Translations under genes and position numbers: made by a program
Source of the DNA: Bdellovibrio sp. KM01
Lineage (GTDB): Bacteria; Bdellovibrionota; Bdellovibrionia; Bdellovibrionales; Bdellovibrionaceae
NCBI RefSeq assembly: GCF_013752535.1
Contig: NZ_CP058348.1
Location: forward strand, 1,550,001 to 1,614,000
Direction of reading: 5' to 3'
DNA length: 64,000 bases
The notes under the pieces: generated by a model
What the model was told of the DNA's origin: nothing
Database searches by the model: none
Seen by the model: the letters and a program-made list of their open reading frames with translations, nothing else
In this document: in pieces, positions 1 through 64,000 of the stretch
Position numbering within the stretch: the first letter of the stretch is position 1
Layout: every line of letters begins with the position of its first letter

Positions 1-10
1 TAAGAGCCAT

Positions 11-2833
11 ATGGCGGAGTTAGATCCTCAGGTTCTTGAGCAGATTAAAATTAAGTTGGGTGGTGGCGATAAGCCGGCTGAAGAAGCAAAACCCAAAAAA
101 GCGGCAACTCGCAAGGCACCAGCTAAAAAAGTAGCGGCGCCTGCAGCGGCTGAAACAGACGCAGCAGCGGCAGCAGCCTCTGGTGCAGCGAAGCCTTCGG
201 TTATTCGTCGTAAGACGAAAGAGGAAGCGGCTCCGGTTGAAGCAAAAGCAAAAGTAATTTCCAAACCCGAAGTTGAAGAAGAAGCGGAAGCTCCTAAAAC
301 AACTCGTGTTGTAGTTAAAAAGCCAGCAGCTGCGGCTGCTCCGAAGGAAGAGGTTGAAGAACCAACTCCAGCGGTGGTTGAAGAAAAGCTTGTTGCGAAA
401 CCAGAACCAACACCTGTGGCGGCGGCTCCAGCAGCTCCAGTGGTGGAAGCCAAAGTTGAAGCTCCGGCTCCTGTGAAAACAGAAGCTCCAGCAGCGCCAG
501 CGGCATCCGCTCCGGTTCAGGCTCGTAAGAAAGAAGTTGTTGTTGGAACTAGCGGTATCGCAAGCTCGTCGACTCCGGCTTCTGCTCCGAAAAGAAATAT
601 CATTGGACGCATGGATCTTTCCCGCGTTCAGACACAAGCTCCGCAGCGCTCACAAGGTGAGCGTCCACAAGGTGGAGGTTTTCAACCTCGCACAGGTGGC
701 GGTGCAAGTGCTTCTTTCACAGGACCTCGCCCGGGTGGTTTCAATCGCCCCGCAGGTGGTGCGCCAACGCGTAACATCCGTCCTGGCTTCGTAGCGCAGC
801 AAGCTCCTCCAGAGATACCAACTGAAGGTGGCGATCACCACCACAACAAAGAGTTTGATAAACGCAAACGCTTTGGTGCAGCTCCGGCTGTGGCTCCAAG
901 TGCATTCAATGCGGGGCCAAGCGCTCGTGAAAAAGAAAAAGAAGAAGAAGTTAAAACGTTCAACCCCGTTGAGTTCCGTAAGCGTGAGATGGTGTTCCAG
1001 CCTAAAAAGAAAAAAGGCGTATTGGATCGCGATGCTCAGAAAACTCAAATCACAACAGCGGCAGCTCATAAACGTATCGTTAAAGTTAATGGCACAATGA
1101 AGCTGACGGATTTGGCAATGGAGATGGGCTTGAAAGCTCCTCAATTGGTCAAAGTTTTGATGTCGAACGGTGTTATGGCCAACATGAATACTTCGCTGGA
1201 TTTCGATACGATCGCTTTGATCGTTCCTGAATTTGGTTGGGAAGCTCAAAACGTATTCAAAACTGCTGATGACGTAGCGTCGGAAACTGCATTCGGTGAT
1301 ATGGATGCAGAAAAAATCACTCGTCCACCAGTTGTTACAATCATGGGTCACGTTGACCATGGTAAGACTTCCTTGTTGGATGCTATCCGTAATGCTGACG
1401 TTGCCAAAGGCGAAGCCGGCGGTATCACGCAGCACATCGGTGCTTACTCTGTTAAATTGGAAGACGGTTCATTGATCACGTTCCTAGACACTCCGGGTCA
1501 CGAAGCCTTCACGGCGATGCGTACTCGTGGTGCGAACGCGACTGATATCGCGGTTATCGTGGTAGCAGCTGATGACGGTATGATGCCGCAAACGCAAGAA
1601 TCTATTAACCATGCGAAAGCAGCTGGCGTACCTATTATCGTGGCTGTGAATAAGATGGATAAACCCGGTGCGAATCCGGACCGTATCAAACAACAATTAA
1701 CTGAACTTGAAATCGTCCCAGAAGAATGGGGTGGTAACACGATCTTCGTGGAAGTTTCAGCTCTTAAGAAAACAGGCTTGAAAGAGCTTCTTGAGCAAAT
1801 CAAATTGTTGGCTGAAATCGGTGAGCTTAAAGCCAATCCTAAACGTTCGGGCACAGGTCTTGTGATCGAAGCGAAAATGGAAAAAGGCAAAGGACCTGTT
1901 GCAACACTTCTGGTTAAAGACGGAACTGTTGCTGTTGGTCAGTACATCGTAGCAGGTACAATGAAAGGCCGCGTTCGTTCTTTGACGAATGATAAAGGTC
2001 AAAGAGTTGAATCTGTGGGTCCAGGTCTTCCAGTGGAAGTTTTGGGTCTGGATGGTGTTCCAGCTGCCGGTGATAAGTTCGATATCGTTAAAGACGAAAA
2101 AACAGCTGAAGAGATGTCTACTTTGAGAAAAGAACAAGCGGCGAAAGCTGCGGCAACTCCAGCGTCGAAAATGTCTTTGGACGAAATCTTCTCTAAAGTT
2201 AAATCTGGCGATGTGAAAGAGCTTGCGATCATCTTGAAAGCAGACGTTCATGGTTCTCTTGAGGCCATCAACGGAATGCTTTCTAAATTGGTGACTCCGG
2301 AAGTGAAAGTGCGTGTGATCCACGCCGCTGTCGGTGGTATCAATGAGAATGACGTGACTTTGGCGAACACTTCTAAAGGTATCGTTTTGGGCTTCAACGT
2401 TCGTCCTGACTTGGGCGCACAAGCTAAAGCGAAACAATTGGGTGTCGACATCAGAACTTACTCGATCGTTTACGAATTGATCGATCAAATGAAAGCTGCG
2501 ATGTCCGGTCTTCTTACTCCAGATATGGTTGAAGAAGTTATGGGTCGCGTGGAAGTTCGTAACGTGTTCAACGTACCAAAAGTTGGAACGATTGCGGGTT
2601 GCTTCGTTATCGATGGTAAAGTTCAGCGTAACAATTCGATCCGTCTTCTTCGTGAAGATAAGATCATTTACGAAGGCAAGATCGCATCGCTTAAACGTTT
2701 CAAAGACGACGCCAAAGAAGTGGCTTCTGGCTACGAGTGCGGTATCGGCATTGAAAACTACAACGACGTTAAAGTCGGTGATATGATGGAAGCTTTTGTT
2801 AAAAAAGAAGTTGCTAGAGAATTGGGTCTATAA
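11..2833 (+). CDS. infB: Translation initiation factor IF-2
   Basis: GTPase that brings initiator tRNA to the 30S subunit and promotes subunit joining. The first ~300 residues are a low-complexity Ala/Pro/Lys/Glu linker that becomes Gly/Arg-rich, followed by an IF2 N-domain around 350-400. The G domain shows GHVDHGKT (~446-453), DTPGH (~493) and NKMD (~547), then the domain II barrel and C-terminal IF2 domains. At 940 residues it is in the range of long bacterial IF-2 forms. It is the first gene of infB-rbfA-truB and its stop overlaps the rbfA start. In other bacteria nusA usually lies just upstream; the TAA at bases 1-3 could be its stop, but this cannot be confirmed. Confidence 0.98.
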   Translation: MAELDPQVLEQIKIKLGGGDKPAEEAKPKKAATRKAPAKKVAAPAAAETDAAAAAASGAAKPSVIRRKTKEEAAPVEAKAKVISKPEVEEEAEAPKTTRVVVKKPAAAAAPKEEVEEPTPAVVEEKLVAKPEPTPVAAAPAAPVVEAKVEAPAPVKTEAPAAPAASAPVQARKKEVVVGTSGIASSSTPASAPKRNIIGRMDLSRVQTQAPQRSQGERPQGGGFQPRTGGGASASFTGPRPGGFNRPAGGAPTRNIRPGFVAQQAPPEIPTEGGDHHHNKEFDKRKRFGAAPAVAPSAFNAGPSAREKEKEEEVKTFNPVEFRKREMVFQPKKKKGVLDRDAQKTQITTAAAHKRIVKVNGTMKLTDLAMEMGLKAPQLVKVLMSNGVMANMNTSLDFDTIALIVPEFGWEAQNVFKTADDVASETAFGDMDAEKITRPPVVTIMGHVDHGKTSLLDAIRNADVAKGEAGGITQHIGAYSVKLEDGSLITFLDTPGHEAFTAMRTRGANATDIAVIVVAADDGMMPQTQESINHAKAAGVPIIVAVNKMDKPGANPDRIKQQLTELEIVPEEWGGNTIFVEVSALKKTGLKELLEQIKLLAEIGELKANPKRSGTGLVIEAKMEKGKGPVATLLVKDGTVAVGQYIVAGTMKGRVRSLTNDKGQRVESVGPGLPVEVLGLDGVPAAGDKFDIVKDEKTAEEMSTLRKEQAAKAAATPASKMSLDEIFSKVKSGDVKELAIILKADVHGSLEAINGMLSKLVTPEVKVRVIHAAVGGINENDVTLANTSKGIVLGFNVRPDLGAQAKAKQLGVDIRTYSIVYELIDQMKAAMSGLLTPDMVEEVMGRVEVRNVFNVPKVGTIAGCFVIDGKVQRNNSIRLLREDKIIYEGKIASLKRFKDDAKEVASGYECGIGIENYNDVKVGDMMEAFVKKEVARELGL

Positions 2834-3234
2834 TGAAAAACATGGGTGATGGGCGCCGAGTCGCTCGCGTAGAACGTGAAATTCAAGCTACCATCGCTCA
2901 GTTTTTGATCCGTGGTTTCAAAGTACCGTTGCCAGGTTTGGTGACGGTGGCTTCAGTTAAGATGCCAGCGGATTTGCGTGCCGCAAAAGTCTATGTCAGT
3001 GTTCTGGGGTCCGATAAAGATCAAGAATTGGCATTGGAGTTGTTGCAAGAGCGCGCTTTCGAAATTCAAAACTTTATCGGCAAAGAACTTAAAATGCGTT
3101 ATTGCCCAAAACTGACTTTCTATGTGGATCACGCCACAGAGCAGGTTTTGAAAGTGGAACGCATTCTTTCTGATCTTGAGTTGGAAAGAAAATCCAAAGA
3201 GCCTAAAGAAGACTCAGAGTCTGATGACGAATAA
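2833..3234 (+). CDS. rbfA: Ribosome-binding factor A
   Basis: 30S maturation factor that binds near the 5' end of 16S rRNA and is needed for late small-subunit assembly and cold adaptation. The 133-residue product has the usual RbfA length, a KH-like core and an acidic C-terminal tail (SEDSESDDE type). Its ATG overlaps the infB stop codon in a TAATG arrangement, so translation is probably coupled. Its 3' end overlaps the likely truB start at 3224 by 11 bases. The family assignment rests on overall sequence, length and the infB-rbfA-truB order. Confidence 0.95.
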   Translation: MKNMGDGRRVARVEREIQATIAQFLIRGFKVPLPGLVTVASVKMPADLRAAKVYVSVLGSDKDQELALELLQERAFEIQNFIGKELKMRYCPKLTFYVDHATEQVLKVERILSDLELERKSKEPKEDSESDDE

Positions 3235-4183
3235 TTCTGAAAATTCAAAAACGCCTCCGGCTAAACGGATCAGCGTCGATTTCAATGGTTTGTTACTTGT
3301 TGATAAACCATCCGGCATTTCCAGCCATGACGTGGTTTCGCGTTTGCGTCGTATTATGGGCACAAAGTCTGTCGGTCACTCCGGCACCTTGGATCCTATG
3401 GCGTCAGGCTTGATGGCCTGCCTGATCAATGAAGCGACCAAGCTTTCTCAATACATTCTGGAAGGTGACAAGGGTTACCGCGTGCGAATTCAATTTGGGA
3501 TTCGCACCGACACCCTGGATACCACCGGAGAAACTTTGGAAACCAAGCCCGTCAATTTGGTGCAGGAAACTTTGCTTGCGGAAGCTATGAAGCTTCAAGG
3601 TGAGATGGAAGTGGAAGTTCCGATTTACTCGGCCATCAAAGTTCAGGGTAAAAAGCTATACGAATATGCCCGCCAGGATAAAGACGTTGTGATCCCTAAA
3701 AAGGTCATGAACTTCTGGGATGTTCAATTCCTGGGAATGGGGGAGGATTGGGCTGAGTTCGATCTTCGTTGCTCTAAAGGCAGCTACATTCGTACATGGG
3801 TGGATCTTTTGGGGCAGGCTCTTGGCTGTGGTGCGGCGATGAGTGCTCTGCGCAGAACTTATTCAGCCCCCTATCATTTGCAGCAGGGGCAAACCCTGGA
3901 GGCCATTGAGGAGTGTGTAAAAAAGAGCACTTTTTCACCGGCTTTTGTGGCGATGGATGCCGCTTTACCGATGGTGAAGCGTATCCGCGTGAAGGGACAG
4001 GATCAGGTGCTTTTGGGGAATGGCCAGATCAGCCATGACCTGCGTAGCCAGCTTATAGCTGTTTTTAAGCCCGATGAAGACCAATACGTGCAGATTCTTG
4101 CCTTGGAGGGTGGGAAGCTTTTGGCCATTGTTGGCCTCGAGCCAGGACGAGGATTTGTCCTGAAGCGCGTATTCAAATACTAA
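3224..4183 (+). CDS. truB: tRNA pseudouridine(55) synthase
   Basis: Converts U55 in the T loop of tRNAs to pseudouridine. The catalytic motif GTLDPMASG is near residues 55-63, with the nucleophilic Asp at about 57, preceded by the family's LLVDKPSGISSHD segment. A KGSYIRTWVDLLG block and a C-terminal PUA-like region follow. I start at ATG 3224, giving 319 residues; an upstream in-frame start at 3176 would lie deep inside rbfA and add 16 residues unlike the family. It is the last gene of the infB group before the separately led rpsO. Confidence 0.95.
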   Translation: MTNNSENSKTPPAKRISVDFNGLLLVDKPSGISSHDVVSRLRRIMGTKSVGHSGTLDPMASGLMACLINEATKLSQYILEGDKGYRVRIQFGIRTDTLDTTGETLETKPVNLVQETLLAEAMKLQGEMEVEVPIYSAIKVQGKKLYEYARQDKDVVIPKKVMNFWDVQFLGMGEDWAEFDLRCSKGSYIRTWVDLLGQALGCGAAMSALRRTYSAPYHLQQGQTLEAIEECVKKSTFSPAFVAMDAALPMVKRIRVKGQDQVLLGNGQISHDLRSQLIAVFKPDEDQYVQILALEGGKLLAIVGLEPGRGFVLKRVFKY

Positions 4184-4196
4184 TTATTTTCACTAC

Positions 4197-4312
4197 TTGA
4201 CCCCGCTTGCGGGCTCAGATAGAACCTTACAAAACCTGCCTAGGATCGACAGCCATGACGACTAAGGTGGGGAGTTTACAAACCGGCGGTAACGCCAACA
4301 CAGGAGACGCTA
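4197..4312 (+). promoter_or_regulatory. rpsO leader, possible S15 autoregulatory RNA
   Basis: The 129-base gap before rpsO holds a TTGACC box (4197-4202) with a GATAGA-like box at 4218-4223, a weak promoter candidate with short spacing. Just upstream of the Shine-Dalgarno AGGAG (4302-4306) is a small hairpin, GGCG-GTAA-CGCC (4285-4296), with a GNRA tetraloop. S15 controls its own mRNA through leader structures in several phyla. That role here is inferred from position and fold only. Confidence 0.35.
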
Positions 4313-4582
4313 ATGGCAGTCACTAAAGAACAAAAAGCACAGATCGTTAACAAGTTCAAAACTGCAGGCCTAGATACTGGTTCAGCACAAGTACAAGTTG
4401 CTTTGCTTACAGCACGTATCAACGACCTTACAGTTCACTTCACTACTCACAAAAAAGATTTCCACGGTCGTCGTGGTCTTGTGACTCTAGTAAATCAACG
4501 TCGTAAGCTTTTGGATTACTTGCACCGCAAAGACGTTAAAGGTTATCAAACTCTTATCAAAGAACTTGATATCCGTAAGTAA
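4313..4582 (+). CDS. rpsO: 30S ribosomal protein S15
   Basis: Primary 16S rRNA-binding protein of the small-subunit platform that nucleates S6/S18 binding and contributes to an intersubunit bridge. At 89 residues it has the standard length, with the four-helix S15 pattern including [18 protein letters not shown] and the [12 protein letters not shown] helix. A good Shine-Dalgarno AGGAG lies 6 bases upstream of the ATG. It precedes pnp, as in many bacteria, with a 193-base structured spacer between them. The start is unambiguous. Confidence 0.98.
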
Positions 4583-4606
4583 TCTCCATTTAAATAAGAT
4601 ACTAAA

Positions 4607-4628
4607 GAAGGGGCTGAATAGCCCCTTC
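4607..4628 (+). terminator. Hairpin after rpsO
   Basis: GAAGGGGCT pairs perfectly with AGCCCCTTC across a GAAT loop (9 bp stem), 24 bases after the rpsO stop. No clear U-run follows, so it may be a weak terminator, an mRNA-stabilising 3' end or a processing site rather than a strong intrinsic terminator. Confidence 0.5.
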
Positions 4629-4643
4629 GAACTTTAAAAAACA

Positions 4644-4730
4644 GGAAGCCAGCTGAGAAATCGCGCTGACTTCGAAAACAAGCAAAGATGGCTTGTTGAA
4701 TGTCTCAGAATGATTTTTGAGATGGCTTCC
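4644..4730 (+). promoter_or_regulatory. Structured pnp 5' leader (long stem-loop)
   Basis: GGAAGCCA (4644-4651) pairs with TGGCTTCC (4723-4730). Inside it, CTGAGAAATC (4653-4662) pairs with GATTTTTGAG (4712-4721) with one mismatch and one G-U. An inner hairpin AACAAGC/GCTTGTT lies at 4677-4697. The structure ends 45 bases before the pnp ATG. In Escherichia coli a leader hairpin cut by RNase III mediates PNPase autoregulation; a comparable role here is inferred from fold and position. Confidence 0.55.
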
Positions 4731-4775
4731 ACAAACGGATGGCGAAAACGATTTTTCGCTAAATAAGGAGATTTA

Positions 4776-6875
4776 ATGAAAACGACTGTAACTACTTCTG
4801 TAGGTGGAAAACAGATCACAATCGAAACAGGCCGTATGGCAAAACAAGCTGATGGATCAGTACTTGTTTCTTCTGGTAACAACATGGTTATCGTTACTGC
4901 TGTTTCTTCTAAAAAACCTTCAGAGATGGACTTCTTCCCTCTGACTGTTGAATACATCGAAAAATACTATGCAACTGGTAAAATTCCAGGTGGTTACTTC
5001 AAACGTGAAGCTAAACCAACAAACGACGCGGTTCTAATTGCTCGCTTGATCGACCGTCCAATCCGTCCTTCTTTCCCAGAAGGCTACCGCTATGAAACTC
5101 AAGTTGTGGCGACTGTTCTTTCTGCTGACGGTTCATTCCCTCTTGAAATCTTGGCAAGTTTGGGTGCTTCTGCAGCCCTTCACGTATCTGATATTCCATT
5201 CAACGGCCCAACGGCAGCAGTTCAAATCGCTCGCGTTGACGGTCAATTCATCGCCAACCCAACTCCACAACAAATGGAAAAATCCGACATGGATATGATC
5301 GTTGCGGGTACTCGCAATGGTTTGTTGATGGTTGAAGGTGAAACGAAATTCATCTCTGAAGCAGATGCTTTGGCAGCGTTGAAATTCGGTCACCAAGCAT
5401 TGATCCCTCTTTTGAATGCGCAAGATGAATTGCGTGAAAAAACGGGTTCTGTAGCTAAACGCGCTTACACAGCTCCTTCTATTGATGCAGATTTTAAATC
5501 TTCTGCTGAAGCTTTCTTGCAGCCTAAAATCGCAGCAGCGCTTGCGATCAAAGAAAAACAAGATCGTTACGCAGCATCTGCAGCAGCAGCTTCTGAAGCT
5601 GAAAAAACTTTGTTGGCTTCCATCACTGACAAAGATCTTTTGAAACAACGTAAAAAAGAACTCAACACAATCATCGAAGATCTTAAATACAAAGAAGCTC
5701 GTTCGATGATCTTGGATCGCAAAGTTCGTATCGACGGTCGTAATACGACAACTGTACGTCCTGTAGCGAACGAAGTTGGTATCTTGCCACGTGCTCACGG
5801 TTCAGGTCTATTCACTCGTGGTGAAACTCAAGTTTTGGGCACGGTGACTTTGGGTACTGGTGACGATGAACAAATGGTTGATTCATTGTTGGGCGTTCAA
5901 AAACGCAAATTTATGCTTCACTACAACTTCCCTCCATACTCTGTAGGTGAAGTAGGTCGTATGAGCGGTACTTCTCGTCGTGAAATCGGTCACGGTAACT
6001 TGGCTGAACGCGCTCTTAAAGCGGTTCTTCCTGACCATGAGAAATTCCCATACACAATCCGTATCGTATCTGAAGTTTTGGAGTCTAACGGTTCTTCTTC
6101 AATGGGTACTGTATGTTCTGGTTTGATGGCTCTTCTTGATGCGGGTGTACCTGTTAAAGGAAACGTTGCCGGTGTGGCAATGGGTCTAATCAAAGAGGGC
6201 GACCGCGTAGCAGTCTTGACGGACATCTTGGGTGATGAAGATCACTTGGGTGACATGGACTTTAAAGTTGCAGGTACTGCTCAAGGTATCACAGCTGTTC
6301 AAATGGATATCAAAATTGACTCTGTATCTTTCGAAGTTATGGAACAAGCGTTGTCTCAAGCTAAAGACGGCCGTATCCACATCTTGAACGAAATGGAAAA
6401 AGTGATGAAAACTCCTCGTGGTCAAATCTCTGAATTTGCTCCACGTATCGAGACTATCAAAATCCGTCCAGACAAAATCCGCGAAGTTATCGGATCTGGT
6501 GGTAAAGTTATCCGTGGTATCACTGAAGCGACTGGCGTTAAGATCGAAATCGAAGACGACGGTACAATCCACATTGCATCCGCTGATCCTGAAGCAACTA
6601 AAAAAGCTATCGGCATGATCAACGACATCGTGGCAGAAGCTGAAGTTGGTAAAACGTATAAAGGCCGCGTAGTAAAAATCGCTGAATTCGGAGCTTTCGT
6701 TGAAATCCTTCCGAACACTCAAGGTTTGTTACACATCTCTGAGATCTCTAACGAGCGCGTTCGCGCCGTAACAGACGTTCTTAAAGAAGGCGAAACTATC
6801 GACGTAAAAGTTCTTGAAGTTGACCGTGCAGGTCGCGTGAAACTTTCTCGCAAAGCTTTGTTGCAACAACAGTAG
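4776..6875 (+). CDS. pnp: Polyribonucleotide nucleotidyltransferase (PNPase)
   Basis: Phosphorolytic 3'-5' exoribonuclease of the RNA degradosome, acting as a trimer. Two RNase PH-like domains span about residues 10-230 and 315-545, separated by an all-helical linker rich in Ala and Lys. A KH domain follows, with VIGSGGKVIR near 569-578. A C-terminal S1 domain begins around residue 620 (GKTYKGRVVKIAEFGAFVE). The 699-residue length is typical. The Shine-Dalgarno AAGGAG lies 7 bases upstream of the ATG, downstream of a structured leader suggesting autoregulation. Codon use matches highly expressed neighbours. Confidence 0.98.
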   Translation: MKTTVTTSVGGKQITIETGRMAKQADGSVLVSSGNNMVIVTAVSSKKPSEMDFFPLTVEYIEKYYATGKIPGGYFKREAKPTNDAVLIARLIDRPIRPSFPEGYRYETQVVATVLSADGSFPLEILASLGASAALHVSDIPFNGPTAAVQIARVDGQFIANPTPQQMEKSDMDMIVAGTRNGLLMVEGETKFISEADALAALKFGHQALIPLLNAQDELREKTGSVAKRAYTAPSIDADFKSSAEAFLQPKIAAALAIKEKQDRYAASAAAASEAEKTLLASITDKDLLKQRKKELNTIIEDLKYKEARSMILDRKVRIDGRNTTTVRPVANEVGILPRAHGSGLFTRGETQVLGTVTLGTGDDEQMVDSLLGVQKRKFMLHYNFPPYSVGEVGRMSGTSRREIGHGNLAERALKAVLPDHEKFPYTIRIVSEVLESNGSSSMGTVCSGLMALLDAGVPVKGNVAGVAMGLIKEGDRVAVLTDILGDEDHLGDMDFKVAGTAQGITAVQMDIKIDSVSFEVMEQALSQAKDGRIHILNEMEKVMKTPRGQISEFAPRIETIKIRPDKIREVIGSGGKVIRGITEATGVKIEIEDDGTIHIASADPEATKKAIGMINDIVAEAEVGKTYKGRVVKIAEFGAFVEILPNTQGLLHISEISNERVRAVTDVLKEGETIDVKVLEVDRAGRVKLSRKALLQQQ

Positions 6876-6934
6876 ACTCTGATGGCGCGCCAAAGTCGTA
6901 AGACCTCGGCGCATAGGAGCAGGTTATAAATACT

Positions 6935-8194
6935 TTGTTCAAAAAATCTGAACTTTCTAACGGGATCCGAGTGATGAGCGAATTTCATCCAGGGTCCCGT
7001 GCCGTTTCTATCGGTATCTGGGTTTTAACGGGGACTCGGGACGAGACTCCAGCCATTGCCGGCATGTCTCACTTGCTGGAGCATCTGGTATTCAAAGGCA
7101 CTAAAACCCGCAATACTTATCAAATCGCAAAATCATTGGAATCCGTGGGTGGTGAGCTGAATGCTTACACGACTCGCGAGTACACGTGCTATCATGCGCT
7201 GGTATTAAAGGATCATTGGGAAAAGGCTTTAGACGTTTTGTCGGACCTGGTTTCCAATATGAATTTGCTTAAAAAAGAATTCGCCTTGGAAAAAGGCGTG
7301 ATCTTACAAGAAATCGCGATGTCGGAAGACTCTCACGAAGACGTTATTTATGACGTTCTTTATGATGAGGCTTACGGCAAGCATCCATTGGGTCGTCCCA
7401 TCTTGGGAACGCCTGCTTCGATTGCTTTGATGAAGCAAAAGCAGGTGATGGATTACTATAAGAAAAACTATACCGGCAAAAATATCATCGTGAGCGCGGC
7501 AGGTTGCCTGGATCACGACGAGTTTATGGCGGGTGTGCACAAGCACCTGGGTAAGAAAGCTAAATCCACACTTAAGAATACGCGCAAAAAACCAAATTGG
7601 TTGCGTCGTCGTCGTGTGATGGAAAAGCAATCAGAACAAGTGCATATGCTTTTGGGGCTGCCGACAGCGAGTTTCCGTGATCGTCATCGTTTTGAAGCGG
7701 TGATCACGAACACTCTTTTGGGTGGCGGCATGACTTCAAAGCTTTACCAAAGTGTGCGTGAAAAGCGCGGCTTGGTTTATTCGATTTTCTCAGGATTAAA
7801 TACCAACATCGATTCTGGGATGCTGAATATCTATGCGGCTTCCGAGTTAAAGAGTGTCAAGAAAGTCGGCGAGTTGATTTCCAAAGAATTCCAAAAGATC
7901 CGTAAAAAGGGTGCGACTCGTTCGGATGTGGAGATGTTCAAGACGCAGGTGAAGGGCAGTATTTTGCTGGGCTCCGACGATATTGAAAATCGCATGACAT
8001 CTTTGGCAGTCAATGAAATGGTATTTGGCCAATACAAGTCAGTGGATTCGGTGATCGAAGAGATCAACGAAGTGACGGTGGATTCGGTGAACGACTATAT
8101 CCGCAATGAACTGACGACTGATAAAACATCCGGCGTTTTGCTGGGCACTGGTGTTGACGATCTCAAAGACTGGTGGGAGGAGTTTGAACTATGA
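6935..8194 (+). CDS. M16 family zinc metallopeptidase
   Basis: Pitrilysin/processing-peptidase type protease. The inverted zinc motif HLLEH occupies residues 46-50 (GMSHLLEHLVFKGT), with a downstream acidic zinc-ligand region around residues 120-127. At 419 residues it matches the single-chain bacterial form (PqqL/YmxG-like). The first codon appears to be TTG at 6935, with AGGAGC about 15 bases upstream; no better ATG fits the conserved N-terminus. The pnp-M16-dut order is common in bacteria. Its stop overlaps the dut ATG. The substrate is not predictable. Confidence 0.9.
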   Translation: MFKKSELSNGIRVMSEFHPGSRAVSIGIWVLTGTRDETPAIAGMSHLLEHLVFKGTKTRNTYQIAKSLESVGGELNAYTTREYTCYHALVLKDHWEKALDVLSDLVSNMNLLKKEFALEKGVILQEIAMSEDSHEDVIYDVLYDEAYGKHPLGRPILGTPASIALMKQKQVMDYYKKNYTGKNIIVSAAGCLDHDEFMAGVHKHLGKKAKSTLKNTRKKPNWLRRRRVMEKQSEQVHMLLGLPTASFRDRHRFEAVITNTLLGGGMTSKLYQSVREKRGLVYSIFSGLNTNIDSGMLNIYAASELKSVKKVGELISKEFQKIRKKGATRSDVEMFKTQVKGSILLGSDDIENRMTSLAVNEMVFGQYKSVDSVIEEINEVTVDSVNDYIRNELTTDKTSGVLLGTGVDDLKDWWEEFEL

Positions 8195-8640
8195 ATAAAG
8201 TAACTGTGAAAATTAAAACCCTTGAGAACTTTAAAGGTGAGCTTCCTCAGTATCAATCTGCAGGGGCTTCTGGAGTGGATGTTCGTGCCCAACTTGATGG
8301 CCCGGTTGTTTTGGAACCAGGTCAACGTGCGATGATCCCAACAGGTTTGAGCTTTGAAATTCCTTTGGGTTTTGAAATCCAAGCGCGTCCACGCAGTGGC
8401 TGGGCGGCAAAAAACGGTCTGACTGTTTTGAACACGCCAGGAACAATCGATGCGGACTATCGCGGTGAAGTTAAAATCATCGTGATCAATCTGGGCGATG
8501 CTGCGGTCACTATCGGTGATCAAGAGCGCTGCGCTCAATTGGTCGTGGCTCCGGTTTATCAAGCCAACTTTGTTATGGCTCACGAACTGAGCGAAACAGA
8601 ACGCGGTGCCGGTGGGTTTGGTTCCACAGGCAGAGCCTAG
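8191..8640 (+). CDS. dut: Deoxyuridine 5'-triphosphate nucleotidohydrolase (dUTPase)
   Basis: Hydrolyses dUTP to dUMP and pyrophosphate, keeping uracil out of DNA and feeding dTMP synthesis. All trimeric dUTPase motifs are visible: SGVDVRA (motif 1), PRSGWAAKNG (motif 2), TIDADYRGEV with the catalytic Asp (motif 3), RCAQLVV (motif 4) and RGAGGFGSTG (motif 5) at the C-terminus. Length 149 is standard. Its ATG overlaps the preceding peptidase gene by 4 bases (ATGA), indicating coupled translation. The hairpin array directly downstream ends the transcript. Confidence 0.97.
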   Translation: MNKVTVKIKTLENFKGELPQYQSAGASGVDVRAQLDGPVVLEPGQRAMIPTGLSFEIPLGFEIQARPRSGWAAKNGLTVLNTPGTIDADYRGEVKIIVINLGDAAVTIGDQERCAQLVVAPVYQANFVMAHELSETERGAGGFGSTGRA

Positions 8641-8673
8641 TTTACAAAATTACCGACATTCTGGTCGTAGTAC

Positions 8674-8776
8674 AAAGCCATGGTTGATAAAGCCGTGGCT
8701 TTTTTTGTTTATAAAGCTTTGGCTTTTGTGTTTATAAAGCCACGGATTTTATATCTATAGCGCCGTGGCTTTTTTA
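8674..8776 (+). terminator. Tandem terminator/hairpin array after dut
   Basis: AAAGCCATGG/CCGTGGCTTT (8674-8702, one G-U) is followed by a T-run to 8706. AAAGCCACGG/CCGTGGCTTT (8736-8772) is a perfect 10 bp stem followed by T's to 8776. The segment contains four degenerate copies of an ATAAAGCC-type unit starting at 8687, 8711, 8734 and 8757, a period of 23-24 bases. This is strong evidence for termination after dut by serial hairpins. Confidence 0.8.
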
Positions 8777-8855
8777 TTGAGAGTGCGCAGGGTCAGTTTT
8801 TCAAGTTGCCAAGGTCAGGGGAATGAGAAAGGCTTACTTATCTAGAGGAGTTTTT

Positions 8856-9356
8856 ATGAAAAATTTGATGATGATTTTGAGCGCGATGTTGGTTGTATCT
8901 GCGGCGAAAGCAGCCGACAGCAAAGTGGGTTTCGTGGATATGCAAAAAGCCGTTCAAGCAACAGCGGCTGGTAAAAAAGCCAAAGCCGAACTAGAGGCTG
9001 ATTTCGGTAAAAAGAAAAAAGACATCGAGAAAAAAGAAGCCGAGCTTAAGAAATTGGGCGAAGAGATGGAAAAGAAAAAAGCGGTTTTGTCTGAAGATGC
9101 TTTGGGCAAAAAACAAGCGGAGTTCCAAGCTCAAATGATGAAATACCGTGAAGAAGTTCAAAAAAGCCAAATGGATTTGCAAAAAAAGCAAAACGAACTG
9201 ACTGCTCCCATCGTAACTAAAATGAAAGAAGTGATTTCAAAAATCGCTAAAGAAAAAGGCTACACGATCGTGATGGAAAGCAATAACGGCGTTTTGTTCT
9301 CGACACCAGATTCAGATTTGACGGACGAGACGATCAAAGCTTTCGATAAGCTGTAA
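8856..9356 (+). CDS. OmpH/Skp-like periplasmic chaperone
   Basis: Skp proteins hold unfolded outer-membrane proteins in the periplasm. The product starts with a signal peptide ending AAKAA, then KVGFVDMQKAVQATAAGKKAK, the conserved N-terminal strand and helix of Skp. A long Lys/Glu-rich coiled coil covers about residues 45-120, and the C-terminal strand returns to the body (GYTIVMESNNGVLF). I start at ATG 8856 because GAGGAG lies at 8845-8850; an in-frame ATG at 8823 would precede the signal peptide. It is monocistronic, between the dut array and a strong terminator. Confidence 0.88.
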   Translation: MKNLMMILSAMLVVSAAKAADSKVGFVDMQKAVQATAAGKKAKAELEADFGKKKKDIEKKEAELKKLGEEMEKKKAVLSEDALGKKQAEFQAQMMKYREEVQKSQMDLQKKQNELTAPIVTKMKEVISKIAKEKGYTIVMESNNGVLFSTPDSDLTDETIKAFDKL

Positions 9357-9441
9357 AAGGTACGGACTTACTTTCTCCAGTGATTTAAAAGCCGTAGAAA
9401 GTGATGGAAAAAAGTCCTATCGACATCCTGCAAATAATAAT

Positions 9442-9473
9442 AAAAAAGGCATCCCCAGAGATGCCTTTTTTTA
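9442..9473 (+). terminator. Intrinsic terminator after the Skp-like gene
   Basis: AAAAAAGGCAT (9442-9452) pairs with ATGCCTTTTTT (9461-9471), followed by further T's. The symmetric A- and T-runs suggest it works in both directions, serving the plus-strand Skp-like gene and the minus-strand gene that ends at 9549. Confidence 0.85.
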
Positions 9474-9548
9474 TTGTGAAGTTCGCTTTTCGGTTGAGGA
9501 TATTCTGATTCGGAGTAACGCAATCAGTTACCGCAGCGGAGGTGAAAG

Positions 9549-10112
9549 TTACATTCTTGCGACTTCGATGCGGTTGTAAAGCCATAGGAAGAAGACGCAG
9601 GCGAATAGGATTGTCACCAATCGCAAAGCGCGGCGCTTTTCCATTTGAAAGTTTTCACTTAAACCCACGGCCATTAACATTGCTGTGAAAGCGAAACCCA
9701 CCAAGGTAATGGGTGGAATCAATTCCGAACCGGCTTGGAAAATAAAGAACGGGATGTTCGAGAAAAGGACCAGAGTAAAAATCAGGCGAAGCGAGCAGGT
9801 TCTTTTTTCGAAGACCTGGAAGTAGTAATAAATAAACACAGCTCCAAGCCAAGCCATGACGACTGCGATAAATGGAGCAAAAATCAAACCGGAGCCGATG
9901 CGGTAGATGTTCGGCGGAATCAAACCGGAAATCACACCCGAGATCATCGAGATCACAATGATCGTGATCAGCAAAGTCGACCATTTCCAGTCAGGAAGGT
10001 GCTTAATCTTCTGAACAGGATGGCGAAGATAATCAATCACGTAATTGAAAACTTCTTTTGCGGTTTGCATTTTTGTTTCTTTGCCAGGTGTCACATCACG
10101 ATAGTCAGTCAT
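9549..10112 (-). CDS. Yip1-domain-like multipass membrane protein
   Basis: A 187-residue integral membrane protein with a short cytoplasmic N-terminus (KEVFNYVIDYLRHPVQKIKHL) and about five hydrophobic segments. The layout, including an amphipathic helix before the first membrane span, resembles Yip1/YIF1-domain proteins, which in bacteria have no settled function. An internal ATG at 10070 (MQTAKEV) could be the true start since neither start has a strong Shine-Dalgarno. It is not visibly in an operon; a long palindromic element lies just upstream at 10163-10332. Confidence 0.65.
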   Translation of the reverse strand: MTDYRDVTPGKETKMQTAKEVFNYVIDYLRHPVQKIKHLPDWKWSTLLITIIVISMISGVISGLIPPNIYRIGSGLIFAPFIAVVMAWLGAVFIYYYFQVFEKRTCSLRLIFTLVLFSNIPFFIFQAGSELIPPITLVGFAFTAMLMAVGLSENFQMEKRRALRLVTILFACVFFLWLYNRIEVARM

Positions 10113-10162
10113 ATTCCCATTGCATCATGGGCCTTAGTAACAGGCAAGCAAGTTCAGCTAAC

Positions 10163-10332
10163 AATGCCTAGAGGCCCTCGCTAGGGCTTTGGCCACTGCT
10201 TACCCCAAACTCCGCGACACGCCATCCGTGGCTCACCGTCGCCGGCTTCGCCGGTTCGCGCATCGTGCGCCGACGGAGGTCGCTGCGTGTAGGGTAAGCA
10301 GTGGCCAAAGCCCTAGCGAGGGCCTCGGCATT
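10163..10332. repeat. Long palindromic element 1
   Basis: A 35 bp perfect inverted repeat (10171-10205 with 10292-10326) is extended outward by AATGCC (10163-10168) and GGCATT (10327-10332), the left side having two extra bases. The ~86-base core is GC-rich and itself foldable (GCCGGCTTCGCCGG). The core segment 10215-10289 is shared with palindromic element 2 near 26600, including CGACACGCCATCC and ACGGAGGTCGCTGC. The arms are not shared. It fills the gap between two minus-strand genes. No coding capacity is evident. Confidence 0.9.
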
Positions 10333-10340
10333 GAAGTTGT

Positions 10341-11009
10341 TTAATTGCCGTCTCTTAGATCCATTTCTGCTAGGGATTGTGACCTCTCTAGAAGAAGGCG
10401 GGCGTTTTGTAGTTGGGTGGCTTCGATCGCTCCTAGGGTGCTTAGAGTGGGGAGGTTGCGGCCGAATAGTAAAAGGCGATGGAGGTCGTAGGACCACTTT
10501 ATGAAGAAACTGCCTTTTTTGGAGGGGAGGGTTTCTATAGTGGCTTGGGGAATGATCGGGGTTGCTAAAGAGGCAGTTGTGGGTTTGTTTTCCGTGCCGC
10601 TGATTTCGGTAATGCTCATCACGCAGTCGGGGCGAAGTTCGCGTAAGACGGAGTCGAACTCTTGGAGGGTGGTTGAGTCCATGATCATGTGGAATTTTCT
10701 TTTGGCTTCGTCTTGGGATTTTAGAAACTCTATCAGGCGGGATTGGCGCAGCAGAGGATTGCTCCATGGCAGTCTGAGGTGGAAGACTTCGTAGCCATGC
10801 TCTGCCAGGTACGAGGGATAGATGTTCCAATAGTTTGAGAAATAGAAAAAGCTGCGTTGGCCGGTGACGAATAACAGGGGCCAGCGGGTCAGTAGGCAGT
10901 TCGGTTGGAGTTCTTGATCGTAGTGTTTTTGGGCGCGCGCTTTGTTGGTCAAAACGGCTAAGGCGACTAAGAAAACGAAGAGGCTAAGAAGTAGGGCGAG
11001 TGTATCCAC
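10341..11009 (-). CDS. Degenerate class-2-lipase-like protein, probably inactive
   Basis: A 222-residue protein with an N-terminal hydrophobic anchor (about residues 3-20). Residues 44-82 read like the start of a bacterial alpha/beta-hydrolase lipase (WPLLFVTG, then YWNIYPSYLAEHGYEVFHLRLP). Where such lipases have the GHSMGG nucleophile elbow, this one has FHMIMDSTTLQEF (S112), so the GxSxG motif is lost. MSITEISGTENKP then aligns loosely with the SLTTISTPHRGS region. The C-terminal lid and catalytic His region look shortened. I infer a pseudoenzyme or a diverged protein; family membership is likely but not certain. Confidence 0.5.
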   Translation of the reverse strand: MDTLALLLSLFVFLVALAVLTNKARAQKHYDQELQPNCLLTRWPLLFVTGQRSFFYFSNYWNIYPSYLAEHGYEVFHLRLPWSNPLLRQSRLIEFLKSQDEAKRKFHMIMDSTTLQEFDSVLRELRPDCVMSITEISGTENKPTTASLATPIIPQATIETLPSKKGSFFIKWSYDLHRLLLFGRNLPTLSTLGAIEATQLQNARLLLERSQSLAEMDLRDGN

Positions 11010-11026
11010 TCGCCCAGTATTGCGAA

Positions 11027-11680
11027 TTAAAGAGAAGTGTTCAAGCGAAACGCGAAATCAAACGAGTCTTTGTCAGAAGGTTTGTTAACCAGGGCTGTGC
11101 GCGCGCTGGCTTCAACACCGACAGAGATGTTTTGGTGGATTTGTGCGAACAAGCCGCTGGCGATAACCAAAGAAGGCGTGGTTTCATCAACATGCAAATC
11201 TTGAATGGCATTGTCGTACTTCATCATGCGTGCAGAAAGACCTGTGCTTAAAGAGTAATTCCAAACGCCCTGGATCGCATTGGTGTAACCAAATTTACCT
11301 TCCAGCTCACGCAATGAGAATGAATCGCTGGAGCTGTCGTTCGAACCATAATTGCGGAAGATCACTTCGCCATAAAGATTGCGAGAGCTTAGATCGCGAC
11401 CCGCAGAAAGTTGAACCCCTGTGGTGCGGCGATTGAAATTCGCACCACTTGTCGACACATTTGTAAAACCATTGACGTAACCAATACCGATGTGTGACTG
11501 AGGGCCATCAGCATCTTTTTTGATTTGTTCGTAGCTGGATTTTTTTTGGCTCAATTCATTCACCAAGTCGTCATAGCTGACTTCCTGATAATCCGCGCCA
11601 GAAGCGGCCCAGACCATTGTAGAGGAGCAAATTGTAAAAAGGGAAACTACAGCGAATTGGATCGTTTTTAGTTTAGTCAT
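11027..11680 (-). CDS. Exported protein, likely outer-membrane beta-barrel
   Basis: 217 residues with a clear signal peptide (positive MTKLK, hydrophobic core, cleavage near VWAAS). After a short charged helix (about 35-60), the chain alternates polar and hydrophobic residues in Gly/Ser-rich strands and ends RLNTSL, which suits a small 8-10 stranded barrel. No named family is recognised. It ends 17 bases upstream of the next minus-strand gene's start, so the two may be cotranscribed. Confidence 0.6.
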   Translation of the reverse strand: MTKLKTIQFAVVSLFTICSSTMVWAASGADYQEVSYDDLVNELSQKKSSYEQIKKDADGPQSHIGIGYVNGFTNVSTSGANFNRRTTGVQLSAGRDLSSRNLYGEVIFRNYGSNDSSSDSFSLRELEGKFGYTNAIQGVWNYSLSTGLSARMMKYDNAIQDLHVDETTPSLVIASGLFAQIHQNISVGVEASARTALVNKPSDKDSFDFAFRLNTSL

Positions 11681-11759
11681 AAGGTGATTCTAGCAAGGCT
11701 TTGTCATTTCTCAAAAATTGATCTTTCTTTCTAGACCTTGTTTCCGGCAGACTAGGTAT

Positions 11760-12200
11760 ATGTTTTCTTTTTTCAAATCCAAGCACAATTGTTACTGCGC
11801 CTTTTGCAAAACTCCCCGCAATATTTATCGTAAGAAAAATATCGGGTTGATGAATATCTTTGCAGCAGCGATGGCCTCGATCGTGGTGATGTTCGCGATC
11901 TGGCAGGAATACGATCCGCGTGTGATGATTGCTTTTGTGGTGTGCTTGGCGATCTCGGAAGTGTTTGTGCAAATCCGCTGGCGCTTGTCGGTGGTGTGTC
12001 GCACTTGTGGCTTCGATCCGATTCTTTATGTTAAAGATTCCGCTGCTGCGGCAGAAAAGGTGAAATTCCAATTGGATCTGCGTAAGCAAGATCCCAAGTA
12101 TCTGCTGACGAAACCTTTGAATTTGCCGACCATCACACCTAAGAAGGTGGAAGCTTTGGAAACCAAGGGTAAAGGCAAGCTCGTTTCGCGATCTATTTAA
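11760..12200 (+). CDS. Small membrane protein with two Cys pairs
   Basis: 146 residues. Near the N-terminus is CYCAFCKTPRNIY and near residue 80 is CRTCGFDP, two CxxC-type pairs that could bind zinc. Between them lie two transmembrane helices (about residues 31-48 and 55-70). The C-terminus is a basic, Pro/Lys-rich tail. I start at ATG 11760, which gives a compact protein beginning MFSFFKSKHN; an earlier in-frame ATG at 11718 lacks a ribosome site. No function is recognised. The two clusters would lie on the same face of the membrane. Confidence 0.6.
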   Translation: MFSFFKSKHNCYCAFCKTPRNIYRKKNIGLMNIFAAAMASIVVMFAIWQEYDPRVMIAFVVCLAISEVFVQIRWRLSVVCRTCGFDPILYVKDSAAAAEKVKFQLDLRKQDPKYLLTKPLNLPTITPKKVEALETKGKGKLVSRSI

Positions 12201-12277
12201 TGAAATAGCCCCATTTTACGCTTCATGGCCCTGCCGGAGTTGTTGCCAGCCGCAGAGGTTTATGCCAATTTAGGGGC

Positions 12278-12973
12278 ATGAAAACTCTGATTGTGATCCC
12301 TACATACAATGAAAAAGAAAATGTGCAGACTATCGTGCCTGCAGTCTTTGCTCAAAATTTGGGCGTTGATATTTTAGTTGTCGATGACAACTCTCCGGAT
12401 GGAACAGGTTCCATCGTTCGCGAGATGCAAAAAACTCTGCCTCAATTGAATCTTCTTTCTCGCCCGGGCAAACAAGGCTTGGGGAAGGCCTATATCGCTG
12501 GTTTTCGCTGGGGTATTGATCAGGGGTATGAGGCCATCGTGGAGATGGATGCAGACTTCTCGCACCGCCCAGAAGACTTGGGTCCTCTGTTGAACACTTT
12601 GAAAAACAATGATTTTGCGGTGGGTTCTCGTTATGTCGAGGGTGGTCGCACCGTCAACTGGGGTCTCATGCGCAAGATTATTTCTCGCGGTGGTGGTATC
12701 TATTCTCGTCTGATCCTGGGGTTCCCATTGAATGATTGGACGGGTGGTTTCAATGCCTGGAAAAAGGAAACTTTGATCGGCATTGATCTGGCAACTGTTG
12801 AATCCAACGGTTACAGCTTCCAAATTGAATTAAAATACAAAGCCATGAAAAAAGGCTTCAAGGGAGCTGAATCTCCGATCGTTTTTGAAGACCGTCGCGT
12901 GGGACAAAGTAAAATGTCTTTGAAAATCGTGCTTGAGGCTTTCTGGCGTGTTTGGCTTATGCGCTTTAAGTAA
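12278..12973 (+). CDS. Polyprenol-phosphate mannosyltransferase-like GT2 glycosyltransferase
   Basis: Family 2 glycosyltransferase resembling dolichol/polyprenol monophosphate mannose synthases, which move mannose from GDP-mannose to a lipid carrier. Visible are VIPTYNEKENV at the N-terminus, the nucleotide-binding VVDDNSPDGTG (about 33-43), the EMDADFSH metal site (about 90) and the acceptor region VEGGRTVNWGLMRKIISRGG. GGFNAWKK and QIELKYKAMKKGF follow as in DPM1-type enzymes. At 231 residues it lacks the C-terminal membrane helices of some relatives. The exact donor and acceptor are uncertain. The next gene begins inside its 3' end. Confidence 0.88.
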   Translation: MKTLIVIPTYNEKENVQTIVPAVFAQNLGVDILVVDDNSPDGTGSIVREMQKTLPQLNLLSRPGKQGLGKAYIAGFRWGIDQGYEAIVEMDADFSHRPEDLGPLLNTLKNNDFAVGSRYVEGGRTVNWGLMRKIISRGGGIYSRLILGFPLNDWTGGFNAWKKETLIGIDLATVESNGYSFQIELKYKAMKKGFKGAESPIVFEDRRVGQSKMSLKIVLEAFWRVWLMRFK

Positions 12974-13829
12974 GACCGTTTCACTTCGAATTTTTCGAAG
13001 TGCGGCGGCTTTGCTTTTCTTATTCTGTCTGGTTCCTATGATAGTGCTTGCGCAGGCACAAAAAGGAACTGTCATTGCCGATGAGGCTCAAGTTTATAAA
13101 GACCCTGATTTTGATGCTCCCGTGATGGCAGTTTTAAAACAGGGCCAGGTCTTACAAATCTCCAAAGGAAAAAAAGGGCCTTTCTATAAGGTTCGTCTGA
13201 AGCCGGGAAAAACGGGTTGGGTTTCTGATGCGGAAATTCGTCCTGGCGTGATCACAAAACAAGACATGCATGAAGCCGCACAAGAGGCCGAGGAAGCGGA
13301 AGAAGCCTCGGCTCGAGGCAAAAGACCTTTCTTTGCCAGTCGCTATCGTGGGCTTTCGTTGGATTTTATCGACTATGCGGAAGACACGATGGGTGGTCGT
13401 CGCAATGCTCAAACGATGTTCTTCGGTTTGAAGTTCAATGGTTACAACACGCTTTTTTCAGGCGACATGTATACTGAAAGCAATATCCTGTTTCACTCGG
13501 GTGCGCCGTCTTACTACAAAGACTATACAGGTTATGACGGTAGCGGTTACATCGTGATTTTGGATTTCTTGTTTCAAACGGTTTTACCCAAAGGAAGAGA
13601 TCTGATTTTCTTTTACGGCTTTGGACCAATGTTTAAGTACTCGCACTTTGATCTGACTTTAACGGGCTCTCAAGATCCGTACTCCGCAGACGATATGACT
13701 CTGGGAGTTCTGTTTAATGTGGGGGCTGCGTATCGAATCAAGCGCGTGTCGATCCGTCCCGATCTTAAGTATTACTGGGAAAAATCCAGTTATTGGGGTT
13801 ACGGAATCAACTTAGGCCTCGACTTCTAA
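12933..13829 (+). CDS. Exported SH3-domain protein with C-terminal barrel-like region
   Basis: 298 residues as written from a TTG at 12933. A GTG at 12948, with TTGAGG upstream, is an equally good start. Both give a signal peptide ending VLAQAQ. Residues ~45-105 form a bacterial SH3-like domain (AQVYKDPDFDAPVMAVLKQG, then GKTGWVSDAEI), often a murein- or peptide-binding module. A charged Glu/Ala linker follows, then ~160 residues of alternating strands ending GINLGLDF, like an outer-membrane barrel. It overlaps the glycosyltransferase gene by up to 41 bases. Role: probably envelope-associated. Confidence 0.65.
   Translation: MRLSGVFGLCALSKTVSLRIFRSAAALLFLFCLVPMIVLAQAQKGTVIADEAQVYKDPDFDAPVMAVLKQGQVLQISKGKKGPFYKVRLKPGKTGWVSDAEIRPGVITKQDMHEAAQEAEEAEEASARGKRPFFASRYRGLSLDFIDYAEDTMGGRRNAQTMFFGLKFNGYNTLFSGDMYTESNILFHSGAPSYYKDYTGYDGSGYIVILDFLFQTVLPKGRDLIFFYGFGPMFKYSHFDLTLTGSQDPYSADDMTLGVLFNVGAAYRIKRVSIRPDLKYYWEKSSYWGYGINLGLDF
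12982..13002 (+). other. Perfect hairpin at gene junction
   Basis: CACTTCGAA (12982-12990) pairs with TTCGAAGTG (12994-13002) across a three-base loop, 9 bases after the glycosyltransferase stop codon. It lies inside the coding region of the next gene's signal peptide if that gene uses a TTG or GTG start. No U-run follows. Confidence 0.6.
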
Positions 13830-13908
13830 AAATGGATTCACATTAAGTTTAGCTTTTGCCGCGCGTTAAGGGTGACGAGTTGGACGCAGGTGGGTTACAA
13901 CGCCGTTC

Positions 13909-14496
13909 ATGTTTAAGTCTATTTATCTTATCGGTTTGGTTTCGGTTCTTTTCTCTTCTTTGGCATTTGCTGGCGATATCAATGCGGCATTTGATTCTAT
14001 CAAAAATACCGGAGCTAATTTTGATCCCGATGGCGCTGTTTGCGAAGAGCTTGAACGTGTTCGTTTGTCTCAGCAGTATCCTTCCGATAAGTTTTTGATT
14101 TCAGGCGATATTGAGTACAGCACAGGTGGTCAGACCGTGGGTGAGCTTGATACGGTTGTGATAGACCGCGCTACAGGCAAAGTCGTTTTGTTGGGTGAAG
14201 TAAAATGCTGGAAGAATTTTGATGGAGCTTTGCTTAAAGCCAAATCTCAGTTGCAGCGTTTCTTCTGGAACCTTCAACAAAACCCAGCAGCGATGGCTTT
14301 TACGTCATATGACGGTATTCAGTACTCTGCAGCCCAATTTCCATTAGACACCCCTGTTTACACAGTGGGTCCTCAAGGGGCCGTGGCTAAGGGCTTTACC
14401 TATGAGTTTGATCTGACACTAAAGGAAACTCATCAGCTCAGAATGATGCTTCTAAAGTGCCAACAAAATAACGAGTGCCCGGGTCCTCAGCACTAA
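13909..14496 (+). CDS. Exported PD-(D/E)XK nuclease-like protein
   Basis: 195 residues with a signal peptide (MFKSIYLIGLVSVLFSSLAFAG). The mature part shows a likely PD-(D/E)XK nuclease signature: an N-terminal helix with Glu47 (VCEELERVRL), then GELDTVVID with E79/D81, a short turn, and LGEVKCW with E97-x-K99, followed by a helix (ALLKAKSQLQRFFWNLQQN) as in NERD or Holliday-resolvase-type folds. Such domains are normally cytoplasmic; export suggests action on DNA in the periplasm or in prey. Cys45, Cys100, Cys183 and Cys189 could form disulfides. Function is inferred from the motif alone. Confidence 0.55.
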   Translation: MFKSIYLIGLVSVLFSSLAFAGDINAAFDSIKNTGANFDPDGAVCEELERVRLSQQYPSDKFLISGDIEYSTGGQTVGELDTVVIDRATGKVVLLGEVKCWKNFDGALLKAKSQLQRFFWNLQQNPAAMAFTSYDGIQYSAAQFPLDTPVYTVGPQGAVAKGFTYEFDLTLKETHQLRMMLLKCQQNNECPGPQH

Positions 14497-14574
14497 AATT
14501 ACGCGTCGCACATGCAAAAACCGGCAGGCACCTTTTTGGTGATTTAATCAGTCCTGTAGGGCATCTTTTCGCCC

Positions 14575-16506
14575 ATGTCTATTCAAGTTTTATCTCCGGA
14601 AGTTGTCGATCAAATTGCCGCTGGCGAGGTGGTCGAGCGTCCTGCGCATCTTGTGAAAGAGCTGGTTGAAAACTCCATCGATGCGGGTGCCACTCGCGTG
14701 CATGTGGAGTTCTTTGATGGCGGTCGTATTGTTAAAGTCATCGATAACGGGAAGGGCATGTCTCCTGAAGATTTGCCGAAAGCCTTGGATCGCTTTGCGA
14801 CCAGTAAAATTTCAAAATCAGATGATCTGTGGAGCTTAAAAACCTTTGGTTTCCGCGGGGAAGCTTTGGCGAGTATTTCCTCGGTTAGCAAAATGACTTT
14901 GACCACTCGTCGCGAAGGTGATGAGCAAGCTTTCCAACTGGTAAGTTTGTACGGAAAAAAGCAACCGATCGATCGCGTGGGTGGTTCCCAAGGCACGACC
15001 GTGCTGATGGAAAATCTTTTCGAAAACATGCCGGCACGGTTGAAGTTTTTAAAATCAGATGCAGCAGAGCACACGGCGATCAAAACGACTTTGAAAGCGA
15101 TGGCGCTGGCTCACTTTGATGTGGAATTCCGTATTCAGGAAAATAGCAAGCTGGTTAATTTCTGGCCGGCCTGCAAAGACCGTAAAGAGCGCGCCGAGCA
15201 AATTCTTGAAATCAAGCCTTTGTTCGTGGGTGAAGCTTCTCGTGAGTATGTGAAGGCCTATGCGGTATTCGCAGATCCTCATAATGTCGCTAAGACTGCT
15301 AAAAATATCTGGTTGTTTGCGCAGAACCGTTGGATTCAAGATCGCAGCCTTCAAGCTGCAGTGAACGAAGCTTACCGCAGTCTATTGATGCACGGTGAAT
15401 TTCCGATCGCAGCTGTTTGGGTGGAAACAGATCCTGAATACATCGACGTGAATATTCACCCGACAAAATCTCAAGTGAAATTCCATGATCCTTCGCTGGC
15501 GTTCCGTGCTGTGGCCGGAGCTTTGCGGGGCACTTTGGAAAAAGCTCCTTGGATTCAGCAAAGCGGACAGCTTCGTTCGCAAGCGCAATTTGGTTCAGCT
15601 GGTGGAGCTGTTGATTATTCAGATCCTGCAGCGACTTATCCTTCAGCAAAAGGTCTGCCGAATTTTGCGACGAGCGAAAATGGAGCAAAGGTTGCTCAGC
15701 CTGAGATGCCAAAAGAAAATCTGGCCTTCCAGGATTCTACTTTCAAAACCACTCAGTTCCAGAAAAAGGACTTCAGTTTTCCGACGACATCAGTTCAGCA
15801 ACCTCAAATGAGTTATCAAACTTTGGCCGAGGCTGCAGAGTCTCGTCAGAATTTTGAAATGCCTGCGAAAGCCGAAGTAAATTCATTGAATACTGAAACT
15901 GTGGCTCCGGTGAGCGGCGGTTACTGGTCATCCCTGGAAGTTTTGGGACAAGCGAATCTAACATACATCGTGACTCAGCATCGCGATAAAATGGTTTTCG
16001 TTGATCAACATGCGGCCCACGAACGTGTGGCTTATGAAAAACTGATGAATGCCTGGAAAGGTGGGAAAATTGATATTCAAGATTTCCTTTTTCCTTTAGC
16101 GATCGACATGTCTCCCGAAAAAGTCGAAGGTCTTTTGTTATTAGCAAAAGACATCGAACGCCTGGGTGTATTCATTGAAGCCTTAGGGCCCGGCACTGTG
16201 GGCGTAAAAGCCGCTCCGTTGTTCATTAAAGAATCTGTACTAGGTAAAGTCCTGGATCGCATGGCCACAGAAGTGGTGGATCAAGGTGGCAGTTACTCTT
16301 TGGAGCGAGCTGTGGGCGATATCTGCGCAACCATGGCCTGTCATTCCGTGGTGCGTGCGGGACAAGCGTTAAGCATCGATCAAATGAAAAATCTTTTGCG
16401 CGAAATGGATCACTTCCCACTTTCAAGTTTTTGCCCTCATGGTCGACCGGTGAGTGTGGAATATCCTTTCTATAAACTTGAAAAGGACTTTGGACGAATC
16501 GTTTGA
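14575..16506 (+). CDS. mutL: DNA mismatch repair protein MutL (endonuclease-type)
   Basis: GHKL ATPase that links MutS mismatch recognition to strand incision. ATPase motifs are all present: ELVENSIDAGAT (~25-36), DNGKGMSPED, GFRGEALASISSV (~98-110) and GSQGTTV. A variable Gln/Pro-rich linker spans ~330-455. The C-terminal domain carries DQHAAHERVAYEK starting at ~477, which fits the DQHA(x)2E(x)4E endonuclease motif, plus CHSVVRAG and CPHGRPV. This is the nicking type found in bacteria without MutH. It begins mutL-miaA, the miaA ATG overlapping its TGA. Confidence 0.96.
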   Translation: MSIQVLSPEVVDQIAAGEVVERPAHLVKELVENSIDAGATRVHVEFFDGGRIVKVIDNGKGMSPEDLPKALDRFATSKISKSDDLWSLKTFGFRGEALASISSVSKMTLTTRREGDEQAFQLVSLYGKKQPIDRVGGSQGTTVLMENLFENMPARLKFLKSDAAEHTAIKTTLKAMALAHFDVEFRIQENSKLVNFWPACKDRKERAEQILEIKPLFVGEASREYVKAYAVFADPHNVAKTAKNIWLFAQNRWIQDRSLQAAVNEAYRSLLMHGEFPIAAVWVETDPEYIDVNIHPTKSQVKFHDPSLAFRAVAGALRGTLEKAPWIQQSGQLRSQAQFGSAGGAVDYSDPAATYPSAKGLPNFATSENGAKVAQPEMPKENLAFQDSTFKTTQFQKKDFSFPTTSVQQPQMSYQTLAEAAESRQNFEMPAKAEVNSLNTETVAPVSGGYWSSLEVLGQANLTYIVTQHRDKMVFVDQHAAHERVAYEKLMNAWKGGKIDIQDFLFPLAIDMSPEKVEGLLLLAKDIERLGVFIEALGPGTVGVKAAPLFIKESVLGKVLDRMATEVVDQGGSYSLERAVGDICATMACHSVVRAGQALSIDQMKNLLREMDHFPLSSFCPHGRPVSVEYPFYKLEKDFGRIV

Positions 16507-17474
16507 TGAATATCAATAAGCCCGTCATTTTCGTTGTAGGTTCAACGGCCACTGGCAAAAGCGAGTGGGCGCTTAAACTTGCGCAGGAATTTAAGGGCGT
16601 CATCATCAATTGCGATTCGGTTCAGTGTTATACCAAAGTTCAAATTGGTGCGGCAAAACCTACGGCCGAAGAGCTGCAGTTGGTGCCTCACCATCTGGTT
16701 AGCTATGTCGATTCTCCGAATGAAAGCACCGCTGGCAGCTATTGTCGCGACTTTGCTGAGGTGATGAAGAATCTTCCTGAAGGCGTTCCTGCATTTGTGG
16801 TGGGCGGCACCGGTTTTTATTTTATGGCCATTGAAAAGGGCATGTACCCGGTGACGGAAGTTTCGGAAGAAATGAAAGCCCAGGTCGCCAAGGAAATGGC
16901 AGAAACTGGTGGGGCGGCAAGACTTCATGCCGAATTAAGTGCTGTCGATCCGGAGTATGCCGCGAAAGTAAATATCGCCGATCACTATCGCATTGGTCGT
17001 GGTATTGAACTTATTCGCACTCAAGGTAAAGGCGTGACCCAAATTCAAAAAGAATTTGATGAAAACAAAGAGCCCTTTGCTTATCCACTTTTGAAAATCG
17101 GTCCTGATTGGGAGCGTGAACGTTTGCGCGAGCGCATTGCTTTGCGCACTCACAAAATGCTGAAGGACGGTTTGATTGATGAAGTGGAAAAACTCCTCGA
17201 CCAAGGTTTGGAGGGGTGGGCGCCTATGAGTAGCGTTGGTTATAAAGAAACCATTGATTTCATCAAAGGTCGCATCAACGAGGATGAGCTTTTAGAACAA
17301 ATTACGACAAATACTCGCCAGCTGGCGAAGCGCCAAAAAACCTGGTTCCAACGAGACAAAGACATCCACTGGTTCGATGGCGCCCGGGGGTATTTGGAAG
17401 CTCGGGGCGTGGTCGAGAAATTCTTGAACTCTTTGACCACAAATAGCGCTCCCGACAAGAATGGAATTATATGA
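16506..17474 (+). CDS. miaA: tRNA dimethylallyltransferase
   Basis: Adds a dimethylallyl group to A37 of tRNAs reading UNN codons. The P-loop GSTATGKSEW is near the N-terminus (~12-21), followed by NCDSVQCYTKVQIGAAKPT, VGGTGFY and the C-terminal KRQKTWFQRD motif. I use ATG 16506, which overlaps the mutL TGA; a TTG one codon earlier adds one residue. Length 322 is a little above the common ~310. The stop overlaps the yicC start. The mutL-miaA order is widely conserved. Confidence 0.96.
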   Translation: MNINKPVIFVVGSTATGKSEWALKLAQEFKGVIINCDSVQCYTKVQIGAAKPTAEELQLVPHHLVSYVDSPNESTAGSYCRDFAEVMKNLPEGVPAFVVGGTGFYFMAIEKGMYPVTEVSEEMKAQVAKEMAETGGAARLHAELSAVDPEYAAKVNIADHYRIGRGIELIRTQGKGVTQIQKEFDENKEPFAYPLLKIGPDWERERLRERIALRTHKMLKDGLIDEVEKLLDQGLEGWAPMSSVGYKETIDFIKGRINEDELLEQITTNTRQLAKRQKTWFQRDKDIHWFDGARGYLEARGVVEKFLNSLTTNSAPDKNGII

Positions 17475-18352
17475 AAAGTATGACTGGTTACGGAACTGCG
17501 AAAGTTCAATCAAAAGATGTTTCTGTGGAAGTTAGCATTCGTGCTGTGAACGGACGTTTTTTGGAAACGCGCTTTCATTTGCCGCGTGAATTCGTAGCCC
17601 TCGAGGGGGAGCTTAAAAAGACTTTGAGCGCTTCTTTGTCACGCGGGACCGTTGATATTTTTGTTTCCCGTAAAGTCAAAGCTTCGGCTTCGGGTAAAGC
17701 GCAAATGACCGTCAACGATGCCTTGGTTAAAAAATACGTTTCAGCTTATAAACACCTGGCAAAAGAATTGGGTATTTCCTACCAAGTTCACTTGGAAGCG
17801 ATGGCTCGTTTGCCAGATGTGATTAAGGTTGAGGAAAGCTATGAGCTTTTCACTGGCGAAGAAAAGGTTTTGAAAAAGGCCTTTGCTGAAGCCTGTGCAA
17901 ATTGTGATAAAGAGCGTGTGCGCGAAGGGAAGTCCCTTCGTAAAGACCTGGAAAAGCTTTTGGTGGCTTTGGATAAAGAGATCAAAGTCATCACGGATCT
18001 TCGTGAGGAAGCCAATGCGCAACTTCAGGAACGTTACGAAACTAAGATTCGCTCTCGTATGAAGGGGAACGAAATTGATCCGGCACGTCTGTCTCAGGAA
18101 ATCGTGATTCAGCTGGAAAAAGCCGACATCAACGAGGAATTAAGCCGCTTGACTGAGCATATTAAGAATTATCGCCAACTGATTGCCTCTCAGGATGCTG
18201 AAGGTAAGAAGCTTGATTTTTACACTCAGGAATTGCTGCGCGAGGTGAATACGATCGGTTCTAAGTCTCAAGTAGCCAAGATCACTCAAAGCGTGGTACA
18301 AGCGAAAACCCTCATCGAAAGATTAAGAGAACAGGTTCAAAACGTTCAATAA
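17471..18352 (+). CDS. yicC: YicC family endoribonuclease
   Basis: YicC proteins are stress-linked proteins, some members of which have been described as endoribonucleases. The 293-residue protein starts with the hallmark MKSMTGYGTA, followed by VEVSIRAVNGRFLETRFHLP, and ends with a conserved DUF1732-type region with DFYTQELLREVNTIGSKSQ and IERLREQVQNVQ. Overlap with miaA by 4 bases and a 1-base gap before gmk suggest one transcript. The yicC-gmk-rpoZ order is a common bacterial arrangement and supports the call. Confidence 0.93.
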   Translation: MKSMTGYGTAKVQSKDVSVEVSIRAVNGRFLETRFHLPREFVALEGELKKTLSASLSRGTVDIFVSRKVKASASGKAQMTVNDALVKKYVSAYKHLAKELGISYQVHLEAMARLPDVIKVEESYELFTGEEKVLKKAFAEACANCDKERVREGKSLRKDLEKLLVALDKEIKVITDLREEANAQLQERYETKIRSRMKGNEIDPARLSQEIVIQLEKADINEELSRLTEHIKNYRQLIASQDAEGKKLDFYTQELLREVNTIGSKSQVAKITQSVVQAKTLIERLREQVQNVQ

Positions 18353-18353
18353 T

Positions 18354-18911
18354 ATGAAGACGCGAATGATTATTGTCGCTGCCCCGAGCGGCGCAGGAAA
18401 AAGTAGTTTCGTAGCAAAGGCGATTGAAGAGCTTCCAAAGCTCGTGGATATCGTCACGTTCACGACTCGCAACATTCGCAAAGGGGAGAAAGATGGCCTT
18501 CAGTACCATTTTATCTCTCACGATGAGTTCAAACAAAAAATCGAACAAAACTTCTTTGTGGAGTGGGCGAAAGTTCACACCAATTTCTACGGAACGTCCT
18601 ACGAGTCCCTAGAATCCACGTGGAAGGCCGATAAGTGCGCCATCATGGATATCGACATCCAGGGCGTGCAAACGTTCAAATCCAAATATCCCGATGCTAA
18701 GACCATCTTTATCCTTCCGCCCTCAATTGATGAGCTGCGTCGTAGAATTGAGAAAAGGGACGGGGGCATGCCTGCGGATATCGAAGTTCGCATGGCCAAT
18801 GCGGAAAAAGAGATCGCCGAGGCCGAGAAGTTCGACTTTCAGATCGTGAACGACAACTTCGAGCATTCCTATGCCGAATTTAAGAAAATCATTGAAAAGT
18901 TACTAGCTTAA
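18354..18911 (+). CDS. gmk: Guanylate kinase
   Basis: Phosphorylates GMP to GDP, supplying the GDP/GTP pool used next door by Rel. The P-loop APSGAGKSSF starts near residue 10, followed by the GMP-binding FTTRNIRKGEKDGLQYHFIS region, WAKVHTNFYGTS and the CAIMDIDIQGVQTFK Walker B strand. At 185 residues it is slightly shorter than average. It lies between yicC and rpoZ with one base separating it from yicC. Confidence 0.96.
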   Translation: MKTRMIIVAAPSGAGKSSFVAKAIEELPKLVDIVTFTTRNIRKGEKDGLQYHFISHDEFKQKIEQNFFVEWAKVHTNFYGTSYESLESTWKADKCAIMDIDIQGVQTFKSKYPDAKTIFILPPSIDELRRRIEKRDGGMPADIEVRMANAEKEIAEAEKFDFQIVNDNFEHSYAEFKKIIEKLLA

Positions 18912-18962
18912 GGGTAATTTCCTCGTTTGAATCGATGAATTATTTGCGCCCGGAGGCATTAA

Positions 18963-19202
18963 ATGGCTCGTGTAACCGTTGAAGATTGCTTGGAAAAAGT
19001 TCCTAACAGATTTGCTCTTGTATTGATGGTTGCTAAAAGAGCGAAGCAACTTCTTAAAGGTGCTGAAGCGACAGTTTCCACTCGTTCAAACAAATACATC
19101 GTATCTGCGCTTCGTGAAGTTGCGATCGGTAACGTTGGTTATGAAGTTGCGATGGATCCGAAAGACGCTCTTCTTCAAATCGAAAAAGACTTGAATAAAT
19201 AG
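18963..19202 (+). CDS. rpoZ: RNA polymerase omega subunit
   Basis: Small subunit that helps assemble the beta-prime subunit and takes part in ppGpp response in some bacteria. The 79-residue product begins [20 protein letters not shown], the omega signature, followed by AAKRAKQL-like [14 protein letters not shown] and a conserved helix. CGGAGG precedes the ATG by about 6 bases. It sits between gmk and rel, a placement that recurs across bacteria. A weak 6 bp hairpin (19205-19220) follows, without a T-run. Confidence 0.95.
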
Positions 19203-19303
19203 TCTAGGACGAAGGTCCTAAGTTCCTAAAAATACTAATAAATTCCGATTATAAAGCGAATCTATTTGGAGCCCATATTCTTGTCAGGTAAACTGACTAG
19301 AAT

Positions 19304-21517
19304 ATGGCGGAACCCCAAAAAGAGACTGGTCTCTCTCATAAACCAGTCAAAACAGTTGATGATCTTCTTAATCGCATTCGCAGCTACTGGCCGAATGCCG
19401 ATCTTAAATTCATTGAAAAAGCATACTACTTTTCTGAAAAACATCACGAGGGTCAAATCCGTCGCAGTGGTGAACCGTACATTTCTCATCCACTTTCCGT
19501 TGCAGCTATTCTTGCTGATCTTCGACTTGATCTAGATACAATCGCCACAGGTCTTTTGCACGATACTGTTGAAGACACCGATGCCACGCTTGAGGATATC
19601 CGCCGTGAGTTTGGTGATGCGGTCGCTCATCTGGTAGATGGTGTAACTAAGATCGGTCAGATGAAGTTTAAAAACTCCCACGAAAAACAAGGCGAAAACA
19701 TCCGTAAGATGATCGTGGCGATGGGTAAAGACGTTCGTGTCGTTCTGGTGAAGTTAGCAGACCGTCTGCATAACATGCGCACACTGAATTTCATGCCATT
19801 TGATAAGCAGGAAAAAATCGCTCTCGAGACATTGGAAATTTACTGTCCACTTGCAGGTCGTATGGGTATCAGTGCTCTGAAAATCGAGCTCGAAGATTTG
19901 TGCTTCAGATACTATCGTCCTGACATGTACTATGAACTTATTCAACAAGTGAAGAAAACCGAAGCAGAGCAGAATCGTTATATCGAGGATGTGAAGCATT
20001 TGATTTCCAAAGAGCTGAGCAAAGTCGGTTTCAAATTTGAAGTCTATGGACGTTCAAAGCATTTGTGGTCCGTTTATCGTAAGATGCAAAGTCGTAACCT
20101 TGATTACGATCAGGTTTATGACGTTCTTGCATTCCGTGTAATCGTGGAAAGCGTGGCGGAATGTTATGCCGCCTTGGGTTTGGTGCATTCTTTGTGGAAA
20201 CCGGTTCCGGGTCGTTTTAAAGACTTCATCGCCATGCCGAAAACCAATAACTATCAGTCGTTGCATACGACGGTGGTGGGTCCGGGTGGGGAGCGTATTG
20301 AAATTCAGATTCGTACGAGTGAAATGCATTTGATCGCCGAGATGGGGATCGCGGCTCACTGGAAGTACAAAGAGCGTGGAAAAATGGAATCCGATGAGAT
20401 GCAACAGGCAAACTGGTTGCGTGATTTGGTTTCCTGGCACCAGCAAGTGCGCAGTCCCGACGAATTCCTTGATACAGTAAAAACCGATTTATTTGAAACT
20501 GAAATTTACGTCTTTACTCCGACTGGGGAAGTGCGTGAGTTTCCTGAGGGTGCAACTCCGGTCGACTTTGCTTATGCTGTTCATACCGAGCTCGGCAATA
20601 AATGTGTCGGCGCCCGCGTCAATGGTAAGATGGTGCCTTTAAAGCATCAGTTAAGTAACGGGGATACAGTTGAAATCATCACAGGTAAGGGACAAGAGCC
20701 ATCGAAAGATTGGTTGAAGTTCGTTGTTACCAATAAAGCCAAGGCGAAAATTCGTGCCTTCGTGAAAGAGGAGCAGCGTCGTCGCTCCATTTTACTGGGT
20801 AAAGAGTTGGTGGAAAAAGAATTCCGTAAATTCGGCATGGCTGCAGTGAAATATCTGAAGGGCCCGGCATTTGAACAATACTTAAAAGATTTTGGATTGA
20901 AAGATGTTGAAGAGCTTTATGTGACTGTTGGTTACGGCAAGCTTGAGACCCGTGTCCTGGTGGAAAGACTTTCCCCCGAAAATATCGCCAAAGAAGCAGC
21001 AAAAACCGAAGACTCGACATTCATGGAACGAGTCATGCGGGCTGCGACACATAAAACGCGTAAAACCAACTCCCTGGTTTCTGTGGATGGCATGGATGAC
21101 ATGCTGGTGCACTATGCGAAGTGCTGTCATCCAATTCCTGGTGATCCGATTGTGGGCTTTATCAGTCGCGGTCGCGGTATCACAATTCATCGCAGTGATT
21201 GCAGCAAAGCCTTTGAATTTGATCAGCTGCGCAAAGTAGATGTCGCTTGGAATGTTAAAGTGGCAGGTGAAGGACAGGAGCGCATCGTACGCCTGAAAAT
21301 CATCTCACAAGACAACCCGGGTTTGTTGAAATCAATGTCTGAGGCTTTTGCTCAGCAGGGGATCAATATTCAGTCCGCGCAAATTCGCACGACAAAGGAT
21401 AAGAAAGCCGTTTGTAATTTTGAAGTCTCTGTAAAGGATGCCTTGCAGTTAAACCAGGCGATTTACGAGATTCAAAAGATCAAAGGCATTATCGGTGTCA
21501 CGCGTGTCATTCAATAA
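19304..21517 (+). CDS. rel: Bifunctional (p)ppGpp synthetase/hydrolase Rel
   Basis: Makes and degrades (p)ppGpp. The N-terminal HD hydrolase has HPLSVAAILADL and GLLHDTVEDT (~residues 65-90). The synthetase domain shows YGRSKHLWSVYRKM and PGRFKDFIAMPKTNNYQSLHT; its RxKD motif is that of bifunctional Rel/SpoT, not the ExDD of monofunctional RelA. A TGS domain (~395-455), a zinc/helical region with YAKCCHPIPGDP (~605) and a C-terminal ACT domain (~665-737) follow. 737 residues is typical. The next gene starts inside its 3' end on a GTG. Confidence 0.96.
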   Translation: MAEPQKETGLSHKPVKTVDDLLNRIRSYWPNADLKFIEKAYYFSEKHHEGQIRRSGEPYISHPLSVAAILADLRLDLDTIATGLLHDTVEDTDATLEDIRREFGDAVAHLVDGVTKIGQMKFKNSHEKQGENIRKMIVAMGKDVRVVLVKLADRLHNMRTLNFMPFDKQEKIALETLEIYCPLAGRMGISALKIELEDLCFRYYRPDMYYELIQQVKKTEAEQNRYIEDVKHLISKELSKVGFKFEVYGRSKHLWSVYRKMQSRNLDYDQVYDVLAFRVIVESVAECYAALGLVHSLWKPVPGRFKDFIAMPKTNNYQSLHTTVVGPGGERIEIQIRTSEMHLIAEMGIAAHWKYKERGKMESDEMQQANWLRDLVSWHQQVRSPDEFLDTVKTDLFETEIYVFTPTGEVREFPEGATPVDFAYAVHTELGNKCVGARVNGKMVPLKHQLSNGDTVEIITGKGQEPSKDWLKFVVTNKAKAKIRAFVKEEQRRRSILLGKELVEKEFRKFGMAAVKYLKGPAFEQYLKDFGLKDVEELYVTVGYGKLETRVLVERLSPENIAKEAAKTEDSTFMERVMRAATHKTRKTNSLVSVDGMDDMLVHYAKCCHPIPGDPIVGFISRGRGITIHRSDCSKAFEFDQLRKVDVAWNVKVAGEGQERIVRLKIISQDNPGLLKSMSEAFAQQGINIQSAQIRTTKDKKAVCNFEVSVKDALQLNQAIYEIQKIKGIIGVTRVIQ

Positions 21518-24110
21518 GTATCTACCTAAACTTCACAACGCCTTTGCCTTTGTCGTATTGACAGTGGCGGTGGTGGTGATGCTTGGTTGGATTCTGCAAA
21601 ATCCCAATGCCATTCGTTTTAGCACCCATTTGACTCCTATGGCGTTTAATACGGCATTTCTGTTGTGTTTTCTAAGTATTGGAGTTCTTTTTTCTGATCG
21701 GGATCATTTCAAAATTGGGCGCGTCTGTGCCATTGTGGTTATGTTTTTTTCGGCCCTTATTTTTTCCCAGTATCCTTTGGGCGTGGATACGGGACTTGAT
21801 TCCTTCTTTGTAAACTATTTTATCGAACCGGAGATGCTTTACCCGGGACGCATGGCTGCCAGCACGTGTATTGCACTTTTTCTATTGGGACTGGCGCTGT
21901 TCTTTAATAAAAGTTCATTGCTCTGTCAGTTTGTTCGCGTCACCTCAGCGGCGACAGTCAGTTGTTTGGGCCTGGTTGGCGTTGCGGGTTATGTTTTTAA
22001 AATCAACTCCCAGTACGGTTGGGGCAGTTTTTCGCGAATGGCTCTTCACACAGCTATTTGTGTGATTGTTCTGGCTTTAGCCCTCATTGCGCAGTTGTGG
22101 TCACGTATGGGTCGCTGGGGAGGGCACCGCAGGCGCTTTGCACCCTTCTATGTTTTGACCGCGGGGATCTTTTTCACCGTCGGTTTGATGCAGTTACTGT
22201 ATATTCAGGATTATCAAAAAAATCGTTCGATCACTGAAATTCGTACGGCTGCTATCTTGGAAAATTTTGATAACATCTTTCGCCCCTTAACCCGTTCTCT
22301 TGGGCGTATGGCTCACCGCTTTGTCTTGAATGACTATAAGAATAGCCAAGCCTGGGAAGTCGATGCTGACATATATTCTTCAGATTTCAAAGGTGTACGA
22401 CGAATCATCTGGTCGGAAAAAGACCTTGTTGCCAAGTGGGTTTATCCCTTGAATCGCAATGCCGAGCAGGTGATTGGGGCGAAGATGACCCGTCAACGGG
22501 CGACCGAGGGGATCCTGGAGCAAATTCAAAAAACTCGCAAGCCTGCCATCTCAGGTGTTTTACCGTTATTGACGGGTGGTGATGGAGTTGTACTGTATTA
22601 CCCTGTTTTCAGGGGGGATGATTTTCTGGGGATTTTAAGCGTCGCCCTGGATGCAGATGTTTTTTTTGCGGAAGCAGCGGTTGCCCCAGGTTATTTCGTT
22701 GAAATTAAAGACAACGATGGCCACGAGTTTTTAAATACAGGAAATGCCGGTCTTGTTTACAAGCGCGATTGGGGCAACACGGTGGTCTATCGGGCGCTGA
22801 ATGCCAATTGGGTGTTTACGGTGACTCCCAAGCCGGATGTGGTGCAAAAAAATTCATCCTATTTGCCGGGCGTCGTCGGAGTCTTTGGTATCAGTGTTTC
22901 TTTGCTCTTAGCGATCAGTCTGGTTTTTTATTCTCGATCACGTGAATCTGAGCGCCGTATGAAAGACTCCTTTGATTGGCACAAGGCCGGGCGCGACAGT
23001 ATTTCTCTTTTGCTCCTTCAGCTTGATAAATACGGAAACGTTTCCAGTATCAATAAAGCCGCCGAAGTTCTTTTAGGTTATACCGAACCTGAAATAGTCG
23101 GGAAGCCCGTGTTTATTTTAGGTGAGTATTCTGAACTGATGATGCATCGGGGACGAATGGAGGCTCAACTGCAAAAATCTTTGGCCTCTGGTGATGATTA
23201 TCTGGAAGCGATTTTTGAAATTGGTGAAAATCCCAGCTTTGAACGTACGCTCGTATCAAAATTTGGAAAGCCTTTTCACATGGCTATGTCATTGCACCGG
23301 GTGACGAATGATCTGGGAGAGATCAATGGTTATCTGGTTGTCGCCGAAGATATCACTCAACGTAAAGAGCGTGAGCGTTTGTTAAAAGAGCGCGAGGAAA
23401 AAGTCCTGGTGTCTTCGCGTTTAGCGACATTGGGTGAGATGGCGGCGGGGATTGCACACGAGATCAACAATCCGCTGGCAGTGATTGGTGGCTATTTAAG
23501 TATGCTTCGTAAGAACCTGGGCCAAAAAGGCATGGGACAAGACGTCGAAATCAATCGCCGTATTGATTCTGTGGAATCTATGGTGGGTAGAATCGCTAAG
23601 ATTGTCAGGGGACTTCGCAGTTACGCTCATGAATCCGTTGTGGATGACATGGAAGAAGTTGAAATCGCGATGATCATCGATGACACGCTGGCATTCTGCC
23701 ACGAGAAATTTAAATTGAACGACATTCAACTGTCAGCCTCTATTGAGCCTGGCCTGACTGTTAAATGCCGTCCGTATCAGATTTCTCAAGTCCTTTTGAA
23801 TCTTTTAAACAATGCCTATGATGCTGTCGGGTCAGCGCCCGTTAAGAAGGTGCGCATAGAAGCTTCTTATCAGGCCGGTGGAATTGAAATCAGCGTGACA
23901 GACTCCGGGCCAGGTGTGCCTTTAGAGTTAAGAGAAAAGATCATGCAGCCGTTCTTTACTACAAAAGAAGTGGGTAAAGGTGTGGGGCTGGGACTTAGTA
24001 TCAGTATGGGCATCATCCAGGCTCACAACGGAAAATTCTTTTTGGATAATGAATCACTCCAGACCAAGTTTACAGTCTGGCTTCCTCATGCACCTCATCT
24101 ATCCACTTAG
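21495..24110 (+). CDS. PAS-domain sensor histidine kinase with large membrane sensor
   Basis: 871 residues from GTG 21495, with another GTG at 21504. About seven hydrophobic segments cover residues 15-240. An extracytoplasmic sensor of CHASE-like size follows (~245-455), then one more span (~460-480) and a PAS domain (~495-615; ASGD, YLVVAEDIT). HisKA has the phospho-acceptor His in GIAHEINNPLAVIGG (~654), and HATPase_c shows NLLNNAYDAV, DSGPGVP and GKGVGLGLSISMGI. There is no receiver domain or adjacent regulator gene. It overlaps rel by 23 bases and the convergent protease gene by 41 bases. Confidence 0.9.
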   Translation: MSRVSFNKYLPKLHNAFAFVVLTVAVVVMLGWILQNPNAIRFSTHLTPMAFNTAFLLCFLSIGVLFSDRDHFKIGRVCAIVVMFFSALIFSQYPLGVDTGLDSFFVNYFIEPEMLYPGRMAASTCIALFLLGLALFFNKSSLLCQFVRVTSAATVSCLGLVGVAGYVFKINSQYGWGSFSRMALHTAICVIVLALALIAQLWSRMGRWGGHRRRFAPFYVLTAGIFFTVGLMQLLYIQDYQKNRSITEIRTAAILENFDNIFRPLTRSLGRMAHRFVLNDYKNSQAWEVDADIYSSDFKGVRRIIWSEKDLVAKWVYPLNRNAEQVIGAKMTRQRATEGILEQIQKTRKPAISGVLPLLTGGDGVVLYYPVFRGDDFLGILSVALDADVFFAEAAVAPGYFVEIKDNDGHEFLNTGNAGLVYKRDWGNTVVYRALNANWVFTVTPKPDVVQKNSSYLPGVVGVFGISVSLLLAISLVFYSRSRESERRMKDSFDWHKAGRDSISLLLLQLDKYGNVSSINKAAEVLLGYTEPEIVGKPVFILGEYSELMMHRGRMEAQLQKSLASGDDYLEAIFEIGENPSFERTLVSKFGKPFHMAMSLHRVTNDLGEINGYLVVAEDITQRKERERLLKEREEKVLVSSRLATLGEMAAGIAHEINNPLAVIGGYLSMLRKNLGQKGMGQDVEINRRIDSVESMVGRIAKIVRGLRSYAHESVVDDMEEVEIAMIIDDTLAFCHEKFKLNDIQLSASIEPGLTVKCRPYQISQVLLNLLNNAYDAVGSAPVKKVRIEASYQAGGIEISVTDSGPGVPLELREKIMQPFFTTKEVGKGVGLGLSISMGIIQAHNGKFFLDNESLQTKFTVWLPHAPHLST

Positions 24111-24939
24111 CAAAATAGGAGACCTTCATTGCTGTGGAACGGCCCTTCGTGCAAGTCACGTGGCCTGCGAATTTTTTTTCGCCCGTTACAAATGAAGTCA
24201 CACCAATCAAACGAGGCACTCCGTTCACGTTAATGAATTGGCCAGAACCAGAGTCGCCGCTGCAGATGAATTGAGTGTTGCCGTTGCTTAGAATCGCGTA
24301 GCGATCTTGCATAAGGCCATAGCCGCCATTTACTTTGACGACGGCTTTATGAAGCTCTCCAGCGCTGCCGTAACCGATAGCGAAAATTTCGGCAGAGTCT
24401 TTGGTTTTACCGTAGCCATAGATGTTTAAGAATTGGTTTTGATAGTTCCTATTTTGATCTCTCTCAATTTCGATCGGTTCAAAGCCCGCGGGTATGCCGC
24501 CTGCGAAAAAGCCAATGGCCATATCATTTAGTATGCCCACCTTTGAATAGCGAAATTCAGGATGAATCACGATCTGCGAGCCGCTGCGTGTATGTTCGCG
24601 AGGATTGAAAAGCCCTTTTTCATTTGCAAATACGATCTTAAATCTGGAAAGAGTCGGGGATTTCTTTTTATCGAAGCAATGCGCAGCAGTCAGGAAGCTG
24701 TGGTTGCTGAGTAACGTGGCTGTGCAGATACCGACGGTCATTCCTAAGCTGTTTACAGGAAGAAAAAGCACCACGCCTCGAGAGCCATCATCGCGGCGAG
24801 CTGTGACTTTAGTGCCATTGATAACGCCTGAGGAGTCGTCATTTAAACTGACAGTGGAATCACCTGATCCCGGCGCACAAGCGGATAAGGTGATTGCAAT
24901 GGACGTAACCCAAGTTAAAAGCACAGAAGGTTTTTTCAT
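24070..24939 (-). CDS. Trypsin-like serine protease, predicted lipoprotein
   Basis: S1 family protease. I start at ATG 24939 (MKKPSVLLTW), giving a lipoprotein signal with lipobox LSAC (Cys21). The mature domain begins SGVINGTKV, like the IVGG/VVNG activation site of trypsins. The catalytic triad is visible: H87 (LTAAHCFD), D139 (LNDMAIGFF) and S230 (CSGDSGSGQF). GDSGS replaces the usual GDSGG. Cys pairs around His and Ser are conserved. Predicted location is periplasm or outer membrane surface. Its 3' end overlaps the histidine kinase by 41 bases on the opposite strand. Prey-protein digestion is a plausible but unproven role. Confidence 0.88.
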   Translation of the reverse strand: MKKPSVLLTWVTSIAITLSACAPGSGDSTVSLNDDSSGVINGTKVTARRDDGSRGVVLFLPVNSLGMTVGICTATLLSNHSFLTAAHCFDKKKSPTLSRFKIVFANEKGLFNPREHTRSGSQIVIHPEFRYSKVGILNDMAIGFFAGGIPAGFEPIEIERDQNRNYQNQFLNIYGYGKTKDSAEIFAIGYGSAGELHKAVVKVNGGYGLMQDRYAILSNGNTQFICSGDSGSGQFINVNGVPRLIGVTSFVTGEKKFAGHVTCTKGRSTAMKVSYFAKWIDEVHEEARL

Positions 24940-25096
24940 GGGATCTGTATACTCGATTTTTATATGAAAAAGAGGCAAAAAAGATTTTATTTTTAATTCT
25001 TAATAGTATGAATAATTAAATTTGAATGGAGTCAGCTGCTAAGTTCGTGGAATCTCACAGCGTGAAGAAAGAGTCATTTATTGGGTACTTCTGTAA

Positions 25097-26056
25097 TTAT
25101 TGCCAGCCGTAACCCACGCGAAACAAGATGGCGTTCGCTGTGACGGTATCGGAAGGGGGGAAGTATACGTACTCCACACTAAATGGAATGAACGTTTTGC
25201 GATTCAGTTGGTATTCGCCACCGACAGAGATCGTCAAAACCTGGTTGGTCGCGATTTGGTTTTCATCAAGTGCCGTTGCTGATTTGGACATCGCGATCAA
25301 AAAACCGCCACCTAAGCCGGCCCAAGTGCGCAGTTGGTTGGTGGTGAAGTAGTATTTTGCGAGAGCATAACCTGATAGGTAGGTGATGTTGGCACTACAA
25401 TTTGTTGAGCCTTTACAACCCACGTTTTTGTTGGTCTGTCCGGAAACATTGTATTGCTCTAGCATGCCGAGTCCGCGCAAGGTGATGTTGCGAGTTAGCA
25501 CCCACTCATAAAATCCACCAGCGCCCAATCCTGTGCCTTTAAGCTCTGGTTGCTCTGGGGGATTGATGGCTGGATTTTCTTTGATCGTCGGCTTCATGGT
25601 GTCCATGCCGTACTGACCTAAAACTCCGTAAGAATTTTTAAGCGTTCTAAGGAAACTCATGTCGCGGGCTTTATCAAAGACTGAAGCTTCTTCGTCTGGA
25701 GTGGCGGCGCGATTCAAAGCTTCTTGTTGGCGAGTCGTGTCGGCCTTTGGGGCCGCCTTGGTTTTCGCGGCAGAAGTAGCAGCGCCGGAACCTTTTGCTT
25801 GCAGAGTATTCCCAGAAGCACCACGGCCTTTAATAATGTCAGCCACAGCGCGATCATCTTTAGTTTGCTTGATACGAATGATGCCGATTTTTTTGTGAGT
25901 AGCAGAATCAATCAAAAAGAATTCATCGCCAGGTTGAACTTCAGCACCTTGAAGTTTCACCATCACTTTGCCATTTTTAACAGCCGTCACCTCCGCCGCG
26001 AAAGCAGAAAGACTGAAAATAAAACTAAGGCAAAGCAGTGCTAAGGATTTTCTCAT
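25097..26056 (-). CDS. Exported protein with C-terminal outer-membrane barrel
   Basis: 319 residues with a signal peptide (cleavage near AFAAEV). Residues ~20-80 form a compact beta-rich domain (VTAVKNGKVMVKLQGAEVQP, GDEFFLID), similar in feel to small FlgT/SH3-type domains. An Ala/Lys/Thr linker (~85-115) and a barrel-like region follow (~165-319), ending in an aromatic residue (RVGYGWQ) as is common for BAM substrates. It overlaps the upstream lipoprotein gene by 4 bases, suggesting an operon. No named family is claimed. Confidence 0.62.
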   Translation of the reverse strand: MRKSLALLCLSFIFSLSAFAAEVTAVKNGKVMVKLQGAEVQPGDEFFLIDSATHKKIGIIRIKQTKDDRAVADIIKGRGASGNTLQAKGSGAATSAAKTKAAPKADTTRQQEALNRAATPDEEASVFDKARDMSFLRTLKNSYGVLGQYGMDTMKPTIKENPAINPPEQPELKGTGLGAGGFYEWVLTRNITLRGLGMLEQYNVSGQTNKNVGCKGSTNCSANITYLSGYALAKYYFTTNQLRTWAGLGGGFLIAMSKSATALDENQIATNQVLTISVGGEYQLNRKTFIPFSVEYVYFPPSDTVTANAILFRVGYGWQ

Positions 26057-26478
26057 TCGCTGATCATCAAGTTGTTTTCAAGTTCCCGAACAAACTGCTC
26101 TTTATAAAGATCCCAAACCGCAAGGCTCGAAAATTCATAAGAACAAGCCTGAACATTTTTATCACTGCGCTGAATAGCTTTCACTTCCACAGTGCCGGGA
26201 CGAGTGGTGCGCCAAATTTCCAAATCATTTTCCATCACCACAAGCTCATAATTCGCACGAGGAAATTCATCATTAAACCAAGTCTCAAGACGACTCTGAT
26301 TTTTACAGCCAGTAAGAGTATAAATTTCCGAAGAAGATGATGAAGAAGGAGAAACTAACGAAGCCCCATTAATTTTAGCAGGAGCCGCGGCCTCAAATTG
26401 GTTGCGACCATCGGAACGGTAAACCGAACAACCTTCGAGAAACATTAAAGAAATAACAATCAAAGTGGCTAGCTTCAT
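26053..26478 (-). CDS. Predicted lipoprotein
   Basis: 141 residues starting at ATG 26478 (MKLATLIVISLMFLEGC), where FLEGC acts as a lipobox with Cys17. A longer reading from 26610 would translate through the arm of palindromic element 2, so I reject it. The mature part has a Ser-rich linker and a domain of about 95 residues with two further Cys (LTGCKNQS and QACSYEF) that could form a disulfide. The stop overlaps the barrel gene start, so the two products may work together in the outer membrane. Confidence 0.65.
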   Translation of the reverse strand: MKLATLIVISLMFLEGCSVYRSDGRNQFEAAAPAKINGASLVSPSSSSSSEIYTLTGCKNQSRLETWFNDEFPRANYELVVMENDLEIWRTTRPGTVEVKAIQRSDKNVQACSYEFSSLAVWDLYKEQFVRELENNLMISE

Positions 26479-26511
26479 ATCTAAAAGTATAAAGTTCTGG
26501 GACTGGAAACA

Positions 26512-26756
26512 CAAAAAGGGCTTCGACAATCTAGGCCTTCGCCCAACCGGCGGGAGCGAGCCTGCCTTGGTCACCGTGTCCTGCCTCCTGCGCATTCCTC
26601 GACACGCCATCCGGGCTCAACCGTGGCTCGCCTTCGGCGAGTGCGCGCCATCGTGGCGCCCACGGAGGTCGCTGCATGCGCGGGAGGCAGGCCCCAGCGC
26701 CCAAGTCAGTCTCACTCCCGCCGGTTGAACAAGTTCAACCTCGCGAACCCTTTTTG
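26512..26756. repeat. Long palindromic element 2
   Basis: An imperfect palindrome of about 245 bases with nested pairings: CAAAAAGGG (26512-26520) with CCCTTTTTG (26748-26756), CAACCGGCGGGAG (26544-26556) with CTCCCGCCGGTTG (26715-26727), and 26581-26595 with 26676-26690 (14 of 15). The core 26600-26678 matches the core of element 1 (CGACACGCCATCC and ACGGAGGTCGCTGC shared exactly), while the arms are unrelated to those of element 1. Together with 26757-27118 it fills the 640-base gap between ssb and the lipoprotein gene. Confidence 0.9.
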
Positions 26757-26782
26757 TTTGAGAGGCGACATAATTCTTCTTC

Positions 26783-26812
26783 GAAATTGAATCGCAGTAG
26801 CGATTCAATTTC
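26783..26812. repeat. Perfect 13 bp hairpin
   Basis: GAAATTGAATCGC (26783-26795) pairs exactly with GCGATTCAATTTC (26800-26812) around an AGTA loop, in the ssb-lipoprotein gap between palindromic elements 2 and 3. It has no T-run on either strand, so it is not an obvious terminator. Confidence 0.75.
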
Positions 26813-26962
26813 TCATTGCTCCTCGCGCGGTCAGAGAAGGGGAGGAACCACGATTTTAAAGGGGAAAAAGTAAGAATTTTTACTTTGAAGTAGCGAAAGC
26901 CATCTCCCAAGGGAGGCTTAATGACGAAATTCATTTCTAGGATTTTGTGTGAATGATTACTT

Positions 26963-27092
26963 CGGGATTTTCCCTGTGTGGGAGAGCCCTGTGGAGCGAA
27001 CCTCCGGGCCCGCAGGATGCGGTACCCAAGCCCGGCAAGGCCAGGAAGGCCGGGTGAGTGGAAAAGGGCTCTCCCAAACAGGGAAAAGCCCG
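26963..27092. repeat. Long palindromic element 3
   Basis: A 27 bp inverted repeat with two mismatches: 26963-26989 with 27066-27092 (GGGAGAGCCC paired with GGGCTCTCCC). The ~76-base GC-rich core, read on the minus strand, contains CCCGGAGGTTCGCTCC, resembling the ACGGAGGTCGCTGC block of elements 1 and 2. That suggests a diverged, oppositely oriented member of the same family. It lies 26 bases beyond the ssb stop, so it could form the 3' end of the ssb transcript. Confidence 0.75.
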
Positions 27093-27118
27093 TACCGTAA
27101 ACAAAGAACGAAGAAATC

Positions 27119-27559
27119 CTAGAAAGGAATTTCGTCGTTTGAGTTGAAGCTTGGTTCTGGGCCGAAGTCGTTGAAATTGAAATCGTCACCGCCACCCGAG
27201 TTGTTGTTAGAGCGAGAACCAGCCTCGGCACCAGCAGCACCCAAGAATTGAACAGTGTTAGCCACGATTTCAGTCGCGTAGCGTTTTTGTCCTTGTTGGT
27301 CTTCCCATGAGCGAGTTTGAAGTTTACCTTCAACGTAAACTTGGCGACCTTTAGAAAGGTGTTTGCCGCAGATTTCTGCCAATTTGCCCCATACAGTTAC
27401 ACGGTGCCATTCAGTTTTTTCCTGACGTTGACCGTCTTTAACCCATGATTCGCTTGTTGCGATGTTAAGGCGAGCTACAGTGCTCCCACTTCCGATTGCT
27501 TTCACTTCTGGATCAGCACCAAGACGACCTACGATAATAACTTTATTTACTCCAGACAT
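27119..27559 (-). CDS. ssb: Single-stranded DNA-binding protein
   Basis: Binds single-stranded DNA during replication, recombination and repair and recruits partners through its tail. The OB fold covers residues 1-105: [46 protein letters not shown] and [15 protein letters not shown] Gly/Asn/Asp-rich linker leads to the C-terminal tip NSNDEIPF, the acidic partner-binding peptide. Length 146 is standard. GGAGGG precedes the ATG. It is monocistronic on the minus strand, downstream of the gspN end. Confidence 0.97.
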
Positions 27560-27723
27560 TGTCCCTCCAAAATATTAACCCCTATGGTTTTTTGTCAGAT
27601 CGGGAGCTATGTCAACACTCGACAACTCCCGTATTTTATTTGGATTTGGAGCTGAGCAACATTTAAGCACAGCTCTGTGTCAGCTTAATTCAATAAGAGA
27701 TGGGGAAGTGTTTGGGCTGCGGA

Positions 27724-28689
27724 CTAGCGCGCAGCGCCAAAGCTTGGCGGCATCATAGGATTTGATGCTGAAAGTTTGAACTTATACTGAGCGCCATCGG
27801 CCGTCGGGGACTTGAAGTTATCAATGAAAGTCAGGAACAAGCCGGCTTTGTCTTGAAAACTCTTTTTCGCGCGCAAATCGATATCAAAATTGTAGGCACC
27901 GATCTGTTGTCCGAAAGCGCCGCCACGATTCACGATCGTAAGGCCAATGTCGCCTTTTACAGTGCCTTGAAGCTCATCACCCGGTTTACCAATAGTTCCG
28001 CTCTCGATTACCAGTCTTCCGGCTGCCAGGCGCCCTTTAAGCTCAATAGAGCTTAATTTTAATTCTGGCACAGTCAAAGGACCCATCGGTGTGTTCACGT
28101 TTGCTGGGGGAAGTTCAAACTGATTGATCGTCAGATTAATTTCCACATCAGGTTGCTCTTGGAAAGTTAAGTCTGCCAAAGCAGTTGTTTCTAAGTTCAA
28201 CTGACCTTTTAAAAGCACCGGAAGATTTGCAAATTCACGGATATCATTCAAAGCCACTTTTTTAGCACTCACTTCAATGCGGTGTCTTTCGACGCCATTG
28301 TCGCTGCGGTTGCCTTTACCCATGGAGACATTCACGTCACCTTTTAAAAGACCTTTCGCAGAAACCGATCCATAGGGTTTTTGCTGAATCAAACCCGTGA
28401 TTGACGGAGTGATTACTAATTCCTGAGCAGATATAGCGGGAGTGCGCAGGGACTCAATATAGACGTGATCCATTTGCACACCCGGTTGCGGGAATAAGCT
28501 CATTTTCAAACGGTCGAATTGAACATAGACCGAGTTGTTAGTGACTTTCGCCACCTGTGAAGAAATTAAGTCACTCAAGTCATCAAAAGGGAATAGGACG
28601 AAAAGAAAGATGAAGGCCGAAACCACCATCACAAAGAGTTTTCCCTTGTTTTCTTTAAGCCATTTGAAAAACTTAGAGATATTTTCCAT
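27724..28689 (-). CDS. gspN: Type II secretion system protein GspN
   Basis: Inner-membrane accessory protein at the end of the gsp locus. 321 residues with an N-terminal transmembrane helix (about 18-35, VMVVSAFIFLFVLFPF), then a periplasmic AsmA-like beta-rich region with repeated phrases such as LELVITPSITGL-type strands, LKGDVNVSMGKG and LQGTVKGDIGL. GspN of delta-type bacteria has this layout. Its ATG overlaps the gspM stop by one base. It is the last gene of the gspG-N transcript; 164 bases separate it from ssb. Confidence 0.82.
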   Translation of the reverse strand: MENISKFFKWLKENKGKLFVMVVSAFIFLFVLFPFDDLSDLISSQVAKVTNNSVYVQFDRLKMSLFPQPGVQMDHVYIESLRTPAISAQELVITPSITGLIQQKPYGSVSAKGLLKGDVNVSMGKGNRSDNGVERHRIEVSAKKVALNDIREFANLPVLLKGQLNLETTALADLTFQEQPDVEINLTINQFELPPANVNTPMGPLTVPELKLSSIELKGRLAAGRLVIESGTIGKPGDELQGTVKGDIGLTIVNRGGAFGQQIGAYNFDIDLRAKKSFQDKAGLFLTFIDNFKSPTADGAQYKFKLSASNPMMPPSFGAAR

Positions 28690-29378
28690 TACTCTTCCGA
28701 TTCCGCTCTGGATTTTTTATTGCGATTGAAACCTTTTTTCGGAGTCTCTGGCTCAGCCTGAATCACCGGTGGAGCAGGAACGGCCAAGGCAACGAGCTTA
28801 TAAACCACGTCGAAGTAACGATTGTCTTCACGGTTTGCTGTCATCATCATGTCGCTCATTTTTACGCTGGATGAAATATTGCTGAACTTATAACCCAGAT
28901 CCACAACCTGGCGCAGATTCAATTTTGCCAGTTGAATTTGCAAGCCACCTTCACTCAAATTAGAAGGGATTAAATTTGATCCCATCGTCGTTTGCGTGCC
29001 TTTGATTTGTTCAGGCAAAAGATTCGCTGATTTGATTGTTGAATCAATATTCGCACGAAGCATATCCATAGAGGGGGCCGGGGGAATGGCTGGCACCTCG
29101 GCCGCTTCGCGTGAAACTTTTAAAAGCTCGCGAATCGTCATGCGTTTTCCTTCGAATTCTCCCACAGCTTCCGAAGAGCCGTTGAAATAACCGTAAGGAA
29201 CAGACAGAACCATCAAAGTCACAACGGCAATACCACCATACATCGTCAACTGCTGCATGGCCGGAGTCATGTTTTCATAGCGGTCACGCAATTGGTTGTA
29301 TGTACCACTTTCCTGGATGCGATCCCAAGTGGCGCGAAGTTCAGTTGATAACTTGTCTTTTAAATCATCTAAATTCAT
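28689..29378 (-). CDS. gspM: Type II secretion system GspM-like protein
   Basis: 229 residues with a cytoplasmic N-terminus (~1-45), one transmembrane helix (~47-65, YGGIAVVTLMVLSVPYGYF), a periplasmic domain of about 130 residues and a Lys-rich tail (KKGFNRNKKSRAESEE). GspM forms the inner-membrane platform with GspL. Sequence identity to classical GspM is not obvious; the call rests on topology, size and position between gspL and gspN. It overlaps gspL by 4 bases and gspN by 1 base. Confidence 0.75.
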   Translation of the reverse strand: MNLDDLKDKLSTELRATWDRIQESGTYNQLRDRYENMTPAMQQLTMYGGIAVVTLMVLSVPYGYFNGSSEAVGEFEGKRMTIRELLKVSREAAEVPAIPPAPSMDMLRANIDSTIKSANLLPEQIKGTQTTMGSNLIPSNLSEGGLQIQLAKLNLRQVVDLGYKFSNISSSVKMSDMMMTANREDNRYFDVVYKLVALAVPAPPVIQAEPETPKKGFNRNKKSRAESEE

Positions 29379-31060
29379 CTCGTCACCTTCTGAATACCGC
29401 GGTCTACGTTAAAGCTAAAGGAGAAGGCCTGGCGTCCTGGGAGTGCTCCCAGGGTCGGCGTTTGGCTTTTAATTTGTCCATCGGCTGTGATGTTGGATAG
29501 AGACTTTTGCAACAGGCTTAATTGTTGGGGATTGTTCACGTACCCTTCAAGAACGACATGAGCATCCTTGATGTTGAAAGTGCGCACATCCAGCGTGACT
29601 GCATTTTTAGCAGGAGCGGCATCCGTGACTTTCTTCATGATATCCAGGGCGGAGTTCATATTCGCCACACTTGCCAACGTTTTTAAATCAGAGGCACGTT
29701 TTTTATTGTCGCGGATGTATTTTTTGATTCCCGCTTCAGAGGCATTTTTACCTTTAAGGTTTGCCACGTTCTTAGCTTGAGTCTTCAAAACTTCCTGAGA
29801 ACGTTCCGCCAAACTTAACGCGAAATCTTCACGCAAGTATGAGTATACGAAAAGCACCAGCAACGCTGCCGTCGCAAGTTTCGCTGTATGGCCCCATTTT
29901 TCCCAAATCACTTTGAACTGGTGATTTTGACGGGCGAATTCACCGCGAAGGAAATTGATTGGGGGATTGCGGGGTTTCTTGAAGCCTTCAATCGCAAGAC
30001 CAATTGCCACGCCCAATTTTGCGGAATTTGCTTGCGAACGTTCGAAAGCCACATTTGGAATAGTATCCAGAATAGCCAGGCGATTCGCCGGAATTTCCAG
30101 TGCTTGAGTCATAAAAGGACCCAAGTTTTGAATTTGCGAAGTGCCGCCGGTCAAACCGATGTTCATGATTTCAACGTTGAACTCGGATTTGATTTCTAGA
30201 ATGGAAAGTTGCAGGTCGCGAGTCATCTCGCGAACACATTTGGCAATCGTCTCTGAGAACGTCACTTGGTCAAACGTAGCACCTTGTTTGTTCGTCAGAA
30301 TAAAGGCTTTTGTTTGTAGTTCGCGCAAAGCCTCGACGTAAGGAATTTCATACTTCTTAGCGATGGCTTCAGCGATATTTTTTCCACCCCATAGCAAAGA
30401 GCGGATGCCAATCACAGAGCTTCCCTCGACGGCACATACCAACGTGCGCGTGTGGCCGATGTTCAATACCAGACGGATATGACGAAGAGGTTTATATTCC
30501 GAGATGTCATAGTTTTGCGGATTGCTGATTTGAGACGGTGGGGCTTCATTCCAGCGCTCAAAAATATTGCTGAAAGCGGCGCCCTCTGTGGAAATCAAAT
30601 AGGGTTCAACGCCGATGTCTTTGGCACGATCTACCAGATTTTGTACGTGCACTTTGGGGGCTGCACAGGCCAAGACTTCAGCACCTCCGCCAACGGTGCG
30701 GATGATTTTTGCATCAAAGACCGCATTGTCAGAGGAGAAGGGAAGATCTTCCTCAAGTTCAAAAGCCAAGCTTTTAAAAATCTTAATACGATCACTGAAG
30801 GGGAAAAACTTGTTGCGAACGGCTACGCGATCCTGGCGAAGGCCAAGGATGAAGCGGGTTTGCGAGTGATCATAGCGGGGAAGTAGGTCACGAAGATATT
30901 CGATGATCTCCAACTCGGAATCACTCTGAGGATTTGTGCTGAGAACATGCTCAAAGAACTGAACGACTTGAAAGCCCTTCGTCGTTGATTGCATTTCGAC
31001 AACTTTAATACTGCTTGACCCGATGTCGATACCAAGTGATTTCAAAGACCGTTCCTCCAT
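29375..31060 (-). CDS. gspL: Type II secretion system protein GspL (PilM-like)
   Basis: Inner-membrane platform protein that docks the GspE ATPase. 561 residues: a cytoplasmic actin-like domain opens with SLGIDIGSSSIKVVEMQ, the phosphate-1 motif also seen in PilM, with further motifs RLVLNIGHTRTLV and IMNIGLTGGTSQIQNLG (~305-325). A transmembrane helix lies near 395-412 (AALLVLFVYSYL), followed by a periplasmic coiled region and a ferredoxin-like C-terminus. The intact ASKHA motifs make it closer to PilM than many GspL proteins. It lies 79 bases beyond gspK. Confidence 0.87.
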   Translation of the reverse strand: MEERSLKSLGIDIGSSSIKVVEMQSTTKGFQVVQFFEHVLSTNPQSDSELEIIEYLRDLLPRYDHSQTRFILGLRQDRVAVRNKFFPFSDRIKIFKSLAFELEEDLPFSSDNAVFDAKIIRTVGGGAEVLACAAPKVHVQNLVDRAKDIGVEPYLISTEGAAFSNIFERWNEAPPSQISNPQNYDISEYKPLRHIRLVLNIGHTRTLVCAVEGSSVIGIRSLLWGGKNIAEAIAKKYEIPYVEALRELQTKAFILTNKQGATFDQVTFSETIAKCVREMTRDLQLSILEIKSEFNVEIMNIGLTGGTSQIQNLGPFMTQALEIPANRLAILDTIPNVAFERSQANSAKLGVAIGLAIEGFKKPRNPPINFLRGEFARQNHQFKVIWEKWGHTAKLATAALLVLFVYSYLREDFALSLAERSQEVLKTQAKNVANLKGKNASEAGIKKYIRDNKKRASDLKTLASVANMNSALDIMKKVTDAAPAKNAVTLDVRTFNIKDAHVVLEGYVNNPQQLSLLQKSLSNITADGQIKSQTPTLGALPGRQAFSFSFNVDRGIQKVTR

Positions 31061-31139
31061 GAACGAGATATTGGTCTAAGTATATGTTGCCTTTGGACTT
31101 AAGTAAAATCTTTCCTCAGTCGAGGGACTCGACTAAGGG

Positions 31140-32399
31140 CTATCTTTCTGACCAATAAACGATGCGGGGAGGACCCTTGGAGATGGCATCGGCTTTTTGT
31201 TGTTGGTTGCCACTTTGATTGCCAGGCTGCTGACCGATCTGTCCTTTATTTTGGTTGGCAGGATCATTCGGGTCATTGGCATTCGGGTTTTGGGCCTTTT
31301 TGTCTTTATCCACGTAGTCTTTGATTTTCGCGACAGTCTTGTTGAAGTCCATCGTAATAACCGTAATCTCGCTCGTTGAACGAGCGAACTCACCCGTGCT
31401 GCGGATGCGGAAGTTAAAGACGGAATCAAATACTAAAGGAATTTCGTCGGTTTTACCTTCCAGACGGGCATTTTTAGACTGCACGAAGTTCCAAAAGTCA
31501 GCGGCATCTTTGAACGGACCACCTTGGTTCTTGTCATCACGGCGTTTGATAATTTCCGTCACAACTTCTTCAGTCATGCCTGGATCCAAAGATTTCAAAA
31601 CCTCTTTGCTTGCGATGTTGGGATTGATGCCCTTCATGCCGTAAATCGTGATACGGGGCTCAATGAGTTCAAACAGGTCATCCGTCATCTCGGGAACGAA
31701 ATGCAGTTCTGAAAGAGTGCGGAAGGCGCGATTCGGTGGGAAATAGTCTGATTGCGCTTCGGAATTCAAATTCGCGTAGTTCGCGCGCTTATCGCCACCA
31801 TTCGCAGACGTGGCTTTGTCACTCATATAGTCGGCGATGTTGTTGATGATTTTTTCAAAATTTGTATTTGAATGTTCGCGACCCCAGGCTTCATCTTCCT
31901 TCATTTTTTGTTGGAAGATATTTAGAAGCTGTTGCTTTGTTACCTTACGCAAAGTTTCAGAGGGGGAGGTCAGGTCATTGATGTCGATCTTGGAGCCTTC
32001 GTCTTCAATCGTCGTGATGTAACTTGCGTCCATCGCGGATTCTTTGGTCAATTTCTTAAAGGCGTCTTTATCGATGGCCGTGAGTTCATCAGGAACCGGC
32101 AATGGCCAGGCAAACGGGAATTGCCAGATCATATTTAATAAAGGACTGTTGCTGCCAAGCTGTGCGCCAAACTTGCTTTGGGCCTGCTGATAGATTTTCA
32201 CACGCAAAAGTGCCAACTGCATTCCGGATTTCGCGGCATAATAAGCTTTGATACGATTTAAGCCCGCAGAGTTCACTTCGTACTCGATACGCGTTTCAGA
32301 CACCAGTTCCGTCGCAAAGTACATAATGAACATTAAGCAGGCAGTGACCACGATCAAAGCCATGCCGCGTCTGTTGCGAAGGGGTTTAAAAATATTCAT
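31140..32399 (-). CDS. gspK: Type II secretion minor pseudopilin GspK
   Basis: Large pseudopilin that caps the pseudopilus tip with GspI and GspJ. 419 residues. The prepilin leader ends at RRG with MALIVVTACLMFIMYFATELV forming the N-terminal helix. As is usual for GspK, residue +5 after the Gly is not Glu. The globular part includes DEGSKIDINDLTS (~115) and a helix-hairpin-helix-like stretch MKGINPNIASKEVLKSLDPG. The C-terminal ~50 residues are Asn/Gln/Pro-rich low complexity (NPNANDPNDPANQNKGQIG), unusual for the family. Overlaps gspJ by one base. Confidence 0.9.
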   Translation of the reverse strand: MNIFKPLRNRRGMALIVVTACLMFIMYFATELVSETRIEYEVNSAGLNRIKAYYAAKSGMQLALLRVKIYQQAQSKFGAQLGSNSPLLNMIWQFPFAWPLPVPDELTAIDKDAFKKLTKESAMDASYITTIEDEGSKIDINDLTSPSETLRKVTKQQLLNIFQQKMKEDEAWGREHSNTNFEKIINNIADYMSDKATSANGGDKRANYANLNSEAQSDYFPPNRAFRTLSELHFVPEMTDDLFELIEPRITIYGMKGINPNIASKEVLKSLDPGMTEEVVTEIIKRRDDKNQGGPFKDAADFWNFVQSKNARLEGKTDEIPLVFDSVFNFRIRSTGEFARSTSEITVITMDFNKTVAKIKDYVDKDKKAQNPNANDPNDPANQNKGQIGQQPGNQSGNQQQKADAISKGPPRIVYWSER

Positions 32400-33289
32400 T
32401 ATTGAAACCCTCCCGGTTGTTGCTGACCTTGTTGCTGTTGACCTTGCTGAGTTGCTTGACCCGTTGAAGAGTCATCAGGATTGTTTGTGAAGTGTATTGG
32501 AACGATCACTTGCATCGAGTACTTGCGATCTTTGCCGCCGGTTTTTTTAGTCACGGTGACAGAGAGCTCCACCGCTTGAGGAAATTTTCCTTTGGTCGCG
32601 CCGTCACCAGCTTGATCAGTTCTCCAGTCAGTGACCCAATCCTGTTTTCCCTTACCCATATAGCGGAATTTAAACTCGGTGACGTTTTCAAGCAGAACCG
32701 TTTCCGTTCCACCTTTCGTAACATCCAAATCCACCCAAGGGGAAGACCTGCGCCACACGCATTTGGAAGTGCCGCCATTTGGATCCAAGCTTTTGCATTC
32801 TTTTAGTTCGTAACCGACTTCGATAAAGTCTGCTTGCTGGGTGTTACGAACCGTGCGGGCATTATTCATAGTCACAAAATTCAAAGTTTCAGCATTGCCG
32901 ATAAATTGAGTTTCTGGATCTTTGCGCGGAACTTCGCGATTTTGTTGTTGCTGTTGAAAAGCGCTGGGCTGCTGGCCCATATTTGGATTCACAAATCCGG
33001 GTTGACCCAAGCCTGGGTTTAATTGTCCTTGGTTCTGATTGCTTTTTTTGGCCAGAAGTTCCGCGATTTCTTTTTCGACATCGCGATAGTGATAGGCCAT
33101 GTTGATGTCTTTTTGAATCAAACGAACGGCATCACGCAGGTGAGACACTTCGTCGATCTGAGTCGTCACCTTGGTTTTCATTTTAATACTTTGCTGAATG
33201 GATTGCGCCACCAGGATGATCATCACGCTCAAGATCGAGATCGTGATCATCATTTCAATCAAAGTAAAACCGCGGTTTAACTTTTTCAT
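32399..33289 (-). CDS. gspJ: Type II secretion minor pseudopilin GspJ
   Basis: Pseudopilin tip component. 296 residues with a type IV prepilin signal (LNRG, then FTLIEMMITISILSVMIILV, Glu at +5) followed by the long N-terminal helix. Two low-complexity Gln/Asn/Pro stretches are present, one at ~95-120 and a Gln/Gly-rich C-terminal tail (~275-296), making it longer than typical ~200-residue GspJ. Starts and stops overlap gspI and gspK by single bases, indicating one transcript. Confidence 0.88.
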   Translation of the reverse strand: MKKLNRGFTLIEMMITISILSVMIILVAQSIQQSIKMKTKVTTQIDEVSHLRDAVRLIQKDINMAYHYRDVEKEIAELLAKKSNQNQGQLNPGLGQPGFVNPNMGQQPSAFQQQQQNREVPRKDPETQFIGNAETLNFVTMNNARTVRNTQQADFIEVGYELKECKSLDPNGGTSKCVWRRSSPWVDLDVTKGGTETVLLENVTEFKFRYMGKGKQDWVTDWRTDQAGDGATKGKFPQAVELSVTVTKKTGGKDRKYSMQVIVPIHFTNNPDDSSTGQATQQGQQQQGQQQPGGFQ

Positions 33290-33798
33290 TATTGACCGGC
33301 CCCACCAGGAACTCCTGGCATTGGAATTTCACGGTCATAATCGACGAAGTATTGAGTGGCAGAAAAATTCATCGGTTTTTTGCCACCTTTATAAAACACA
33401 GTTACTTTGACTTCTTTGATGGATTTTGAAAGATGCTGAGTCAGTGTCTTCATGAGGGTCAGTGACATTTCATCAGCCCCACCATCACGGGCAGTTAAGG
33501 TTGAGGAGATATCAGGGACTTCAAATTCTTTGGATTCCATTTTCCACGAGTACTGGGGAAATTCGGAACCAAAATCGTCTTCTTTTTCTTCAGGAATAGA
33601 ATCTAAGGATTTGCCGGTGTATTCGATTTCGATCTCCGCCATTTTACGCTCAAGGAGGGCGGTGACTTCGGTTGCGAACTGCGCTTTACGCACGAACATA
33701 AAGCTTCCGCCCCAGGAGTTCGCTAACAGAACCAAACCTGAAGAAAGGATGACCAGTGCAAGCACGGTCTCGATCAATGTGAAGCCTTTATTTTTCAC
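33289..33798 (-). CDS. gspI: Type II secretion minor pseudopilin GspI
   Basis: Minor pseudopilin that starts pseudopilus assembly with GspJ and GspK. 169 residues, with prepilin motif KNKG then FTLIETVLALVILSSGLVLL (Glu at +5). KMAEIEIEYTG in the first helix-strand region and PMNFSATQYFVDYDRE near the C-terminus follow. It is somewhat longer than the usual ~120-130 residues. It overlaps gspH by 4 bases and gspJ by 1. Confidence 0.87.
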   Translation of the reverse strand: MKNKGFTLIETVLALVILSSGLVLLANSWGGSFMFVRKAQFATEVTALLERKMAEIEIEYTGKSLDSIPEEKEDDFGSEFPQYSWKMESKEFEVPDISSTLTARDGGADEMSLTLMKTLTQHLSKSIKEVKVTVFYKGGKKPMNFSATQYFVDYDREIPMPGVPGGAGQ

Positions 33799-34391
33799 CG
33801 CTGAATATCCTTTAACGATTGAGCTTTCTCTATGATATCAGCTTGACCCGTTAAAGGATTAAAAACAAGTGTCCAAACTAAATTATTTCCGCCGGAAATC
33901 TGCACAGCAGCGGCTTCAACAAAGCCTTCGGCGAAAAAGTGAATGTAAGCGGCACCCGTCGTAATGGGTTCCTTGGCAGAGGAAGTTTCAACTTGAGTGA
34001 AACGGAATCCATCGGGAAGGTGAGCTTCCTTTTTTAAGACAGAAGTATCTATCGCATACTTAGGCGGTGGAGCTTCATCGTCTTTAGATTTATTCTTTTG
34101 TCTTTCGCGCTCTTTTTCCGCGGCATCAGGATCGACGGGCAAAGGACCATTGGCTCTTTCGACCCAATAAGTGCCGGCGTTGTCGCCATCCAGATTTAAA
34201 ACCAAGCGGTAAGTGGAATTATAGATCCGTGCTTTGTTGCGCACGGTTTTAGTCAGAGACATGAATTGACGAGTTGTCGCTCTGATATTGGTCTGTTTCT
34301 TAAACAGACGAGGGGCTCCGATAACAACCAATCCAGCGATAATTGCTAGAACGATCATCACCTCAATGAGGGTGAAGCCCCTGCGATTCAC
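33795..34391 (-). CDS. gspH: Type II secretion minor pseudopilin GspH
   Basis: Minor pseudopilin linking the tip complex to the GspG shaft. 198 residues; prepilin motif NRRG then FTLIEVMIVLAIIAGLVVIG with Glu +5. A highly charged insert (EKERERQKNKSKDDEAPP, ~90-110) interrupts the globular domain and may be surface-exposed. It starts 2 bases after the gspG stop and overlaps gspI by 4 bases. Confidence 0.86.
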   Translation of the reverse strand: MNRRGFTLIEVMIVLAIIAGLVVIGAPRLFKKQTNIRATTRQFMSLTKTVRNKARIYNSTYRLVLNLDGDNAGTYWVERANGPLPVDPDAAEKERERQKNKSKDDEAPPPKYAIDTSVLKKEAHLPDGFRFTQVETSSAKEPITTGAAYIHFFAEGFVEAAAVQISGGNNLVWTLVFNPLTGQADIIEKAQSLKDIQR

Positions 34392-34393
34392 GA

Positions 34394-34798
34394 TTAGTTC
34401 AAATCTTCCAACGTGATGTCAGTGTCGTAACCAGAGCCGCCTTCGCGACCATCTTTACCCAAAGACTTCAAGTGGTATTCGCCACCGTTGACTTCGTAAA
34501 CATATTCGTGATCCCAACGATCTTTGATAACTTTGATGTAGGGTTCTGGGCCCCAGTTGCTGCAATTAGGATCAGCCTTCGTTAGACCTTCTAACGTTTG
34601 CGGATATTTGTTGCAATCTGTGTAGTACATTTGCAAAGCGTTGGAAAGCTGACCCATATGGATCTTAGTTTCTTTTACTTTTGCTTTATCTGTAGCACCT
34701 TGCATACGAGGAAGAAGAAGAGCTGAGATACCGGCGATGATAGCAAGTACGATCATGATCTCGATCAAAGTCATACCCTTGCGATTGCTAATGAACAT
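34394..34798 (-). CDS. gspG: Type II secretion major pseudopilin GspG
   Basis: Main subunit of the periplasmic pseudopilus that pushes substrates through the secretin. 134 residues, with prepilin signal SNRKG then MTLIEIMIVLAIIAGISALL. The calcium-binding globular domain shows CNKYPQTLEGLTK, WGPEPYIKVIKDRWDHEYVYEV and SLGKDGREGGSGYDTDI, all typical of GspG. AAGGAG lies 8 bases upstream of the ATG and a good promoter precedes it (34825-34852). It therefore leads its own gspGHIJKLMN transcript, separate from gspCDEF. Confidence 0.96.
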   Translation of the reverse strand: MFISNRKGMTLIEIMIVLAIIAGISALLLPRMQGATDKAKVKETKIHMGQLSNALQMYYTDCNKYPQTLEGLTKADPNCSNWGPEPYIKVIKDRWDHEYVYEVNGGEYHLKSLGKDGREGGSGYDTDITLEDLN

Positions 34799-34824
34799 TC
34801 GAAACTCCTTGTTAACAGTTAGAA

Positions 34825-34852
34825 ATCATAACAGAAACCGGTATCACGGTAA
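34825..34852 (-). promoter_or_regulatory. Predicted sigma70-type promoter for gspG
   Basis: On the minus strand TTACCG (34852-34847) is followed after 16 bases by TATGAT (34830-34825), and AAGGAG (34810-34805) lies upstream of the gspG ATG. The -35 box is 15 bases from the outer arm of palindromic element 4. Confidence 0.6.
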
Positions 34853-34867
34853 AGCTTCGGTTCTGAC

Positions 34868-35119
34868 TTGGCACATTCTTTTGTCTTGTTGTCTTACAGG
34901 GGTTCGGTCCTCCGTTTGGTGTTGGGGAGGAAGGCTCGCTTACCTCGGACACATCCTCGCTCGTTTTTTCTTTTTGGTTATTTGGATTTGGTGTGGCTCG
35001 ATTTTTGTTTGGTGGCTTCGTGTGTTTCAGAATGGCCTGCGGAACTCGGACGCGAGCCTTCCTCCCCAACACCAAACGGAGAAGAAGTGCTGAGGCAACA
35101 AGACAAAAGAATGTGCCAA
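34868..35119. repeat. Long palindromic element 4 between gspF and gspG
   Basis: Two perfect nested inverted repeats: an outer 22 bp pair (34870-34891 with 35096-35117) and an inner 30 bp pair (34910-34939 with 35052-35081), separated by unpaired segments of 18 and 14 bases. The 112-base centre is T-rich on the plus strand. CTCGGACACATCCTCGCTC just inside the left arm resembles the core start of elements 1 and 2, so it may be a diverged relative. This element occupies most of the 542-base gspF-gspG gap. Confidence 0.9.
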
Positions 35120-35248
35120 TTCGGAATCGAAACAACAAGATACGACTTTTTGTTAAATTCCACTTTAACTCGTGTTCGAAGTCCGATGAGCTGAAGAAGG
35201 CAGGAGCTTGAAGTTTCTCTTTAACTTTTGTGATCAGCCCTGCGAACG

Positions 35249-35271
35249 AAAAAAGGGACCTTACGGTCCCT
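35249..35271 (-). terminator. Intrinsic terminator downstream of gspF
   Basis: On the minus strand AGGGACC-GTAA-GGTCCC is followed directly by a run of six T's (complement of 35249-35254). The stem is a perfect 6-7 bp with a GNRA-like loop. It lies 70 bases after the gspF stop and would end the gspCDEF transcript before the palindromic element. Confidence 0.85.
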
Positions 35272-35340
35272 GTATTTCCAATTCCGAAACTTCTATTTTC
35301 GATTTTCGACTTATCGATTTTCGGGATAGGCGCCGTGCGC

Positions 35341-36558
35341 CTATCCTGCCATGTTGGTCATTTCGAACATTGGGATCATGACGGCGAATACGATCATGGC
35401 GATGGCCATACCCATTAGAACCGTAACGACCGGGCCCATAAGGGAGGTCATGGATTCTAGTTTGTTTTTTACCTGAAAGTCGAAGGCGTCGGAGACTTGC
35501 GTGAGCATGTTTTCCAGGTCGCCGGTTTTTTCACCGATGTTGACCATGTGGATCACGATCGGGGGGAATTGGCCGGATTTTTTTAATGGACCTGCAATGG
35601 ATTCACCCTCTGCGATGTTGCTGCGAGCTTCATCGATCGCGACTGCTAAAACGTGGTTGTCGACGACGTTTTTAACGATGTCTAAGGCAGTTAGCATGGG
35701 GACACCACCAGTTAGTAGTGTCGCGAGAGTTCTGGTAAAGCGGGAAACTGCGACCATTCTGACTGCGGGACCGGCGATAGGAAGTTTCAAAGAGATAGCG
35801 TCCCATTGATTTCTTCCGGATGGAGTGGATTTCCAGTTTCTAAACATCACGATAGCCACAGCGAGGATACCAAAGATGATGTACCAATAGTTCACCATGA
35901 ATTGTGACGAGTTGATCAAGGCGATCGTGTACCACGGTAATACCAGGTTGGGAGTGGACTCGAAAACTGTCACCATTTTTGGAATCAGGAATATGAAAAG
36001 GAATGAAAGCAAAGCGGTGGTTACGACCAACATGATCACCGGGTAGGTCATTGCGCTGGAAACTTTGGCGCGAAGATCGGCTTGGGCCTCAGTGAACTCT
36101 GCCAGACGCATTAAGATCACGTCCAAAGAACCCGACATTTCACCGGCTTCAACCATAGAAACATAGATCTTCGTAAAAATCGTGGGGTATTTTTGCAGGG
36201 CTTTTGCGAAGGGCGAACCTTCGTTAACCATGTTCTTACAGTCTGCAATTGCCTCTGATAAAGTTGGATTTTCAACTTGTTCAGCGATCGCGGCCAGGGC
36301 ATCCACCAAAGGGATGTTGGCTTTTACCAGAGTCGCCAGCTGACGAGTCATCAAAGACAAGTCTTTTACGCCAACGGCTTTAGTGGCTTTTGGACCTTTT
36401 GATTTCTTGGTGTCGATTTTCTTTTTATCGCGAATATCGACAACGAAGATATTGTCCTTTTTCAGGCGAGCACGGGCTGCGCGCAGATTTTCTGCGTCGA
36501 TGATACCCTTGGTGTTTTTTCCGTCGCGGGTAAGGCCCTTGTACTCAAAAATTGGCAT
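35341..36558 (-). CDS. gspF: Type II secretion inner-membrane platform protein GspF
   Basis: Polytopic platform protein at the base of the pseudopilus. 405 residues: an N-terminal MPIFEYKGLTRDGKNTKGII, then two homologous GspF domains with membrane spans near 170-195, 215-240 and 375-400. Conserved segments are RQLATLVKANIPLVDAL (~73) and its repeat TRTLATLLTGGVPMLTALDIV (~275), each followed by MVEAGEMSGSL / MVNIGEKTGDL. It begins one base after gspE and is the last gene before a terminator. Confidence 0.96.
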   Translation of the reverse strand: MPIFEYKGLTRDGKNTKGIIDAENLRAARARLKKDNIFVVDIRDKKKIDTKKSKGPKATKAVGVKDLSLMTRQLATLVKANIPLVDALAAIAEQVENPTLSEAIADCKNMVNEGSPFAKALQKYPTIFTKIYVSMVEAGEMSGSLDVILMRLAEFTEAQADLRAKVSSAMTYPVIMLVVTTALLSFLFIFLIPKMVTVFESTPNLVLPWYTIALINSSQFMVNYWYIIFGILAVAIVMFRNWKSTPSGRNQWDAISLKLPIAGPAVRMVAVSRFTRTLATLLTGGVPMLTALDIVKNVVDNHVLAVAIDEARSNIAEGESIAGPLKKSGQFPPIVIHMVNIGEKTGDLENMLTQVSDAFDFQVKNKLESMTSLMGPVVTVLMGMAIAMIVFAVMIPMFEMTNMAG

Positions 36559-36559
36559 A

Positions 36560-38251
36560 TTATAGATCCAGTTGCGTATTCGTAGTTAGCTGTTCAATTG
36601 TAGTCACACCAGCTAGTACTTTGGCAATACCATGGTCACGGAAAGTTTTCATTCCGTTGGCCAAGGCTTGTTTCTTGAGCGTTGCGCCGTCTTTTCGCTG
36701 CATGATCAAAGAGCGAATATCATCGGTCACAACCATCAGTTCACTGATCGTCGTACGACCTGAATATCCTTTTTGCCCACACTCTGTGCAGCCCATGGCT
36801 TTACAGATGTGGCTGTTGCGAGCGACTTCGCGAGTCACTCCCAATAGCGACAATTCGAAATCAGACGGTTCGTGCGGAGCTTTACAATGTGGGCAAAGGA
36901 CACGTACGAGACGTTGAGCGACGACACCCATAACGGAAGTGGCGATCAAGAATGGCTCAACCCCGAAGTCAATCAAACGCGGGAAGGCACCGGCAGAGTC
37001 ATTTGTATGCAGAGTAGATAAAACCAAGTGACCTGTAAGGGAGGCTTGGATCGCAAGTTCGGCCGTTTCCAAGTCACGAATCTCACCGACCATGATGATG
37101 TCGGGGTCTTGACGAAGGAAAGATCTTAAACCAGCCGCGAAGGTCAAACCGATTTTAGCGTTGGTTTGTACCTGACCAATCCCATGGATACGTTGCTCCA
37201 CCGGGTCTTCAACTGTCAGGATATTCACGTCAGGTTTATTTAGTTTCGTCAAAGCACCGTACAGAGTTGTGGACTTACCAGAACCCGTCGGACCCGTCAC
37301 CAGCATGATGCCGTCATTACGTGAAAGCAAATCATCCAAGCGATCCAAGTTTTCTCTCGAAAAACCCAATTGTTCAAGTTCCAGGATGACTGTCGATCTA
37401 TCTTGAATACGCATGACCAGACGCTCGCCATGGGCTGTTGGAACAGTGGAGAGACGAATGTCGATGTCTTTACCGCCGACTTTCAAAGGGATACGACCAT
37501 CTTGAGGAAGACGTTTTTCCGCAATGTTTAAGTTCGCCATAACTTTGATACGGGAAGTAACGGCGTTTTGCAGTTTTTTAGGTGGCTTAAAGACGTCCAT
37601 CAAAACACCGTCCGTACGGAAACGCACGACCATGTCTTTTTCATAGGGCTCGATATGGATATCTGACGCTTTTTCCTTCACCGCGCGGAACAAAAGGCTG
37701 TTCACCATTTTGATCACGGGCGCATCGTCTTCGCCAGCTTCCAAAAGATCCACGATCGGATCATCCAGATCGTAATCTTCTTCGTCGATTTCATCGAGGC
37801 CTGAAAGATTCGCCGTCGATTTCTCGTATACTTTATTGATTGCATCCTGGATGCGGATCACTGTTGTTACAAGTGGGCGAACTTTTTTACCAAACAAAAC
37901 TTTCAAGTCATCCAGGGCTCTTAGGTTTACCGGATTGCTGGTCAATGCGATCAGCTGATCTGGTTCATCCTTGTAGGGGAGGACTTGGTGTTGTTTTGCA
38001 TAGTTGATCGGAATATCACGGATCAAGTCAGCATTGATGTCTGCCACCGGGATGTCGCGGATAAAATCCAATCCCAACTCTTTGCAAAGATCACTGACGA
38101 CTTCATCCGCTGTGGAGAATTCTTTCGAGTTTAAAGCTTCGCCGACTGTGACGGGTCTCACCACAGAGGGGTTTGCAAGCACAGAACGCAGTTGATCCTG
38201 TGATAACGAAGTTGCTTTTGAAAGAATTGTCAGAACATCCACAGTGGCCAT
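36560..38251 (-). CDS. gspE: Type II secretion ATPase GspE
   Basis: Cytoplasmic hexameric ATPase that drives pseudopilus assembly. 563 residues: N1/N2 domains (~1-150), PAS-like NTE part and RecA-like C-terminal domain with Walker A GPTGSGKSTTLYG (~320), Asp box TVEDPVEQ, Walker B RQDPDIIMVGEIRD and His box LVLSTLHTNDS. A tetracysteine zinc module CPHCKAPHE ... CKAMGCTECG lies at ~455-500. The gspD-gspE gap is 60 bases. All catalytic motifs are intact. Confidence 0.97.
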   Translation of the reverse strand: MATVDVLTILSKATSLSQDQLRSVLANPSVVRPVTVGEALNSKEFSTADEVVSDLCKELGLDFIRDIPVADINADLIRDIPINYAKQHQVLPYKDEPDQLIALTSNPVNLRALDDLKVLFGKKVRPLVTTVIRIQDAINKVYEKSTANLSGLDEIDEEDYDLDDPIVDLLEAGEDDAPVIKMVNSLLFRAVKEKASDIHIEPYEKDMVVRFRTDGVLMDVFKPPKKLQNAVTSRIKVMANLNIAEKRLPQDGRIPLKVGGKDIDIRLSTVPTAHGERLVMRIQDRSTVILELEQLGFSRENLDRLDDLLSRNDGIMLVTGPTGSGKSTTLYGALTKLNKPDVNILTVEDPVEQRIHGIGQVQTNAKIGLTFAAGLRSFLRQDPDIIMVGEIRDLETAELAIQASLTGHLVLSTLHTNDSAGAFPRLIDFGVEPFLIATSVMGVVAQRLVRVLCPHCKAPHEPSDFELSLLGVTREVARNSHICKAMGCTECGQKGYSGRTTISELMVVTDDIRSLIMQRKDGATLKKQALANGMKTFRDHGIAKVLAGVTTIEQLTTNTQLDL

Positions 38252-38311
38252 TAAAGTTCCTTCTTGGTATCGAAAAGGCAGTTCCGGTTTAAAGGGAACT
38301 GCCGCAAAAAA

Positions 38312-40582
38312 CTACTCTTGAACGTCTTCAGACGGAGCGGCGGCTCCCTGAGCTTTTCTGTAAATTGGATCTATCTTAGCACCATATGGGTCTTTTCCGC
38401 CCTGGCCTTTGATATATTCAATACGTTCTTCAAGACGTTTCGAGACAACCTCATTTACGTCGCCTGAGTTGCGAATAATTTTGGGAGTCAGGAATGAAAC
38501 CATGTTCGTTTTTGTTTTATTCAAGCTGCGGGATTTGAACAACCAGCCCAAGATAGGGATGTCGCCCAAGAGAGGAACCTTCACAACTGTTTCAACATCG
38601 TCTTCCTTAATCAAACCACCCAGGATCGCTGTGTCGCCGTTTTTCACGTTGATCATTGTGTTGATGGAACGTTTTGCTAGCGGTTGCGTATTGTTCTGGA
38701 AGTCTTTAGGAGCTTGAACAGAAGAAAGCTGCGTCACACTTTGCTTGATTTCCATACGGATCGAATTTGAAGACGGGCTGATGAATGGTTTGATGTGAAG
38801 TTTGATCGTCGCATCTTCCATTGTTGGCGTCGTCGTCACCGTACCGCTCGTACCGGAAACGTTTTGCTGCATGCTGGTTACAACTTTATCACCCACTTCG
38901 ATCTCAGCTTCATTGTTATCCAATGCGATGATCGTAGGAGTGGAAAGGATGTTGGCTTTTTTCGTTTGTTTCAAAAAGTTGATGAAACCCACAAGGCTTG
39001 GGATCGTGATTTCAGAGCCGCCCGGAGGAGTGACTTTGATCATTTTTCCAGAGCCGAAGCCCAAGATCGCACCCGTACCGCCGACTGGATTTAACATCTC
39101 TTGAAGATTGATACCACCGTTGAAGCCGACTTTACCATAACCGTTTTCGCCGTATTGGTAATAGCCGACACCCCAAGAATCAAGATCCGAAGCACTCATC
39201 TCCATGATGATCGCTTCTACGTAAACCTGATCGCGGGCGATATCGATTTTATTTAAGATATTCATCACAACTTCATAGTCTTGTTTGCTCGCTGTGATGA
39301 CCAAGCTGTTCGTCGCTTTGTCGGCTGTGATTTTCACATCACCACCAAAGATTTCCTGAGGCGCTTGCATTTGACCACCAATAGGGGATAGCAAGCTTGG
39401 GCCTGTGCTTGGTTTTGGAGCGGCATCTTTTGTTACGCCAGACAATGTTTGTGCGATTTTCTCGGCATCACCATTTTTAACGTAATAAACGTACACTCCA
39501 CCAGAATCTTCAGCGCGGATTTTAAAGTCCAACTGGGAGATCAATTTTTTAATACGAACGATACCAGATTTATTACCCACCACGATGATGGAGTTTGTTC
39601 TGTCATCTGGGATCGCCATAAAGAAGCTTGCGCCCTGTTGAGCAGAAGTTCCAGAAGAACGAGAGAATCTTGGAACGCCCGCGGTAAATGTTCCTGGAGC
39701 GGAGCCAGATGATTTACTGCCTTTGTTCACGATTTTATCTACCAGGTCTGCCAAGTCTTTAGCTTTCGCGAACTTAATAGGGATAACTTCAAGTTGTTCT
39801 TCAAATCCTGGAACGTCCAACTGGCTGATGATTCTCATCACACGGTCAATGTTTGAGCCGTAGTCAGAGATGATGATCGAGTTCGTGGGTTCGTAAATAT
39901 TCATCTCGCCGTCTTTAGAAGGCAAGATACGCAGATCACGATTCACTTGTGCTGCAGAGATGTGCTTTAAGTGAATGATACGAGTGATCATTTGATCTGT
40001 ATTCGGGTAGTAGGCACCAGAATAAACTTCGATATTGTCACGTTGGGCATTTCTTGCAGACTTAACTTTCAAGAAGCCACCAGACGGAACAACCGTGAAG
40101 CCATTGATCGCCAAAGCTGACAAGAATGCATTGTACGCTTCTGCCACTGTAATTTTGGATGGAGCGCTGATTGTGATTTTACCACGAACACCCGGGTCGA
40201 CGATAAAGTTTTTACCGGTCAATTCACCCATCGCTTTAACCAGCTCAGAAATTTCCACGTTCGGATAATCGAAAGATTCGATTGTCTGAGGGAAGTTTGC
40301 GCTGTTGATGTCTTCAGTAGGGGCTTTGGCGAATTTTTGCTTTTGGTTCTTGTTCAGAACCTGACCTTCATCACCAGAAGAGTGTGAGCCACCGCGAGTG
40401 CCACCAGCTGCTGCTGGTGCATCCGGAGTTGCAAAGCCACTGTTATCCGAATTACCAAAATCCGGAGGTGGCGGTGGTGGAGGGAAATTTTCAAATTGAG
40501 CATGCGCAGTGGTTCCTACCAACTGAGATGCAGTCATCAATGAAGCAATTCCTATGCTGACGGGCTTGATGGGTTTTTTCAT
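38312..40582 (-). CDS. gspD: Type II secretion outer-membrane secretin GspD
   Basis: Multimeric outer-membrane channel. 756 residues with a signal peptide (VGTTAHAQ), a Pro/Gly/Ser-rich linker (~30-90), the N0 domain (IESFDYPNVEISELVKAMGE), N1-N3 domains (~165-440) and the C-terminal secretin domain from ~450 (YVEAIIMEMSASDLDSWGVG, then VPLLGDIPILGWLFKS near 690). The long low-complexity linker before N0 is notable. RBS AGGAGG-like (GGAGGAGAG) is upstream of the ATG. It starts 20 bases after gspC. Confidence 0.97.
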   Translation of the reverse strand: MKKPIKPVSIGIASLMTASQLVGTTAHAQFENFPPPPPPPDFGNSDNSGFATPDAPAAAGGTRGGSHSSGDEGQVLNKNQKQKFAKAPTEDINSANFPQTIESFDYPNVEISELVKAMGELTGKNFIVDPGVRGKITISAPSKITVAEAYNAFLSALAINGFTVVPSGGFLKVKSARNAQRDNIEVYSGAYYPNTDQMITRIIHLKHISAAQVNRDLRILPSKDGEMNIYEPTNSIIISDYGSNIDRVMRIISQLDVPGFEEQLEVIPIKFAKAKDLADLVDKIVNKGSKSSGSAPGTFTAGVPRFSRSSGTSAQQGASFFMAIPDDRTNSIIVVGNKSGIVRIKKLISQLDFKIRAEDSGGVYVYYVKNGDAEKIAQTLSGVTKDAAPKPSTGPSLLSPIGGQMQAPQEIFGGDVKITADKATNSLVITASKQDYEVVMNILNKIDIARDQVYVEAIIMEMSASDLDSWGVGYYQYGENGYGKVGFNGGINLQEMLNPVGGTGAILGFGSGKMIKVTPPGGSEITIPSLVGFINFLKQTKKANILSTPTIIALDNNEAEIEVGDKVVTSMQQNVSGTSGTVTTTPTMEDATIKLHIKPFISPSSNSIRMEIKQSVTQLSSVQAPKDFQNNTQPLAKRSINTMINVKNGDTAILGGLIKEDDVETVVKVPLLGDIPILGWLFKSRSLNKTKTNMVSFLTPKIIRNSGDVNEVVSKRLEERIEYIKGQGGKDPYGAKIDPIYRKAQGAAAPSEDVQE

Positions 40583-40602
40583 CTCTCTCCTCCTGAGGGA
40601 GT

Positions 40603-41517
40603 TTATTGAATATTATAAGTCATGTTTTCAGTTTTACCGTTGCGCTCAACTTGAAGAACAACTTTCGGGTTGTTTTTCAAAGTTTGGTACAACTCCATCG
40701 CCTTGGCAGGGCTGTCGACAGGATTTCCGTCGACGGATTTAATAACATCCATTCTTTGGATGCCAAGCTGTTCATAAATACTGCCAGGTTGCATATCTAA
40801 GATACGGAAGCCATTGATGTTGCCAGTGCCGGGTTCGCGATTTGGAACGGCGCGGGCTTGCATCAGGATGCTGGAAAGATCATTCGTGTACTTCAACAAG
40901 TCAGCACGTTTGATTGCGAAAGTGTTGTCGCCAGTCTTTTTAACTTCTTGGCCAGATGTTGTCGTAGAAGGTTTGCTGGCTGCAAAGCTAACTTTGGCAC
41001 CTTCTTTTTTGATCTCGATGAACTCCAGGCGGTTGGTGTTCAGATTTCTGAAAACTACTTTTTGTCTTTCGATGCGAACGACATTGGCCATGTTTTCGAT
41101 TTCTTTTCCTGGAGAGTAAGAAATCACCTGGTTTTTGCCGCGGATTTCAATCGAAGCGATGGATTTTTCAGGAATAGAATGCACCAGCGTGCCGATCAGA
41201 TTCAGAGGCAATTGCGACGGAACCGGATCTGCTTCTTTTTCTTCGACGCCCTTGTTTTTGTCTACAAGCTGATCCGGGATGATGCCGTTGGAAGCGAAGA
41301 TATTTCTGGAAGCGATATTGTTGTAGTAACCCGGATTCACGCTTGTCGTGACTGGCGGTGCTTTCGGGTGAGCGGGTGGTGCAGATTGTGGAAGCATGCG
41401 ATCGCGATATGAAAGAATTGCCAGGTCAGCAAGGCAGTAACCGATAAAGATGAATAATATATACGCATACCATTTTTCGAATGGTGGACGCTGATTTTTC
41501 TGGTTACGTGAAATCAC
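40603..41517 (-). CDS. gspC: Type II secretion protein GspC (PDZ-containing)
   Basis: Inner-membrane protein connecting the platform to GspD. 304 residues from a GTG at 41517, with AAAGGA about 12 bases upstream. It has one transmembrane helix (~17-37, AYILFIFIGYCLADLAIL), a Pro-rich segment, the homology region (~85-160, PLNLIGTLVHSIPEKSIASI) and a C-terminal PDZ domain (~225-304, FRILDMQPGSIYEQLGI). It is the first gene of gspCDEF. The 157-base gap upstream divides it from the divergent gene at 41675. Confidence 0.93.
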   Translation of the reverse strand: MISRNQKNQRPPFEKWYAYILFIFIGYCLADLAILSYRDRMLPQSAPPAHPKAPPVTTSVNPGYYNNIASRNIFASNGIIPDQLVDKNKGVEEKEADPVPSQLPLNLIGTLVHSIPEKSIASIEIRGKNQVISYSPGKEIENMANVVRIERQKVVFRNLNTNRLEFIEIKKEGAKVSFAASKPSTTTSGQEVKKTGDNTFAIKRADLLKYTNDLSSILMQARAVPNREPGTGNINGFRILDMQPGSIYEQLGIQRMDVIKSVDGNPVDSPAKAMELYQTLKNNPKVVLQVERNGKTENMTYNIQ

Positions 41518-41674
41518 AGTTGCAAATCCTTTGTTTTTTCCAGCACCTAGTCCTTGGGCCTCAGACTATCGTACCAAAAAGGTAGGGCAGCTGCATCAAA
41601 AAATACATGCTGGACCATAGTCCTAACGCTCTGATTTTCATTTTAAAAACGGAAAGATAAGCCATGATAGAGTT

Positions 41675-42244
41675 ATGAGAATTCTCTACTTCACGGATGG
41701 AGCAGGAATTGATCTATTAGGGATTCGCGAATCAGTTTTGCGTATTCCCGAAGTGCTTACCTCGCTACGTCGCGGCCAGGAGCAGGCTCGCTATGTAGAC
41801 TTGATGCAGGTAATGTCACTGTCTGATGATGAATTTCGTCAGATACCGAGTGTGTTACGCACTCTTTTGATCAACCTTGTGCAAAGAGGCTTACACCAAC
41901 GCTGGGTCAATCGAGATCAGCGTGCGGATTTGATTCTGAGAAGAATCAATCACCGTTCTTTAGATGAACTAAAGAACGTCGTGCACAATTTTATCAATGC
42001 CAAAGTGGCGGGTGCTTCCGTTGCTACCAAAGATCTTCATTTATTGCATTTTATGGACAAAGTCGAAATCACGGTGATCGGACCGGGTTACGATGAAGTT
42101 GAGTTCTGGTTGCGCAAGCAAGTGGCAACTCGCAAAGACATCGAAGTGCAAATCAAAGACGTTATCGCAGCTGATCCAAATCTGGAATGGTTCTGGCCCC
42201 AGGTGAAAGATAGCTTTATCGAATTCCAACAAGCAGTTATCTAA
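41675..42244 (+). CDS. Conserved-looking protein of unknown function
   Basis: 189 residues, no signal peptide or membrane segment. The N-terminus MRILYFTDGAGIDLLGIRESVLRIPEVL is followed by helices with many Arg/Leu (~60-105) and a domain with VEITVIGPGYDEVEFWLRKQVATRK (~127-152), ending in a Trp-rich stretch (NLEWFWPQVKDSF). I recognise no family. It is divergent from gspC and two bases upstream of the FMN reductase gene, with which it is probably cotranscribed. Coding is supported by length, an uninterrupted frame and tight spacing. Confidence 0.7.
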   Translation: MRILYFTDGAGIDLLGIRESVLRIPEVLTSLRRGQEQARYVDLMQVMSLSDDEFRQIPSVLRTLLINLVQRGLHQRWVNRDQRADLILRRINHRSLDELKNVVHNFINAKVAGASVATKDLHLLHFMDKVEITVIGPGYDEVEFWLRKQVATRKDIEVQIKDVIAADPNLEWFWPQVKDSFIEFQQAVI

Positions 42245-42246
42245 CT

Positions 42247-42753
42247 ATGAAAATTCTAAGTTTGTGCGGCAGCATCAGAGAGGGCTCTTCCAGTGGGCTC
42301 TTGTTGAATGCTTTTCGCTCACTGCTTCCCGCTGAAACCCAGTGGAATTCCGTCGAATTAAAAGCCCTGCCTTATTTCGATCCAAGTCATCAGTTTGAGA
42401 GTGTTCCTGAGCTGATTGCAGAAATTCGTGAAATCACTCAATCATCCGACTATATTGTTATTGCCACTCCAGAGTATGCCCACGGTATTCCCGGAATTCT
42501 CAAAAACGGGTTGGAGTGGTTGATCTGCGAAGAAACGATGAAGAAAAAGGTCGTTCTATTCATAGTTTCCCCAAGTGGCGGCGAATATGTTTTGCAATAT
42601 CTAACCGAAACTTTGCGAACCATGGATTTGCTACCTTCTGATGAATTAACCATGGTCATCAATAACGCCCGAAGCCAATTATCAGCCGACGGCTCCATCG
42701 ACTTAAATTTGAAAAACTCCCTCATCGAACTATCTCAACGCCTTCGCATATAA
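42247..42753 (+). CDS. NADPH-dependent FMN reductase family protein
   Basis: Flavodoxin-like oxidoreductase of the NADPH-dependent FMN/azo/chromate reductase group. 168 residues with the phosphate-binding loop CGSIREGSSSG (~7-17), LKALPYFDPS and the flavin-contacting PEYAHGIPGILKNGLEWL (~78-95). SPSGGEY near 116 replaces the more usual SGG-R motif. It starts two bases after the preceding stop, suggesting an operon. The physiological electron acceptor cannot be inferred. Confidence 0.88.
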   Translation: MKILSLCGSIREGSSSGLLLNAFRSLLPAETQWNSVELKALPYFDPSHQFESVPELIAEIREITQSSDYIVIATPEYAHGIPGILKNGLEWLICEETMKKKVVLFIVSPSGGEYVLQYLTETLRTMDLLPSDELTMVINNARSQLSADGSIDLNLKNSLIELSQRLRI

Positions 42754-42852
42754 TCTGACTAAAAACAGCCGATTTATGGTCGTTCATTTGTCTCACTTAG
42801 TTGATCCATTGAGTTGTCCGAGGTGAGTTTTCGAGATGAATTTCAGCCTGCA

Positions 42853-43875
42853 TCACCGCATACATTTTAACCCCATTCTGTTGCCTTCAGCTATGTTATG
42901 AGTTCGGCATAAAACTCTTAGGTTGTGATCGCCATCACTTCCACCTAGAGCAACGGGTTGAATATGATCAAATTGAAGTTGAAACTTCGAACCACATTTA
43001 ACTCCCGAGATGGGATGTTCATATTCGCAACAATATCCTGCCGAAATCAAAATCTCACGTTTCGACGTGACTTTAATATGCCCGCGTTTTCGCGCTACCA
43101 AGAAGCTTCGCGTTGATTTTTTAGTAGCAATTTGATTTGGCTTAGTACTCAAAGACTTTGTTTCAGTTGGTGGATTTCTATAAGTATTTTTTGCGCCTTG
43201 TTCTTTATTCAATGTGACTGGGCGGCTATTAGATTTCGAACAGGCCTCTTTACCCAAAATCTTTTGAATTTGCTTCTGTGCTAGTAAAGTCAAAAGTTCT
43301 GCCCAGTTTCCATCTGGAAGAACGTGTGACATAAGGTCGCGCGCAGTTTCCAATGTTTTTAGTTGTTCAGTGGTTAAGGTGATTTCCAGGCGAACAGAAT
43401 CATCACGCTGAGGAATCATGTTTTCAATAGTGACGATAGGAAAATTAAATTCCTGTGCCAATGTTTTCTTAGTTTCGAATGAAGACTTGGATTCGATTTT
43501 CTTCAAAATCTGTGGAACGATCGCTGAAAGCGACTTAGAGTCTTCGCCAGACTTTTTAATTTCCTGACGAAGTGCTGACTGAACCTGCGTTAGTTGAGTC
43601 AAAGTCAAGCGACCATCTTCAAGTCGTTCTGCAATCTCAGGGGATTTCTTTAGTAAGCGAGCCGCGCTCAATCTGCGATAAGCGGCATCCTCGCTGTATT
43701 TCAAATGTGTCGTTAAATAGCGAAACATTGAATCAAACCCAAGTTCCGCATAAAGGCGACGAGATTCCATTTCGTTGATATGGCATAAAATAAGATGCGT
43801 CAGTTTACGTTCACTTTGCGCGAGTTTTTCAAGTCTTCCGATCAATTCAAGATTACAAATGCCAGTCAAATTCAT
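42853..43875 (-). CDS. HNH endonuclease domain protein
   Basis: 340 residues. The N-terminal ~110 residues are helical (LTHLILCHINEMESRRLYAELGFDSMFRYLT, with heptads) and resemble the DUF222-like part of bacterial HNH proteins. The C-terminus has a degenerate zinc and HNH core: CCEYEH, VKCGSKFQLQFDHIQPVALGG and LRVLCRTHNIAEG (~285-330), with His in FDHI and Asn/His near the end. Such genes are multicopy in Bdellovibrio-like genomes. The region encoding RSFLVARKRG overlaps a short motif that recurs in three nearby non-coding sites. Confidence 0.8.
   Translation of the reverse strand: MNLTGICNLELIGRLEKLAQSERKLTHLILCHINEMESRRLYAELGFDSMFRYLTTHLKYSEDAAYRRLSAARLLKKSPEIAERLEDGRLTLTQLTQVQSALRQEIKKSGEDSKSLSAIVPQILKKIESKSSFETKKTLAQEFNFPIVTIENMIPQRDDSVRLEITLTTEQLKTLETARDLMSHVLPDGNWAELLTLLAQKQIQKILGKEACSKSNSRPVTLNKEQGAKNTYRNPPTETKSLSTKPNQIATKKSTRSFLVARKRGHIKVTSKREILISAGYCCEYEHPISGVKCGSKFQLQFDHIQPVALGGSDGDHNLRVLCRTHNIAEGNRMGLKCMR
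43087..43115 (+). repeat. ACCAAGAA hairpin motif, copy A (inside HNH gene)
   Basis: TTTTCGCGCTACCAAGAAGC followed by TTCGCGTTGA. CGCG at each side can pair around an ACCAAGAA-containing loop. Three other copies of this motif occur at 44122, 45518 and 59204. Confidence 0.6.
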
Positions 43876-43958
43876 ACAAATCTCCTTTGTGAGATTCTTA
43901 TAGCACGGGTTTTAAAACCTCAAATTCCCCATTTTTTAATTTTGAGGCTGCAAGTGGA

Positions 43959-44120
43959 ATGTGTAGAAGAACGATACTTTATCGTCTTGAAAATCGTTTG
44001 TATGCGGAGTTTGTAGTCAGAATGAGTCCGGTCGCGAGTGAGAAAAAATCAATCGATAGAGACGCTTTTAAGAATGCAAAAAACCTGGCAAGAATAAAAT
44101 CCTTAGAATTTTGCAAGTGA
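43959..44120 (+). CDS. Possible small ORF, 53 residues
   Basis: Opens at ATG 43959 (MCRRTILYRLENRLYAEF) and closes at TGA 44118. The product is basic, helical in pattern and has no signal peptide or recognisable family. No good Shine-Dalgarno precedes it (only GTGGA). It may be chance. It is listed because it fills part of an otherwise unexplained gap and ends at a repeat motif. Confidence 0.2.
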   Translation: MCRRTILYRLENRLYAEFVVRMSPVASEKKSIDRDAFKNAKNLARIKSLEFCK

Positions 44121-44121
44121 A

Positions 44122-44146
44122 GCGCTGCTTCTTGGTAGCGCAAAAA
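44122..44146 (-). repeat. ACCAAGAA hairpin motif, copy B
   Basis: On the minus strand: TTTTTGCGCTACCAAGAAGC then AGCGC. GCGCT pairs perfectly with AGCGC (5 bp) around ACCAAGAAGC. Non-coding. Confidence 0.65.
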
Positions 44147-44313
44147 TAGGAAGTTTTTCGCAGCATTCGTTTAGAAATCATAGCCAACAAACAGATAGAT
44201 GCAGTTAGTCCGGTCTGGAATAAACGCGCATTCCGAATCTCTTATACAACCCATAAAAATTAATAAGCTGACTTTCCTCCTCAAATCCGAAATCCTAATC
44301 TGAGGGAGTTGCC

Positions 44314-44868
44314 ATGAGAATTTCAAACGAGAACGTCATCACCAAGAAAAACAAAGCAGTTACTTTAAGATCACCGGATTTGGAAGACGCGGAATCCCTC
44401 ATTCACACCATGATCGAAGTCGCGGCAACGTCTCCACATATCATTATGACCGGAGCGGACTTTCAGGCGAAAACCATCGAAGAAGAGCAAGCTTGGATTC
44501 GCAAGTATAACGAGGCAGAGCGTGGCCTCACTATACTTGCTGAATTTGAAAACAAAATTGTCGGCATCCTGGATTTCATGGGAGGTCAGCGGGCAAAAAC
44601 CCGTCATCGCGGCACTCTGGGGATTTCTCTTCATTCCTCCATGCGTGGGGAGGGACTTGGGCAATTGTTATTCGAAAAACTCCTGACGGAAGTAAAAAAC
44701 ATTGAAGGCTTCATGCAAATTGAACTCAGTCTTATGAGCGAAAATCACACGGCCTTTCATTTATATAAAAAAGTGGGATTCCGAGAAATTGGCAGACGCC
44801 CCAATGCCTATCGAATGGCGGACGGTACCTTTAACGATGAAATCATGATGCTATTGCCGCTGACTTAG
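44314..44868 (+). CDS. GNAT family N-acetyltransferase (tandem copy 1)
   Basis: 184 residues. N-terminal TLRSPDLEDAESLIHTM, then the beta4 strand TLGISLHSSMRGEGLGQLLFE carrying the acetyl-CoA pyrophosphate loop RGEGLG (~110-116), and the C-terminal signature HLYKKVGFREIGRRPNAYRM. These features are those of GCN5-related acetyltransferases with YhhY/ribosomal-protein-type C-termini. GAGGGAG lies upstream of the ATG. The next gene, 9 bases downstream, is a clear paralogue. The acceptor substrate is unknown. Confidence 0.88.
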   Translation: MRISNENVITKKNKAVTLRSPDLEDAESLIHTMIEVAATSPHIIMTGADFQAKTIEEEQAWIRKYNEAERGLTILAEFENKIVGILDFMGGQRAKTRHRGTLGISLHSSMRGEGLGQLLFEKLLTEVKNIEGFMQIELSLMSENHTAFHLYKKVGFREIGRRPNAYRMADGTFNDEIMMLLPLT

Positions 44869-44877
44869 GAAGATAGA

Positions 44878-45429
44878 ATGCAAATTTCCACCGACGTTGT
44901 TCAAACAAAAAAGAATAAAACTGTCATTCTGCGTTCTGCTCATGTCAGCGATGCGCCCGGTCTGCGCGCTGTTTTGACGGAAATTGCGGAAGCGTCTCCT
45001 TATATTCTGAGCACAGCAGACGACTTTCGTAGTCGTCCTGAAAATGCAGAATTGTTGTGGGTTGAAAAGTACGTTTCAAATCCACGGGATTTATTGATGT
45101 TCGTGGAGTACGAGAATCAAGTTGTTGGTTTCATGGATTTTAGTTGCGGAACTAGAAATAAAACCTTTCATCGAGGTCATTTGGGTATGTCCGTTCATCC
45201 AAATCTTCGAGGTGAAGGGATTGGTGAGCAGATGCTGAAGAAGTTATTCAAAGAAGCGTCCAGTATTCAAGGCCTGACTCAAATCGAACTCAGTGTTATG
45301 CACGTGAATACACCAGCCATCCAACTTTATAAAAAGATGGGGTTCGTGGAATGTGGTCGAACACCCAACGCATTCAAAATGCAGGACGGATCATTTGCCG
45401 ATCAAATTGGGATGTATGCGACGGTTTGA
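44878..45429 (+). CDS. GNAT family N-acetyltransferase (tandem copy 2)
   Basis: 183 residues, collinear with the preceding gene over the full length: TKKNKTVILRSAHVSDA, LGMSVHPNLRGEGIGEQMLK with RGEGIG as the CoA loop, and QLYKKMGFVECGRTPNAFKM. The shared TKKNK start, TQIELSVM segment and C-terminal PNA-motif show descent by tandem duplication, followed by marked divergence. Spacing of 9 bases suggests one transcript. Function beyond acyltransfer is unknown. Confidence 0.88.
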   Translation: MQISTDVVQTKKNKTVILRSAHVSDAPGLRAVLTEIAEASPYILSTADDFRSRPENAELLWVEKYVSNPRDLLMFVEYENQVVGFMDFSCGTRNKTFHRGHLGMSVHPNLRGEGIGEQMLKKLFKEASSIQGLTQIELSVMHVNTPAIQLYKKMGFVECGRTPNAFKMQDGSFADQIGMYATV

Positions 45430-45517
45430 TCTCTGAGTGATCTGCAAGTGGAAAGACGGCGTGCTGATGCGACTCCACTTGTAACTCCATCAGTGTTCCG
45501 CAAATGCACCCGCGAAC

Positions 45518-45546
45518 TTTCGCGCAACCAAGAAACATTGCGTTGA
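45518..45546 (+). repeat. ACCAAGAA hairpin motif, copy C
   Basis: TTTCGCGCAACCAAGAAACA followed by TTGCGTTGA. It matches copy A at most positions in the flanks (TTTCGCG, ACCAAGAA, GCGTTGA), in non-coding sequence. Confidence 0.6.
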
Positions 45547-45570
45547 ATTGTCAGGATTGTGTTAGGGGTA

Positions 45571-45811
45571 TTGACCAAACTTTGTCAGAGTCGATAGCCT
45601 CGACAGCATTTCAAGGAACAAGTAAATGCTGATGGATAGACTCAAAAGAGTAAATTTCTCGTCGCGTTTCCGACTGAAGAAGTGGGAATCGGGGGACTCA
45701 TACCCGTGCTGCCACCAAAATCTGGGCCGTACTCCCTTCGTGTCACCAAAAAATCTTCAATCAAAACTTAATATTTGTATCAATAAAGGCGTCCATGTAG
45801 GCGCCTTTTTT
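45571..45811 (+). ncRNA. Candidate small RNA or purF leader transcript
   Basis: Bounded by a weak promoter (TTGACC, 16-base spacer, GATAGC) and an intrinsic terminator. No recognised riboswitch consensus is seen. Purine genes in other bacteria are often controlled by leader attenuation, so the terminator 49 bases before the purF ATG could be conditional. The identity is inferred from layout alone. Confidence 0.3.
45785..45811 (+). terminator. Intrinsic terminator before purF
   Basis: AAAGGCG (45785-45791) pairs with CGCCTTT (45802-45808), extendable by a G-U and a C-G, followed by a run of T's. It lies only 49 bases before the purF start. Confidence 0.8.
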
Positions 45812-45859
45812 ATTTTTAAAGTGGCATCATTGACGATGCCACAGCTTTAGGAGCCATCG

Positions 45860-47374
45860 ATGTGTGGAGTTGTCGGGTTGATTGGAGAGGATAAGGCAGG
45901 GGAGAAATTGTTCCCGGCCTTATTCGCCCTTCAGCACCGTGGGCAAGATGCCGCGGGTATTTTAAGTTTCGATTTCTCCCGAGGAGAATTTCACCTCGAA
46001 AAAGATCTCGGCCTCGTATCGCAAGTTTTCCCGATGGAAAAGCTTGAGAAAATCAAAGGCAGCATGGCTTTGGGGCACACCCGTTATTCGACGATTGGAA
46101 CCGTCGATAAGGCAGATCTTCAGCCGCTGATCGTAAGTTATCCCAATGGCATTGGTATGGCCCACAACGGGAACGTGACCAATTATAATGAGATTGTTGA
46201 ATACGTTCGCAAGCGTCGCAGCCGTTGGACGTTCACCCGCAATGACCTGGAACTTCTATTACATATGATGTCGATCGGAGTTTCCGATCAGTTGGAAGCC
46301 GGTAAAACGCTTTCTGCCGAGGTCATGGCCAAAGCAGCACAACAGGTCGTTGAAAAAGTCCAGGGGGCCTACAGTGTTGTCGGCATGATGGCTGACGAGG
46401 GCATGTTTGCCTTCAATGACACGCAGGGAATTCGTCCGCTATTAATTGGACGAAAAATAAGTGATACCCCTGAAAACAGTCGTGCCGCTAGGACTGATAG
46501 TAATATTAAATACAGCTATTGTTTTGCCTCTGAAAAACAGGTGTTTTTCGCTCTGGGCTTCGAGTACTTCCGTGATCTGAAGCCCGGAGAATTTGTTTTT
46601 GTCGACAAAGACCAAAACTTTCATTCTTTCCCACTATCGGAAAAACAAGCTCGTCCTTGTATGTTTGAGTGGATCTATTTTGCGGGAGCAGAAACAGAAT
46701 GGCACGGCAGACCGGTCTATGACGTGCGTTTGCGTTTGGGCGAAGTTCTGGCGACAGAAATTTTGCGCAAGATGCAAGAGCAAGACATAGCAATTGATGT
46801 CGTGGCGCCGGTCCCTGACACAGCCAGGGCTGCAGCACTTCGCTTGGCCGAAGTTTTAAAAACTCCCTACCGCGAAGTTCTAATCAAAAATCGCTATGTA
46901 CAAAGAAGCTTCATCGTCAATGAACCCGCAGTTCGCAAAGCTATGGTGAATTTAAAGCTTTTACCCGTGGAAAGTGAAATTCGCGGCAAAAACATCCTCT
47001 TAGTAGATGACAGCATCGTGCGTGGAACAACTTCAGCTCGTATCATTCAATTATTAAGAGAATCCGGGGCTAATAAAGTGTATCTGGCCAGCACATGCCC
47101 ACCAATTCGCAACCCGTGTTTCTACGGTATCGACTTCCCAGAAGGGGAAGCGTTGGTCGCCCACCAAAGAAGCGAAGATCAAGTGGCGGAACTTTTGGGA
47201 GTGGATGGATTGATTTATCTGCCACTTTCCGAACTTAAAGATGCTATCGGCATTCCAAGCATGTGTAGTGCCTGTTTGGATGGCGATTATCCCGTTTCAG
47301 TTTCAAAAGCAGATTTCATCAACACTCGCAGCCACAATATCGGTGGCGGTGGCAAAAATGAGGTGAACCCATGA
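45860..47374 (+). CDS. purF: Amidophosphoribosyltransferase
   Basis: First committed step of purine synthesis: PRPP + glutamine to phosphoribosylamine. The Ntn nucleophile Cys2 follows the initiator Met directly (MCGVVGLIGED), so no propeptide is cleaved. The PRPP loop VDDSIVRGTTSARIIQLL is near 382-400. Cys at about 267, 420, 469 and 472 (RPCMFEW, NPCFYGID, CSACLDG) match the four ligands of the Bacillus-type [4Fe-4S] form. Length 504 is slightly long. It leads the nine-gene purine operon and overlaps purE by 4 bases. Confidence 0.97.
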   Translation: MCGVVGLIGEDKAGEKLFPALFALQHRGQDAAGILSFDFSRGEFHLEKDLGLVSQVFPMEKLEKIKGSMALGHTRYSTIGTVDKADLQPLIVSYPNGIGMAHNGNVTNYNEIVEYVRKRRSRWTFTRNDLELLLHMMSIGVSDQLEAGKTLSAEVMAKAAQQVVEKVQGAYSVVGMMADEGMFAFNDTQGIRPLLIGRKISDTPENSRAARTDSNIKYSYCFASEKQVFFALGFEYFRDLKPGEFVFVDKDQNFHSFPLSEKQARPCMFEWIYFAGAETEWHGRPVYDVRLRLGEVLATEILRKMQEQDIAIDVVAPVPDTARAAALRLAEVLKTPYREVLIKNRYVQRSFIVNEPAVRKAMVNLKLLPVESEIRGKNILLVDDSIVRGTTSARIIQLLRESGANKVYLASTCPPIRNPCFYGIDFPEGEALVAHQRSEDQVAELLGVDGLIYLPLSELKDAIGIPSMCSACLDGDYPVSVSKADFINTRSHNIGGGGKNEVNP

Positions 47375-48078
47375 GAATTCAAGTTCTTTTCGGAAGTCAA
47401 AGTGACGAGCGTGTCTACGCTCCTTTATGTCAATCCCTGGAAAACGTCGGTAACGTGAAAATGGAAGTGGCATCAGCCCATCGCCATCCGGAACGTGTGC
47501 GCGAAGTGGTCACAACTTGTGAAGCCAACGCATTCGTGGCGGGAGCAGGTTTGGCAGCTCATCTTCCGGGTGTGGTTGCGTCCCTGACCAAGAAACCTGT
47601 TTTTGGTGTGGCAATCAATGGTGCCTTCGGTGGAATGGATGCGTTTCTTTCGATCGCGCAAATGCCTAAAGATATTCCCGTGGCAGCAGTCATGGAAAAC
47701 CAAATCGAAATTCTTCCGGAGATCCTGAGAAAGGCAAAATCCTTTAATCCAGGCAAAATCGAGATTTCCTGGAATCCGTATCGCAGTGAAGTCCCGGTGC
47801 TTGCTAAAACTTTGCAGGACCTTCGTGAGAAAGCGGGAATGGAAATTACTTGGGTTGATCCAAACAGCCCGCAATGCCAAGGCGAGATCGTGATGGTTGG
47901 CGAAAAACCCCAAGGAAAAAACGTCAGCATGTACATCTGTGAAAAAGAAGAACTAAAAAACACGGATCTGGCGAACGAATTCTTTGCAGTGGCTAAAACG
48001 GGCGGTGCCTGGGTTGGTGTTAACAATATCGTGAACTTCCTATTGCAAATCAAAAAGATGAAAGAGGCTTTGGCATGA
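47371..48078 (+). CDS. purE: PurE-type phosphoribosylaminoimidazole carboxylase/mutase with C-terminal extension
   Basis: Carries the PurE core: FGSQSDERVY (~7-16), ASAHRHPERV (~34-43), AGLAAHLPGVVASLTKKPVFGV (~58-80) and the LSIAQMPKDIPVA region. Usual PurE has about 160-170 residues; this one has 235, with an added ~75-residue C-terminal segment (GEIVMVGEKPQGKNVSMYIC and a final helix). SAHRHP replaces the common SAHRTP. There is no purK in this operon, so the protein may act as a direct AIR carboxylase or purK may lie elsewhere. Overlaps purF and purC by 4 bases each. Confidence 0.88.
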   Translation: MRIQVLFGSQSDERVYAPLCQSLENVGNVKMEVASAHRHPERVREVVTTCEANAFVAGAGLAAHLPGVVASLTKKPVFGVAINGAFGGMDAFLSIAQMPKDIPVAAVMENQIEILPEILRKAKSFNPGKIEISWNPYRSEVPVLAKTLQDLREKAGMEITWVDPNSPQCQGEIVMVGEKPQGKNVSMYICEKEELKNTDLANEFFAVAKTGGAWVGVNNIVNFLLQIKKMKEALA

Positions 48079-49097
48079 ACCTGCTTTACCGTGGATCCGT
48101 AAAAGACATTTATAAAACCAATGAAGGCTTGCTCTTTAAATACAGCAATCGCTATTCGGTTTTTGACTGGGGCGAAATGCCAAACGAAATTCCTCGCAAA
48201 GGGGCGGCTCTAGCTGCTATGGCAGGACTGTTCTTTGATCACTTAAAAGACAAAGGCATTTCTTCTCACTATATGAAACCTCACAGCGAAGATTCCATTT
48301 TGGTAAACGAAGTGGCTGTCATTCGTCCCGAGTGGGAAAATGGTGTCTACGATTATTCGGTTTATTCAGACAAACCTACGAACTGCCTGGTTCCGTTGGA
48401 AGTGATCTTTCGTATCTTACTTGGTAAAGGAAACTCTCTGGAAGATCGTTTGAAAAAGAACCCGGCGTATATGGCGGAGCTTGGCTTGACGCAAATTCCA
48501 GATTCTACAATGTCTTTTAGTCCACCGATTGTTGAGTTCTCGACGAAATTGGAAACCACGGATCGTTATCTGACTCGTCAGGAAATCAAAGACCTTAACG
48601 TGATCGAATCCTGGGAGCTAGAGCAAGTTAGAAAACTAACAGCGGACATCGCGGATCACTTACAGAAGCTGTTTGCTTCTTTCGGTGTGAAGTTGTGGGA
48701 TGGTAAGTTTGAATATGCGTTCGGTTCACTAACTCCCAACGGTCGTTCTTTGTTCCTGGTGGACTCTATCGGTCCAGACGAGCTTCGTTTGACTTACGAA
48801 AATGCTCCGCTCTCCAAGGAATTCCTGCGCCAAATCTATGCGCCGACTTCCTGGTATCAAGCCGTAGGAAAAGCCAAAGATATCGCCAAAGAGCGCGGCA
48901 CAAATAACTGGAAAGAGATTTGTGCAAATGAACTTGGTGAAAAGCCGCAGGTTTTGAATAACGAACAAGTTAAAGTTGCGACGATGCTTTATACGTCCTT
49001 GGCCAATGAAATGGCTTGGGCTTTGGGCAAAACCGCACCCTTTGAAAAGGAAGCAAGTCTTAAAAACTGGAGACAGCAATGCGCGTCCTGGTTGTAG
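48075..49097 (+). CDS. purC: SAICAR synthetase
   Basis: Joins CAIR and aspartate with ATP. 340 residues, longer than the ~240 of the E. coli enzyme. YRGSVKDIY at the start is the conserved phosphate loop. ENGVYDYSVYSDKPTNCLVPLEVIFR and the active-site stretch KLWDGKFEYAFG ... LFLVDSIGPDELRL (~203-240) support the call. The 3' end overlaps purD by 19 bases, the largest overlap in the operon. Confidence 0.93.
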   Translation: MNLLYRGSVKDIYKTNEGLLFKYSNRYSVFDWGEMPNEIPRKGAALAAMAGLFFDHLKDKGISSHYMKPHSEDSILVNEVAVIRPEWENGVYDYSVYSDKPTNCLVPLEVIFRILLGKGNSLEDRLKKNPAYMAELGLTQIPDSTMSFSPPIVEFSTKLETTDRYLTRQEIKDLNVIESWELEQVRKLTADIADHLQKLFASFGVKLWDGKFEYAFGSLTPNGRSLFLVDSIGPDELRLTYENAPLSKEFLRQIYAPTSWYQAVGKAKDIAKERGTNNWKEICANELGEKPQVLNNEQVKVATMLYTSLANEMAWALGKTAPFEKEASLKNWRQQCASWL

Positions 49098-50317
49098 GCA
49101 AGGGTGGTCGCGAACACGCGATCGCACAGAAAATTTCTGAATCCAAAATGCTTGATACCTTGTGGGTTGCTCCGGGCAATCCCGGTATGAGCAAGACCGG
49201 ATTGAAATGTGCGAGCGTAGAAAAAACGCCTGACATTCTTGCATTCTGTAAAATCAATCGCGTGGACCTGGTGATCCTGGGTCCTGAAGCGGCAATTCTG
49301 TCTGATTTAAAGGAAGTCCTTGAAAAAAACGACATCGCCTGTCTGGCACCGTCACGTGAGGCAGGACATTTAGAAGCCTCCAAATATTTCTGTAAAGAGA
49401 TCCTGCAAGATGCAGGTCTTTTAACGGCGGCTTTTAAATTGGCAAACTCAGTGAGTGAGGCTGAAGCGTTTATCGCACAACATGACTTTAAAAATCCGAT
49501 CGTCGTGAAAGCAGATGGCTTGGCGCAAGGAAAAGGCGTGGCGGTCTGTGAAAACGCGGAAACGGCACTGGCAGCGATCAAAGATTTGTCGGCGGTCTAT
49601 GGATTCCCGATTCTTGTCGAGGAATGTCTCATCGGTCGAGAGCTTTCCGCTTTCGCTTTGTGCGATGGTGAAGACTTTGTCGTTCTAGGCACGGCTTGTG
49701 ACTATAAACGAATCACTCCAGATCCCTTCAGCGCCAACACAGGTGGCATGGGGGCTTTCAGTCCTTGTGACTTTATTTCTAAGGAAGATGAAGCCGAAAT
49801 CGATAATATCTTTAAGAAATCTTTGAAATCTTTAAAGCAAAAAGGAAAGCCCTTTGTCGGATTCCTTTTTGCGGGTTTGATGAAGACGGAAAGCGGCCTG
49901 TATGTTTTAGAGTTCAACGTGCGTCTGGGCGATCCAGAAACGCAAGCCTTGCTTCCAAGAATCAAAAGCGATCTTTTGGATTTGTCGGTAAAAGCCGTTC
50001 AGGGGCGTTTGCAAAAGCAAAAAACGGAGTTCCACGATTTTCGTTCCGTTCACGTGGTGGCGGTGAGTGCCGGTTACCCTGGAAATTCGATGGATTTGGG
50101 TCATACAATCCAAGTTCCTGCTAAAACGGCAGATGGCACTCGTATTTACTTTGCTGGTGTGTCAGCGAAAAATGAATCCTTGGTAAATACAGGCGGCAGA
50201 GTCTTGGGAGTGACGGCACTGGCTAAAACTCGCGACGAAGCTCGGTCGCTTGCTTACCAGGAAATGCGCAAGGTGCAATTCCAAGGCTTGTATTTCCGCG
50301 AGGACATTGCTCAATGA
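49079..50317 (+). CDS. purD: Phosphoribosylamine-glycine ligase
   Basis: ATP-grasp enzyme making GAR from phosphoribosylamine and glycine. 412 residues: RVLVVGKGGREHAIAQKI at the N-terminus (GxGGREHA signature), an ATP-grasp core with KADGLAQGKGVAVC (~142-155), GRELSAFALCDG, NTGGMGAFSP and the metal site EFNVRLGDPETQ. The C-terminal domain shows VSAGYPG. Start ATG 49079 lies inside purC; the stop overlaps purN. No fusion to purN or purM. Confidence 0.96.
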   Translation: MRVLVVGKGGREHAIAQKISESKMLDTLWVAPGNPGMSKTGLKCASVEKTPDILAFCKINRVDLVILGPEAAILSDLKEVLEKNDIACLAPSREAGHLEASKYFCKEILQDAGLLTAAFKLANSVSEAEAFIAQHDFKNPIVVKADGLAQGKGVAVCENAETALAAIKDLSAVYGFPILVEECLIGRELSAFALCDGEDFVVLGTACDYKRITPDPFSANTGGMGAFSPCDFISKEDEAEIDNIFKKSLKSLKQKGKPFVGFLFAGLMKTESGLYVLEFNVRLGDPETQALLPRIKSDLLDLSVKAVQGRLQKQKTEFHDFRSVHVVAVSAGYPGNSMDLGHTIQVPAKTADGTRIYFAGVSAKNESLVNTGGRVLGVTALAKTRDEARSLAYQEMRKVQFQGLYFREDIAQ

Positions 50318-50934
50318 TGAAATCGGTTCGTGTTGCCATTTTCGCCTCGGGGACGGGATCCAATGCCGAAGCATTGATAAAAAAAATGCAGTCTTTGGGG
50401 GGCTCCATTGAGTTTGTCTTGAGTGACAAACCCACAGCCGGTGTATTGGCAAAAGCCCATGCTTTAGACACGAAAACTTACGTGATTGAAAAATTTCAGG
50501 ACCGTGCTCATCACGAACAAGAAGTCTTAAAGCTTTTAGTTCAACACCGGATCGATTGGGTTTTGCTCGCGGGATACATGCGTTTGTTGTCTGCTGACTT
50601 CCTTCAATCTTTGGCGGATCGTCACAACGGTCATCCGCAAGTGGTGAACATTCATCCAAGTCTGTTGCCAGCTTATCCAGGCAAAGACTCTTTGGAGCGG
50701 GCTTTTGCTGACAAAGTCGAACAAAGTGGCGTGACCTTGCATCTGGTTGACGAGGGCATGGACACGGGCGCGGTTTTGAAACAAGTCGCTCAGTCCCTTA
50801 AAGGCTTTAATGCCTTTAATGATTTCAAAGCCAGCATCCATCGGCTGGAGCATCAAATTTATACTGAATTTTTAGAACAAATTGTGACGGGGCAGATTGC
50901 CACTCAATTTTTTAAGGAAACTATAGAATGTTAA
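50314..50934 (+). CDS. purN: Phosphoribosylglycinamide formyltransferase
   Basis: Transfers formyl from 10-formyl-THF to GAR. 206 residues, with IFASGTGSNAEAL (~9-21) for phosphate binding, AGYMRLLS (~88), catalytic NIHPSLLPAYPG (Asn/His, ~112-123), GVTLHLVDEGMDTG with the essential Asp (~145-158). The first two codons are both ATG; the overlap with the purD TGA favours 50314. Stop overlaps the purL start by 7 bases. Confidence 0.95.
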   Translation: MMKSVRVAIFASGTGSNAEALIKKMQSLGGSIEFVLSDKPTAGVLAKAHALDTKTYVIEKFQDRAHHEQEVLKLLVQHRIDWVLLAGYMRLLSADFLQSLADRHNGHPQVVNIHPSLLPAYPGKDSLERAFADKVEQSGVTLHLVDEGMDTGAVLKQVAQSLKGFNAFNDFKASIHRLEHQIYTEFLEQIVTGQIATQFFKETIEC

Positions 50935-53900
50935 AGCAACGAGTTGCCATTCGCAGTCGCATTGAAAATTCTCAGGAAGAACATCTTAAAAAGCTGTTCA
51001 ATCCATCGGCTCCCACTCAAGACCTGAAGCTTTCCCGAGTTTTTTGGTTGATGGAGAAAACACCGGGGGCTTTTAAGCAGTGGGATCTAAAAAAAGATCT
51101 GCACAAGGTGTTTTGTGATGCGATTACTGAAGACATGGATTTTGGCTTTCCGGAATACCATGACGACAAAATTTATGTCGAAGTTCGCTATTTGGCAGGT
51201 GTCACGGATAACTGGGCTCGTTCGGCGACAGAGGCTCTTTCTTTGGTTTCCGGCGGGGCGACCAAGTCCTGGCAGGATTTTGATTTCGAAGTTCACAGTG
51301 GCTGGCAAATCGAAATGGGACAGGATCTTTCGCAATCGCAAGTTGAAAAAGTCCTGTTCCAATCCCTGGCAAATCCTTTGCTTCAAAAAGTTCAGGTAAA
51401 ACGCGGGGGAGAACTTAAAGGAACTAATTCTTTCGCAGACTTCCACGAGTATTGGAAAGTGGAAGCTGAACACAAGCCGGAATTAAAGTTATTCCCTCTG
51501 ACAGCAGATGTTCTTGAAAATTTGAATCAAGAGCGTGGCTTGGCGCTTTCCGCTGTGGAAATCCAAACGATCATCGAGCACTTTTCCTCTCCAAAGCAAA
51601 TGAAGGCTCGTGCCCCCCTGGGCTGGGCTGGTTTTGTCACAGAAGTAGAAGTCGAGTGTTTGGCGCAAACGTGGAGTGAGCACTGCAAGCATAAAATCTT
51701 TGCTGCTAATGTTGAATATTCCGAAGCGGAAGTTAAAGGCGTTCCGATGCTAGGGGCGCAAACTATTAAAAGTCTTTATAAGTCCTATATTCAAGCGGCG
51801 ACCAACAAGCTGCAAGATTGTGGATACCTGGTTTCTGTCTTTAAAGATAATGCTGGAATTGTTGATTTCGACAAAAACGTCAATGTCTGCGTGAAAGTGG
51901 AAACTCATAACAGTCCTTCTGCTCTCGATCCCTTTGGTGGCGCAATCACGGGGATTTTGGGTGTAAATCGCGATATTTTAGGTTGCGGTGTGGGTGCAAA
52001 GCCCATCGCGAACATGGATGTGTTCTGTCTTTCAAAATCTGACCTGTTCCCAAAAGCCGATGATCCAAAACGTCCTGATCTATTAAAAGATCCCGGCGTT
52101 ATTTTCCGCGGAGTCCATCAAGGTGTCGAAGAAGGCGGCAATCAAAGTGGCATTCCCACTGTGAATGGTTCTTTTTGCTTTGCGAGTGAATTCGCAGCGA
52201 AGCCTTTGATCTTTGTAGGATCTTTGGGTGTGATGCCGAAACTGGTTCACGGTAAAAACAGTGAACTTAAAGAAATCCGTCCGGGTGACCTAATCGTCGT
52301 GGCGGGTGGTCGTTTGGGTAAAGACGGTGTGCATGGAGCGACATTTAGTTCTTTAGAGCTCAATGATAAAGTCGCATCAAATGTTGTGCAAATTGGTGAC
52401 AGTATCACGCAAAAACGTCTTTTAGATTTCACGATCATGGCTCGCGATAAGAATCTGATTCAAGCCATCACGGATAATGGTGCGGGCGGAGTCAGTTCCT
52501 CGATCGGCGAGATGGCGTCACTTTCCGGTGGCGCACGTATGGATCTTTCAAAACATCCGGTAAAATACCACGGATTGGAATTCTGGGAGATGCTGGTCAG
52601 TGAATCCCAGGAGCGTATGTCCTTTGCGGTGGCTCCTGAAAATCTTCAAGGCTTTTTGGATCTGGCAACTAAAATGGGAGTAGAAGCTTCCTGCCTGGGT
52701 GAGTTCACGAATTCAGGAACTTTTGAAGTTTATTACGCTGATAAAGCCCTGGCCAAACTGGAACTTGAGTTCCTGCATGACGGCCTTAGTAAAATGGAAT
52801 TGAAAGCCCGTTTTGAAGGACCTAAAGAATACACGGAGTACTTCCGTGCGACTCCTAAAAAGAAAGTTTCTCCGACTTCTGCAAATATCGCTGAAGTTTT
52901 AAAAACCGTCTTAGCAAACCCCAATGTAGCTTCTCGTGAACCATTGGTTCGTTATTACGACCACGAAGTTCAAGGAGCCACCCGTGTTAAACCCTATGGG
53001 GGAAAAACTCAGCAGGGCGCAAATAATTCTGGCGTCATTGATTTATCGGTTCACGGTGGCACAGAGAATAATGCCGTCGCGGTATCGAACGGTCTATGCC
53101 CGCAACTTTCTTATTACGACACCTACCTGATGGCCCAACGTGCAGTGGATGAATCCGTTCGTAACTTGGTTGCGACAGGTGCTGACCCCGACAAGATGGC
53201 CTTGGTGGATAATTTCTGCTGGCCGGATCCTACTCCGAAAAAATCAAATCCAGATGCGGAACACAAGATGGCGCAATTGGTTCGTGCATGTGCGGGAATC
53301 TATGATGCCGCCTTGGCATACCGAGCACCTTTGGTAAGTGGTAAAGACAGCATGAAGAATGATTTCATCGGGAAAGTAAAATCCGGAGAGACTGTTAAGA
53401 TTTCTGTGCCTCCAACATTATTGATGACAGCGATTGGACAAGTGCCAGATGCGCGTAAGACGGTGAATGGCTTCTTTGCGAACAGCGGGGATCAAGTTTA
53501 CCTGTTGGGTCAGCCAACGCAGTCTTTGATTGGTTCAGTTTTCTCGCAAGAGTATGAAACCATATCTGCTTACCCGGAATATCCAAATCTTGCAAAGAAT
53601 CGCGATTTGTACCGCTTAGTCTTTGGAGCGATTCAACACGATCTTTTAAATTCCTGCCACGATATTTCCGAGGGGGGCTTGATGTCAGCTTTGGCTGAAG
53701 GCTGCTTTGGAAATCAATTGGGCTTGGAAGTAAATCTGCGTGATCTTTCATGGGAAAATATTTGGTCTGAAATGGGCTCTCAGTTCGTTGTGAGTGTTCC
53801 TGCAGCTAAGATTCCACTGTTTGAAAGATACTTTGATCGTTGTTCGATCAAGCTTGGGCAAGTCACGGACAAAGACGAATTCAAATGGACTTTCAACAGC

Positions 53901-53975
53901 GAAACGAATTCGGTCAAAGTCACGGAACTTCAATCCCTTTGGTCTAAAGGAGTTTTAAATGTCTACAACGCCTAA
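50928..53975 (+). CDS. purL: FGAM synthase, large form without glutaminase domain
   Basis: ATP-dependent amidation of FGAR to FGAM. 1015 residues, between the small PurL (~730) that needs separate PurS and the ~1,300-residue fused form. The N-terminal ~200 residues probably supply the PurS-like and linker domains. The synthase shows ETHNSPSALDPFGGAITG, FKDNAGIVDF and DNGAGGVSSSIGEMASLSGG. The C-terminal synthetase half has GKDSMKN and the HDISEGGLMSALAEG motif. The glutaminase is a separate gene, purQ, which overlaps by 17 bases. No free purS gene is present. Confidence 0.95.
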   Translation: MLKQRVAIRSRIENSQEEHLKKLFNPSAPTQDLKLSRVFWLMEKTPGAFKQWDLKKDLHKVFCDAITEDMDFGFPEYHDDKIYVEVRYLAGVTDNWARSATEALSLVSGGATKSWQDFDFEVHSGWQIEMGQDLSQSQVEKVLFQSLANPLLQKVQVKRGGELKGTNSFADFHEYWKVEAEHKPELKLFPLTADVLENLNQERGLALSAVEIQTIIEHFSSPKQMKARAPLGWAGFVTEVEVECLAQTWSEHCKHKIFAANVEYSEAEVKGVPMLGAQTIKSLYKSYIQAATNKLQDCGYLVSVFKDNAGIVDFDKNVNVCVKVETHNSPSALDPFGGAITGILGVNRDILGCGVGAKPIANMDVFCLSKSDLFPKADDPKRPDLLKDPGVIFRGVHQGVEEGGNQSGIPTVNGSFCFASEFAAKPLIFVGSLGVMPKLVHGKNSELKEIRPGDLIVVAGGRLGKDGVHGATFSSLELNDKVASNVVQIGDSITQKRLLDFTIMARDKNLIQAITDNGAGGVSSSIGEMASLSGGARMDLSKHPVKYHGLEFWEMLVSESQERMSFAVAPENLQGFLDLATKMGVEASCLGEFTNSGTFEVYYADKALAKLELEFLHDGLSKMELKARFEGPKEYTEYFRATPKKKVSPTSANIAEVLKTVLANPNVASREPLVRYYDHEVQGATRVKPYGGKTQQGANNSGVIDLSVHGGTENNAVAVSNGLCPQLSYYDTYLMAQRAVDESVRNLVATGADPDKMALVDNFCWPDPTPKKSNPDAEHKMAQLVRACAGIYDAALAYRAPLVSGKDSMKNDFIGKVKSGETVKISVPPTLLMTAIGQVPDARKTVNGFFANSGDQVYLLGQPTQSLIGSVFSQEYETISAYPEYPNLAKNRDLYRLVFGAIQHDLLNSCHDISEGGLMSALAEGCFGNQLGLEVNLRDLSWENIWSEMGSQFVVSVPAAKIPLFERYFDRCSIKLGQVTDKDEFKWTFNSETNSVKVTELQSLWSKGVLNVYNA

Positions 53976-54699
53976 TTTTATGATTTTATGGGGTGATGGC
54001 ATTAACTGTGAAAACGAAACGGCACGGGCGGTGGAGTTAGCAGGTGGTAAGGCTGAAAAAGTGCACATCAATGATCTGGTTCAAAAACCAGAGATGCTGC
54101 GCGATTTTCAAGGCCTGGTGATTCCCGGTGGGTTTTCTTTCGGAGACCACTTGGGCAGCGGCCAGATCCTGGCGTTAAAACTGGAGCGTTTCGTAAAAAA
54201 AGAATTAGAAACATTTGTTAAAAAGTTTCCGGTGATGGGGATTTGTAATGGATTTCAAACTCTGGTGCGTTTGGGGCTTTTGCCGGATGCAAACTTTCGA
54301 AAGTCTTGCTCGTTAGTGAAAAACGAACAAGGTCACTTTCAAAACCAGTGGGTGGAGCTTGAGCGCAACGCCAAGTCGCCTTGTGTATGGACCAAAAATC
54401 TTCCTGAGAATTTTACTTTGCCGGCTCGCCATGGTGAAGGTCGCTTTCTTTGCGAAAGCGACGAAGTTCTAAAGAACTTGCAAAAAAATCAGCAGATCGT
54501 TCTTCGTTATAAGGAAAACTTTAACGGCGCCGTCGATCGAATCGCAGGGGTTTGTGATTCTTCGGGATTGGTCTTCGCGTTGATGCCCCATCCGGAAGCA
54601 GCGATCCACGATTGGCATCTGCCTTTCGCGGGACAAGCGTGGGGTTTGGAATTTTTTAAAAGTGCTTTGCAATATTTGAAAGGTCGTCATGAAAATTAA
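53959..54699 (+). CDS. purQ: FGAM synthase glutaminase subunit
   Basis: Class I glutamine amidotransferase feeding ammonia to PurL. 246 residues. The nucleophile Cys lies in MGICNGFQTLVRLG (~92-105), with the oxyanion-loop GGFSFGDHLGSGQILALK (~56-73) and the catalytic His/Glu pair in MPHPEAAIHD (~212-221). It begins within the purL 3' end and its stop overlaps purH by 11 bases, consistent with translational coupling. Confidence 0.95.
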   Translation: MSTTPNFMILWGDGINCENETARAVELAGGKAEKVHINDLVQKPEMLRDFQGLVIPGGFSFGDHLGSGQILALKLERFVKKELETFVKKFPVMGICNGFQTLVRLGLLPDANFRKSCSLVKNEQGHFQNQWVELERNAKSPCVWTKNLPENFTLPARHGEGRFLCESDEVLKNLQKNQQIVLRYKENFNGAVDRIAGVCDSSGLVFALMPHPEAAIHDWHLPFAGQAWGLEFFKSALQYLKGRHEN

Positions 54700-56209
54700 A
54701 AGAGCTCTACTGAGTGTTTCAGATAAAACGGGTTTGATAGAACTTGCGCAAACTTTGCATAAACACAATGTAGAATTAATCGCAAGCGGTGGTACGGCCA
54801 AAGCCCTTGAACAAGTTGGTTTGCCCGTGACAGCGGTGGAGGAAATCAGCGGTAACCCGGAAGCCTTCCAAGGTCGCATGAAGACTTTAAGCTTTGAGAT
54901 TTCGTCGTCTCTTTTGTTCCGTCGTAACGACGAAGCAGATGTGGCGAAAGCTCAAGAATTAAAAATCAAACCGATCGATTTGGTGGTGGTGAATCTTTAT
55001 CCTTTCCACCAAACAGTGGAAAAAGGCAGTGAGTTCACAGAGTGTGTTGAAAACATCGATATCGGCGGTCCTACAATGCTAAGAGCGGGGGCAAAGAATC
55101 ACGAGTCTGTTACTGTACTTTGTGAGCCTTCTCAGTATCAGGGGTTCGTGGCAAATATGCTTGAGAATGGTGGCAATACTTCATTGGATTACCGCAAACA
55201 GTGTGCTGCCAAAGTTTACACCATGACTGCGTTTTATGATATGGCCATTGCGAGCTATTTAACTCAAAGTACAGGTCAGCAGCTTCGCTACGGAGAAAAT
55301 CCTCATCAAAAAGCTGTGCTGTTGAAAGATCCATTTTCTGAGGGATTGGCGCACAAAGTGTCTCTGCAGGGCAAAGAGATGTCCTACAATAACTTCCTGG
55401 ATGCTGACTTTGCCGCTCAGTCTTTGAAAGATCTTTGGGCATGGCAAGGGAAGTATGCTCATCCCTCCGCTGTCGTTGTGAAACATAACACTCCTTGTGG
55501 GCTCGCGATTGCGGAAACGCCGATGCGTGCTTTGGAGCTTGCATGGAAGGGTGACGAGAAAAGTTCCTTTGGTGGCGTGCTGGCCTTGAGTTTCTCGGTG
55601 GATGCTGAAGTGGCGTCTTTCTTTACCGACAAATTCGTAGAAGTGATTATGGCACCCTCTTTTACTAAGGAGGCTCAAGCCATTCTTAAGAAAAACTGCC
55701 GTCTGGTTCCGTTAACTTTAGAGCAAAAATCCAGCTGGCAGATCCGAACGATCGAAGGCGGAGCTTTGGTGCAAGAAAAAGACCATTTCTCGACTGAAAA
55801 TTTCAAAAGTGTGACGACGAATACCTTTCCAGCTGAAAAGCAAAAGCTCGCTGCCTTTGCTTTCCTGTGCGTGAAAAACTTAAAAAGCAATGCCATCGCA
55901 GTCTGTGCCCAGCGCGGACCTGAATTTGAAATGGTGACTTTGGGTTCGGGGCAAACCAATCGTGTGGACTGTATTGAAAAACTGGTGATTCCTCGACTGC
56001 AGGAAAAAGGTGTCAGGAATGCTTCGGACATGGTTCTTGCTTCCGATGCGTTCTTTCCTTTCCCAGATTCTATCGAGGTGGCCGCCAAGGTCGGTGTGAA
56101 GTACATCGTCCAACCAGGTGGTTCCATCAAGGACAATGACGTGATCGCAGAAGCGAACAATCGCGGTATCTCCATGATCTTCACAGGCCGTCGCCATTTT
56201 TTACACTAG
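54689..56209 (+). CDS. purH: Bifunctional AICAR transformylase/IMP cyclohydrolase
   Basis: Last two steps to IMP. 506 residues: an N-terminal MGS-like IMP cyclohydrolase domain (ALLSVSDKTGLIELAQTL, ASGGTAKAL, then NIDIGGPTMLRAGAKNH near 125) and a C-terminal AICAR formyltransferase domain with RYGENPHQKA (~195-204), KHNTPCGLA (~268) and the C-terminal QPGGSIKDNDVI. All key motifs are intact. The gap to purM is 9 bases and carries AGGAG. Confidence 0.97.
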   Translation: MKIKRALLSVSDKTGLIELAQTLHKHNVELIASGGTAKALEQVGLPVTAVEEISGNPEAFQGRMKTLSFEISSSLLFRRNDEADVAKAQELKIKPIDLVVVNLYPFHQTVEKGSEFTECVENIDIGGPTMLRAGAKNHESVTVLCEPSQYQGFVANMLENGGNTSLDYRKQCAAKVYTMTAFYDMAIASYLTQSTGQQLRYGENPHQKAVLLKDPFSEGLAHKVSLQGKEMSYNNFLDADFAAQSLKDLWAWQGKYAHPSAVVVKHNTPCGLAIAETPMRALELAWKGDEKSSFGGVLALSFSVDAEVASFFTDKFVEVIMAPSFTKEAQAILKKNCRLVPLTLEQKSSWQIRTIEGGALVQEKDHFSTENFKSVTTNTFPAEKQKLAAFAFLCVKNLKSNAIAVCAQRGPEFEMVTLGSGQTNRVDCIEKLVIPRLQEKGVRNASDMVLASDAFFPFPDSIEVAAKVGVKYIVQPGGSIKDNDVIAEANNRGISMIFTGRRHFLH

Positions 56210-56218
56210 GAGTTTAAA

Positions 56219-57214
56219 ATGTCAGAAGTAATTGATTACGCAAAATCCGGTGTAGATATTCAAAAAGGTGACGCCTTCGTCGAGCGCATCAAGATGCTGG
56301 TCCCAACAACTCACAACGATCAGGTCCTGCAAGGAATCGGGGGGTTCGCGGCGCTTTACAAAGTCAGCGAAGATCGTATTATCGCCAGCAGTACGGATGG
56401 AGTGGGTACAAAGCTTAAGCTCGCTCAACAAATGAACAGACATCACGGCGTCGGAATTGACCTGGTCGCGATGTGTGTGAATGACTTATTATGTGTGGGT
56501 GCAAAACCATTGTTCTTTCTGGATTACATGGCCTTCGGTAAACTTGATACGCGCGTGAGTGAAGAATTAATCGCAGGCATGGTCGATGGTTGCAAACAAT
56601 CCGGCATGGCTTTGATCGGTGGTGAAACGGCGGAAATGCCTGGCATGTATCAAAACGATGAATACGATGTGGCAGGTTTCAGCGTCGGTGATGTTCATCC
56701 CAAAGACATGTTCCAAGAGGAAAACATGGAAGAGGGTGACGTGCTACTGGGAATCGCTTCCAGCGGTTTTCATTCCAACGGTTATTCTTTGCTTAGAAAG
56801 CTAGTGAAAGATGATGAGACAGAATTGATCAATCAGTTGTTGGTTCCTACAAAAATCTACGTAAAAACCGTGAATTCCATTCGTAACAATGCTCCTTCGG
56901 CATTGCTCGCGATGGCGCATATCACGGGTGGGGGAATTCACAATATCCCACGCATGAGTGAAAAGTTTGATTACGTCTTGAACGGCTGGCCTTCATTGGA
57001 TGAAACTGCACCGGTGATCAAAACAATTGCGACAAGATCGGGACTTTCGAATGAAAAGCTTTATGAGACTTTCAATATGGGAATCGGCTTGGTTTTATTG
57101 GTTAAAAAGGCCTTTGTTGAGACCATCAAAGACCATCTAAAATCCCAGGACGAAAAGTTCTGGGAAATCGGTTATATCAAAAAAGGCACCGGCCAAATCA
57201 ACGTTCCAAAATAA
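56219..57214 (+). CDS. purM: AIR synthetase
   Basis: Closes FGAM to AIR using ATP. 331 residues of the PurM/PurL/SelD superfamily: DYAKSGVDIQKGDAFVERIK at the N-terminus, STDGVGTKLKLA (~62), GIDLVAMCVNDLLCVGAKPLFFLDY, GGETAEMPGMY (~138) and the C-terminal HITGGGIHNIPR (~238). AGGAG precedes the ATG. It is the last gene of the operon, ended by a strong terminator immediately after its stop. Its place at the end, separate from purN and purD, is a local arrangement. Confidence 0.97.
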   Translation: MSEVIDYAKSGVDIQKGDAFVERIKMLVPTTHNDQVLQGIGGFAALYKVSEDRIIASSTDGVGTKLKLAQQMNRHHGVGIDLVAMCVNDLLCVGAKPLFFLDYMAFGKLDTRVSEELIAGMVDGCKQSGMALIGGETAEMPGMYQNDEYDVAGFSVGDVHPKDMFQEENMEEGDVLLGIASSGFHSNGYSLLRKLVKDDETELINQLLVPTKIYVKTVNSIRNNAPSALLAMAHITGGGIHNIPRMSEKFDYVLNGWPSLDETAPVIKTIATRSGLSNEKLYETFNMGIGLVLLVKKAFVETIKDHLKSQDEKFWEIGYIKKGTGQINVPK

Positions 57215-57242
57215 AAAAAGGCTCCTCGCGGAGCCTTTTTTA
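57214..57242 (+). terminator. Intrinsic terminator of the purine operon
   Basis: GGCTCC (57220-57225), loop TCGC and GGAGCC (57230-57235), flanked by an A-run and a T-run, directly after the purM TAA. The symmetric runs suggest use from both strands; the minus-strand gene at 57244 also ends here. Confidence 0.9.
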
Positions 57243-57243
57243 T

Positions 57244-57651
57244 TTAGTGTCTGTTTTTATTTTTCGGAAGAGACTTTGCTCTTTCGTTTTTCGGTGAACT
57301 GGGTTCCCGATCACCAGCGCCTGAAAACTTCACGTCCTGGCTGCGATAAAAGCTTCCAGACGGGGATGCGGTGAAGCTGCGGATATCCAGGTTCAACTTA
57401 TAACCATCGCCTTGAGCCAGCTTTTTTATGACATAGGAAAGTTTCTCAAAAGAGTCCGGATCTGATTTTGGAATTTGCACAAAGAACATTGTGTCTTTGC
57501 CTTCAAAATTAGCACCAAGTTTCAACTCATACTTGTCTTGAGAGTATTTGATATCCAAAAGACTCACGTTGTTCACTTGAGCTGCAGAAGCTGTCGCGCC
57601 GGACATAAAAAACAAAGCTAAAATTAGGTTTTTCATTTTTAATACTTTCAT
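57244..57651 (-). CDS. Small exported protein of unknown function
   Basis: 135 residues with a signal peptide (MKNLILALFFMSGATASAAQ after a five-residue MKVLK lead, cleavage near ASAAQ). The mature part has alternating strands (NVSLLDIKYSQDKYELKLGANFEG) and a basic, Ser/Pro/Lys-rich tail ending KNKNRH. No family recognised. The start at 57651 overlaps the preceding gene's stop (TAATG), so it is likely coexpressed with the exported cysteine hydrolase; MKNL at codon 6 is an alternative start. Confidence 0.65.
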   Translation of the reverse strand: MKVLKMKNLILALFFMSGATASAAQVNNVSLLDIKYSQDKYELKLGANFEGKDTMFFVQIPKSDPDSFEKLSYVIKKLAQGDGYKLNLDIRSFTASPSGSFYRSQDVKFSGAGDREPSSPKNERAKSLPKNKNRH

Positions 57652-58340
57652 TACTGAGTCCCTTTTCTTAAGCGAGTCGGTCCTGCGCCACTTTGTACTG
57701 TTATCATACTATCTTCTAATCTATCAATTGAAGCGGTTTCTTTAAAAGAGCAGTTGGAGCAGTGATAACGCATGTCTTTGTAATAGCCCGCGTAGGGGTA
57801 GATGAAGTCTTCGAAATTGAAATCTGCAATCCCTTTGTTATAGGCCACGACATTGCAGTTCCCATTCAGAGCGCCCTTAATACTTTGGTAGACGCAAGCG
57901 CCTCCATTTGCACCCGTAATCAAAAGAGTTCCAATGTTATTTTTCTGAACATAAGCGATAAGCTGATCGCGGTACTTATTGTTCCGGTCAAACATGCCAT
58001 CTGTGTCTTTCAAAAACGTATGAGTTTTTTCATAAGAAAAGGCGGCTTGCTTTAGATTTGGATTTGTTGGACTGGATTCGGGATCAAGATCATATTCGAT
58101 AAATATAATGGGTATTCCACTTTGCCTAGCTTTGGTGATGGCATCCATTTGCTGCTGCTGAAGATCTTTGATTTTCTTTTTGTTTTCTGGTGTTTCATAT
58201 GCGCCATTTCGTTCAGCAAAGTAGGCCTGCATATCAATGACCACTAAGGCCGCATTGCCGCTATTTTGTTTGCATATTTCTTCTGCCCAACCGGGCATCG
58301 ATATAACGGTAGAAAAAAGAAGTGTGATAAATAATTTCAT
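57651..58340 (-). CDS. Exported isochorismatase-like cysteine hydrolase
   Basis: 229 residues with a signal peptide (MKLFITLLFSTVISMPGWAEE). The mature domain fits the isochorismatase/nicotinamidase fold: ALVVIDMQAYF with catalytic Asp36, a lysine in HTFLKDTDGMF (Lys111 candidate), and Cys149 in TGANGGACVYQSI, replacing the usual TG-x-x-T-x-x-C-V. Members are normally cytoplasmic, so an exported form is unusual. Extra Cys (EICKQ, GNCNV, HCSNCSF) may form disulfides. Substrate unknown: it could be nicotinamide or another amide/ester in the periplasm. Confidence 0.75.
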   Translation of the reverse strand: MKLFITLLFSTVISMPGWAEEICKQNSGNAALVVIDMQAYFAERNGAYETPENKKKIKDLQQQQMDAITKARQSGIPIIFIEYDLDPESSPTNPNLKQAAFSYEKTHTFLKDTDGMFDRNNKYRDQLIAYVQKNNIGTLLITGANGGACVYQSIKGALNGNCNVVAYNKGIADFNFEDFIYPYAGYYKDMRYHCSNCSFKETASIDRLEDSMITVQSGAGPTRLRKGTQ

Positions 58341-58482
58341 TGCTATCTAATCGGTATTCTATTTGCGAGTCTTAAGTCGACATATGTCGGGGCGGTTGCA
58401 TTTGGTTGCATGGATGCGTCAGGTCCAGGTGTTTGACAGTGCTGGTGATTGGATGCAAGTCTTCAAATTCATTCAGGAGGAT

Positions 58483-58743
58483 ATGGTGCTTAAAAAAATC
58501 TTAATGTTGGTAACTTTGGTGTTAACGTTTTCTGGTTGCCAGACAGTGAAACCAATCGTCGGACCCGACGGATCAACACACCAGTTGATCGGTTGTTACT
58601 ATGTTGAATCCTGCTATGAAAAAGCGCGTGAAGTGTGCGGTGGGAATTATAAGATCATCAACACTTCGACGGAAACTTCTGGCGATGCAAACTCCACAAA
58701 CAGCTCGATCAGTCTTTTAGTTAAGTGCGAAAACCAAAAATAA
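58483..58743 (+). CDS. Small predicted lipoprotein
   Basis: 86 residues from ATG 58483, chosen because AGGAGG sits at 58475-58480. The signal MVLKKILMLVTLVLTFSGC has a lipobox (FSGC). The mature part has four Cys (GCYYVESC, EVCGG, VKCENQK), giving possible disulfides, and a Thr/Ser/Asn-rich loop. It resembles small outer-membrane lipoproteins of the 'YcfL/YfiL' size class, but no family is claimed. A longer in-frame reading to 58363 adds non-signal sequence and is rejected. Confidence 0.7.
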   Translation: MVLKKILMLVTLVLTFSGCQTVKPIVGPDGSTHQLIGCYYVESCYEKAREVCGGNYKIINTSTETSGDANSTNSSISLLVKCENQK

Positions 58744-58749
58744 CCGACC

Positions 58750-59202
58750 ATGATCGAGTTTAAAAAAGCCCAATTAACCAATTTGAAAGAGATCAACGAA
58801 TTGATCGTGGAATCACGTTCCGTTTGGAATTATCCAGCGTAATACGCGAAAGCCTCTTTACCTCTAGTCGTCGCTAATGAAGCCGTTTTAAACACTGAAA
58901 TTTGTTACGAGATTCATAATCCTGAACTAGTGGGTTTTTTTGCCTTTGAGAATAGCGAAGACGGCATTTACTTGGAATCTTTGTGGATTAAAAAGTCCGC
59001 TTTGAAACAAGGGATTGGCGCAGCCACATCCAAATTTATTGATCAACTTGCTATCGAAAACGGCTGGTCCAAAATCAAAGTCTTCCCAGATCCACCCGTC
59101 GAAGGATTCTATCTAAAATGTGGTTACACCAACACGGGTGAAAAATTTCCGTCCCGTATCGCCGGTGGACCGACATTCAGCCTTTTTGAAAAAGTTTATT
59201 AG
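58750..59202 (+). pseudogene. GNAT acetyltransferase interrupted by a stop codon
   Basis: Reads MIEFKKAQLTNLKEINELIV from ATG 58750, then SRSVWNYPA, then TAA at 58840-58842, then resumes in the same frame as YAKASLPLVV through VGFFAFENSEDGIYLESLWI, QGIGAATSKFIDQLA (CoA loop) and FYLKCGYTNTGEKFPS to TAG at 59202. Both halves are clearly one acetyltransferase of ~150 residues. A single base change, for example from GAA, would account for the stop. A GTG at 58930 could still start a 90-residue C-terminal fragment. It may be a pseudogene, a sequencing error or a readthrough site. Confidence 0.75.
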
Positions 59203-59203
59203 A

Positions 59204-59230
59204 TTTTCGCGTTACCAAGAAAAGCTGCGT
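59204..59230 (+). repeat. ACCAAGAA hairpin motif, copy D
   Basis: TTTTCGCGTTACCAAGAAAA then GCTGCGT, directly after the acetyltransferase remnant's stop and overlapping the following hairpin. It matches copies A-C in TTCGCG, ACCAAGAA and GCGT. Confidence 0.6.
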
Positions 59231-59244
59231 TATTAGCGCAGCTT
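59222..59244. terminator. Hairpin between convergent genes
   Basis: AAGCTGCG (59222-59229) pairs with CGCAGCTT (59237-59244), 8 bp. It lies between the acetyltransferase remnant and the minus-strand gene ending at 59243. Only weak T-runs follow, so termination is plausible, not certain. Confidence 0.5.
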
Positions 59245-59620
59245 ACTTGTAGTCCTTCATGTTAAAATTAAAAGGGTAAGCTTCGACAATTGTCACTTTG
59301 CCAGAGGGGCTTGCTGGGAACTTCCACTGCTTAACTGTTTCCGCAACACAGGTTTTCACGCCTTCATTTTTCAAGGTCGTAGATTTCTCGACGATCCAGG
59401 ATTTTGAAACGTTTCCGTCTTTATCGATTTCAAAGCCCGCGACAACTTTGCCTTCAATCTTTTCGTCGGCAGCTTTGTTTTTCAAAGCAGTTTTGTAGCA
59501 ATCTGTGACCCCGTGTAGTTGAGTACGAATCACCCTGCGGATATCAGACTTATTAGAATTGGATTCCGCATTCGCGATAAAGGGAGTTGTTATCAATAGT
59601 GCTGCAATAAGTTTCAACAT
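59243..59620 (-). CDS. Exported TonB/AgmX-like C-terminal domain protein
   Basis: 125 residues starting at ATG 59620, giving a signal peptide MLKLIAALLITTPFIANAES. The mature domain fits the AgmX/PglI or TonB C-terminal type: RRVIRTQLHGVTDCYKTALK, then KIEGKVVAGFEIDKDGNVSKSWIVEKSTTL and CVAETVKQWKFPASPSGKVTIVEAYPFNF. Two Cys (DCYK and TCVAE) likely pair. These domains occur in delta-type bacteria as free small periplasmic proteins with unknown roles. A longer reading to 59647 has no signal-like start. Confidence 0.75.
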   Translation of the reverse strand: MLKLIAALLITTPFIANAESNSNKSDIRRVIRTQLHGVTDCYKTALKNKAADEKIEGKVVAGFEIDKDGNVSKSWIVEKSTTLKNEGVKTCVAETVKQWKFPASPSGKVTIVEAYPFNFNMKDYK

Positions 59621-59688
59621 ATAAGTTCCAATCCAAAGATCAATCATTCAGCAATAGTAAATTACTGGAGAAAGTGTGTCCGTACCTT

Positions 59689-60816
59689 TTAAAAAGTAAA
59701 AAATGGCTCCATCTCAATCGGACGTTCATTCGATGGATGCATAAACTCAGGCGGCTCCGTATCCGGCGGCATCATCAAATAAACGCCGAATGGAATTTTC
59801 GCTGAAACCCAATTCATAGGGCGGCGGTAAACGTATTCAGAACGCATTTGATTATAAACCAGGAATTCATTCTCTTGAGCATCGTCAAAGGCTTTCCAAA
59901 GCAAAGCCTCGAAGATATCGCCATTATCTGCATGCAAGAAGTTCAAATATTTGAAATTTAAACTCGCTTCGATTTTCAGACGAGAAAAAGGCTTCGTCAT
60001 CGTGCGAGTCCAGCCCAGCATTTTTCCGAACTTTAGAAACTGACGGAAATTGTGGGCCTTCAAGTTGTAAGTCATCGGAATAAAGTCTTGCATGCCCTCG
60101 GCAGACCAAGGTGCACAGCAACCTACGATATTATCGTTCTTATCAATCGCGATAATAAAGTTTTCTAATTTTAAACCTTCCCAGCGATCCAATTTGTCGT
60201 GGAAACTTTGCGCATCCCAAACAGTCGCCAAATCCTTAGAACGAGATTTTTGTGAGATATAATAAATCAAAGCATCCACATTGGCAGGGCTTCCGTGGCG
60301 CATACGCAAGTGTGGCAATGGATTTTTCGCCCAGGGAAAACGTCCATGGACCGAAACCATGTTTAAACGACGGAACAAGTAATAACGAGGCAAGGGACGT
60401 TTCAAAGTTCTTTGGCGAACGAAAGCATTCATCGACTTCGCTTCGTTTAAGCTCATCACCGTAAAGAAATACTTCGCATCCAACACTGAGGAGACTTCAT
60501 TCATTACCGGCAAAAAGTGCTGACCCCATTCCAAGATCGCTTTACGATTCGAAGAAATACGTAAGTCACGGCCAAAGGCCACCGTGCGAACTTTATTGTC
60601 CAGCAAAACATCACGAACCACAAAGCTCGCCATGCCTTCCAGTTTCCCTTCGTCTTTCAACATATAAGTTAAAGACTTTTCCCCGTGGATTTCATAGGGC
60701 TGAAAAAAATTACCATCACGATCAATTTTGATCTGCAAGGGACCATCTAGGGGAAAGCTTTTATAATATTCAACTAACGCAGCCGAATCATCAGGCGAGG
60801 CAATCTCAAGTTTCAT
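59689..60816 (-). CDS. Large GNAT-like protein of unknown substrate
   Basis: 375 residues from ATG 60816; a TTG at 60831 is an alternative. The N-terminal half looks like a GNAT fold (KLEIASPDDSAALVEYYKSF at the start, LEGMASFVVRDVLLDNKVRTVAFGRDLRISSNRK in the middle). A second half includes NFIIAIDKNDNIVGCCAPWSAEGMQD, another acyltransferase-like strand, so two GNAT-like lobes are possible. Classical R/Q-x-x-G-x-G loops are absent. The 1-base overlap (TAATG) with the cobalamin adenosyltransferase gene implies cotranscription. Function is not inferred. Confidence 0.6.
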   Translation of the reverse strand: MKLEIASPDDSAALVEYYKSFPLDGPLQIKIDRDGNFFQPYEIHGEKSLTYMLKDEGKLEGMASFVVRDVLLDNKVRTVAFGRDLRISSNRKAILEWGQHFLPVMNEVSSVLDAKYFFTVMSLNEAKSMNAFVRQRTLKRPLPRYYLFRRLNMVSVHGRFPWAKNPLPHLRMRHGSPANVDALIYYISQKSRSKDLATVWDAQSFHDKLDRWEGLKLENFIIAIDKNDNIVGCCAPWSAEGMQDFIPMTYNLKAHNFRQFLKFGKMLGWTRTMTKPFSRLKIEASLNFKYLNFLHADNGDIFEALLWKAFDDAQENEFLVYNQMRSEYVYRRPMNWVSAKIPFGVYLMMPPDTEPPEFMHPSNERPIEMEPFFTF

Positions 60817-61391
60817 TAAGTCTTTTTCCAAAGGACTTCAGATTGTCCCATTTTAAGGTTGGCCCAACGAGCAGCAACGAACAAGAAATCGCTCAAGCGA
60901 TTTAAATACTGCAAACACATGGAATAGCGTTCATCTTTCACGGCGATTTCAGCAGATCTGCGCTCGCTGCGACGGCAACAAGTGCGTGCCACATGTAAGT
61001 GTGATGCGGCAATGTGACCCGCTGGCAAAATGAAATTGCGCAGTTCAGGTAGCTCCGCCGTCAATTCATCAATTTTTATTTCCACCACGCGGATTTGCTC
61101 TGCCGTGATCGGTGGCAGCATCTGAAAAACTTCGTCTTTTTCAGTCGCAAGCAAGCTTCCGATATTGAACAGCTCGTTTTGTATTTTCTCAAGAATTTCA
61201 TCCAAAGCGAGCAGGGTGGGATAGGCATACAAAGTAGAACGACAAACACCGATATAACTATTTAATTCATCCACGGTGCCATAGGCCTCAACGCGCGGGT
61301 TGAATTTTTCAACGCAAGAACCATCCACCAATCGTGTGGTCCCCTTGTCGCCAGTGCGAGTGTAGATCTTTGCTTTGGGAGGTGTCGTCAT
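60816..61391 (-). CDS. PduO-type cob(I)yrinic acid a,c-diamide adenosyltransferase
   Basis: Transfers adenosyl from ATP to cob(I)alamin, making coenzyme B12. 191 residues from ATG 61391; a TTG at 61409 is less likely. The ATP-binding KIYTRTGDKGTTRLVDG (~7-23) opens the chain, followed by VEAYGTVDELNSYIGVCRS (~35-53), and the C-terminal helices include CRRSERRS and YLNRLSDFLFVAARW, all typical of the PduO family. It probably supports salvaged cobalamin use; no cobalamin synthesis genes are in the window. Divergent from the gene at 61454. Confidence 0.93.
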   Translation of the reverse strand: MTTPPKAKIYTRTGDKGTTRLVDGSCVEKFNPRVEAYGTVDELNSYIGVCRSTLYAYPTLLALDEILEKIQNELFNIGSLLATEKDEVFQMLPPITAEQIRVVEIKIDELTAELPELRNFILPAGHIAASHLHVARTCCRRSERRSAEIAVKDERYSMCLQYLNRLSDFLFVAARWANLKMGQSEVLWKKT

Positions 61392-61453
61392 AACTTTTGC
61401 CCTTTTCAATTTAAGTGTCGCGTTTTACTCTGATGGGGTCAAGAGAGGTTCCT

Positions 61454-62263
61454 ATGGAAATCACAGCTCCGTTAATGGTCACAATTCCACATTCCGGTGA
61501 GAAAATCCCACCCCAAACTCCGTGGTTAAACACGTTGCCTGAAGAAATCGTCATGTGCGATGTGGACCGTTATGTAGACTTCCTGTACGAACCGACACTT
61601 CACAAACTGCAAATCCCATTTGTTAAGACCGAGTGGCATCGTTATGCCGCCGACATGAACCGTGTTCCAGAAGATGTGGATTCCAGCTCCGTGATCGGTA
61701 ATAAAAATCCAGCAGGGATGCACAACCGTGGGTTTCATTGGGTGATCACGACTTACAAACATCAGTTGATGAAAGAACCGATGACTGCACAAGCTCATGA
61801 CGAATTGGTGAAATTGATTTATGAGCCTTTCCATAATAATATCCGCGACCTTTACGCGAAACTTCACGAGAAAGGTTATAAAAAAACCTTTCACATTGAC
61901 GCCCATAGCATGCCGTCGGTGGGAACAAGCGAACATCGCGATCCGGGAGAGCGCCGAGCTGATATCGTGGTCAGCGACAGCAAGGGTAAAAGCTGTGATC
62001 CGCGCTTCAAAGACTTGGTCATCGCTGCTTATGTGACCGCAGGATTTAAAGTTGGATACAATTGGCCGTATTTTGGCGGTCGCGTCACAGAGCAGTACGG
62101 AGATCCTTCTCGCGAAATGCATACTTTGCAGGTTGAAATGAACCGCGAGCTTTACATGGACGAGAAAACAAAGAAGTTGAAACCGGAAGAAGCGAAGAAG
62201 GTTCAGGAGAAAATCGCCTTCGCTTTAAGCTATATCCGCAACAATTTACAGCAGCTAGCCTAG
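61454..62263 (+). CDS. N-formylglutamate amidohydrolase family protein
   Basis: 269 residues from ATG 61454, chosen because AGAGAGG lies 8 bases upstream; a longer form from 61415 adds 13 residues. It shows the family's APLMVTIPHSGEKIPP at the start, CDVDRYVDFLYE, RYAADMNRVPEDVD, a HIDAHSMPSVG metal-binding stretch (~167), DIVVSD and VGYNWPYFGGRVTEQYG, ending with the conserved LQVEMNRELYMD. In histidine degradation this enzyme cleaves N-formylglutamate, but members also act on other N-formyl or N-acyl substrates. No hut genes are nearby. Confidence 0.85.
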   Translation: MEITAPLMVTIPHSGEKIPPQTPWLNTLPEEIVMCDVDRYVDFLYEPTLHKLQIPFVKTEWHRYAADMNRVPEDVDSSSVIGNKNPAGMHNRGFHWVITTYKHQLMKEPMTAQAHDELVKLIYEPFHNNIRDLYAKLHEKGYKKTFHIDAHSMPSVGTSEHRDPGERRADIVVSDSKGKSCDPRFKDLVIAAYVTAGFKVGYNWPYFGGRVTEQYGDPSREMHTLQVEMNRELYMDEKTKKLKPEEAKKVQEKIAFALSYIRNNLQQLA

Positions 62264-62323
62264 GGCGTCGAAGACCGAAAAGCATAGTCATAGGGCGGGG
62301 TTTCATCTAATGATATTCGCTCT

Positions 62324-63733
62324 ATGGCAGAATCTTCGAAAAAATCTTTCCTGAAACGCATCAATAAACCTCTCGCAAGTTTGAAGCTTGCGGTTTTCAT
62401 TATTCTTGCAATTGCAACTTTGACCGCTGTCGGAACTTTCGTTGAAGCAAAGTACGACGCGTACGCCGCTAAAAAACTCGTTTACGACACTTGGTACATG
62501 TACACAATCATGGGCATGCTCGTGTTGAACTTGGTCGCGGTGATGGTGGATCGTCTCCCGTGGAAAAGACGTCATGCCTCTTTTGTACTGGCACATATCG
62601 GTATCATCATTTTGCTTTTCGGTGGATTGCTGACCATGAAATACGGCTTGGATGGATCCATGCGTATCGAAATTGGGCAGAAAAACAATCTGGTGCAAAC
62701 TCCAGAAACAGATCTGGTGGTTTACAGCTCTTTTGACGGCGACCGGTATTCAAAAACTTTCGAGCAGGAAGTAGATTTTTTCAAATATCCACCCTCAAAA
62801 GAAAAACCGACAGATGTGCCGGTTTATGTGGGCGAGATCAAAGTTGTCGACTACAAAAAATACGTCCTGCCTTCTCGTAAGGTCGTAGCGGATGAGAGCG
62901 GTAAAGCGGGATCAGCTTTGCGTTTCCAAATCCAAAATCCCAACGTGAATGTGATCGAATGGTTGGTGCAAAAGAAAGCCAATTCCATTCAGACGCATGA
63001 TTTTGGCCCGGCCCAGGTTCACATCGGTCCTATTCCTGAAAAGGGACAAGGTCGCAACGAGATCTATTTACAGCCCGATAAAGATAAAGGCGGACTTCGT
63101 TACGCCGTTTTTTATAAGGAATCCGAAAAACCTGGCAAAACAGGTTTCGTAAAAGAAGGCGATGTCTTTAATCCCGGCTTTAAAATGGCTATGGATTTCC
63201 GTATCCTTAGGTTCATTCCGGCAGCTTTGGAAGATTGGGATCTGCAAGACATGCCAGCACCCACTCCACTGACGACATCTGCGATTCAAATTCTGTTTGA
63301 GGGCAAGCTTCACTGGGTTTTGTTGAACGATATGGTGAAACTTTTCACCAAAGACGCCGTTTACCTTTTCACGTACGGCAATCGCCGTATCGATATCGGT
63401 TTTCCGATTCAGCTTAAATCCTTTGCGGTGGATCGCTATCAAGGAACAATGAGGGCGGCCGCTTACAAAAGTGTCGTGGAAGTTCCAGAATTGGGCGAGC
63501 GTGAGATTTCCATGAATGAACCGATGAAACACAAGGGCCTTACGGTTTATCAGGCAAGTTTCCAGGAAGAAAACGGTCACCCCGTGGCTTCAATTTTCTC
63601 GGTGAATGCGGACCCAGGGCGTATGTGGAAATACATGGGCTCACTGATTTTATCAATCGGCGTGGTTTTATTGATGTGGTTTAAACATTTGGATTTCAAA
63701 ATAGCTAAAAAGAAAGATGACGGGAAAGAATAG
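62324..63733 (+). CDS. resB: ResB-like cytochrome c biogenesis protein
   Basis: System II cytochrome c maturation protein that, with CcsA/ResC, delivers heme to apocytochrome. 469 residues: transmembrane helices near 19-40 (LKLAVFIILAIATLTAVGTF), 62-80 (YTIMGMLVLNLVAVMVDRL), 88-105 (VLAHIGIIILLFGGLL) and 440-458 (MGSLILSIGVVLLMWF). A large periplasmic domain (~110-435) is typical. LTVYQASFQEENG near 405 matches the conserved GLTVYQASF signature of ResB. It is followed without a gap by the next gene. Confidence 0.93.
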   Translation: MAESSKKSFLKRINKPLASLKLAVFIILAIATLTAVGTFVEAKYDAYAAKKLVYDTWYMYTIMGMLVLNLVAVMVDRLPWKRRHASFVLAHIGIIILLFGGLLTMKYGLDGSMRIEIGQKNNLVQTPETDLVVYSSFDGDRYSKTFEQEVDFFKYPPSKEKPTDVPVYVGEIKVVDYKKYVLPSRKVVADESGKAGSALRFQIQNPNVNVIEWLVQKKANSIQTHDFGPAQVHIGPIPEKGQGRNEIYLQPDKDKGGLRYAVFYKESEKPGKTGFVKEGDVFNPGFKMAMDFRILRFIPAALEDWDLQDMPAPTPLTTSAIQILFEGKLHWVLLNDMVKLFTKDAVYLFTYGNRRIDIGFPIQLKSFAVDRYQGTMRAAAYKSVVEVPELGEREISMNEPMKHKGLTVYQASFQEENGHPVASIFSVNADPGRMWKYMGSLILSIGVVLLMWFKHLDFKIAKKKDDGKE

Positions 63734-64000
63734 ATGAAAAAGCTTTTGCTAGTTTTGACAACAGTTTTGCTTTCATTCTCCACAGTGGTGGCGTTCGCAA
63801 AGCCCGGTGACCAGCTAAAATATCTGCCGGTGCAAGATGGCGGTCGTATTAAACCTTACGACAGTTTCTCTAAAGAGATGCTGGAGATCGTTTACGGAAA
63901 AAGCACTTATGAAGGCCGTAAAGCGACGGAAATCATTCTAACTTGGATGCTTTCACCGCAAGCTTGGGCTGACAAGAAAATCTTTGAAGTGCGCAATCAC
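63734..64000 (+). CDS. CcsA/ResC-like cytochrome c assembly protein, 5' part
   Basis: ATG at 63734 right after the resB TAG; open to the window end (89 codons seen). It starts with a signal-like helix (MKKLLLVLTTVLLSFSTVVAF). The following mature segment GDQLKYLPVQDGGRIKPYDSF and EIVYGKSTYEGRKATEIILTW resembles the N-terminal periplasmic part of CcsA proteins preceding their WWD heme-handling domain, not seen here. The position after resB supports the role. Truncated by the window edge. Confidence 0.7.
   Translation, partial: MKKLLLVLTTVLLSFSTVVAFAKPGDQLKYLPVQDGGRIKPYDSFSKEMLEIVYGKSTYEGRKATEIILTWMLSPQAWADKKIFEVRNH

Follow-up and report, generated by a model that had tools for sequence, protein, structure and literature searches.

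A Bdellovibrio-specific family of palindromic repeats with a conserved folded tip and complementary arms that differ from site to site

Palindromic repeats in bacterial genomes are usually recognised by their stems. MITE-like elements, ERIC sequences and Correia elements are each identified as families by their arms or termini, and in integron attC sites, which stand in cassette arrays accompanied by an integrase, short boxes in the stem are kept while the tip varies. Quasipalindromes can be corrected by template switching, a source of sporadic mutation at single sites. REP sequences have a conserved stem of 5-13 bp and a tetranucleotide tag, either GTAG or CGTC (PMC3733652), and those of the CGTC class have no dedicated transposase (PMC3733652, PMC3116915).

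Here we describe a repeat of Bdellovibrio in which the tip is conserved and the sequence of the stem is free. The window, a stretch of 64,000 nucleotides from Bdellovibrio sp. KM01 (contig NZ_CP058348.1, positions 1,550,001 to 1,614,000), contains three copies (Table 1). The original prediction described a perfect 35-bp inverted repeat flanking a core that is found again at a second place with unrelated long arms, and we find all three to be correct. The arms of copy 1 together with the inner stem span 48 nt with 92% complementarity. The core of copy 2 belongs to tip subtype B, with the helix CCGTGG/CCACGG, and copies 2 and 3 are convergent. Copy 3 retains hairpins A and D, has a shortened hairpin C, and carries the helix CCGGGC/GCCCGG in place of CCGTCG/CGACGG.

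Table 1. Positions of the element's parts in the window
Feature	Position	Strand	Remarks
Copy 1, 5' arm	10171-10205	+	35-bp perfect inverted repeat
Copy 1, conserved core (tip)	10210-10290	+	covariance model, 89.4 bits, E=1.7e-20
Copy 1, closing stem of tip	10215-10218/10279-10282	+	structure prediction
Copy 1, hairpin A	10221-10232	+	
Copy 1, helix B	10236-10241/10271-10276	+	
Copy 1, hairpin C	10242-10254	+	
Copy 1, hairpin D	10258-10270	+	
Copy 1, 3' arm	10292-10326	+	perfect complement of 10171-10205
Copy 2, 5' arm	26544-26603	+	60 nt, 80% complementary to 3' arm, mismatches spaced
Copy 2, conserved core	26595-26679	+	covariance model, 96.6 bits
Copy 2, 3' arm	26668-26727	+	
Copy 3, outer arm	26920-26945		pairs with 27114-27139, 26 nt, 92%
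Copy 3, inner arm	26963-26990	-	pairs with 27065-27092, 28 nt, 93%
Copy 3, divergent core	26989-27061	-	covariance model, 17 bits, E=0.034
Copy 3, other inner arm	27065-27092	-	partner of 26963-26990
Copy 3, other outer arm	27114-27139		partner of 26920-26945

Two further palindromes lie in the window. A 13-bp perfect hairpin (GAAATTGAATCGC/GCGATTCAATTTC, with a 4-nt loop) is found at 26783-26812, between the convergent copies 2 and 3. A second long palindrome, at 34856-35131, has 39-nt arms (90%) outside 30-nt perfect arms (34910-34939/35052-35081); its centre is pyrimidine-rich, unrelated and without a match to the conserved core, and it may be an element of the same style with another tip.

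A covariance model built from 22 copies finds 32 copies in the 3.96-Mb KM01 genome, 30 of them with E < 1e-11, so that the outcome which would have counted against the original prediction, a lack of further copies, did not occur. The same search finds the element in 22 of the 24 genomes of the genus, with 2-32 copies in each, while a search with stricter filters than those used within the genus finds copies in 2 of 42 genomes from the rest of the family. The element is specific to Bdellovibrio, with almost none outside the genus. Copies are intergenic and divergent spacers are poor in them (3 of 32, p 0.025), both based on a simple ORF-based gene call, and copies stand in either orientation relative to genes. 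We took one genome (G001) to be that of B. bacteriovorus HD100, and its c-di-GMP-I riboswitch falls inside the published position of merRNA; the ten HD100 copies share the same general fold. No Rfam family matches the element at the gathering score, and a relaxed search gave only chance-level matches. Similarly, we found no description of it in the literature on Bdellovibrio repeats, palindromes and structured RNA motifs. An exact 18-mer of the core gave only scattered single matches in unrelated taxa among GTDB genomes, a set from which the records of KM01 or of near genomes may be absent; we rejected these matches as true copies, since they look like chance. This is apparently an unusual, undescribed kind of repeat.

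The conserved tip, of about 72 nt, is made up of a closing stem, the small hairpin A, and a helix B that carries hairpins C and D. Among 104 copies, 98.7% of tip cells pair and double changes occur at 14 of the 17 tip pairs (216 cells doubly changed), and no control, whether shuffled or slid, approaches this level of covariation; the structure under test had been used to fit the alignment, which favours that structure, and a separate structure prediction on the same alignment yields nearly the same pairs. RNA stems tolerate G.U far more than A.C. In some 1756 core cells, we find about 6 G.T and about 8 A.C. Because the core holds G.T no more often than A.C, pairing seems to be kept in DNA, either as a hairpin or by arm-to-arm copying, and not in RNA. 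One-sided changes from Watson-Crick pairs in the arms number 14 to G.T and 18 to A.C, and arm positions overall hold 148 G.T and 114 A.C, with a p of 0.04 in favour of G.T. Pairing thus seems to be maintained where wobble gives little advantage, as it would be in a DNA hairpin or if one arm were copied from the other.

The original prediction had also allowed for a structured RNA. In such a family the copies would be transcribed, the tip would bind a protein or ligand, and the stem would be kept by selection for RNA pairing. Strong covariation in the tip and the strand asymmetry of arm mismatches (see below) are consistent with this idea, and one of the ten HD100 copies lies in sense orientation within a published attack-phase transcript, APsRNA6. 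However, the near absence of wobble in the core, the one-sided changes in the arms, the mixed orientation of copies to neighbouring genes and the lack of an Rfam family all argue against it. The remaining nine listed HD100 copies correspond to no reported attack-phase sRNA, none of the seven further sRNAs reported for HD100 contains a match, and the copy in APsRNA6 follows an 89-codon ORF and may belong to its 3' UTR. We therefore consider a structured RNA family distinctly unlikely and do not favour that part of the prediction, though the copy in APsRNA6 leaves it some probability. APsRNA6 itself (L115:823-1092) was reported as a small non-coding RNA; we read the 89-codon ORF in it by eye, and it may be a small mRNA with the element in its 3' UTR.

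The arms are 30-60 bp and often longer, and nearly every copy forms a long hairpin. The arms of a copy are complementary to each other with a score of 20-48 in 73 of 80 copies, while arms of different copies paired with one another score 1.3 on average and 7 at most. Thus the arms are self-complementary and different between copies, and this self-complementarity is far above chance, which disposes of the concern that they might be chance low-complexity sequence. A central 23-mer of the copy 1 arm has no second occurrence in the genome at ≤3 mismatches. Arms match mainly orthologous arms; elsewhere, stretches of 13-28 nt are common to a few non-orthologous copies, so that the predicted locus specificity holds for most copies and is incomplete in these few. 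We found no terminal inverted repeats common to the copies beyond these stretches. The idea that arms are taken whole from other copies is unsupported.

Orthologous copies show how the arms change. The genome of one relative (G014) is ∼91% identical to that of KM01, most sites are common to both, and several KM01 copies are also present in the more distant G011. Copy 1 in G014 differs at three of 23 arm positions, and each change is mirrored identically in both arms. If the two sides drifted freely, we would expect 22 of 1005 Watson-Crick pairs in 21 orthologous copies to have changed on both sides and still be Watson-Crick, and 384 to have changed on one side; we find 77 and 84, respectively, with the expected values assuming that the rate at 4-fold sites holds for intergenic DNA, and with the comparisons coming mainly from one species pair (KM01 and G014). 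Transversions account for 33 of the 77 double changes, and a count over 25 copies, including four with inserts or odd tips, yields 90. The suggestion that the arms are rewritten locally is therefore supported insofar as the two arms of orthologous copies change in concert; as to the cause, much of what templated copying predicts would also follow from selection on DNA structure.

The rate of change differs greatly between sites. The inner arms of KM01 and G014 are nearly identical at some sites but differ by 30-50% elsewhere, such that the spread of arm divergence is 10 times binomial. We rejected a general hypermutation of the arms, since mean arm divergence (∼0.2) is near the divergence at 4-fold sites (0.26) in spite of this spread. 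In some orthologous copies, the arms have diverged far less than 4-fold sites, which hints at selection at these arms. Mismatches between the arms are mostly of one kind, with 536 pyrimidine.pyrimidine and 61 purine.purine, counts that pool orthologues and related copies and so represent fewer independent events, and they are commonest close to the tip and ∼16-35 bp from it. The excess of pyrimidine.pyrimidine mismatches points to one strand being special. Templated copying alone does not explain it, and a strand-specific step would be needed.

Several of these observations would also be expected of a stationary DNA structure, that is, a protein-binding or chromosome-organising hairpin or cruciform that is under selection at each locus for paired arms and a conserved tip, and that only rarely gives rise to new copies, through local inverted duplication for example. 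Most copies are common to KM01 and G014 and several to G011, some arms are highly conserved, there is no preference for wobble, and the mismatches, which are of one kind, are concentrated at 16-35 bp from the tip, as would be required of a binding site. On the other hand, the sequence of the arms is free, congeners carry anywhere between 0 and 32 copies, individual sites gain or lose the element, and an informal look revealed neither a conserved neighbour gene nor a fixed chromosomal spacing. We regard a stationary structure as unlikely.

The gain or loss of copies is seen at the window site itself. Copy 1 is present in KM01 and G014 and absent from G011, G016 and G020, which have short, different DNA in its place. 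By parsimony, copy 1 was probably gained at this site, but the pattern could reflect several losses instead. This probable gain, with the dispersed intergenic copies, makes a non-autonomous mobile hairpin the best supported of the three options in the original prediction. A G014 copy (L083) corresponds to a clean empty site in KM01. Among the sites compared, no insertion has both an undisputed empty target and a target duplication; at the empty or element-lacking sites the flanks are too diverged for a target-site duplication to be read. Copies are also lost. Two candidate empty sites, L090 and 2637755, were rejected because they fit microhomology deletions. At site 2257438, the core is missing from both G014 and G011 but with different breakpoints, which makes the site ambiguous as proof that an arm was copied from the target.

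Tips differ between orthologous sites as well. Of the 17 orthologous sites that could be typed, 6 have a tip of subtype A in one species and of subtype B in the other, and the exchanged tips have their best core matches at other loci. Judged from these sequences, tips are evidently replaced between sites. Arms are rewritten more where the tip has been replaced (0.55-0.84) than at the other sites, whose range is wide (0.64-0.97; Mann-Whitney p 0.003, in a post hoc grouping), and core identity correlates with arm identity (rho 0.65, p 0.001). Three G014 copies (L103, L104 and L110) and one G011 copy (L183) carry a second, small hairpin unit, ending in CAAAAATAGCATCCTGCTATTTTTG, within an ATCC loop of their tip. 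This unit also stands at the tips of other palindromes, in KM01 (L181), HD100 (L182) and G013 (L184), a pattern that would result if hairpins inserted into the loops of other hairpins.

If the element is mobile, the abundant Y1 transposases of the genus (RAYT/IS200-type) might move it as a REP-like element. KM01 has 12 Y1_Tnp (PF01797) genes (L169-L180) and G014 has 10, and these two genomes are the richest in copies. We noted by eye at least 14 close pairs of copies among the matches listed, and all 14 are convergent, like the head-to-head dimers of REP sequences (PMC3733652); most copies are single, and the arms of one close pair share 28 nt, which a local inverted duplication could produce. 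However, the element stands beside none of the 12 KM01 Y1 genes in the flanks compared, and some Y1 genes have inverted repeats of their own. Moreover, G002, G012 and G015 have 17, 6 and 7 copies and no Y1_Tnp match above threshold, copy number correlates only weakly with Y1 genes (rho 0.35, p 0.10, falling to 0.15 when the two richest genomes are left out), and the orientation of copies is unbiased with respect to the replication halves (19 of 32, with the position of the origin assumed). Movement by these transposases is thus improbable. Three of the KM01 genes (L169, L173 and L179) are RAYT-like and flanked by inverted repeats of 24-29 nt, and a larger group of similar KM01 Y1 proteins has the motifs GGxLRKSSKGRGARPLS and YSKTRLRGLS in common.

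We favour, at a probability of about 0.5, the explanation that the element is a mobile DNA hairpin, non-autonomous and specific to the genus, that its tip is recognised, and that its arms are kept complementary by templated correction. The folded tip would probably be recognised as single-stranded or cruciform DNA by a putative enzyme, and the stem of 30-60 bp or more would be free in sequence as long as its two arms stay complementary at the DNA level. The arms would fold on each other, as a cruciform or as a hairpin at the replication fork, and one arm would be copied or repaired from the other, such that a change in one is soon mirrored. Through such arm-to-arm templating, each locus would drift to its own palindrome. 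The templated route is the simplest mechanism for mirrored arms; both mobility by tip recognition and templated correction in place of selection are inferred. Against a mobile hairpin, our comparisons point to no mobiliser gene, and absences at sites other than that of copy 1 are deletion-like or ambiguous. A stronger version, with a mobile element defined only by its folded DNA tip, arms re-created or re-copied at each site, tips exchanged, hairpins nesting in tip loops and a dedicated putative enzyme, is tentative and on balance doubtful.

With a stem that is free and a tip that is fixed, such elements would be largely missed by sequence-based repeat finding. The mirrored changes, with no preference for wobble, provide a natural record of how arm complementarity is kept up in DNA. 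The record spans dozens of loci in two dozen species; what is otherwise known of this process comes mostly from mutation reporters. Should an enzyme recognise the tip, Bdellovibrio would possess an undescribed system that acts on folded DNA.

The element resembles each of the known systems in part. Like REP sequences and REPINs, it is dispersed, intergenic and hairpin-forming and occurs in inverted pairs, but its stem is 30-60 bp or more and free in sequence, its 72-nt branched tip is conserved, and, unlike GTAG-class REPs, it does not flank a RAYT/Y1 gene in KM01. MITE-like elements, ERIC sequences and Correia elements are likewise non-autonomous, imperfect intergenic palindromes of ∼100-250 bp, but copies of the Bdellovibrio element have the tip alone in common and arms that vary from site to site. 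As with attC sites, which are recognised as a folded strand, keep their structure while their sequence varies and have one active strand, structure outlasts sequence here; however, the element keeps its tip and varies its stem, which is the reverse pattern, and the free stem sequence speaks against membership among attC sites. Finally, as in quasipalindrome correction, one arm appears to be rewritten from the other, with mirrored changes made in one step, but here this would be the regular way in which a whole repeat family evolves.

Follow-up and report, generated by a model that had tools for sequence, protein, structure and literature searches.

What is the foldable DNA that occupies the gap between ssb and a lipoprotein-like gene in Bdellovibrio sp. 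KM01, and how is it maintained? The window, meaning the whole stretch of 64,000 nucleotides analyzed here, provides the coordinates used below unless a genome is named; G numbers designate genomes, G000 being the host genome, and L numbers designate fetched loci. The gap contains two large hairpins and one small. A sequence-only reading had described positions 26512–26756 as a nested palindrome built around the same core as another palindrome in the window, element 1, and both the coordinates and the core hold. The main hairpin of this element 2 spans 26544–26727 (plus strand), with arms at 26544–26603 and 26668–26727 that are 60 nt each and 80% complementary; it was delimited by folding and by alignment, being the piece missing from genomes G020 and G016. 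An outer stem predicted by folding, CAAAAAGGGCTTCG / CGAACCCTTTTTG, extends the structure to 26511–26757. The conserved branched head lies at 26590–26682 (plus strand) and scores 102.7 bits with R1, a covariance model of the head made from 23 host-chromosome copies. Element 1 (10171–10326, plus strand) carries perfect 35-bp arms around a head at 10205–10293 (plus strand, 83.3 bits), so that the common core is borne out by the same model. Folding of 26505–26765 against 200 shuffles each gave z = -7.2 as DNA and, with the RNA folded on both strands, -7.5 (plus) and -8.2 (minus), none of the 200 shuffles being as good in any of the three cases.

The third palindrome that had been seen in the gap is real as well (z = -9.4) and belongs to the same family, as a divergent copy in opposite orientation. 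This element 3 (26920–27139, minus strand) has outer arms at 26920–26945/27114–27139, inner arms at 26963–26990/27065–27092 and a head at 26986–27066 that R1 matches weakly on the minus strand (25 bits). Chance folding is rejected by the z-scores of elements 2 and 3, which range from -7.2 to -9.4. All these structures had been placed downstream of ssb on its strand: they do all lie between ssb (27119–27559, minus strand) and the lipoprotein-like gene, but elements 2 and 3 face opposite ways. Between them sits the predicted spacer hairpin (26783–26812, arms 26783–26795/26800–26812), whose 13-bp pairing is indeed perfect; in G011 its letters have changed and the 13-bp pairing is still perfect.

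Searched against the host chromosome, the 245-base stretch gives 26 matches, of which one is its own reverse strand. R1 finds 31 matches there at E<=0.001 and 35 at E<=1, E-values that are rough owing to a short calibration. The elements measure about 150–250 bp, are mostly intergenic and occur as singletons or inverted pairs. Among the matches listed for the genus Bdellovibrio, 22 of 24 genomes carry R1 (E<=0.001) in 3 to 32 copies each; at the level of the taxonomic family, under stricter filters, matches were obtained in 25 of 66 genomes (E<=1e-4) and 3 of 20 genera. The view of element 2 as a second copy of a conserved palindrome is therefore supported by the genome search, together with the covariation and synteny described below. 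A known RNA family is rejected, Rfam being without a match: at the gathering score the window gave none, and the ssb gap gave four weak matches, the best with E 0.98. In a literature search that reached a minority of subscription journals, no description of such a family in Bdellovibrio was found. The nearest kind, REPs and TIR repeats, is described in PMC3733652, in the accessible part of which the word Bdellovibrio does not occur.

The head, of about 80 nt, consists of a P1 stem, a hairpin C and a P2 stem bearing hairpins B and A, that is, three hairpins and two three-way junctions. Across the 23 copies, 95.6% of cells pair. A covariation test on these copies (25 pairs, 500 shuffles) found both sides changed in 9 of the 25 pairs, with 29 such cells against 8.0 in shuffles and 0/500 shuffles reaching this value. 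Two head types, CCGTGG/CCACGG and CCGTCG/CGACGG, are encountered, and orthologues can differ in type. Read on the minus strand, the hairpin B loops of 29 own copies are AAA (13), GAA (9), GCA (4) and three others, and may be compared with the stable GNA triloops of DNA. The head of L020 is truncated; that of L242, in G014, carries about 70 nt of extra hairpins in the loop of hairpin A, and its orthologue L136 has none.

Mismatches in the arms are asymmetric between the strands. Among arm mismatches flanked by pairs in 29 own-genome copies (L144 left out), C.T occurs 68 times, A.C 22, G.T 15, T.T 11, A.G 5, A.A 4, C.C 2 and G.G once, beside 1586 Watson-Crick pairs. C.T exceeds A.G in 24 of the 29 copies and the reverse holds in 3; in a set of 71 loci that contains orthologues and one repeated copy, C.T is counted 154 times and A.G 9 times. 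An excess of C.T on the R1 strand corresponds to G.A mismatches on the complement, and from this sequence pattern we take the complement (minus) strand to be the probable functional single strand. Covariation is strong in the head and wobble pairs are scarce: the preference for them is slight (G.T 15, A.C 22), and since wobble is hardly commoner than A.C, selection at the RNA level is not indicated. The strand asymmetry and the small wobble preference together point to a single DNA strand rather than RNA. Covariation devoid of G.U could also arise from mutation correction alone.

The arms behave quite differently from the head. Between non-orthologous copies their match is limited to a short inner motif; orthologous arms do match between genomes. 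Most copies are common to G000 and G014, and all 28 regions fetched from G014 match the flank of an own-genome copy. Among the orthologue alignments listed for these two genomes, flank identity is mostly about 90% or higher; stems and head have been rewritten with pairing kept at L130/L222, L132/L234 and L150/L226, and are nearly unchanged at L153/L238 and L157/L243. Stem exchange between loci by ectopic conversion was rejected, no donors being found among the copies compared, though head types change. In the left flank of L130 compared with L222, a host terminator hairpin has been rewritten on both arms in genomes that are otherwise very similar.

Some arms derive from host genes. At element 3, the right outer arm (27114–27139) is formed by the last codons of ssb (NDEIPF stop) and the left outer arm (26920–26945) is an inverted copy of this gene end (26 nt, 92%). 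A survey of gene ends in arms (112 hits, orthologues and repeats included), keeping ORFs of at least 146 codons with their 3' end in the outer arm, identified six loci where the 3' end of the neighbouring gene makes up one outer arm and its inverted copy the other: L132, with 22/22 nt copied, L138, element 3 at ssb, L184, L279 and L229. At all six, the native gene is located towards the 3' side when the minus strand is read (two-sided sign test, p = 0.03, applied post hoc). This set leaves out the upstream gene of L129/L159/L216, L137, L151, L172 and L157 (start codon merely called inside the arm), as well as L153, L149 and L145, which have short ORFs (119, 106 and 149 codons) in or next to the element; an ORF on the opposite side is found among the excluded loci at L137 (200 codons), L172 and L153. 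At L138, the inverted copy corresponds to the gene end of G000 itself; the gene end of G014 differs and has no such copy, so the copying is recent. At L153, half of the upstream gene's terminator appears to have been copied in inverted form.

The comparison of related strains reveals discrete presence and absence. Element 2 is present in G000, G014 and G011 and absent from G020 and G016, both of which have element 3 only, and from G003 and G021; homology with G020 ends near 26546, the base of the main hairpin. By-eye alignment shows the inverted ssb-end copy, variably decayed, with element 3 in G000, G014, G011, G020 and G016, and none in G003 and G021. Element 1 is lacking at the corresponding sites in G011 and G020. 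Other Bdellovibrio relatives have a short ssb gap with a plain terminator hairpin (L027, L029, L030, L033, L077), and at L028 the gap holds the element 3 type alone. Some headless sites look like centre deletions, namely L142 in G014, where the centre is lost and the arms are kept, and perhaps L132 in G011, so that absence does not always denote an empty site; deletion and empty site are both acceptable readings for L132 in G011 and for L151 in G014, G011 and G020. No target-site duplication is evident at the absences of elements 1 and 2, where flanks are merely about 70–85% identical, and no shared ends, or terminal repeats, were seen among copies. Discrete insertion had been anticipated; presence and absence are discrete, but the junctions are only partly clean because the arms are rebuilt from flanking DNA. 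Gradual divergence without a conserved fold, the pattern that would have spoken against the reading, was looked for among syntenic relatives and is not what is seen. At every fetched locus with two heads, as located by cmsearch, the order is plus then minus; there are at least 15 such loci after merging orthologues and ssb loci, one with a spacing of 1.1 kb and one with a weak partner (L409, 15.7 bits). A further pair in G000 (713801 plus/714091 minus) has a truncated second head.

Taken as a whole, the family is probably a REP- or TIR-repeat-like non-coding DNA element of the genus Bdellovibrio, whose arms would be rebuilt and extended through templated (snap-back) synthesis within one strand, starting from flanking DNA. 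In this model, the 3' end of the R1 plus strand would fold back onto the hairpin and prime synthesis, and the primed end would copy host sequence situated 5' of the element, generating an inverted repeat; the arms would thereby be both renewed and lengthened. The head would be kept because a putative protein recognizes the single-stranded hairpin of one strand. Spread would be rare and inheritance otherwise vertical, and copies located downstream of genes may incidentally act as transcript 3'-end structures. A more speculative proposal, which we advance tentatively, is a 'self-extending' mobile hairpin: the head would insert and repeatedly grow and rewrite its arms by fold-back priming with fixed polarity, each copy becoming a private palindrome of its own target site.

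A doubtful alternative is a TIR repeat mobilized in trans by one of the genome's Y1 (RAYT/TIRYT-type) transposases, as described for other bacteria in PMC3733652, according to which REP and TIR families typically include inverted dimers. Y1_Tnp genes are certainly available, with 12 in G000 and representatives in 21 of the 24 genus genomes, but R1 has no match within about 2.3 kb on each side of 32 of them (12 own and 20 other), and G002, G012 and G015 carry 18, 7 and 9 R1 copies with no PF01797 match. The same absence around the 32 genes leaves a RAYT-linked REP unsupported. No transposase and no insertion junction with target duplication was found for the R1 family. Another hairpin family, 'Y', of about 125 bp (GGTGAAAAAGGCC ... 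GGCGTAC/GTACGCC ... CCTTTTTGACC), gives this alternative some weight, as it lies directly 3' of two Y1 transposase genes and, in G002, often within a few hundred bases of R1 elements. Its sites are L125 and L119 (G000, near 535.3 kb and 2850.6 kb) and, in G002, L261, L264, L265, L266, L269 and L271. In G002, four R1 copies are carried by a repeated element of 1.2 kb that has a gene for an IS1-like transposase (NCBIfam transpos_IS1, E 2e-11, below cut-off; a weak helix-turn-helix match in Pfam). This element occupies 429–1657 of L263, with copies at L176, L259 and L267, and the family hairpin is located between the gene and the right end.

It is unlikely that R1 acts chiefly as a structured RNA of transcript 3' ends, serving stability, processing or as a protein sponge, even though the fold and covariation are strong and the upstream ORF reads towards 21 of 30 own copies; almost no wobble pairs are present and gene orientation is otherwise mixed. 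In the minus-strand frame, the neighbouring ORFs, a rough ORF-based count, are +/+ at 12 copies, +/- at 9, -/- at 6 and -/+ at 3. A bias relative to replication was rejected: with an origin near 0 and a terminus between 1.6 and 2.0 Mb deduced from the skew of G000, 19 of 30 copies have R1 plus oriented with the leading direction, which by hand count is not significant. Among the 11 R1 matches of strain HD100 (G001), whose c-di-GMP riboswitch falls within published merRNA coordinates, one (1339150–1339246, plus strand) is inside APsRNA6 (1,338,787–1,339,441, plus strand), one of eight attack-phase RNAs in Table 2 of PMC3627812. This favours a role in RNA, but an overlap of one in eight could be due to chance in intergenic DNA, and the transcript passes through the hairpin, has a 92-codon ORF of its own and stops close to a second head, which is truncated. 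APsRNA6 may be an mRNA. At this locus (L409) the ORF resembles a membrane protein by eye and is followed by the family hairpin, situated in the 3' part of the RNA.

Mutational palindromization alone, in which quasipalindrome correction would act on an old and immobile repeat, seems improbable. Templated rewriting is visible, even in the host terminator beside L130, and most copies are common to G000 and G014, as this explanation would have it; what argues against it is that new copies occur at empty sites (elements 1 and 2), that the head is conserved throughout the genus and that orthologues can differ in head type. It is very unlikely that the element is retained for a host function, as a strong, bidirectional terminator or insulator in place of a simple terminator: relatives without the element do have a plain terminator in the ssb gap (L027, L029, L030, L033, L077) and 9 of 30 copies lie between convergent ORFs, but such a function has no need for a branched head, strand-specific mismatches or host gene ends as arms, and the published APsRNA6 transcript reads through one copy.

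The snap-back element that we favour shares traits with several known systems. Quasipalindrome template switching and snap-back inverted duplication make inverted copies of flanking DNA from a folded-back 3' end; R1 also displays inverted flank copies but differs in being centred on a conserved repeat and in recurring at independent loci. Like MITEs and other small mobile sequences, it is short, non-autonomous and dispersed; no shared terminal repeats were seen and, in flanks about 70–85% identical, no target duplications. The RAYT-linked REP, BIME and REPIN sequences resemble it as intergenic, lineage-restricted palindromes found in inverted pairs; R1 forms inverted dimers as they do but flanks none of the 32 RAYT (Y1_Tnp) genes surveyed. 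REPs carry GTAG or CGTC at one end, and R1 has no conserved terminal tetranucleotide because its arms are locus-specific. REPs are also only 20–40 bp long (PMC3733652), whereas R1 elements reach about 150–250 bp and have no fixed end. TIR repeats, associated with tyrosine transposases in TIRtrons, are likewise moderately abundant, long and partly self-complementary and occur as singletons, dimers or clusters, according to the same paper. In contrast, no R1 match around the 32 Y1 genes was found that would link it to a Y1 transposase or make it a TIRYT gene's terminal inverted repeat, and R1 possesses a branched head and locus-specific arms that include host gene ends.

If this interpretation is correct, intergenic palindromes of a model predatory bacterium would not be fixed terminators; they would form a family in which the ends of host genes are copied into hairpins, and this would account for the abundance of foldable DNA in the ssb gap. 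The family would lend itself to comparative study of fold-back DNA synthesis in nature, and would also provide a strand-specific branched DNA head with a putative partner protein.
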